Shown: in pieces, positions 1 to 22,453 of the stretch
How the letters are laid out: each line of letters begins with the position of its first letter
How positions within the stretch are numbered: position 1 is the first letter of the stretch
IMG/VR virus record: IMGVR_UViG_3300012349_000018
Span: 1-22,453 of that record
Reading direction: 5' to 3' (one strand)
Source of the DNA: a virus
Length of the DNA: 22,453 nucleotides
Notes under the pieces: model-generated
The model's input: the letters and a program-made list of their open reading frames with translations, nothing else
What the model was told of the DNA's origin: nothing
Databases searched by the model: none
Position numbers and translations under genes: made by a program

Positions 1-454
1 ACGTGTCGCAGGCCACGGCGAACTCGACGGTGGCCACGATGCCGTCCGGGGCCGGCCGCTGCCGCAGCGCGTGCCGGCTGATGTGGGAGTCGCCCACCGT
101 CCCGGACAGGGTGCGGTCCGCCCTGACGACCGCGCCGCACGCGGCGAGCAGGGCGTAGGCGCGGGTGCGGGCGGCGGCCATGTCGTTCTCCCCGTTCAGG
201 ACCAGGGCGGCGCACCGGATCGTGAACCGCTCCCGGTCGTCGGCGTCGCCGAAGACTTCCGGGGTGACGGCGGCGTCGGCGGCGAGCTGGTCGTCGGGCT
301 GCCCGGTCCAGCCGACGAGGACGGCTTCCAGCGCCGCCGACCCGGTGACCACGGGCCCGTCGCGGACGTCGGCGCCGGCCAGGGCGGGGGCGGCGCGGAA
401 CGCCGCCAGCAGCGCGGCCATGGCGGCCGGGACCTGCGACGACCAGGCGGCCAT
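1..454 (-). CDS. Neck or tail-completion-like phage protein, C-terminus cut by window edge
   Basis: The minus-strand frame is open from ATG at 454 to the left edge, giving 151 codons with no stop, so the C-terminus is missing. The N-terminus reads MAAWSSQVPAAMAALLAAF. Further in come VTGSAALEAVLVGWTG and later VTPEVFGDADDRERFTIRC, followed by an ENDMAAARTRAYALL helix. I recognise this style from small actinophage neck or tail-terminator-like proteins that follow the head-tail connector, and its position fits. The family assignment is from memory and not certain. The start is not supported by a strong ribosome site, and ATG at 421 is an alternative. It is separated from the upstream connector gene by a plus-strand gene at 500-709. 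Third-position GC is high, as in the neighbouring structural genes. Confidence 0.7.
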   Translation of the reverse strand, partial: MAAWSSQVPAAMAALLAAFRAAPALAGADVRDGPVVTGSAALEAVLVGWTGQPDDQLAADAAVTPEVFGDADDRERFTIRCAALVLNGENDMAAARTRAYALLAACGAVVRADRTLSGTVGDSHISRHALRQRPAPDGIVATVEFAVACDT

Positions 455-485
455 CAGGCGCGCCGGACCGGTGTCACGGCTAGGC

Positions 486-491
486 TAGACT
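486..491 (+). promoter_or_regulatory. Leaderless-type -10 element (TAGACT) for the gene at 500
   Basis: TAGACT fits the actinobacterial TANNNT -10 pattern and ends 8 bases before the ATG at 500, the spacing expected of a leaderless or near-leaderless transcript. There is no Shine-Dalgarno sequence before that ATG. No convincing -35 is seen. The surrounding CTAGACTTGCC (485-495) recurs exactly at 7796-7806. Confidence 0.45.
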
Positions 492-499
492 TGCCAAGT

Positions 500-709
500 A
501 TGGACAACATGACCACCAAACGTGAGGCCGCAGCGGTGCTGCTGTCTGAACTGTTCGCCAACCACAAGCGCGTGGCTATCGCCGACGCCGTAGCCGCGGG
601 GAACGCCAGGGGAATCAGCCGCAGGACCCTGACCCGCGCCTGCCGGGAGATGGGCGTCACTGCGATCCACAATGGCCCCTACGGCGCATTCTGGGAGGTC
701 AGCAGCTAG
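500..709 (+). CDS. Small winged-helix-like DNA-binding protein on the opposite strand
   Basis: The gene encodes 69 residues starting MDNMTTKREAAAVLLSELF. Two helical blocks are followed by a block with ISRRTLTRACREMGV (about residues 38-52) and end in a short strand-like GPYGAFWEVSS. The order helix, helix, recognition-like helix and wing resembles the winged-helix domains at the C-terminus of some phage and plasmid replication or primase proteins; this is an inference from pattern. It is the only coding sequence on the plus strand in the neck module, and it converges on the connector gene with overlapping stop codons (709 and 706). The start is chosen because of the TAGACT -10 element just upstream. 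It could be a regulator or a moron-type gene expressed from the prophage. An in-frame extension to 71 is just antisense to the upstream gene and is not adopted. Confidence 0.65.
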   Translation: MDNMTTKREAAAVLLSELFANHKRVAIADAVAAGNARGISRRTLTRACREMGVTAIHNGPYGAFWEVSS

Positions 710-1560
710 GCGACCATAGGACGCGGCGGTCCCAATAGCTCTTTTGCCTTCGCCGGGACACTGAAAAATTCGCCCGGCTGCCTGAAATGTTCCTCCTGGC
801 CGATGACCCCCGACATGGCGGTGCCCTGACCTCTTTGCGTCTCCCACAAATGAGCCAATATCACCAGCGCGCCGCGCTTGTAGTTGGCCGGGATCTGCTG
901 GTAGCCGGCGAGGTAGGCGACGTCGACGAGTCCGGTGACCGGGATTCCGCCCATGACCCGCACCGTCCCGGACGGGCACGCCCGCATCTGGGTGACGTCC
1001 CAGGTGATGGTCCCGTCCCAGGAGGTGACGGAGACCAGGGAGATCACCGGAGCCGACCGGACCCGGAACCGCTGCCGGAACCCGTACCCGTACCCGTAGG
1101 CGTAGGTGTGTCCGTAGGCGTAGCCGAGGTCGAGCTCGTCGGTGACGGCGCGGCGGACGATCGTCTCGTGCTTGTAAGCCTCGGCGGCGCCGGTGGCGGC
1201 GGCGATGAAGTCCCGCAGCTCGTCGTCGTTGACGTGGCTGGTGACGTCCATGTTCAGCTGGGCCTTGGCGTCGGCGAGGGACACCATCGCGGGCCACGGG
1301 GTGGCGGCGACGTCGAACTCGTCGTCCCAGGCGGTGACGGGCCCGGTGGTGACGGCGTGGGCGGTGTACCGGCCCGGGATGGTGGTCTGGTAGGCGAGGC
1401 GGTACTGGCCGGGGACCGCCGCGTCGGTGATCGCGGGGACGGCCGTGGTCCCGTCGGGCAGGGTGATCGTGAGGGTGGCGGTGGCGGCGTGGGCCAGGGC
1501 GCCGGACGCGTCGTAGACGTCGAACGCGATGGGGTACATGCCGCCTGCGGAGACGGTCAC
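706..1560 (-). CDS. Head-tail connector with N-terminal Ig-like beta domain
   Basis: The protein has 284 residues. The start is GTG at 1560, seven bases after a GGAAGGAGG ribosome site and overlapping the stop of the upstream gene as GTGA. Residues 1-95 look beta-rich and Ig-like (MYPIAFDVYDASGALAHAA, then TITLPDGTT and a GRYTAHAVTTG strand). From about residue 100 the sequence reads MVSLADAKAQLNMD, then DDELRDFIAAATGAAEAY, a classic opening of gp6/HK97-type head-tail connector proteins that sit on the portal. It ends in helical and aromatic segments with PANYKRGALVILAHLWET. Around residue 150 there is an unusual Tyr/Gly run, YAYGHTYAYGYGYGF. The fused beta domain is likely exposed on the virion neck. 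Position after the head genes and before a tail-completion-like gene supports the role. Confidence 0.8.
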   Translation of the reverse strand: MTVSAGGMYPIAFDVYDASGALAHAATATLTITLPDGTTAVPAITDAAVPGQYRLAYQTTIPGRYTAHAVTTGPVTAWDDEFDVAATPWPAMVSLADAKAQLNMDVTSHVNDDELRDFIAAATGAAEAYKHETIVRRAVTDELDLGYAYGHTYAYGYGYGFRQRFRVRSAPVISLVSVTSWDGTITWDVTQMRACPSGTVRVMGGIPVTGLVDVAYLAGYQQIPANYKRGALVILAHLWETQRGQGTAMSGVIGQEEHFRQPGEFFSVPAKAKELLGPPRPMVA

Positions 1561-2768
1561 GGCTTGCCTCCTTCCGCGTGCGGTAGCGGCATCTGCCCGG
1601 ACTCGGCGTGCGGGACGGCCTGCTGCCCGGCGGCTGCGCGGGCGGCGGCCAGGCCGGCGGTCCCGGCTTCGGCGTGCGCGGCTGCGGACTGGCCCGCTGC
1701 TGCGGCGGGGATGGCCAGGGTGCCCTGCCGGGCGGTCCCGTAGGTGACCGGCGGCGGCGGGACGATGAACGGCGCCGAGCAGATCAGCGGGAACGTCGGC
1801 GGCCACCGCACCGGGGCGGCCACCACCACCGGCCGCGGCGTCGTCAGGACGGGAGCGTCGGCGAGGCTGCCCCGGGAGATGACCGGGGGCTGCGCCGCGG
1901 CGAGCTTGACCGCCTGGGCGACAATCACCGGCTGCGGGGTGACCGCGGCGGTCCCGGCCGGGCTGGCGGTGATGACCGCGGCCTGCGGCCTGCCCCAGAG
2001 GGTGACCGCGGTGGCCAGGACCACCACGGGCGCGGGGGTCGTCAGGACCGGCGCGCCGGCCAGGGAGCCGCGGGAGATGACCGCGGGTCCGGGCGGGACA
2101 GCTGGCGGCTGCTGCCAGGCGACCAGCGGCGCCGGGGTGACCGCTGGAGTCGGCGCGACGGGAATCAGCGGTGCCGAGGAGACCAGCGGCGGTCCCGGCC
2201 GGCCGAAGCCGGCCATCGCGGCGGGTCCGGTGACCAGCGGCGCCGGGGTGGCCGTGGCCGGCGCGTCCGCCAGGGAGGACCGGGAGGTGAGCGCCTGCTG
2301 CGGCGTCACCGCCGGCGGCTGCGCGGAGACGACGACGGGTGCCGGGGTGGCCTGCGCTGGCGCCGCGGCGGTGATGACCGGCGCGGCGGTGATGACCGGC
2401 GGGCGCGGCGCCCCCCATCCTGGCGTAGGGGCGGCTACGGCAATCAGGGGAGCCGGGGTGACCGGGGTCGCGAAGTCCTGCAGCGACGACCGGACGATCA
2501 GGCCCGCGGCCGACTGCCCGAACCCTGGCGTGACGGCGGCCTGGATGACGTGCGGCGGCTGCGTCGTCAGGACCGGGGCATCAGCCAGGCTGTTCCGGCT
2601 GATGACCGCCGGGACCGGGGTGCCCTGCCCGGCGGTGACCGCGAACGCCAGCCGGTCACGCGCCCCGGAGATGACGAACGGGCCGCGCTTGAGCAGGTCG
2701 GGCGGGTCGGCGAGGCTGCCCCGGGAGATGACCGCCGGGGCGGGGTGGGCGCGCCCGTGCACCGCCAC
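1557..2768 (-). CDS. Proline/alanine/valine-rich tandem repeat protein of the virion module
   Basis: The protein has 403 residues, starting at GTG 2768 after AGGAGG. I do not recognise a named family. It is built from degenerate repeats centred on SRxSLADAPV: SRGSLADPPD, SRNSLADAPVL, VRSSLQDFATP, SRSSLADAPAT, SRGSLAGAPVL and SRGSLADAPVL, spaced roughly 25-100 residues. Between them are strings such as TTPAPVVV, TPAPLV and PPAVTP. The last 50 residues switch to an Ala-rich tail with AAAHAEAGTAG, VPHAESGQ and LPHAEGGKP. There is no cysteine-rich or enzymatic motif, no signal peptide and no membrane segment. The composition suggests an extended fibrous or linker protein, for example a head or neck fibre; this is inference. 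The repeats also exist at DNA level, with a stretch of at least 25 identical bases shared by 1860-1886 and 2707-2733, so the array could expand or contract by recombination. It overlaps the connector gene by four bases and is probably co-translated with it. Confidence 0.75.
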   Translation of the reverse strand: MAVHGRAHPAPAVISRGSLADPPDLLKRGPFVISGARDRLAFAVTAGQGTPVPAVISRNSLADAPVLTTQPPHVIQAAVTPGFGQSAAGLIVRSSLQDFATPVTPAPLIAVAAPTPGWGAPRPPVITAAPVITAAAPAQATPAPVVVSAQPPAVTPQQALTSRSSLADAPATATPAPLVTGPAAMAGFGRPGPPLVSSAPLIPVAPTPAVTPAPLVAWQQPPAVPPGPAVISRGSLAGAPVLTTPAPVVVLATAVTLWGRPQAAVITASPAGTAAVTPQPVIVAQAVKLAAAQPPVISRGSLADAPVLTTPRPVVVAAPVRWPPTFPLICSAPFIVPPPPVTYGTARQGTLAIPAAAAGQSAAAHAEAGTAGLAAARAAAGQQAVPHAESGQMPLPHAEGGKP

Positions 2769-2789
2769 GGCCGCCTCCTAAGCCTGCGG

Positions 2790-3071
2790 TCAGGTCAGCG
2801 TGCCGAGCAGGTAACCCGGCTGCCCGCACGCCTCCAGCCGGTAGGACACCTGCCGGTTCGCGCCGTCGATCACCAGCGTCTGCCCGTCCAGGCTCACGTC
2901 CGGGTGGCTTCCCCCGGCGCGGATCTGCCGGATCAGGCCCTCGCTGACGGCCACCACCGGGTCGGCGCGCTCGACGAACACCCGGCCGTCCGGGTCGCCC
3001 GGGCCGCGGATGACGTGCAGCAGGCACTGCCCCGGGCCCGGCGTGGCGACCTCACGTACCAGGTCAGTCAT
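2790..3071 (-). CDS. Small virion-module protein of unknown function
   Basis: The protein has 93 residues, ATG at 3071, beginning MTDLVREVATPGPGQCLLHV and ending YRLEACGQPGYLLGTLT. It looks like a compact alternating beta protein (VFVERADPVVAVSEGLIRQI, then PDVSLDGQTLVIDGANRQVSYRL). There is no signal peptide, membrane segment or metal motif. Its start overlaps the last eight bases of the HNH gene upstream, and it lacks a strong ribosome site. It may be translated by coupling, or it may have had its own leader before the HNH gene inserted. It is followed 21 bases later by the repeat protein gene. Function unknown. Codon use matches the structural genes. Confidence 0.7.
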   Translation of the reverse strand: MTDLVREVATPGPGQCLLHVIRGPGDPDGRVFVERADPVVAVSEGLIRQIRAGGSHPDVSLDGQTLVIDGANRQVSYRLEACGQPGYLLGTLT

Positions 3072-3630
3072 GCCGAGGGCTCATCTCGCCGATAGGACGG
3101 TTCGTCATGCGCTCCCACTTCCAGATCCAGCCGCGCAGCACATTGCAGAAGCTGCACGCCGGGACCAGGTTCGCCGGGTCGTTGTTCCGGCAGTTGCCGT
3201 CCAGGTGATCGGCCATCAGGTCGGACTCCCGGCCGCCCTCAGTCCTGGTGCGCAGCACCCATGTCACCTGACTCTGGCACCAGTAACACGGATGCGTACC
3301 CGGGCCGATCTTCATGAACAGCGCGAGCCGATGAACCGCGATGCGCCCATCGGGACCAGCGAGCGGATGTCCCGGCAGGAATCGCGCTGGGCGCGCGCCG
3401 CTTCCGGTCGCCGTGCCAGCACATTCCTTTGAGCAGAATCGCTGAGGGTACTTGCGCCTATGCGAGACCGGCCATGCCCAGAACTCATTCCCGCATTCCT
3501 CGCAGTTCTGGTGCACCTTTCCCTTGTTCGGGTTCTTGCGCCGCCACTCGCGAGCATAGGCTGCCCGGCCTGCACGGCACACATCGCAGTGGCAGCCCTT
3601 GCCGTAGCTCGTAGATGTTCCATGTTCCAT
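3064..3630 (-). CDS. HNH endonuclease with multiple zinc ribbons
   Basis: The protein has 188 residues. The N-terminus HGTSTSYGKGCHCDVCR (residues 3-19) followed by a basic AAYAREWRRKNPNKG segment is a common front piece of phage HNH proteins. Residues 43-70 hold CEEC and CSKEC zinc ligands. Residues 115-118 (CYWC) and 159-162 (CSFC) flank the nuclease core, with MADHLDGN at 139-146, N150 and NLVPAC at 154-159. The D141-H142 pair and the Asn residues match the HNH/beta-beta-alpha-metal fold, so it probably nicks or cuts DNA. It sits between two small virion genes, where free-standing homing nucleases often insert, and its 5' flank is unusually AT-rich with a hairpin. No good ribosome site precedes the ATG at 3630; ATG at 3623 is not in frame. 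It may act as a mobile element rather than a phage function. Confidence 0.85.
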   Translation of the reverse strand: MEHGTSTSYGKGCHCDVCRAGRAAYAREWRRKNPNKGKVHQNCEECGNEFWAWPVSHRRKYPQRFCSKECAGTATGSGARPARFLPGHPLAGPDGRIAVHRLALFMKIGPGTHPCYWCQSQVTWVLRTRTEGGRESDLMADHLDGNCRNNDPANLVPACSFCNVLRGWIWKWERMTNRPIGEMSPRHD

Positions 3631-3654
3631 GCGGAACAGTTTAGCATCACCACG

Positions 3655-3671
3655 CGCCTATCTTTTAGGCG
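3655..3671. terminator. Hairpin between the gene at 3675 and the HNH gene
   Basis: CGCCTA (3655-3660) pairs with TAGGCG (3666-3671) around a 5-base TCTTT loop, three bases after the stop codon of the upstream minus-strand gene. No clear U-run follows on the minus strand, so it is a weak terminator, an RNA end-protecting hairpin or part of the HNH leader. Confidence 0.35.
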
Positions 3672-3674
3672 TTG

Positions 3675-4130
3675 CTAACACCTCTCGTGCCACATCGAGG
3701 CGTTCACGTTGACCACCGCTGGTGCGGTGCACCGCAGCCCGAGCAGGTTGGATACCGCCGTGTCCGGGGTTGAGCCGAGCGGCCAGTCATAGATGACCAG
3801 GCCCCCGTTGGGGGTCAGCGTCCACCGGTCCAGCGACGTCGGCCCGGTCGGCTCGACCGAGTAGTTGTACTTCGTGGTGAACCCGGCCGTGATCGCCCGG
3901 CCGTACACCTGGTTCACGGTGCCCGCCGTGCCGGTCCCGTCAGTGGTGTAGTAGACCAGCTCGACCAGGACAGGTACCGCCGAGGCGGTGACCCCGTCGA
4001 ACCCGATCCTGATCTTGGTCAGGTCCACGCCGAACTGCGCGGGCGCGATCACCGACAGGACCGTCTTGGCGGTCGTCGCAGCCAGCGCGACAGCCGCGCC
4101 GACCTCAGAGGCGTAACCAGCCTTGGACAT
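3675..4130 (-). CDS. Putative virion appendage or decoration protein
   Basis: The protein has 151 residues, starting MSKAGYASEVGAAVALAAT. It shows alternating beta strands: KTVLSVIAPAQFGVDLTKI, IGFDGVTASAVPVLVELVYY and FTTKYNYSVEPTGPTSLDRW, ending with a lone Cys in MWHERC. There is no enzymatic motif, signal peptide or membrane segment. The layout (small all-beta, Thr/Val/Ala-rich, downstream of capsid genes and adjacent to two other beta proteins) fits a capsid-associated or fibre-type structural protein; I recall similar hypothetical proteins in actinobacterial prophages but cannot name a family. The ATG at 4130 shares one base with the TAA of the upstream gene (TAATG), so translation is likely coupled. 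Confidence 0.7.
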   Translation of the reverse strand: MSKAGYASEVGAAVALAATTAKTVLSVIAPAQFGVDLTKIRIGFDGVTASAVPVLVELVYYTTDGTGTAGTVNQVYGRAITAGFTTKYNYSVEPTGPTSLDRWTLTPNGGLVIYDWPLGSTPDTAVSNLLGLRCTAPAVVNVNASMWHERC

Positions 4131-4429
4131 TAGTGAGTCACCACCATGACGTACACCTTGCCTGTAATACCAGAGGACCCGTTATTGAGCAGGAAGAGGC
4201 GATCTCCAGATGAGACAGACACCCGGATCTTCTCGCCGACTTCGAGCGAGTAGCCCACCGGGCTATCCATATCGTGCGAGCTTCCGATCAAGAGTTCCTG
4301 ATCAGACGCGTTCTTGATGTACACGTCATGCGGCACCGTAGACCCGTCACTGCCATTCGTAATGCAGTGAGCGTAGACATCTACAGCCGAACCTGGGCTG
4401 AGACTCGTGAAGTACGGAGCACCAATCAT
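4130..4429 (-). CDS. Small beta-rich protein, composition unlike neighbours
   Basis: The protein has 99 residues. The ATG at 4429 follows a strong AAGGAGAGG site. Reading MIGAPYFTSLSPGSAVDVYA, then YIKNASDQELLIGSSHD, a GYSLEVGEKIRVSV strand and DRLFLLNNGSSGITGKVYVM, it looks like a compact beta-sandwich, suited to a virion decoration or fibre-tip role. No family recognised. Its GC content is about 53-60 percent by hand count of three 60-base lines, well below the flanking genes, and it uses AT-ending codons often. That suggests recent acquisition from a lower-GC source. It is coupled to the next gene through TAATG and follows the fibre-like gene by 27 bases. Confidence 0.7.
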   Translation of the reverse strand: MIGAPYFTSLSPGSAVDVYAHCITNGSDGSTVPHDVYIKNASDQELLIGSSHDMDSPVGYSLEVGEKIRVSVSSGDRLFLLNNGSSGITGKVYVMVVTH

Positions 4430-4456
4430 TTCCTCTCCTTACCCGTGCGCGTGGTG

Positions 4457-5182
4457 TTACCAGTTGGCTGCCTGCATGACCGCTGCCTGCGGGACCACCA
4501 GCGGCACCGGGGTAGCGCCCGCAGCCGCCGCGGCGGGGACGATGAACAGCAGGATCGCGCCGCCATGCGACGCCAGCGCGCTCGCCCCGGTGGTCGTCAT
4601 CGTCGCCGTGTACGAGTGAGCCGCGGCCGTCACCGTGCCGTTAGAGTCGGCGACCTCCAGCGGCACCCACGGGTTGGCGCCGTCGTTGACGTCGACGCGC
4701 TCCGTGAGCGCCGCGTCCGGGGTGTAGGACTCCGTCTGGTTAGCGCTCGTCGTCGAGCGTGACCAGGTGAACGTTGCCGCCCACCGGCCAGTCCCGCCCG
4801 GCGTCAGGCTCGGCGTGGGATAGGCAGTGCCGGAGGCGGTGTGCAGCGTGGCCGCGGCCAGCTCATCCGGCGTGGTCCCGTCAGCCCCGGCGAAGGAGGC
4901 CCAGCCGATGTCACCGCGGGTCGCGGTCCCCCAGGTGACCGCGAACGTCGTGTCCCCGGCGATCTTCTGCCGCCGGTACAGGGCGTAGTGGGTGGCGGTG
5001 CCCTCGTCGCCTTCGAGTACCTGCGTCCAGCCGGTCCAGGTGACCGCACCGGCCTGGCTCACGCCGAGCGCCAGGAGCGCATAGCACCACGCACCCGCGG
5101 CCGCCGCCGTGATATCGGCGTTCGCCGTCGTGACGCTGGTGGCGATCAGCGTCGACCCGGACGAGTCAGCCGCGATTGCCAC
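4457..5182 (-). CDS. Tail-fibre or appendage-like structural protein
   Basis: The protein has 241 residues, GTG start at 5182, rich in Thr, Ala and Gly with frequent Trp. Segments such as AWCYALLALGVSQAGAVTWT, WTQVLEGDEGTATHYALYRR and WVPLEVADSNGTVTAAAHSY read as a jelly-roll or lectin-like beta domain, and I know this pattern from actinophage fibre and appendage proteins. It likely contributes to surface binding of the virion; that is inference. The C-terminal 20 residues (hydrophobic AILLFIVPAAAAAGA, then TPVPLVVPQAAVMQAANW) differ from the body and resemble the PxPxVV units of the repeat protein encoded at 1557-2768. The start codon has only a distant GAGG upstream. Its neighbours are a methyltransferase gene upstream and a small beta protein downstream. 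Confidence 0.7.
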   Translation of the reverse strand: MAIAADSSGSTLIATSVTTANADITAAAAGAWCYALLALGVSQAGAVTWTGWTQVLEGDEGTATHYALYRRQKIAGDTTFAVTWGTATRGDIGWASFAGADGTTPDELAAATLHTASGTAYPTPSLTPGGTGRWAATFTWSRSTTSANQTESYTPDAALTERVDVNDGANPWVPLEVADSNGTVTAAAHSYTATMTTTGASALASHGGAILLFIVPAAAAAGATPVPLVVPQAAVMQAANW

Positions 5183-5229
5183 CGTTAACCCAGCCTCAGA
5201 TCAGCATCGTCGTCTTCATGCACGCGGAA

Positions 5230-5739
5230 CTACGGCTTCACTGCCACTGCGCGCACGTCCGCCGGGGACGGCTGCACATCCACCACCACATCCGCCCAGC
5301 CCGCCTCCGCCAGGACCCGCCCGAGCTCGGCCGGGCGGATGTTCGCGTAATGCTCCCCGGGCAGCAGACGGAACTCCCCGTCCGCCGCCGAATGCGGCGG
5401 CCGGCCCGGAGCCGCGGTGGTGACGATGAGCCGGCCGCCGGGCGCGCACGCCGCGTACGCGGTGCGGCAGATCGCCCGCCACGCCGCCGTGTGCTCGAAC
5501 GTCTCGGCGCAGATGACCACGTCCCACGCCTGGCCGCCGGGGTTCCATTCCGCGGCGTCCGCGATGATGTCCACGTCCGTGACCTGCCCGCCGGGGCGGA
5601 TGTCCAGGACCGTGTAGCGGGTGGCGGCGGGGAACAGGTGCCTGGGGGAGCCGTTGATGTCCCGGCCGCCGATGTCCAGCACCGACACCGGGTCCGTAGT
5701 GGCATGCTTCGCGATCCACTCCATGGCCTCGCTATGCAC
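5230..5739 (-). CDS. Class I SAM-dependent methyltransferase
   Basis: The protein has 169 residues from GTG 5739 (ATG at 5724 is the alternative). It has the Rossmann-fold order: motif I VSVLDIGGRDINGS (18-31), an acidic strand-end YTVLDI (42-47), DVDIIADAAEW (55-65), DVVICAETFEH (73-83) and PGGRLIVTT (100-108). The glycine-rich motif I binds S-adenosylmethionine, and the ETFEH segment matches the DxxEH of small methyltransferases acting on metabolites or sugars. There are no DNA-target motifs such as DPPY or NPPF, so a DNA modification role is unlikely. It lies directly downstream of the glycosyltransferase genes, and a role in modifying a glycan on the virion or host envelope is a reasonable inference. 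Substrate unknown. Confidence 0.85.
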   Translation of the reverse strand: MHSEAMEWIAKHATTDPVSVLDIGGRDINGSPRHLFPAATRYTVLDIRPGGQVTDVDIIADAAEWNPGGQAWDVVICAETFEHTAAWRAICRTAYAACAPGGRLIVTTAAPGRPPHSAADGEFRLLPGEHYANIRPAELGRVLAEAGWADVVVDVQPSPADVRAVAVKP

Positions 5740-5869
5740 CGGTGCCGCCCTTCCCGCCCCACCAGCAGCGGCAGGCCGGGCAGTAGCCGAGGTTTCCCCG
5801 GGGGACCAGCGCCGTCAGGCAATCCGGGCAGAATCCTTCCGCCAGCGCGGCGGCGAAGTGGCTACTCAC
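5732..5869 (-). CDS. 45-residue zinc-ribbon protein
   Basis: This short reading frame starts at GTG 5869, overlaps the stop of the glycosyltransferase as GTGAGTAG, and ends at TAG 5732, eight bases into the methyltransferase gene. It encodes VSSHFAAALAEGF, then CPDC (14-17) and CPAC (30-33) followed by RCWWGGKGG. Two CxxC knuckles 12 residues apart form a minimal zinc ribbon. The tight overlaps on both sides and high third-position GC argue that it is real. Function unknown; it could be a binding partner of the enzymes beside it. Confidence 0.65.
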   Translation of the reverse strand: MSSHFAAALAEGFCPDCLTALVPRGNLGYCPACRCWWGGKGGTGA

Positions 5870-6737
5870 CCGGCCCGCCTAGCCCGGCGTGCTCCGCCAG
5901 CCTGGCCTCGAACAGCGCCTTGTCCGCCTCGATGTGCTCGCGGCCCAGCGCGTACGTCTCGTCGTCTTCGGCCAGGCCCCACAGCGGGTGCAGGTGCTCC
6001 ACCTTGGCGTGCGGGGCCGCCACCCACGCGCCGCGCTGCCTCGCCGCCGTCACCAGCTCGTCATCGACGAACCAGTGGGCATAGCCTTCGTGCGCCACGG
6101 TCCCCGGGCCGTCCCAGGAGGCGCCCTGCTCGTCGATGTAGGCGCGGCGGACCATCGGGTGCGGCGAGTGCTCCCCGGCGGTGACCCGCGGGTTGTGCAG
6201 GTCGTTCGTGCCGACCACGTCGGCGCCGTCGCGGGCGGCGTGCTGCGCCTGGTCCAGCCACCCCGGGTGGAACTTCACGTCGTCGCCGGCGAGCAGCAGC
6301 CACGGCTCCGCGGTGCCCCGGTAGCCGATATTGGCCTTCTGCGCGAACGTCCCCGGCGGCGTATCGTCCCAGGTCAGGACTGTCGCCCCGGCGTCGCGCC
6401 ATGCCTGCGCCGTCGCGCTATCGCCGATGTCAGCGACCGCGTACACGCGGGCCAGGCCGGCCCCGGACGCCTTCAGCGACGCCATGAACGGCTCCGCGTT
6501 CCCCGGCCGGCGCAGCACCGGGACGATCACCGCCGTCTCCTCCGTCGCCGCAGGCACCGGCGGGACCAGCTGCGACAGCGCCACCTGCCCGAAGTAGTCG
6601 TCCTCGGCGAGCCACAGCGTCTTCTGGTGCGTCGTGCGCACCCCCGTGTGGACGTGGATGGGGATGCCCAGCGCCCCGGCGCGCAGGCACAGCGCCAGGT
6701 CCTCGGACAGCAGCTGACCGGTCGTCGTGTTCGGCAC
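5862..6737 (-). CDS. C-terminal part of a two-domain glycosyltransferase, after an in-frame amber
   Basis: The frame runs 291 residues from GTG 6737 (PNTTTGQLLSEDLALCLRAG). The first 50 residues are the end of a GT-A catalytic domain begun upstream: the SEDLAL motif with a likely catalytic acidic residue, and HVHTGVRTTHQKTLW. After a VPPVPAATEETA linker a second GT2-like domain starts (AVIVPVLRRPGNAEPFMASL), with WLLLAGDDVKFHPGW as its DxD-type region and HWFVDDELVTAA further on. The reading frame is the same as that of the gene at 6765-7316, with only the TAG at 6767-6765 between them, and no ribosome site precedes 6737. So this is either expressed by readthrough, translated weakly on its own, or is the inactive remainder of a broken gene. 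It overlaps the zinc-ribbon gene by eight bases. Confidence 0.75.
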   Translation of the reverse strand: MPNTTTGQLLSEDLALCLRAGALGIPIHVHTGVRTTHQKTLWLAEDDYFGQVALSQLVPPVPAATEETAVIVPVLRRPGNAEPFMASLKASGAGLARVYAVADIGDSATAQAWRDAGATVLTWDDTPPGTFAQKANIGYRGTAEPWLLLAGDDVKFHPGWLDQAQHAARDGADVVGTNDLHNPRVTAGEHSPHPMVRRAYIDEQGASWDGPGTVAHEGYAHWFVDDELVTAARQRGAWVAAPHAKVEHLHPLWGLAEDDETYALGREHIEADKALFEARLAEHAGLGGPGE

Positions 6738-6764
6738 CCGGTCATACCACGCCCGGCCGAACTT

Positions 6765-7316
6765 CTACTCCACCCGCTCGAACACCGACCGGTGGATCAG
6801 GACGCACGCCGAGCCGGTTCCGCCGACCCGGGTCAGGGCGTCCGGCGGGTACTTCCACCGCACTACGAAACCCATCTGCCCGTCGTCCAGGACCGCCCAG
6901 TCGAACACCGTCGGCGCGGCGCGGCACCGCCACCCGCCCATCCCGTCCGGGGACACCTCCTGCTGCGTGAACGCCAGCCCCCCGACCACCGGACGTTCCA
7001 CCGGGTCGGCGGCGGCCAGCAGCCGGTCCACGCTGTCCGCCGCGAACCCCATGTCGGTGTCGATCCAGAACAGCCAGTCCGCCTGCCGCTCCGCCAGGAA
7101 CAGCTTCACCGCGCTGTTCCGCGCGGCGGCGAGCCCGTCAGTGCCGCACTTGTACGCCACGTACCCGCCGCGCAGGATCCGCGCCTCATGCGCGAAATCC
7201 CACCCGATCAGCTCGATCACCGAATGGTGCCAGGAGTAGGCGACGTCCTTGCCGTTGTAGATGTAGCCGACGGCGACCGCGGCCGCCCGGTCGTCCGGCG
7301 CGGGGTCAGTGGTCAC
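6765..7316 (-). CDS. N-terminal part of a GT-A glycosyltransferase, stopped by in-frame TAG
   Basis: The protein has 183 residues, GTG at 7316. VGYIYNGKDVAYSW opens a GT-A fold, GTDGLAAARNSAV (58-70) is the nucleotide-sugar loop, and WLFWIDTDMGF (81-91) carries the DxD metal motif. GMGGWRCRAAPTVFDW and RVGGTGSACVLIHRSVFERV follow. The protein then ends ERVE-TAG, but the next in-frame codons read KFGRAWYDRVPNTTTGQ and continue for 297 more codons. Because the stop lies inside the catalytic domain, before the SEDLAL acidic motif, the 183-residue product should be inactive alone. An intact gene would give about 484 residues. It overlaps the upstream 61-residue gene by 11 bases. Actinophage genomes often carry such glycosyltransferases next to capsid genes; the acceptor is unknown. 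Confidence 0.8.
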   Translation of the reverse strand: MTTDPAPDDRAAAVAVGYIYNGKDVAYSWHHSVIELIGWDFAHEARILRGGYVAYKCGTDGLAAARNSAVKLFLAERQADWLFWIDTDMGFAADSVDRLLAAADPVERPVVGGLAFTQQEVSPDGMGGWRCRAAPTVFDWAVLDDGQMGFVVRWKYPPDALTRVGGTGSACVLIHRSVFERVE

Positions 7317-7491
7317 GGATCGCGCCCTTCCCGCTCTGACGGGGCACGATCAGCGCCTCGTCGGCGATACCGGCACCCATCCGGGCGTAGTAGAACCAGC
7401 CGCGCTCCGGGTGCCGCTGCCTGCGGTACTCGGCGGCCACGGCATGCGCGGCTGCGGCCGCCAGCTTCGCAGCCCGCGCCAGCAGGGTCAC
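7306..7491 (-). CDS. 61-residue protein with a terminase-like ALIVPRQSGKGA motif
   Basis: Start GTG 7491 overlaps the upstream stop as GTGA. The protein opens with an Ala-rich helix (VTLLARAAKLAAAAAHAVAA), continues EYRRQRHPERGWFYYARMG, and ends DEALIVPRQSGKGAIRDH. The segment ALIVPRQSGKGA matches the terminase large subunit ATPase motif ALIVSRQNGKGA of this same phage at 10 of 12 positions, and the underlying DNA is alike over 43 bases. The rest shows no similarity to terminase, and the protein is far too short to be an ATPase. Function unknown; it may be a mosaic fragment or a small virion protein. It is in an operon with the genes on both sides. Confidence 0.7.
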   Translation of the reverse strand: MTLLARAAKLAAAAAHAVAAEYRRQRHPERGWFYYARMGAGIADEALIVPRQSGKGAIRDH

Positions 7492-7733
7492 GCGCCCGCC
7501 CCGCGGCGCACGTTCCGCTTCTCGCCCGGCGCGGCCGTCGCCTGCTCCACCGGCGCGTCGGCCAGCTCCGGCGGCGGCGTCCCGGACCACTGCACCCCGT
7601 AACGGGGATCCGGGGAGAACGCTTCCGGCATCGCCTTCACCACCGGGTCATCGGCGGGCCAGTGCTCGCCCTGATGGATGGCACGGTGGCAGCTGGCCAC
7701 GAACGCGTTGTACTTCACGTAGACGATATCCAC
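7488..7733 (-). CDS. Small virion-module protein of unknown function
   Basis: The protein has 81 residues, GTG at 7733 chosen because GGGAGAAG lies six bases upstream (CTGGGAGAAGAACCCGTG). It reads VDIVYVKYNAFVASCHRAIH, then WPADDPVVKAMPEAFSPD, and a Pro/Ala-rich, basic tail ending EKRNVRRGAGA. There is no membrane segment or metal motif. The frame stays open further upstream into the hairpin and tRNA-like region, but that part has no plausible start. The gene begins the accessory operon that runs on into the glycosyltransferase, and is preceded by a 181-base noncoding stretch with a hairpin. Confidence 0.65.
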   Translation of the reverse strand: MDIVYVKYNAFVASCHRAIHQGEHWPADDPVVKAMPEAFSPDPRYGVQWSGTPPPELADAPVEQATAAPGEKRNVRRGAGA

Positions 7734-7760
7734 GGGTTCTTCTCCCAGGTTGATTGTGAC

Positions 7761-7788
7761 GGGCCCGGCACCTGGGGGGACCGGGCCC
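7761..7788. terminator. Strong GC-rich hairpin upstream of the gene at 7733
   Basis: GGGCCCGG (7761-7768) and CCGGGCCC (7781-7788) form an 8-base-pair stem around a 12-base loop. It has no U-run on either strand. It lies in the leader of the minus-strand gene at 7733 and just upstream of the plus-strand CTAGACTTGCC string, so it may attenuate or insulate transcription in either direction. Confidence 0.4.
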
Positions 7789-7796
7789 GCCACGAC

Positions 7797-7802
7797 TAGA
7801 CT
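7797..7802 (+). promoter_or_regulatory. Second copy of the CTAGACTTGCC promoter-like string
   Basis: TAGACT (TANNNT type -10) sits within CTAGACTTGCC at 7796-7806, identical to 485-495. On the plus strand it would start transcription near 7809, just before the tRNA-like element. CTAG is generally rare in such GC-rich DNA, which makes an 11-base repeat containing it more notable. No -35 is apparent. Confidence 0.35.
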
Positions 7803-7813
7803 TGCCGCTGCTC

Positions 7814-7907
7814 CCGGCTGTAGCTGCGGCAGTCGCGCGCCCCGCTCCGCGAGGAGCCCGTAAACGGTCAATGAGGGAAATTGCGGGTGCAAGTCCCGCC
7901 AGCCGGG
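7814..7907 (+). ncRNA. tRNA-like structured element, type uncertain
   Basis: CCGGCTG (7814-7820) pairs perfectly with CAGCCGG (7900-7906), like a 7-base-pair acceptor stem, followed by T-A at the position 8-9 equivalents. Directly inside the 3' strand, GCGGG (7883-7887) and CCCGC (7895-7899) close a 7-base loop TGCAAGT, one base away from the standard T-loop TTCAAGT. Between them are a GCTCC-GCGA-GGAGC hairpin (7844-7857) with a GNRA loop, a CCGT/ACGG pairing and a CAAT/ATTG stem. I cannot find a normal D arm or a 7-base anticodon loop with T33, so it is not a normal tRNA. It may be a decayed tRNA, a tRNA mimic or another RNA. It lies antisense in the gap between two minus-strand genes. Confidence 0.35.
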
Positions 7908-7914
7908 GACTCTT

Positions 7915-8070
7915 TCACGCGCCGGTCATCGACGCGCCCAGCGCGTTCAGCTGCGTCTCCACCGCGGCGGCCAGGGCCGTCTGCCCGTTGGAGGTGAAGA
8001 TCAGCCACTGCGCCATCAGGTTCTGGATCACCGCGCTGCACGAGTCGCCCGCGGGCTGGTAGACGGCCAT
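7915..8070 (-). CDS. Small protein, paralogue of the gene at 8086
   Basis: The protein has 51 residues; ATG at 8070 follows AGGAGG with eight bases spacing. It reads MAVYQPAGDSCSAVIQNLMA, then a second helix with SNGQTALAAAVETQLNALGA and ends SMTGA. The segment SAVIQNLMAQ...SNGQTALAAAVETQLNALG aligns without gaps to DPVVQNLLAH...SNGDAAAVAAVNAKLADLG of the next upstream gene, so the pair arose by tandem duplication. Two amphipathic helices with an SNG turn are predicted. Downstream of the major capsid gene, such proteins may be capsid-associated, but no function is known. Confidence 0.7.
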   Translation of the reverse strand: MAVYQPAGDSCSAVIQNLMAQWLIFTSNGQTALAAAVETQLNALGASMTGA

Positions 8071-8085
8071 GGCCCCGCCCTCCTG

Positions 8086-8283
8086 CTACTCGACGCCGAG
8101 GTCCGCCAGCTTCGCGTTCACGGCGGCGACAGCAGCGGCGTCGCCGTTGCTGACCGCGATCTCCCGGTGCGCGAGGAGGTTCTGCACCACCGGGTCCGTG
8201 GATGCTGCGGCGCTGCCCAGCACGGGCGCCGGTGCCGGTTCCTTCTTCGGCTGCGGCTTCTGCTCGGCCTTCTGGTCAGCCAT
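8086..8283 (-). CDS. Small Lys/Pro-rich protein, paralogue of the gene at 7915
   Basis: The protein has 65 residues. ATG at 8283 is chosen over the in-frame TTG at 8286 because GAGGAG lies seven bases before it. A charged, disordered head (MADQKAEQKPQPKKEPAPAP) precedes a two-helix domain DPVVQNLLAHREIAVSNGDA then AVAAVNAKLADLGVE, homologous to the downstream gene. The first codons overlap the endonuclease VII remnant. It is the first intact gene after the major capsid protein, a position that often holds capsid decoration or scaffold-type proteins; assignment to that role is inference. Confidence 0.75.
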   Translation of the reverse strand: MADQKAEQKPQPKKEPAPAPVLGSAAASTDPVVQNLLAHREIAVSNGDAAAVAAVNAKLADLGVE

Positions 8284-8434
8284 CAAGACTCCTCGTCGTT
8301 GTCACGTATCTCGCTGCGGCCTGCAAAATCTCCGGGTCATCCTGGAACAAGCCGATGCCCCGGTTGCAGTGCGAACACAGCAGGGCACGGAACCGGCCCG
8401 TCACGTGGTCATGATCAATGGCCAGGAGCCGACC
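8276..8434 (-). pseudogene. C-terminal remnant of a recombination endonuclease VII-type nuclease
   Basis: Reading minus from 8434, after an in-frame TAG at 8437-8435, gives GRLLAIDHDHVTGRFRALLC, then SHCNRGIGLFQDDPEIL and QAAARYVTTTRSLDG before TGA at 8278. The DHDH-x-TG-R-RALLC-x2-CN pattern and the GLFxDDPE.L..AA.Y tail are the hallmark of the C-terminal half of endonuclease VII (T4 gp49-like) family proteins. The normal N-terminal zinc half is absent: upstream lies only 14 bases and then the capsid stop codon. There is no ATG or GTG at the fragment's start. The remnant shows that such a nuclease gene once sat between the capsid gene and the next gene and was deleted from its 5' side. Confidence 0.75.
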
Positions 8435-8451
8435 CTACGCAGCTAAACGCC

Positions 8452-9927
8452 TTACGAGTTCGCCACGAGGAGGCGGAACCCGGCCGTGTTACTTGAATCG
8501 CTACCGATCCTCGCGTAAGCGAACCAGCCTCTCTGTCCGGTGGGCACGGCCGGCCCGGTGCCGGCCACGACCTGCTGGAACAGCTGGGGAACCAGCTCTA
8601 CCGACATGCCGCCATTTCTCGCCACGACGAAGTTGCTGAAGTCGCCGACGATGGCCTGGCCCTCGGCGGTGGTGGTCCAGGTGGTGGCGTCGGGCATGTA
8701 CGCCGACTCGTAGACGGGCCGGTTGAACAGCTGGTCCGCCCACCCCTCGGGCAGGTTGACCGTGTAGCCGTGGAACACGTTCGCGGCGCCGATCTGCCGG
8801 ATCGCGTTGTTCACGCCCACGGACATCAGCCAGGAGGCGTTCCGCCGGTACTTCTGCGGCAGCGCCTTCCACACCGCGTACGGGTCCGGGGAGGTGATGG
8901 AGCCGCCGACGGCGACCTTCACCCGGTCACCGGACACCGCCGAGATCGCGGTGAGGATCCCCTTCGGCTCGCCCGTCCCGGACCCGATGGTGAACTTGTT
9001 CACCAGCAGCTCGTCATACCCCTGCGCCAGCAGCGTGCCCATCTCCGACGCGAACCCCGGGTAGTCCATCCCGACCTCGATCGAGTAGGGGATGAACCCG
9101 CGGGCCATGTGGACCAGCACGGTGGGCTGCGCCAGGGTAGGCGAGTTGTCCGTCGCCGCCGCGGCCTCAGTCTGGAACGCCCACGTGACACCGGCGCTGC
9201 TGACGCCCTTCCACTGATTGGTATTAACGGTGACTTGCTTGGCGATCGACAGGAACGGGTTACCGCTTTCCTGCGCCGTCAAAATAATCGACGGATCAAT
9301 GAAAACGGGAATTCCGAACCCGCCCGCCGTGGTCGTCCAGTCGCCCAGCGCGCGGAATTCGTACCAGGCCTGGACGGCCCGGTTCTCCTCCGGGGTCAGG
9401 ACGGGGTGGACGTCGGTGACCATCTTCATCCACGCCGACCGGTAGTCCTCGTTCTCCGTCACCAGGATCCGGCGGGCGGTGATCGTGTCACGGCGGAGCA
9501 TCTTCTCCACCTGGGTCTTCTGCGCGTCGGACAGGTCGGCGGCGTCGCGGGAGTCCAGGATCCGCAGCGCCTTGTCCCGGGCCTCGGGGTTGGTGAGGCG
9601 GCGGGTGTCGCCGGCGGGGTCGTCGAGGCCGTACCGGATGTTCGCGTAGGCCTGCTGCACGACGGCGGGCCGCCGCCGGAACACATCGGCGATCTTGGTG
9701 TGCTTGTCGAGCCGGTCCAGGATCTCGGTGCGGAGCTGCATCCCGAGGTTGAACGCGGACTCCTCGTCGTCGGTCAGGTCGCGCAGCTCGCCCTCGTCGG
9801 TCTGGTGCAGCGCCTTCAGGTGCGCGTCGAGGACCTCCGCCATCTTGCGGAGCTCGTCGGGGGTGCGGCCGCGCAGGTCGTCCATGCTCTCAGGCATGAA
9901 CTCTTCGTGCTGTTCGGTGTCAGGCAT
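8452..9927 (-). CDS. Major capsid protein, HK97 fold
   Basis: The protein has 491 residues; ATG at 9927 follows AGGAGACAACCGT. The first 110-130 residues are charged and helical (MDDLRGRTPDELRKMAEVLD, ESAFNLGMQLRTEILDRLDK), typical of a fused scaffolding delta domain removed by the prohead protease. The remainder has HK97 features: GDWTTTAGGFGIPVFIDPSI, FLSIAKQVTVNTNQWKGV, WAFQTEAAAATDNSPTL, an IPYSIEVGMDYPGFASEM spine-helix region, and FTIGSGTGEPKGILTA, the signature GTGxxxPxG of this fold. The end has GDFSNFVVARNGGMSVELVP and GWFAYARIGSDSSNTAGFRL. It forms the icosahedral shell. The gene overlaps the protease stop by eight bases, the usual order protease then capsid. It is longer than the classic 385-residue HK97 protein mainly because of the N-terminus. 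Confidence 0.95.
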   Translation of the reverse strand: MPDTEQHEEFMPESMDDLRGRTPDELRKMAEVLDAHLKALHQTDEGELRDLTDDEESAFNLGMQLRTEILDRLDKHTKIADVFRRRPAVVQQAYANIRYGLDDPAGDTRRLTNPEARDKALRILDSRDAADLSDAQKTQVEKMLRRDTITARRILVTENEDYRSAWMKMVTDVHPVLTPEENRAVQAWYEFRALGDWTTTAGGFGIPVFIDPSIILTAQESGNPFLSIAKQVTVNTNQWKGVSSAGVTWAFQTEAAAATDNSPTLAQPTVLVHMARGFIPYSIEVGMDYPGFASEMGTLLAQGYDELLVNKFTIGSGTGEPKGILTAISAVSGDRVKVAVGGSITSPDPYAVWKALPQKYRRNASWLMSVGVNNAIRQIGAANVFHGYTVNLPEGWADQLFNRPVYESAYMPDATTWTTTAEGQAIVGDFSNFVVARNGGMSVELVPQLFQQVVAGTGPAVPTGQRGWFAYARIGSDSSNTAGFRLLVANS

Positions 9928-10936
9928 ACGGTTGTCTCCTCATGCGCCAGGCGCGGTCCCGCTGGGCCGCTCTGATGGTGGCTGGCGACGTCCCGCCGTT
10001 TCCTGGCTGCACGTCATCTTGCTTCTCGCCGCCGGGGGCGCTCCGCGCGCCGTCCCGCCCGGTGAAGTCCTCATCGAGATCGAGCCCGTCCAGCAGCGAC
10101 CTGACCGCCGCGGTCGTCGGCTCGTAGGCCGGGAACACCACCGGCCCCAGCTCGGGGCAGTTCAGCCGCAGCAGGGTCCGCAGGTCCGGCTTCCCGGACC
10201 GCTTCGTCCACCGCTGGTCATCATCGCCGGGCGGCGTGAACCGGAACGACATGCCGTCCACGGCCCGGTCCCGGACCGCGTCCCGCACCGGCTGGATCAG
10301 CCAGTTATCGGACAGCCGCGCGGAGATGAACAGGCCCCGCTGGTCCTCGTGCGCGTCGTCGATGCGGCCGAGCGGCATGGTCCCGATCAGCGGGTGCCGG
10401 CCGTGCTCGAACATCAGCACGGGGGTCCGCTTCGCCAGCGACTCGGTGAACGCGCCGGGCGCGATCTGCTCCTCGAAGTCGCCCTGGTAGTCGGCGATGG
10501 TGGCCCTGCGGTTGAAAACCGCCGCGTACCCCTCCAGCGTCAGGCCGTCCCCGGTGCTGTCGGCGCGGGTGACCTCGAACGGCACCGACCGGATCAGCAT
10601 GTCGTCGCCGCCGGGCCGCCGGGCGGGCCGCTCCTCGCCGCCGGGGTCGGCGCTGTTGCCCTCGCTGACACTGTGCCCGTGCTTGGCCATGGCCGCCTTT
10701 ATCCGCCCCTTGATCGCCTTGAGCTGCTCAGGGGTGTACTGGCCCGCGTTCTTCGCCTGGTTGATGTAGGACCACGCGGCCTTCACCTTGTCCGCCGTCA
10801 GCGGGTACCGCTTGACGCCGGGCTTCCCGGACTTGCTGGCCTGGTTGCCGTCCGCGTCCAGATAACCGGGATCGGCGTAGGAAACGTCACCGTAAGGCTT
10901 CTTCGCGGCGGCCCGGACACTGCCGATCTCGGCCAT
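9920..10936 (-). CDS. Prohead protease (HK97 S78 type) with N-terminal extension domain
   Basis: The protein has 338 residues from ATG 10936, preceded by GGAGG at seven bases; the open frame continues upstream to 11116 but that part is antisense to the HNH leader. Residues 10-90 form a basic domain (KKPYGDVSYADPGYLDADGN, VKAAWSYINQAKNAGQYTPE) that I recognise as a common front fusion in actinophage proteases. The protease domain spans about 115-240: LTLEGYAAVFN, then FEEQIAPGAFTESL, LMFEHGRHPLIGTM with candidate catalytic His178, and RDRAVDGMSFRF with candidate catalytic Ser230. It would cleave the capsid delta domain and itself during head maturation. A Pro/Gly-rich, charged C-terminus follows. 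It sits between portal and capsid genes as expected, but a plus-strand HNH gene separates it from the portal. Confidence 0.92.
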   Translation of the reverse strand: MAEIGSVRAAAKKPYGDVSYADPGYLDADGNQASKSGKPGVKRYPLTADKVKAAWSYINQAKNAGQYTPEQLKAIKGRIKAAMAKHGHSVSEGNSADPGGEERPARRPGGDDMLIRSVPFEVTRADSTGDGLTLEGYAAVFNRRATIADYQGDFEEQIAPGAFTESLAKRTPVLMFEHGRHPLIGTMPLGRIDDAHEDQRGLFISARLSDNWLIQPVRDAVRDRAVDGMSFRFTPPGDDDQRWTKRSGKPDLRTLLRLNCPELGPVVFPAYEPTTAAVRSLLDGLDLDEDFTGRDGARSAPGGEKQDDVQPGNGGTSPATIRAAQRDRAWRMRRQPYA

Positions 10937-11056
10937 AACGCGCCTCCGTATTTCAGGTCGGATTGCTGCTGACCTGGTAAAATACCGACATACAGCGGCC
11001 CCGGCGTGCAGCGAACACACCGGGGCCAGGCCATCCCCTAAGTGGAGGCGATGACC
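10937..11056 (+). promoter_or_regulatory. Divergent leader with hairpin before the plus-strand HNH gene
   Basis: This 120-base region separates the divergent protease and HNH genes. It is locally AT-richer around TGGTAAAATACCGACATA (10975-10992), where TAAAAT could be a plus-strand -10, though without a clear -35. A strong hairpin follows: GGCCCCGG (10997-11004) with CCGGGGCC (11020-11027), extended by GTG/CAC inside. GTGGAGG at 11042-11048 is the ribosome site for the HNH gene, and ACGGAGG reads the other way for the protease. Confidence 0.4.
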
Positions 11057-11824
11057 ATGGCCCAACCTACGCGCGGATGCTCTGCCGACGGATGCACGCG
11101 CAAGCACAACTCCCACGGCCTGTGCTCAATGCACGGCATCCGCCTCGAACGACACGGCGATGTCAGCAATCCCGGTGCCTTCACCTACAGCGAGACCGGC
11201 CTGTGCACCGCTGAAGGCTGCAGCAGAAAGCACGTGGCCAAAGGGTTCTGCAGCATGCACTACCAGCGAGCCCAGGCCGGGACACTTGAACTCCCCGGCC
11301 AGTTGACCTGCCAGCGATGCGGGGCCACGTTCCCGCGCCCCTACAAGAGCAAGCCAGACGCGGTGCGGTTCTGCTCGCACGAATGCCGCTACGCAGTCCA
11401 GCTCGAAGACCACAAGGCCAACCGGACTGCCCGCAGCGCCTACCTGGCCACCTGGCGGAAACGCAACCCCGAAAAACAGGCCGCGAACAACCTACGGCGC
11501 AAGGCAGCCCGGCAATCTGCGGACATCTGCCGGGTCACCGGTCGCGACCTCATCCGGCTGGTCCATCGCTACCGGGGACTATGCGCCTATTGCGGCACCC
11601 GGCCCTACCGGCATTTCGATCACGTCATCCCGCTATGCCGTGGCGGCAGGCACTCCATAGGCAACCTGCTGCCTGCGTGCGTGACGTGCAACCTTACTAA
11701 GGGCCCCCGGTTGCTGGCTGACTGGCGCCTGCGTCCGCCGCTGCCGCGCCGTTTCCAGCGGTCGCTCCGCCGTTCGGCGACTGCTGCAGCGCCGCCGAAC
11801 CTGGCTTTTGGAGCTGGACGCTGA
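11057..11824 (+). CDS. HNH endonuclease with paired zinc knuckles, inserted on opposite strand
   Basis: The protein has 255 residues; ATG 11057 is chosen because GGAGG ends eight bases before it. Two similar N-terminal knuckles, CSADGCTRKHNSHGLCSMH (8-26) and CTAEGCSRKHVAKGFCSMH (50-68), are probably DNA-binding zinc modules. A third ribbon has CQRC (85-88) and CSHEC (106-110), then a basic helix AYLATWRKRNPEKQAANN. The HNH core has CAYC (176-179), FDHVIPLCRGGRHSIGNL with D188-H189, H199 and N203, and CVTCN at 208-212. From residue 214 the gene reads antisense through the last 128 bases of the portal gene, giving a basic tail RRFQRSLRRSATAAAPPN. It is likely a free-standing homing-type nuclease inserted between portal and protease and not needed for virion assembly. 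Confidence 0.85.
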   Translation: MAQPTRGCSADGCTRKHNSHGLCSMHGIRLERHGDVSNPGAFTYSETGLCTAEGCSRKHVAKGFCSMHYQRAQAGTLELPGQLTCQRCGATFPRPYKSKPDAVRFCSHECRYAVQLEDHKANRTARSAYLATWRKRNPEKQAANNLRRKAARQSADICRVTGRDLIRLVHRYRGLCAYCGTRPYRHFDHVIPLCRGGRHSIGNLLPACVTCNLTKGPRLLADWRLRPPLPRRFQRSLRRSATAAAPPNLAFGAGR

Positions 11825-13148
11825 GAAGGCCCCCGTGCTTGAGCAGCGACACGTCCTGGCCCCGGACCGCCGCCACCGCGCTCTCAGCAGTGAAACCTTC
11901 TTTGACATAACCGCAGATCGTCACGGCCTTCACCGCCTCGATGTCGGCGGCGTCCTTGGCGTCCTCCCGCAGGATCGGCATGTCCGCCGTGTCGAACCAC
12001 AGCTCCGCGTCGGCCGGGACCGTCACCACCGCCGCCAGCGAGTTCGCCAGGTCCTGCAGCACCGGGTACACCCAGGTGTCCGCGAACATCCGCCGCGCCA
12101 TCCCGAAATTCCCCGCGTTCAACGATGATCCGGCCAGGCCCTCGCTGATCCCCAGCAGCGCCGCCGGCACCCGCGACAGCACCGACAGCCGCGTCTCGTT
12201 CGCGCCCTGCACCGCCTTCAGGTCCAGCTCAGCGAGATTCGAGCCAATTACTGTCGCGTCCGCTGCGCCGGTCAGGTAAAGCGTCCTGTAAGCGTTGGCG
12301 ACACCCGCGTGCTGCTCCTCCATGTCCGCCACCAGCTGCAGGAAATCGTTCCGGTCTATCGCCGGTATTCCCTTCACCACCAGGTTCGGGGTGGCCCCTT
12401 GCTCGAAGAACCTGATCTTGTGTTCGGATGCCAGCCGGTCGCCCTGCATCTCCCGGATCGCCGGGGTCAGCCACGACATGCCCAGGCCCGTCATCTCCGG
12501 ATCCGGGAGCGGCGCCCAGTGCGCCACGTCTTTCGGCAGCAGGAAGTGGGGCTGCCCGGTGCCGATGCCCCGGTTGGCGTAGACGTAGCCGAGCAGTTCC
12601 GCGTCCAGCTCGCCAGACGGCCACTCCGGCTCCAGCTCCGACCCGTAGATGATCGCGGTCCAGTCGGGGCGCAGCAGCCGCAGCCTGCCCGGCTGCCGCA
12701 GAGCGTACGCGTTGCCCGCCAGCCCGGCGTGCCACTCCATCCGCGATATCAGGTCGCCCGTCGTGGACGAGCCGCCCCACGGCCGCTCGAGCAGCGCCAG
12801 GTCAGGGTTCCCGAACGTGCGCCGGGGCGTCGCCCGGTGCCACGGCGGGTTCCGGAACGTGAACCTGGCCTGGGACAGCACCAGGGCGCGGACCATCTGC
12901 GCCGCGAACGCCGGCGGGCACGCCTGCAGCGCCACCCGGTACCCCGGCAGGCTATTCGCGATCTCCGCCGCCCGGTTCCCCGCCAGGCTGCCCGGCAGCC
13001 CCGACCCGAACGGGTAGCTCGTGTTGCCGTAGGTGAACGACCCGGCCGACGGGATCAGGTAGTCGCTGATCCACGTGTCGATGCTGTACCGCTGCTCGTC
13101 GCGGCCGCGGCGGCCGGCGCGGGCATTGACCCGGTCAAGGACGCCCAC
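11697..13148 (-). CDS. Portal protein
   Basis: The protein has 483 residues, GTG at 13148 after GGGAGG at six bases. It has the HK97-family portal layout: N-terminal MGVLDRVNARAGR, RVALQACPPAFAAQMVRALV, a clip-and-wing core with LISRMEWHAGLAGNAYALRQ and GRLRLLRPDWTAIIYG, DVAHWAPLPDPEMTGLGMSW, then the long HKIRFFEQGATPNLVVKG helix with DFLQLVADMEEQHAGVANAY, and LSRVPAALLGISEGLAGSSL. Twelve copies would form the vertex channel for DNA packaging. The C-terminal 50 residues are Ala/Gly/Gln-rich and probably disordered (GGATAGNGAAAADAGASQPA). That tail is antisense to the 3' end of the HNH gene. It follows the terminase after a small membrane protein gene, as in many actinophages. Confidence 0.93.
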   Translation of the reverse strand: MGVLDRVNARAGRRGRDEQRYSIDTWISDYLIPSAGSFTYGNTSYPFGSGLPGSLAGNRAAEIANSLPGYRVALQACPPAFAAQMVRALVLSQARFTFRNPPWHRATPRRTFGNPDLALLERPWGGSSTTGDLISRMEWHAGLAGNAYALRQPGRLRLLRPDWTAIIYGSELEPEWPSGELDAELLGYVYANRGIGTGQPHFLLPKDVAHWAPLPDPEMTGLGMSWLTPAIREMQGDRLASEHKIRFFEQGATPNLVVKGIPAIDRNDFLQLVADMEEQHAGVANAYRTLYLTGAADATVIGSNLAELDLKAVQGANETRLSVLSRVPAALLGISEGLAGSSLNAGNFGMARRMFADTWVYPVLQDLANSLAAVVTVPADAELWFDTADMPILREDAKDAADIEAVKAVTICGYVKEGFTAESAVAAVRGQDVSLLKHGGLLSVQLQKPGSAALQQSPNGGATAGNGAAAADAGASQPATGGP

Positions 13149-13169
13149 AGGTGGCCTCCCTCGACCGTT

Positions 13170-13391
13170 TTAGGGTGCTCGCTGCCCGGCCTTCGCCGTC
13201 TGCCAGCCTTCGATGACCGCGGAGCCGGCCCAGGCCGCCGCCAGCCATGCGATCGCGCATGTCTTGTACGTCGCCCAGCCGAGGGCGAACAGGACCGCGG
13301 CGATCACCGTCAGCAGCACGCGGCCGGGATGCGCCTGCCGGGCCCGCCGCTCGATGCGGTCCAGGGGCACGCGCTCGGTGACGGACGTCAA
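13170..13391 (-). CDS. Small membrane protein between terminase and portal
   Basis: The protein has 73 residues. The start is inferred as TTG 13391 because AGGAGG lies seven bases upstream; the in-frame codons further up belong to the terminase 3' end. A charged N-terminus (VTERVPLDRIERRARQAH) is followed by hydrophobic VLLTVIAAVLFALGWATY and CAIAWLAAAWAGSAVI, consistent with two transmembrane helices or a hairpin, and a basic tail. Similar small membrane proteins occur at this position in other actinophage genomes, but their role is not known to me. TTG starts are uncommon in this window. GTG at 13382 would be a shorter alternative without the good spacing. Confidence 0.6.
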   Translation of the reverse strand: MTSVTERVPLDRIERRARQAHPGRVLLTVIAAVLFALGWATYKTCAIAWLAAAWAGSAVIEGWQTAKAGQRAP

Positions 13392-13402
13392 CTCAGGGCC
13401 TC

Positions 13403-14842
13403 CTAGCGCCAGGCGCCGAAAAATTGCTGCGTGCCTGCGGATGCAGCCCACGCGGCCAGCGTCACCGCCACCAGCGGCGATATATCCCGGACCGCCACGC
13501 GGCGGCCCCAGGTCCGGCCCGCGTCTCCCACGTCGCGGACCGCCGCGCCGGCCACGGCAGCATCCAGCGGCGCCTGCCCCAGGTGCCGCAGCGACTTGCT
13601 GTCCGTCACCGCGTCGCAGAACTGGCCGAACGCCGCGGCCACGTCACGCGCCGCCGGCTTGGTCACCGGCACGCCCGCCTTCTCCAGCGGCAGGATCAGG
13701 CTGCCCTCGTACCCCGCGGCGTCCACCACCACGGTCCCGCCGTGCTTCCGGTGCATTTCCGCCAGCCGCGGCACGATCCACGACGTTCCCGGCTGGTAAT
13801 CGGCCAGCTCGGCGTGCAGCAGCCCGTCCGTGCGGCGGCCCGCCACGCCGATCGCGCCCCGCCGCCCCTCCCGGCCGTCGACCGCCACCGCGAACGCCAG
13901 CGGCCCGTCCGGCTGGCTGCCCGGGTCCGCCAGCGCCGTCCACGCCGCCTCCGGGATCACCGCCCACCCGGTGCCGTCCGCGGGGTACGTCCCCACGCCC
14001 AGCCGCTCTCGGGCGAACTCATCCGGGCCCAGCGCCGCGCGCTCCCGGGCGATGTACTCCGGCGTGATGCGGATCCCCAGCCCGGGGTTCGCCCGCGCCC
14101 AGTCCCGGGGGGCCGCCGGGTCATAGGCACTCGGGTCAACCGACCACTCGAAGAACGCCAGCGACGGGTCATCGCCCTTCAGTCCCCGCTCGCGGACCCG
14201 GCCCAGCTGCACCGATGTGGGCAGCCCCGCCGTCGAGGTGTACCAGATCTGCGGGTTCGGCCGCGCCGACAAAGTCGGCAGCAGCGCCGCCATCTCCGCG
14301 TCACCCAGCTCGTACGCCTCATCCAGGATCACCAGGTCCGCCGTGAACCCCCGCCCGGAACCGCCGGTGCGGGCGATGAACCGCAGCCGCTTCCCGTTCT
14401 TCAGCTCAATCGACTCCGCGCCCCGCTGCAGGTACACCTGCCGCACTCGCCGCCGGAACGACGGGTGATTGTCGATCCGGCCCTGCACCCGGCGGAACGC
14501 CTCGCTGGCCGTCTTGAACTCGTGCGCGCTATGCAGGATCAGGTCAGCGCCGAAATCGTCCAGGAACAGCGCCGCCAGCTCCAGCGCCTCCAGGACCGCG
14601 CCCTTCCCGTTCTGCCGGCTTACGATCAGCGCCTTCTCGAACGCCGTCCACTGCCCGCTGTCATCACGGCCCAGTCCCTGGTCCAGGACCCACCGCTCCC
14701 AGTCGTCCAGCCGCAGCCCGACAGCCTCAGCCAGGTCAGCGGCCCGCTCGCCCTCCGACCATCCTGACGGGGGGACCGACGCTATCCGCGGGCGCTGGTC
14801 ACCCAGCAGCACGCTTGGCGGCGCGTCGAGCGTTGAGGTCAT
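13403..14842 (-). CDS. Terminase large subunit
   Basis: The protein has 479 residues, ATG at 14842, overlapping the upstream small-terminase-like gene by 44 bases. The ATPase domain has a Walker A-like VSRQNGKGAV with S75-G81, TASEAFRRVQGRIDN, then ADLVILDEAYEL with Walker B D174-E175. The motif III-like segment is WYTSTAGLPTS. The nuclease domain follows from about residue 315 with AVAVDGREGRRGAIGVAG, GTVVVDAAGYEG and FCDAVTDSKSLRHLGQAPLD, giving the acidic triad expected of an RNase H-like fold. It cuts and pumps phage DNA into the prohead through the portal. The family is the phage terminase 1/HK97-like type common in actinophages. The gene is intact and of normal length. Confidence 0.95.
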   Translation of the reverse strand: MTSTLDAPPSVLLGDQRPRIASVPPSGWSEGERAADLAEAVGLRLDDWERWVLDQGLGRDDSGQWTAFEKALIVSRQNGKGAVLEALELAALFLDDFGADLILHSAHEFKTASEAFRRVQGRIDNHPSFRRRVRQVYLQRGAESIELKNGKRLRFIARTGGSGRGFTADLVILDEAYELGDAEMAALLPTLSARPNPQIWYTSTAGLPTSVQLGRVRERGLKGDDPSLAFFEWSVDPSAYDPAAPRDWARANPGLGIRITPEYIARERAALGPDEFARERLGVGTYPADGTGWAVIPEAAWTALADPGSQPDGPLAFAVAVDGREGRRGAIGVAGRRTDGLLHAELADYQPGTSWIVPRLAEMHRKHGGTVVVDAAGYEGSLILPLEKAGVPVTKPAARDVAAAFGQFCDAVTDSKSLRHLGQAPLDAAVAGAAVRDVGDAGRTWGRRVAVRDISPLVAVTLAAWAASAGTQQFFGAWR

Positions 14843-15065
14843 CGATCACGTCCCGTTCCGGCTGGGCTGCGGCCGCCTGGCGCAGGTCGGTCAGCAGCAC
14901 CCGCAGCTGCCCGGCGGAAGCCGCGGCGGCCACCGCGCCGCGCGCCGTGTCGATCTGCCGGGCCAGGCTCACCGCAAGCGCCGCCGACCCGTCCGCCTGC
15001 ACGCTCACTTTCAGTGACCGCAGCTCGCAGCGGACCGCGCGTTCCACCGGGCCCTGACGGGCCAT
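14799..15065 (-). CDS. Putative terminase small subunit
   Basis: The protein has 88 residues from ATG 15065, with GAAGGGTGG about seven bases upstream. It is helical: VERAVRCELRSLKVSVQADG, then AALAVSLARQIDTARGAVAA and QLRVLLTDLRQAAAAQPERD, ending basic (DDLNARRAAKRAAG). The assignment rests on position immediately before and overlapping the large subunit, and on the pattern of short all-helical proteins that fill this slot in actinophages. I do not see a clear helix-turn-helix, so it may be only part of the DNA-recognition system, possibly acting with the HNH protein upstream. Confidence 0.65.
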   Translation of the reverse strand: MARQGPVERAVRCELRSLKVSVQADGSAALAVSLARQIDTARGAVAAAASAGQLRVLLTDLRQAAAAQPERDVIDDLNARRAAKRAAG

Positions 15066-15100
15066 CGCCGACCACCCTTCGCGTTTGCGCAGGTCAGGCC

Positions 15101-15640
15101 CTAGTTACAGTTCGGACACACACAACCTTGACCGAGTGGGTCATGAGCGACGCTCTTCCGATCGCGACCCCGCCCCCCTACCCTCTGACCTGCGGCGATG
15201 CAGCGCGGAGGATGGTCGCCTGCGGACGAGGCCATGGCCGGGCCGCGCAGGCCTGGCAGATGGGCGGTGATCCTTGATGGTTCATGATCAATGGTCATGT
15301 TCAATGGTTCATGATCCTGAATGGTTACTGCCTTACTGCCTAACCACTGCCTGCTGGTGACCCAGCGCGCGGGACGCTGCTGCTGCCCGCGCATGCGAGA
15401 GCGCCTGCCTCCGTCGGCGTCGTTGCACAGCGCGTGCTCGGGCCCGGTCCAGGCCGTGCGGTCGGGCGTGTGGCCGAGGTGCCAGGGCGTGCCGGGCTGG
15501 ATGTGCCGTGTGGGCTTGAGGCAGATGGCGGCGTGGCACCAGGCCTGGCCCGCGTCGACCGCGGGCTTCCACTGGGCGCGAAGCCGCTGGTGCTCACCGC
15601 CATACCCACGAGATGCGGTGCTGCCGTAGTAGCGGGCCAC
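15101..15640 (-). CDS. Terminase-adjacent HNH endonuclease with a doubtful C-terminal extension
   Basis: GTG at 15640 follows GGAGCAGGGCTGACC. Residues 1-99 are an HNH protein of the kind found next to terminases: ARYYGSTASRGYGGEHQRLR, WKPAVDAGQAWCHAAICLKP, TPWHLGHTPDRTAW (HLGH at 54-57), GPEHALCN (H69, C72, N73), then MRGQQQRPARWVTSRQW. Such proteins assist cleavage at cos sites together with terminase. Homologues usually end near the RQW position. Here the frame stays open for 80 more codons, ending GQGCVCPNCN, across an AT-richer repeat block and with a rare TTA codon and weak third-position GC. The extension is probably noncoding DNA read through by chance, or the normal stop was lost. 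The trusted coding part is 15344-15640. Confidence 0.75.
   Translation of the reverse strand: MARYYGSTASRGYGGEHQRLRAQWKPAVDAGQAWCHAAICLKPTRHIQPGTPWHLGHTPDRTAWTGPEHALCNDADGGRRSRMRGQQQRPARWVTSRQWLGSKAVTIQDHEPLNMTIDHEPSRITAHLPGLRGPAMASSAGDHPPRCIAAGQRVGGRGRDRKSVAHDPLGQGCVCPNCN
15276..15352. repeat. Direct-repeat block, candidate packaging (cos/pac) recognition site
   Basis: ATGGTTCATGATC occurs at 15277-15289 and 15304-15316, with related ATGGTCATGTTC at 15291-15302 and ATGGTTACTG at 15321-15330. Then ACTGCC occurs three times, ending near 15350. The block is much richer in A and T than its surroundings. It lies between the HNH core and the small terminase gene, where cos or pac sites with terminase-binding repeats are commonly found. 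Origin iterons or regulatory sites are alternatives. Confidence 0.5.
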
Positions 15641-15642
15641 GG

Positions 15643-15816
15643 TCAGCCCTGCTCCAGTGCCCGCGCCGCATCCCCGAGCATCGCCATGACCTTCTCGCGG
15701 AGGTCCTGCTGGGCCGCCCAGTCGGCGGCGCAGAACCAGTGCTCGAAGCCCGCGTCGTCGGTGACCTTGACCGTGACGTCCTCGGTCAGGCAGTCGTAGC
15801 AGCGCGGAGCGGGCAT
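15643..15816 (-). CDS. 57-residue protein with CxxC motif
   Basis: The ATG at 15816 follows the TGA of the upstream gene by two bases (TGACCATG), and the stop at 15643 is two bases before the HNH GTG in the same way. It reads MPAPRCYDCLTEDVTVKVTD, then FEHWFCAADWAAQQ and a helix REKVMAMLGDAARALEQG. The C6-x2-C9 pair with the Cys in WFCA suggests a small zinc knuckle. The ribosome site is part of the upstream gene's end. Function unknown; it belongs to the operon of small early genes that leads into the packaging genes. Confidence 0.65.
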   Translation of the reverse strand: MPAPRCYDCLTEDVTVKVTDDAGFEHWFCAADWAAQQDLREKVMAMLGDAARALEQG

Positions 15817-15818
15817 GG

Positions 15819-16085
15819 TCACCTGGTGACGACGCGGCCGGGGTGGTCCTGCGCCTCGGCCATGGCCTCGCGGATCCGGTCCTCATCGGAGCGTTCCCGT
15901 GAGGCCGCGCCGGGGATGACGCCGGAGTCGATCAGCGCCTGGACCACAGCGACCATCAGCGACTTGTTCTGCTCGGGCACCTCAGCCCATGGCTTCGCGG
16001 ATGCCTCGCGGGTCTCGTAGCCGAAGTCCGGGGCGAGCCGCTCGTATGCCTCGTGGAACGCCTGCGCGATCTGCTCAGCGGTCAT
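15819..16085 (-). CDS. Small conserved-type actinophage protein
   Basis: The protein has 88 residues: MTAEQIAQAFHEAYERLAPD, FGYETREASAKPWAEVPEQN, KSLMVAVVQALIDSGVIPGA and a charged tail with DRIREAMAEAQDHPGR. The pattern 'AFHEAYERLAP.FGYETRE.SA.PW..VPE.N..LM...V..L' recurs in hypothetical proteins of many actinophages from memory, so it is probably real and functional, but its role is unknown. The ATG overlaps the upstream stop as ATGA. No zinc or membrane motif is present. Confidence 0.7.
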   Translation of the reverse strand: MTAEQIAQAFHEAYERLAPDFGYETREASAKPWAEVPEQNKSLMVAVVQALIDSGVIPGAASRERSDEDRIREAMAEAQDHPGRVVTR

Positions 16086-16345
16086 GGTCCCGAGTCTGCC
16101 ACGGCGTCGCGGATCCGGCCCTCATCAGAGTCCGCGCTGACGGGCACGCGGAGGCGCTCGACCATGAGGACCAGGTGCTCGTTGACCCGGGCCATCTCCC
16201 TGTGCTCATGGTCCTTGAACAGCAGCCAGCCGGGCTCGCTGGCGAGATAGGCGGCGCGGACTGCGCGCGTGGTGGTGTCGTTGCCGTGCGCGATGGTGAC
16301 CGTGTAATCGGTGATGTCGTCAGCGGTGAGGTTCCTGGTGGCCAT
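16082..16345 (-). CDS. Small protein of unknown function
   Basis: The protein has 87 residues from ATG 16345, with GGGAG eight bases upstream. It reads MATRNLTADDITDYTVTIAH, then TTTRAVRAAYLASEPGWLLF, KDHEHREMARVNEHLVLMVE and RLRVPVSADSDEGRIRDAVA. The mix of beta strands and a helix with the phrase GWLLFKDHEH suggests a small globular protein. The frame also stays open to an ATG at 16420 that follows TGACC in the style of this operon, which would add a low-complexity 25-residue head (RRLVPPPPRTPSG); I prefer the shorter start for its ribosome site. Both ends of the gene share the SDEGRIRDAVADS-like wording with the next gene's SDEDRIREAMAEA, hinting at recombination or shared ancestry of tails. 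Confidence 0.65.
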   Translation of the reverse strand: MATRNLTADDITDYTVTIAHGNDTTTRAVRAAYLASEPGWLLFKDHEHREMARVNEHLVLMVERLRVPVSADSDEGRIRDAVADSGP

Positions 16346-16422
16346 GGTGATGCTCCCTGATGGTGTGCGTGGTGGTGGTGGTACGAGCCTGCGCGGACTG
16401 CCGCCGCGCAAGACGGCCATGG

Positions 16423-16515
16423 TCAGTGCACCCCTACGTGGACGTGCTCGGCCCACAGGATGGCGATGACCAGGATGACGAGAACGGCGATGAGCAGGAT
16501 CAGCCAGCGCGGCAT
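16423..16515 (-). CDS. 30-residue single-pass membrane peptide
   Basis: ATG at 16515 follows AGGAGG with seven bases, a strong site. The peptide MPRWLILLIAVLVILVIAIL then WAEHVHVGVH is almost entirely a transmembrane helix with a basic N-terminus and a His-rich end. Its strong ribosome site, coupled TGACC junction to the next start and position in a dense operon make it likely to be translated. It could be a membrane-acting early peptide, for example a superinfection or host-takeover factor; this is a guess. Confidence 0.55.
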   Translation of the reverse strand: MPRWLILLIAVLVILVIAILWAEHVHVGVH

Positions 16516-16536
16516 GGGTGCCTCCTGCGGATCGGT

Positions 16537-16809
16537 TCAGCCATGGCTCACGCGCTGCCAGTCCCGCAGCGCGGCGCGGCGCGTCCATCCCTTGCCGCAC
16601 CTGGTCACACCATCCGGCCATGAGGTGGGCTCGGCCAGGTAGCCATTGAAGTAGTTGCGCACAGCGCGCCAGTTGCCTTTCCTGGCCTGCCGGAACGGAT
16701 ATCGAAGCGCATGCAGCAGGCGGCGGCTGCGGCGTGGCCTGTGCGCACCATGGCCGAACTGGCGCAGGTCCCGCCAGAGGCCGACCGGATAGACATCTAC
16801 CTCAGCCAT
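16537..16809 (-). CDS. Small basic actinophage protein of unknown function
   Basis: The protein has 90 residues: MAEVDVYPVGLWRDLRQFGH, then RPRRSRRLLHALRYPFRQAR, KGNWRAVRNYFNGYLAEPTS and WPDGVTRCGKGWTRRAALRD. It is strongly basic with a repeated Arg/Trp pattern and the phrase 'NWRAVRNYFNGYLAEP...RCG.GWT.RRALRD', which I associate with a recurrent small protein of actinobacterial phages whose function is not established. Nucleic-acid binding is plausible from the charge. The start uses GCTGACCATGGCTGAG, identical to the start at 17213. Confidence 0.7.
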   Translation of the reverse strand: MAEVDVYPVGLWRDLRQFGHGAHRPRRSRRLLHALRYPFRQARKGNWRAVRNYFNGYLAEPTSWPDGVTRCGKGWTRRAALRDWQRVSHG

Positions 16810-16811
16810 GG

Positions 16812-17033
16812 TCAGCCTCCGAACTCCAGCCGCACCGGCTGCCGCGATGGCGGGCACGGGCCGGGCTCGTGGAAGCCGTCGCAGGCGCGGGTGTACGTGT
16901 GCTGCGCCGCGCCCTGCCAGCCGATCGGCGTGATGTCCGCCTGGCTGAGCATCAGGTGGCCGCCGCAGCCGGTGCCCGCGCAGAGGCAGGTGCTGACGAA
17001 CATGAGGCCGTTCCTGTTGCGGGTGCTGCACAT
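16812..17033 (-). CDS. 73-residue Cys-rich protein
   Basis: ATG at 17033 follows GGAGG with six bases. The protein reads MCSTRNRNGLMFVSTCLCAG, then TGCGGHLMLSQADITPIGWQ, HTYTRACDGFHEPGPCPPSR and QPVRLEFGG. Cysteines at positions 2, 16, 18, 23, 51 and 60 could bind zinc, but their spacing does not match a standard ribbon. The stop is followed by the TGACCATGG junction to the next gene. Function unknown. Confidence 0.6.
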   Translation of the reverse strand: MCSTRNRNGLMFVSTCLCAGTGCGGHLMLSQADITPIGWQGAAQHTYTRACDGFHEPGPCPPSRQPVRLEFGG

Positions 17034-17045
17034 GGTTGCCTCCGG

Positions 17046-17213
17046 TCAGAACAGCGGGACCTCAGCCCCGGCCGCCGTGGTGTCGAAGTAGACGAGGTCC
17101 CAGTAGCCGGGGGCCATCGCGGCAAAGTCAGCCTGGGCCTCAGCGTCGGGGACGCGTTCCCAGCCGTGCTCGCCGAGCCGGTACCAGCCGGGCTCGCGGG
17201 GCGGCTCAGCCAT
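17046..17213 (-). CDS. 55-residue protein of unknown function
   Basis: The frame starts at ATG 17213 in the context GCTGACCATGGCTGAG and stops at 17046. It reads MAEPPREPGWYRLGEHGWER, VPDAEAQADFAAMAPGYWDL and VYFDTTAAGAEVPLF. Repeated Gly-Trp/Tyr turns (PGWYRL, HGWERV, PGYWDLV) suggest a tiny beta domain, perhaps WW-like in size. There is no metal motif or membrane segment. Two bases separate the upstream stop from this start. High third-position GC supports coding. Confidence 0.6.
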   Translation of the reverse strand: MAEPPREPGWYRLGEHGWERVPDAEAQADFAAMAPGYWDLVYFDTTAAGAEVPLF

Positions 17214-17215
17214 GG

Positions 17216-17317
17216 TCAGCCGTACCAGAGCCGGTCGAACCCGGCGATAACGCCGTCGCGGATGTCTCGGGCGGTGCGTTCCAGGAACCGGCCGAGGCGC
17301 TTAAGGGTACGTGCCAT
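17216..17317 (-). CDS. 33-residue basic helical peptide
   Basis: ATG at 17317 is preceded by AGAGGACCGACC, which gives a usable ribosome site within a conserved 30-base leader. The peptide MARTLKRLGRFLERTARDIR then DGVIAGFDRLWYG is a single amphipathic, basic helix ending with an aromatic cluster. Stop at 17216 joins the next gene through TGACCATGG. It is short, so translation is inferred from signals rather than proven. Confidence 0.5.
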   Translation of the reverse strand: MARTLKRLGRFLERTARDIRDGVIAGFDRLWYG

Positions 17318-17405
17318 GGTCGGTCCTCTCCGCTTGTCTCCGTCTGAGGGCATGCGACCGCTGGTTCCGTTCAGTGTTGCACATGGTCACGGGTGTTTCC
17401 GCCAT
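17301..17405 (-). CDS. Possible 34-residue peptide overlapping the leader repeat
   Basis: ATG 17405 lies in GCTGACCATGGCG, the same junction as its neighbours, and the frame reads MAETPVTMCNTERNQRSHAL then RRRQAERTDHGTYP. The second half is simply the leader repeat ACGGAGACAAGCGGAGA translated, so selection on the peptide is doubtful there. It overlaps the next gene by 17 bases. It may be a leader peptide coupling the zinc protein gene upstream to the gene at 17317, or not a gene at all. Confidence 0.3.
   Translation of the reverse strand: MAETPVTMCNTERNQRSHALRRRQAERTDHGTYP
17327..17343 (-). repeat. Leader/operator repeat copy A
   Basis: On the minus strand this reads ACGGAGACAAGCGGAGA, followed by GGACCGACC and the ATG at 17317. 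Copy B at 17639-17655 matches it over this core and also in the flanking CATGCCC and AGGACYGACCATGG, so A and B are a duplicated leader cassette. Confidence 0.6.
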
Positions 17406-17407
17406 GG

Positions 17408-17629
17408 TCAGCCCAGGCGAACCGGCTGGCCGCACGCATGGCAGAGCGGGTGACTGGTGAAGCCCGCCGGGAGCGCCATGCTGCTGTACGTCATCGGGTT
17501 GTGCCGGTCGCAGGCGCGGACCGGCTTGCCGTGCCAGGCGCCGTACCAGACGGTGGATGCGGGGGACGCGCAGCCTTCGGTCTCGCACATCAGCCGGACG
17601 CCGCGCTCACTGAGGATCATGACGTCCAT
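17408..17629 (-). CDS. 73-residue zinc-binding protein
   Basis: ATG 17629 follows leader copy B and GGACTGACC; the frame also extends in phase to ATG 17665 through the leader itself (MPVNGDKRRGLT), which I treat as untranslated. The protein reads MDVMILSERGVRLMCETEGC, ASPASTVWYGAWHGKPVRAC, DRHNPMTYSSMALPAGFTSH and PLCHACGQPVRLG. Ligand pairs C15-x4-C20, C40-x2-H43 and C63-x2-C66 form one or two zinc sites. Such small zinc proteins are frequent in actinophage early regions. Function unknown. Confidence 0.65.
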   Translation of the reverse strand: MDVMILSERGVRLMCETEGCASPASTVWYGAWHGKPVRACDRHNPMTYSSMALPAGFTSHPLCHACGQPVRLG

Positions 17630-17638
17630 GGTCAGTCC

Positions 17639-17655
17639 TCTCCGCTTGTCTCCGT
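17639..17655 (-). repeat. Leader/operator repeat copy B
   Basis: The minus strand reads ACGGAGACAAGCGGAGA, identical to copy A and to copy C at 20275-20291. GATACC lies 12 bases upstream of it, compared with 11 bases in copy C, so a larger shared module including upstream bases is possible. Confidence 0.6.
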
Positions 17656-17691
17656 TTACGGGCATGAGGTATCAGCCACATAGTAAGACCT

Positions 17692-17901
17692 CTAGTGCAG
17701 GAATGGCACCAGGGCGGCGTGAAGTCGCATCAGGTCGGCTGCGGGATAAGCGGGGAACGGATGGCCGATGCGGCCGGTGCGGCGCCACTCCCCGGGCTGC
17801 CAGCCCAGCGCGGTGATGATCTGCCGGAGCTGCCGCTCGGTCATCGGCGGGTCGAGAACCTGCGCGGCCTCGCTCAGGGTGAGGGTGACCGCCGCGGGCA
17901 T
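17692..17901 (-). CDS. Small helix-turn-helix DNA-binding protein
   Basis: The protein has 69 residues from ATG 17901. It begins MPAAVTLTLSEAAQVLDPPM, where LTLSEAAQVL is the first helix of a MerR/excisionase-like winged helix; TERQLRQIITALGWQP supplies the second helix, GEWRRTGRIGHPFPAYPAAD a basic wing, and LMRLHAALVPFLH a closing helix. I know near-identical layouts from hypothetical proteins of actinophages. It may regulate the early operon or act in excision. The ribosome site is weak (ATAGGCGTC). It lies directly upstream of leader copy B, which begins the next group of small genes. Confidence 0.7.
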   Translation of the reverse strand: MPAAVTLTLSEAAQVLDPPMTERQLRQIITALGWQPGEWRRTGRIGHPFPAYPAADLMRLHAALVPFLH

Positions 17902-17919
17902 GACGCCTATGGTGCACGA

Positions 17920-18093
17920 TCACCGGAAGCACCTGTGACTTACTGGCGGGACCTGAGTGACATCCGCCGGTATCTCTATCCCGTGCTCCGCGAGCAGCGC
18001 TTCCAGTTCCCTGACCCGCTGCTGCGCGTAAGTCAGGCGGCACCGCATGGCCGCTATGCGGTCCAGGTACGGCTGTTTCGGCGGCGGGCTCAC
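17920..18093 (-). CDS. 57-residue coiled-coil protein
   Basis: GTG 18093 overlaps the upstream stop as GTGA. It reads VSPPPKQPYLDRIAAMRCRL, TYAQQRVRELEALLAEHGIE and IPADVTQVPPVSHRCFR. Residues 8-38 form a continuous helix with heptad-like Leu/Ile/Ala positions, so it probably dimerises. The Pro-rich ends are disordered. No ribosome site of its own is seen, in line with coupling to the preceding gene. Function unknown. Confidence 0.6.
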   Translation of the reverse strand: MSPPPKQPYLDRIAAMRCRLTYAQQRVRELEALLAEHGIEIPADVTQVPPVSHRCFR

Positions 18094-18248
18094 GGCTGCG
18101 GGCGGCCGTATGTCCTGCTGAGCGTCTCGCCCTGGCAGAGATGCCCGAACACCAGCGGGTCGATGAGGCACCCGCACGGGCGGCGGACCTCCGCGGCTGG
18201 CTGCGGGGCGGCCATGACAGGCGGCCCGAACGGCCACGACAGCCTCAT
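18090..18248 (-). CDS. 52-residue protein with a Cys pair
   Basis: ATG 18248 overlaps the upstream stop as ATGA. The sequence is MRLSWPFGPPVMAAPQPAAE, then VRRPCGCLIDPLVFGHLCQG and ETLSRTYGRPQP. CGC plus a later Cys near His suggests at most a partial metal site. Start and stop both lie in four-base overlaps (ATGA, GTGA), which is the best argument that this short frame is translated. An internal ATG at position 12 is an alternative start. Confidence 0.5.
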   Translation of the reverse strand: MRLSWPFGPPVMAAPQPAAEVRRPCGCLIDPLVFGHLCQGETLSRTYGRPQP

Positions 18249-18475
18249 GGCGCCGTCTCGCTTCGCGGCGTCGCTGCGTAGCGGCGAAGAGACCGGGCGG
18301 CGCGGAGCATGGACTCTAGCGCTGCGTGGATCTCCTTGTCTGCGGCCTCAAGATGCGGCCCAGCCTTGCCCCGGCATCTGGCCTGCTCCATGCCGATCTC
18401 GTCAAACACGGAGTCGGCGAGGTCGGCGCGCAGCCGGAAGAGGTGGTCGATGAGCTTGTTCGCGTCCAGGCTCAC
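18245..18475 (-). CDS. 76-residue helical protein
   Basis: GTG 18475 overlaps the upstream TGA as GTGA; the longer in-phase frame to 18499 lies inside the upstream gene. It reads VSLDANKLIDHLFRLRADLA, DSVFDEIGMEQARCRGKAGP, HLEAADKEIHAALESMLRAA and a basic Ser/Ala tail. It is nearly all alpha-helical and could form a helical bundle or dimer. No catalytic or metal motif seen; function unknown. Confidence 0.6.
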   Translation of the reverse strand: MSLDANKLIDHLFRLRADLADSVFDEIGMEQARCRGKAGPHLEAADKEIHAALESMLRAARSLRRYAATPRSETAP

Positions 18476-19059
18476 GGTGCCACCAGTCCGTCGTTCCACC
18501 GCACCTGCGGGCCCAGCCGCCCGATTTCCATCATGCCCACGGGGTGGCAGCCGTCACTGTCCCAGCAGGCGCCATAACGCAAACATGTGATGCGGCCCTC
18601 GCGCGGGTAGACGCGCAGCATCTTGAGGCCGCAGTACGGGCACTTCGCGGAAACCTGCTGCGGGCGCTCGGCCTTGTCGACGGCGGGGAGCTGCTCGACC
18701 GGGCGCACCAGCCCGTCAATGAACCGCGCCGCCCTCGCGGCGGCCTGCCCGGTGACGCCGGCGCCGAGGTCCTCGATGGCGCCGAGCGCCCTGAACGTGT
18801 TCACCGTGGAGCCGCCGCGGCGGAATCCGGGATGGCCGGTGACGGCCAGGCGCAGCGAGGCCTCCAGGCGGCGCAGGCCCTCGTGGGCGTCCATGGCGGC
18901 ATTGGCGGCGGCGGGATTCCAGGGCGGGCGGCTGTACGGCGACGGGACGCTGGGCATGGCATCGGTGCCGTCCTCGGTGTCGGGCTCGGCCATGAGCGCG
19001 GCGGCGACGGGGAGCCAGCGGGCCAGGTCCGCGCAGGACTCGCCGAGGTCAGCGGTCAT
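18472..19059 (-). CDS. Actinophage-type protein with C-terminal zinc ribbon
   Basis: The protein has 195 residues, ATG 19059 overlapping the upstream stop as ATGA and preceded by AAGGGGTGG. The helical N-terminal two-thirds include LGESCADLARWLPVAAALMA, YSRPPWNPAAANAAMDAHEG, LRRLEASLRLAVTGHPGFRR and AARAARFIDGLVRPVEQLPA. The C-terminal third has CPYCGLKMLRVYPREGRITC, then ACWDSDGCHP, a zinc ribbon with CxxC and two further Cys. It is the largest product of the small-gene operon. The layout is known to me from hypothetical proteins of Streptomyces-type phages; the function is not established, though DNA binding is plausible. Confidence 0.75.
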   Translation of the reverse strand: MTADLGESCADLARWLPVAAALMAEPDTEDGTDAMPSVPSPYSRPPWNPAAANAAMDAHEGLRRLEASLRLAVTGHPGFRRGGSTVNTFRALGAIEDLGAGVTGQAAARAARFIDGLVRPVEQLPAVDKAERPQQVSAKCPYCGLKMLRVYPREGRITCLRYGACWDSDGCHPVGMMEIGRLGPQVRWNDGLVAP

Positions 19060-19250
19060 GGGGACCACCCCTTAGCGGGGAGAGGCGCGGCCGTAACCTC
19101 GCTGGACACGGAGTCCGCCGCACCCCTCCCCTTCCCGCCGGTGTCCAGCCCGGCGGGCGTCTCCGGCGGCCATGCGCACTCGCCCATGCTCCGGCACACG
19201 TCGTCGATGCATTCCCGGAGCCGGTACCCGCACGGCTGCCAGGCGCTCAC
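19056..19250 (-). CDS. 64-residue protein with three Cys
   Basis: GTG 19250 overlaps the upstream stop as GTGA. It reads VSAWQPCGYRLRECIDDVCR, SMGECAWPPETPAGLDTGGK then a disordered GRGAADSVSSEVTAAPLPAK. The cysteines C7, C14, C19 and C25 sit in a short helical head and could hold one zinc. The tail is low-complexity. Four-base overlaps at both ends support it as a gene. Function unknown. Confidence 0.55.
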   Translation of the reverse strand: MSAWQPCGYRLRECIDDVCRSMGECAWPPETPAGLDTGGKGRGAADSVSSEVTAAPLPAKGWSP

Positions 19251-19498
19251 CAGATCACCTGCCGGGACGCCACCCCGGCACCCTGGCACGCTGAGCACCA
19301 CCCCCAGTGCGTATACCCGTCGCACACCGAGGCGGGCAGCATGCACTCCAGCGGGTTCACGCACTCCTCCGTCAGCTCGCCGCCGCACCATGAGCACGGG
19401 TCCTCCTCCTCCGCCCACACGCAGTCCGGCCGGTGCTCCGGCGTGCGCGAGCCGCAGCCCAGGCACGGCGGCAGCAGCGGGGCGTCCGGGTCAGCCAT
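19247..19498 (-). CDS. 83-residue protein with three zinc knuckles
   Basis: ATG 19498 has GGAG about six bases upstream (GTGGAGCGCAATGG) and overlaps the upstream stop by eight bases. Cysteine pairs: CLGC (12-15) with a distal C, CSWC (37-40) with EECVNPLEC, and CSACQ near the C-terminus. The sequence begins MADPDAPLLPPCLGCGSRTP. The density of CxxC pairs makes it a multi-ribbon zinc protein, probably binding nucleic acid or protein. Function unknown. Confidence 0.65.
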   Translation of the reverse strand: MADPDAPLLPPCLGCGSRTPEHRPDCVWAEEEDPCSWCGGELTEECVNPLECMLPASVCDGYTHWGWCSACQGAGVASRQVIW

Positions 19499-19691
19499 TG
19501 CGCTCCACGGACGGCCCGGGGGGTGCCGCGGGGTGTGCCATCCACTCGTCGCTGAAATCATCGCTGCACATCGTCGTGTGGTTGATCCCGTCGCACCACG
19601 GGCGCCCGTTGACATAGTGAACATGCCCGGCAAGTTCCGGCCGGCGGCGGACAAGCGCCTGGCTCAGCGCGTCGCCTTCAGCCCGGGTCAC
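19491..19691 (-). CDS. 66-residue protein of unknown function
   Basis: GTG 19691 overlaps the upstream stop as GTGA. It reads VTRAEGDALSQALVRRRPEL, AGHVHYVNGRPWCDGINHTT, MCSDDFSDEWMAHPAAPPGP and SVERNG. The HVHYVNGRPWCDGINH stretch with Cys and His residues could be a small metal site. No family recognised. The high-GC third positions and tight overlaps support coding. Confidence 0.6.
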   Translation of the reverse strand: MTRAEGDALSQALVRRRPELAGHVHYVNGRPWCDGINHTTMCSDDFSDEWMAHPAAPPGPSVERNG

Positions 19692-19930
19692 GCCGCACCC
19701 GCCCGGGCCTCGGCGCGGAGCCGCGCCCTGAACGCGGCGACCGCCTCCGGGGGCACCCGGCGCAGCCTGCCGACCTTCACCGACTCCAGGCCCGTATCCG
19801 GGTCCTTCTGCCAGGCGGCGACCTGGCGCTCGATGGCCCTGGCCGAGCAGCCGAACAGCTTTGCCACCTGCGGGATGGTGTAGAAGCCGAGAGCGTCGGG
19901 GCCTACGTCGGCGTCAGTCACGGCCGTCAC
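19688..19930 (-). CDS. Helix-turn-helix protein, candidate excisionase
   Basis: The protein has 80 residues, GTG 19930 (GTGA overlap). After a short head, FYTIPQVAKLFGCSARAIER is a MerR/AlpA-like helix-turn-helix, followed by QVAAWQKDPDTGLESVKVGR and LRRVPPEAVAAFRARLRAEA, the wing and closing helix typical of HTH_17 excisionases and plasmid or phage regulators. It is close to the integrase gene but on the other strand in the early operon, a common arrangement for a recombination directionality factor. It could equally be a transcription regulator of this operon. It is the best candidate for prophage excision control in the window. Confidence 0.7.
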   Translation of the reverse strand: MTAVTDADVGPDALGFYTIPQVAKLFGCSARAIERQVAAWQKDPDTGLESVKVGRLRRVPPEAVAAFRARLRAEARAGAA

Positions 19931-20253
19931 GTCCCCGGTCCGCCGGGCGTGATCGTGATGGCTGCGTCAGGCCCGCGCAGGTCCCGTATCCAGCCGGCGA
20001 AGCTGGCGCCTTCCGGGCAGCGGGCGCGGATGTTCCATTCCTCGCCGTAGCCCCGGGCGCTGGCCTCGCGCCGTTCGGCGCAGCACGGGCCGATGGCGTA
20101 GGAGCCGAACATGAAGCCGCCGCTGCGCGGGTCATCGGTCAGATCCTCGTCGCAGGAGTCGCAGAGCACCGTGCGGCCCAGCGGGATCTCGGCGGGACCC
20201 CCCGCAGATAGGGCATCGGCATACTGCTGATGAATCGGGTGCATCTCGGTCAT
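19927..20253 (-). CDS. First gene of the early operon, zinc-binding protein
   Basis: The protein has 108 residues from ATG 20253, with GAAGG eight bases upstream; ATG 20244 is an alternative. The in-phase extension through the leader repeat (MNGDKRRRLLK) is treated as untranslated. The sequence is MTEMHPIHQQYADALSAGGP, AEIPLGRTVLCDSCDEDLTD, DPRSGGFMFGSYAIGPCCAE and RREASARGYGEEWNIRARCP. CDSC and PCCAER give a zinc site around the phrase GGFMFGSYAIGPCC, which recurs in actinophage hypothetical proteins. It is transcribed from the strong promoter at 20296-20323. Function unknown. Confidence 0.7.
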   Translation of the reverse strand: MTEMHPIHQQYADALSAGGPAEIPLGRTVLCDSCDEDLTDDPRSGGFMFGSYAIGPCCAERREASARGYGEEWNIRARCPEGASFAGWIRDLRGPDAAITITPGGPGT

Positions 20254-20274
20254 GTGCGCTGCCTTCAGGAGCCG

Positions 20275-20291
20275 TCTCCGCTTGTCTCCGT
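20275..20291 (-). repeat. Leader/operator repeat copy C, at the early promoter start site
   Basis: Minus strand ACGGAGACAAGCGGAGA, identical to copies A and B, lies right at the expected transcription start. On the plus strand it contains two GTCTCCG units ten bases apart. A related string GGAGACAGCAGGAG lies in the opposite orientation at 20332-20345. Confidence 0.6.
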
Positions 20292-20295
20292 TCAA

Positions 20296-20323
20296 AGGTT
20301 ACGGTATCGCACACCGATGTCAA
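20296..20323 (-). promoter_or_regulatory. Main early leftward promoter
   Basis: Minus strand TTGACA (20323-20318) and TAACCT (20301-20296) are spaced by 16 bases, a good sigma-70-like match with transcription starting near 20289. It would drive the minus-strand operon beginning at 20253. The repeat ACGGAGACAAGCGGAGA overlaps the start site and could be a repressor operator. Confidence 0.6.
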
Positions 20324-20375
20324 CGACAACAGGAGACAGCAGGAGCCAGTCATAGACCGGAACCGACATCCGGGA

Positions 20376-20381
20376 TACGCT
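20376..20381 (+). promoter_or_regulatory. Leaderless -10 element before the gene at 20388
   Basis: TACGCT (TANNNT) lies at -12 to -7 relative to the GTG at 20388, the exact spacing for a leaderless mRNA starting at that G. No ribosome site and no clear -35 are visible. Confidence 0.45.
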
Positions 20382-20387
20382 CACGGC

Positions 20388-20603
20388 GTGGAAGACTACG
20401 AGTCCGACGACCTCCGTAAACGCGCAGAGGCCAGGGAGCGCCAACTTGCCGCCTGTGCTGCCGCACCCAAGAAACATAAGTTCAGCACTGCCCGGCTGGC
20501 GCATGACTACGCGAAGCAGGTCCGCCATGATCGAGGTGTCCGCCTGTACCCGTACGAGTGCCCGTGTGGCTGGTGGCACCTGACCTCCGCTGCGCGGCGG
20601 TGA
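20388..20603 (+). CDS. Small zinc-motif protein upstream of integrase
   Basis: The protein has 71 residues from GTG 20388: VEDYESDDLRKRAEARERQL, AACAAAPKKHKFSTARLAHD, YAKQVRHDRGVRLYPYECPC and GWWHLTSAARR. The last part, YPYECPCGWWHLT, is a recurring zinc-type motif in small actinophage proteins near integrase or replication genes. The N-terminal half is a charged helix. The likely leaderless start and a stop only four bases before the integrase ATG show that the two are co-transcribed. It may assist recombination or nucleic-acid binding; this is inference. Confidence 0.7.
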   Translation: MEDYESDDLRKRAEARERQLAACAAAPKKHKFSTARLAHDYAKQVRHDRGVRLYPYECPCGWWHLTSAARR

Positions 20604-20607
20604 GGTC

Positions 20608-21885
20608 ATGACCGGCAAGCCCGCCGGGGCGCGGCCCAACCGCGAGGGCAAGCCATGGCAGCGGCCCGACGGCCGGTGGACAGCCCGCGTATGGCCGCCC
20701 GAGGGCACCCTCGACACCAAGCCCCGCTACGTCTACGGCCACACCCGCAAGGACGCCATCGCCAGGCGCGACGAGCTCGGGGCGAAGCTCGCCCGGGGCC
20801 TGCCGTCCGACCCGGACCAGACCGTGGGCGACTACCTGCGCCACTGGCTGGACGTCACCCTCCCCCAGTACGTCGCCGCCGGGGAGATGGCCGCCTCCAC
20901 CATGGACTCCTACCGGGACAACACCGCGCTGCACATCATCCCCGCCGCCGCGCCGACGCTGGCGCACGTGAAGCTCCGCAGGCTGGACGCGCCCATGGTC
21001 CGGGAATGGCAGCACCGGCTCGGGCAGAAGCCGTCCGGCCGCACGCCGAAGAAGCGCCGCAAGGGCGAGCCCGCGGCGGAGCCGAAGGTGCTGTCGCCGC
21101 GCACCGTGGCGTACTGCCGGGCCATCCTGCACCGGGCGATCGCCGACGCGGTCCGGGACGAGGCGGCCGGGCTCGGGCGGAACGTCGTCAGCCTGGTCAA
21201 GCCGCCCCGCGAGCGGCAGAAGAAGGCCCGGACGGCCATCACGCCCGCGCAGGCGTCCGCGCTGCTGCTGGCCATGGCGGAGGACCGGCTGTGGTGCTAC
21301 TGGCTGTGCTCGTTCGCGCTCGGGTTCCGCCGCGGCGAGGGCCTCGGCATGCGGTGGGCCGACCTCGACCTCGACCGGCGCGTCTGGACGCCGCGGCAGT
21401 CGGTGCAAAGGGTCCGCGGCGACGCCGACCCGGCGACCGGGCGGCGGAAGGGGAAGCTGGTGGCCAAGGAGCTGAAGTCGGAGGCGTCCACCGCGGCGGT
21501 GGCCATGCCGGTGACCGCCGTCGACGCGCTGGGCCGGTGGCAGCGGGAGCAGCGCAAGACGCGCATGTGCGCAAAGGTGTGGGCGGACCTGGACCTGGTG
21601 TTCACCACCGGGGTGGGCACGGCCATCGAGCCGCGGAACGTGGACCGGGCGTGGGAGCGGCTGTGCGCCCGCGCGGGCGTGCCCCGGGTCAGGCTGCACG
21701 ACCTGCGGCACGCGTGCGCGAGCTACTTGCTGGCGGCCGGGGTGGACCTGAAGACGGTGCAGGTGACGCTGCGGCACGCCCACGGGTCCACCACGCAGAT
21801 GTACCTGCACGCCCTGGAGGAAGTACCCCGGTCAGGGGCCGATGCGATGGACGGCATCATCGAGGGACTGAGAGGGAAGCCGTGA
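20608..21885 (+). CDS. int: Tyrosine site-specific recombinase (phage integrase)
   Basis: The protein has 425 residues. An arm-binding AP2-like N-terminus (RPDGRWTARVWPP, KPRYVYGHTRKDAIARRDEL) is followed by a SAM-like core-binding domain (TVGDYLRHWLDVTLPQYVAA, TMDSYRDNTALHIIPA) with an extra basic linker SGRTPKKRRKGE. The catalytic domain shows all key residues: R241 in GFRRGEGLGMRW, H364 and R367 in LHDLRHACASYL, H390 in LRHAHGSTTQ, and nucleophile Y399 in MYLHAL. It would integrate and excise the phage at the adjacent tRNA. It is intact and of normal length. The gene points towards the tRNA attachment site and shares a GTGA overlap with the next gene. Confidence 0.95.
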   Translation: MTGKPAGARPNREGKPWQRPDGRWTARVWPPEGTLDTKPRYVYGHTRKDAIARRDELGAKLARGLPSDPDQTVGDYLRHWLDVTLPQYVAAGEMAASTMDSYRDNTALHIIPAAAPTLAHVKLRRLDAPMVREWQHRLGQKPSGRTPKKRRKGEPAAEPKVLSPRTVAYCRAILHRAIADAVRDEAAGLGRNVVSLVKPPRERQKKARTAITPAQASALLLAMAEDRLWCYWLCSFALGFRRGEGLGMRWADLDLDRRVWTPRQSVQRVRGDADPATGRRKGKLVAKELKSEASTAAVAMPVTAVDALGRWQREQRKTRMCAKVWADLDLVFTTGVGTAIEPRNVDRAWERLCARAGVPRVRLHDLRHACASYLLAAGVDLKTVQVTLRHAHGSTTQMYLHALEEVPRSGADAMDGIIEGLRGKP

Positions 21886-22337
21886 GCACTGAGATCCGGT
21901 ACGGGTATCCGGAAGAACGACCGTACGGAACGATCAAGGCATCCCGCCAGAATGCGGTCATACGTGATATGTGGTGCGGTGAACCGGTCGCCTGGGCCGT
22001 TCCGGGAGAAACCCTCAAGTGCTCGCCATGGCCAGGTCCCGACGTGCCTTACACCTCAGCGCTCACGCCTAGTGAGGCGATCGAGAGGTACGGGCCGCTT
22101 GCCTGGGTGATGACCGGCCCCGGCGGCGGCTTTGAAATGGTTCGCTACGGCGAAACTTGCTTCATTACCCGCTGGCTGGATCCGAGGGGCCTTCACCCTC
22201 CGGTCACGTGGATCAATGACCCGGTGATCGCCCGCCACGCATGCCCGAGGTGCGGTGCCGCTGCGGGCATGCCGTGCTCTGACCCCAAGGGAGTGCAGCG
22301 GCACATGGCGCGGGTAAGAGCCGCGCGAAGCCGTTGA
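21882..22337 (+). CDS. Zinc-ribbon protein downstream of integrase
   Basis: The protein has 151 residues; GTG 21882 overlaps the integrase stop as GTGA. The N-terminal part (STEIRYGYPEERPYGTIKAS, RDMWCGEPVAWAVPGETLKC) is unfamiliar. The C-terminus, HACPRCGAAAGMPCSDPKGV then QRHMARVRAARSR, is the small zinc-finger tail CPxCGAxxGxPC...H..R...A known from many actinobacterial and phage proteins. GC content is clearly lower than in the integrase gene (about 58 percent in one line), so it may have a separate origin. It is the last gene before the attachment site and could be a lysogeny-expressed accessory gene, since it shares the integrase transcript. Confidence 0.7.
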   Translation: MSTEIRYGYPEERPYGTIKASRQNAVIRDMWCGEPVAWAVPGETLKCSPWPGPDVPYTSALTPSEAIERYGPLAWVMTGPGGGFEMVRYGETCFITRWLDPRGLHPPVTWINDPVIARHACPRCGAAAGMPCSDPKGVQRHMARVRAARSR

Positions 22338-22343
22338 CTCCGG

Positions 22344-22365
22344 GTTGCGGTCAGCGTTGCGGTCA
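22344..22365. repeat. Direct repeats, candidate integrase arm-type sites
   Basis: GTTGCGGTCA occurs at 22344-22353 and 22356-22365, a 12-base period. They lie between the end of the last phage gene and the tRNA, where arm-type integrase binding sites are expected. Confidence 0.5.
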
Positions 22366-22385
22366 AAGATGGCCGTCTGACTTTG
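22364..22385. repeat. Inverted repeat around a near-palindrome
   Basis: CAAAG (22364-22368) and CTTTG (22381-22385) are inverted about the near-palindrome AGATGGCCGTCT (22367-22378). It could be a bidirectional terminator after the integrase operon or a protein-binding site in the attachment region. No U-run supports a classic terminator. Confidence 0.35.
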
Positions 22386-22415
22386 GCCGATCTGGATTCT
22401 CCCAGTTCAGAGGAG

Positions 22416-22453
22416 CGCGCTCGGAGGGACTCGAACCCCCAACCTTCTGATCC
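22416..22453 (-). tRNA. tRNA 3' portion, probably tRNA-Arg; prophage attachment target
   Basis: Only the 3' half is in the window. Reading minus from 22453: GGA (positions 36-38), TCAGA anticodon stem, variable loop AGGTT, T-arm GGGGG-TTCGAGT-CCCTC, acceptor strand CGAGCGC (22423-22417) and discriminator G at 22416, with no encoded CCA. Base 36 is G, 37 is G and 38 is A, and the TCAGA stem strand matches actinobacterial tRNA-Arg(ACG) as I recall it; the anticodon itself is outside. The integrase gene next to this 3' end suggests integration here. Confidence 0.8.

Follow-up and report, generated by a model that had tools for sequence, protein, structure and literature searches.

Organization of the glycosyltransferase locus

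The window analysed here is a 22,453-nt stretch of viral DNA (IMG/VR record IMGVR_UViG_3300012349_000018, positions 1 to 22,453), in which capsid and connector genes are followed by a glycosyltransferase gene and then by a methyltransferase gene (Table 1), with an integrase encoded in the same phage. A prophage region of Amycolatopsis pretoriensis has the same gene order, and this common arrangement supports an actinobacterial host.

The minus-strand frame from 7316 to 5862 comprises 485 codons, terminates natively at TAG 5864-5862 and contains one internal stop, the TAG at 6767-6765. The earlier note had read the open frames 7316-6765 and 6737-5862 as a single frame interrupted by this codon only, and had stated that no ribosome site precedes the second part; coordinates, frame and the missing site are all as it described. 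A plausible site of the GGGAAGG type lies upstream of the GTG start at 7316 (GAGCGGGAAGGGCGCGATCC-GTG), whereas none was found upstream of the internal GTG at 6737, which is located 27 bases past the premature stop and opens a 291-aa ORF containing the whole of domain 2. The interrupted frame is confirmed at the sequence level as real and not a product of chance: alignments with intact homologues run through the stop, from codon 4 to codon 483. The closest of these relatives share 80-88% amino-acid identity, and each half can be aligned with them over its entire length.

Table 1. Features of the glycosyltransferase locus, with positions in the window
Feature	Position	Strand	Evidence and remarks
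Major capsid protein gene, upstream of the glycosyltransferase, intact	8452-9927	-	PF05065, E 7.4e-29
Two-domain GT-A (GT2-like) glycosyltransferase gene, one in-frame TAG inside	5862-7316	-	Homologues unbroken over full length
Segment upstream of the stop, covering the initial two thirds of GT-A domain 1 and including the IDTDMGF (DxD) motif	6768-7316	-	PHROG 34859 glycosyltransferase, E 1.9e-8; AlphaFold2 model of the intact homologue L040
Premature TAG, codon 184	6765-6767	-	Sense codons (mostly Glu or Ala) opposite in all homologues; end of a domain 1 helix
Segment downstream of the stop, covering the rest of domain 1 (with the SED, HVHTGV and THQK motifs), the linker and the second, GT2-like domain	5865-6764	-	PF13641, E 3.8e-5, under the curated cut-off; PF00535 in 42/42 intact relatives
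Methyltransferase gene, neighbour, ends in TAG; typical partner of actinophage glycosyltransferases	5230-5739	-	PF13489, E 4.5e-13

Several other features of the window were observed. A block of 3863 bp at 9502-13364, from the portal gene to the start of the capsid gene, is 100% identical in the contigs IMGVR_UViG_3300012209_000037 and 3300012351_000045; just below it divergence is about 10%, and above about 13390 the alignment to both contigs is lost. Recombination in the very recent past may account for the block, or the assembly may be chimeric. At 1557-2768, on the minus strand, a predicted protein carries recurring VISRGSLADAPVLTT-like units, and the underlying DNA contains a 68-nt repeat in five copies with 63-81% identity to the reference copy. 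A 41-nt repeat occurs at three places (17314-17354, 17626-17666 and 20262-20302), each at the predicted start of a small gene or a short way upstream of one, and is possibly a leader or translation-start element.

A two-domain GT-A glycosyltransferase family

A viral scan for the two-domain glycosyltransferase family returned at least 594 candidate stretches, and the homologue set drawn from two such scans comprises 117 loci, of which about 93 distinct sequences reach the stop site. DNA and protein searches of 50,697 phage records gave no match to the glycosyltransferase. Among genome contigs, the N-terminal part of the interrupted protein found no match, and alignment of the family recovered four loci, one of them on the A. 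pretoriensis contig whose gene order matches that of the window. In five of the related loci (L023, L031, L055, L058 and L089) a second, divergent domain-1-like glycosyltransferase gene directly adjoins the first.

Profile and motif evidence indicates that the gene product is a GT2-like GT-A glycosyltransferase. The PF00535 profile matches 42 of 42 intact homologues (E up to 0.01) and the nearest relative, L040, scores above the cut-off of this profile (39 bits against 23.3); the second half of the interrupted gene itself stays below the cut-off for PF13641 (24.3 bits against 27). The two aspartates of the DxD-type motif, D80 and D82, are invariant in the 42 homologues, and the interrupted gene carries them within IDTDMGF.

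An AlphaFold2 model of L040 (mean pLDDT 89, pTM 0.58) is composed of two GT-A-like domains, at about residues 1-250 and 255-470. Homology and this model together support the earlier proposal of one two-domain GT-A protein cut by a single amber codon, with the stop inside the first catalytic domain: codon 184 corresponds to residue 178 of L040, a variable position that the model places in domain 1, near the end of the helix spanning residues 170-180. A sequence search against solved structures returned nothing useful. A Foldseek search retrieved two-domain glycosyltransferases such as K4 chondroitin polymerase, together with many phage glycosyltransferases. Similarly to E. coli K4 chondroitin polymerase (PDB 2z86, 2z87) and to the GT2/GT-A family at large (PF00535, PF13641), the phage proteins combine GT-A folds, a DxD motif and two catalytic-type domains per chain; however, identity to the polymerase is 10-12% and whole-chain superposition is poor (TM 0.26-0.34), and the match is one of fold and domain count only.

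The neighbouring methyltransferase gene invites comparison with actinophage virion glycosyltransferases, such as those of mycobacteriophage cluster O. PMC11600133, citing Freeman et al. 2023, reports that actinophage glycosyltransferases beside methyltransferases modify capsid and tail proteins; PMC13313380, also citing Freeman et al. 2023, words this as a possibility. In both settings the genomes are actinophage-like and the glycosyltransferase gene has a methyltransferase gene close by, but the protein studied here lacks any match in the phage records searched and its copy is interrupted. By analogy, we infer that the two-domain family may glycosylate virion proteins.

Origin of the amber codon

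At the position aligned with codon 184, a sense codon is present in every one of about 93 distinct homologues from viruses. The residues found there are Glu (38), Ala (30), Asp (10), Gln (6), Gly (3), Lys (3), Arg (1), Thr (1) and Val (1), with GAG the commonest codon (35), followed by GCC (16), GCG (11), GAC (10) and others. L040 carries GAG, one base away from TAG, and the next two relatives, L041 and L042, carry GCC. The earlier note had offered a recent nonsense mutation as an option, with CAG to TAG as the example. The nonsense reading fits but the example does not, since close relatives have GAG or GCC and CAG occurs only in more distant ones.

The interrupted gene is conserved on both sides of the stop. 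In an alignment of 42 intact homologues it retains all 60 of the 60 invariant columns, before and after the TAG, and only 1 of 107 near-invariant columns is altered, similar to what is seen in intact relatives. For the segment past the stop, dN/dS is 0.31-0.39 in comparisons with the three nearest relatives and 0.19-0.39 among those relatives pairwise; because the values for the interrupted gene fall within the range of its intact relatives, any mutation would be recent. Unbroken homologues and a broken copy that is otherwise conserved are what a recent nonsense allele would leave. Conservation alone is, though, equally compatible with a recent stop, an error or readthrough. The type of stop is also the expected one: 121 single-base changes in this GC-rich gene could create a stop, and 83 of the 121 would yield TAG.

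We therefore consider which of these origins fits best. A recent nonsense mutation at codon 184 of an accessory phage glycosyltransferase is the best explanation and a probable one. The main rival, possible but unlikely, is that a sequencing or consensus error in the metagenome contig created the TAG and that the real phage gene is intact. One base suffices to explain the codon, and the flanks on both sides appear fully functional. In addition, the source contig contains the sharply bounded block shared with two other contigs and could be an assembly chimera, and an exact DNA search that left the first base of the codon free found no second near-identical record covering the TAG site. Against an error, no break was seen in any of the other window genes for which four related loci allowed a comparison, stop-creating changes make up only 2.8% of the base changes available in the gene, and the shared block, with zero differences from the two other IMG/VR contigs, suggests that consensus errors are few, at least within it. 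The unbroken genes, the identical block and the other broken alleles described below favour a real mutation over a consensus error as the best explanation.

A functional split of the gene, with a restart at GTG 6737 producing domain 2 as a separate protein, is improbable. The ORF beginning there holds all of domain 2, and domain-1-only homologues are known in related phages, but the internal GTG is without a ribosome site and the break falls inside domain 1. Those homologues that are shorter terminate around residue 240-276 and in no case at 184, and the arrangement that the earlier note had set against its own reading, two separate proteins with their boundary at this point, is thus not what the homologues show.

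Programmed readthrough or amber suppression giving a full-length enzyme, the remaining option raised earlier, is very unlikely and fares worst: both halves are still conserved (as a recent mutation or an error also predicts) and the base after the TAG is A, but the stop is absent from all homologues, a search of the window and of 34 loci turned up no suppressor tRNA (weaker evidence, the window being a fragment, with host tRNAs outside this coverage), RNA structure 3' of the stop is ordinary (z -0.86), and TAG is the genuine terminator of the terminase (TerL), portal, methyltransferase and 3675-4130 genes and of the glycosyltransferase itself. Amber-recoded phages of the phAss-1 group carry TAG in 41 ORFs together with suppressor tRNA genes (PMC10607447); the present case resembles them in having an in-frame TAG inside a phage gene, but differs in its single TAG, in the suppressor tRNA search and in the use of TAG as a terminator. 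Most likely, then, the TAG marks an ordinary, sporadic null allele, or else a single-base sequence error, and not a special decoding signal. Among the explanations offered earlier for the TAG, mutation and base error fit, whereas recoding does not.

Probable null alleles and the biology of the family

We propose that the two-domain GT-A glycosyltransferase gene of a temperate soil actinophage recently gained a nonsense mutation at codon 184. Translation would end at residue 183, and the truncated product would lack the later conserved domain 1 residues (SED, HVHTGV and THQK) as well as all of domain 2. The allele is presumably null because its product loses these motifs and domain 2; loss of function is thus predicted from the motifs and the structural model. 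The intact enzyme would add sugars to virion proteins, or to host surface material, and the phage may need it little enough for null alleles to arise in the population.

At the level of sequence comparison, occasional knock-outs of the gene are shown by two other alleles that were broken independently, both of which have an intact sister of nearly identical sequence. In L069 the linker contains a TAG, and the corresponding codon of its 99.9% identical sister L070 is CAG. A 4-bp deletion disrupts L036 but not its near-identical sister L026. The breaks in L069 and L036 may themselves be errors. Counting the interrupted gene, about 3 of 113 full-length glycosyltransferase genes are broken, compared with 0 of 86 capsid genes, which is no significant excess (Fisher p 0.26). 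It is doubtful that populations of soil actinophages knock this gene out recurrently, with null alleles arising by independent mutations and being maintained because loss of the sugar modification is sometimes advantageous, for instance when host receptors change.

We note that L069 and L070 (L070 5001-6455) differ at 7 positions in 6.8 kb, 5 of which lie within the glycosyltransferase gene, the linker TAG of L069 included. A general mutational hot spot was considered and rejected, since most near-identical pairs, L069/L070 excepted, have no difference in the gene.

In sum, the single allele matters little: for a lone in-frame amber codon in a GC-rich phage gene, a nonsense mutation of the sporadic kind or an error in one base is a better explanation than recoding. 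Its analysis brought to light, as a by-product, a large and little-described two-domain glycosyltransferase family, found in viral and genome contigs and unmatched in the phage records searched. Occasional nulls that occur beside near-identical intact sisters would make the benefit of the sugar modification testable.
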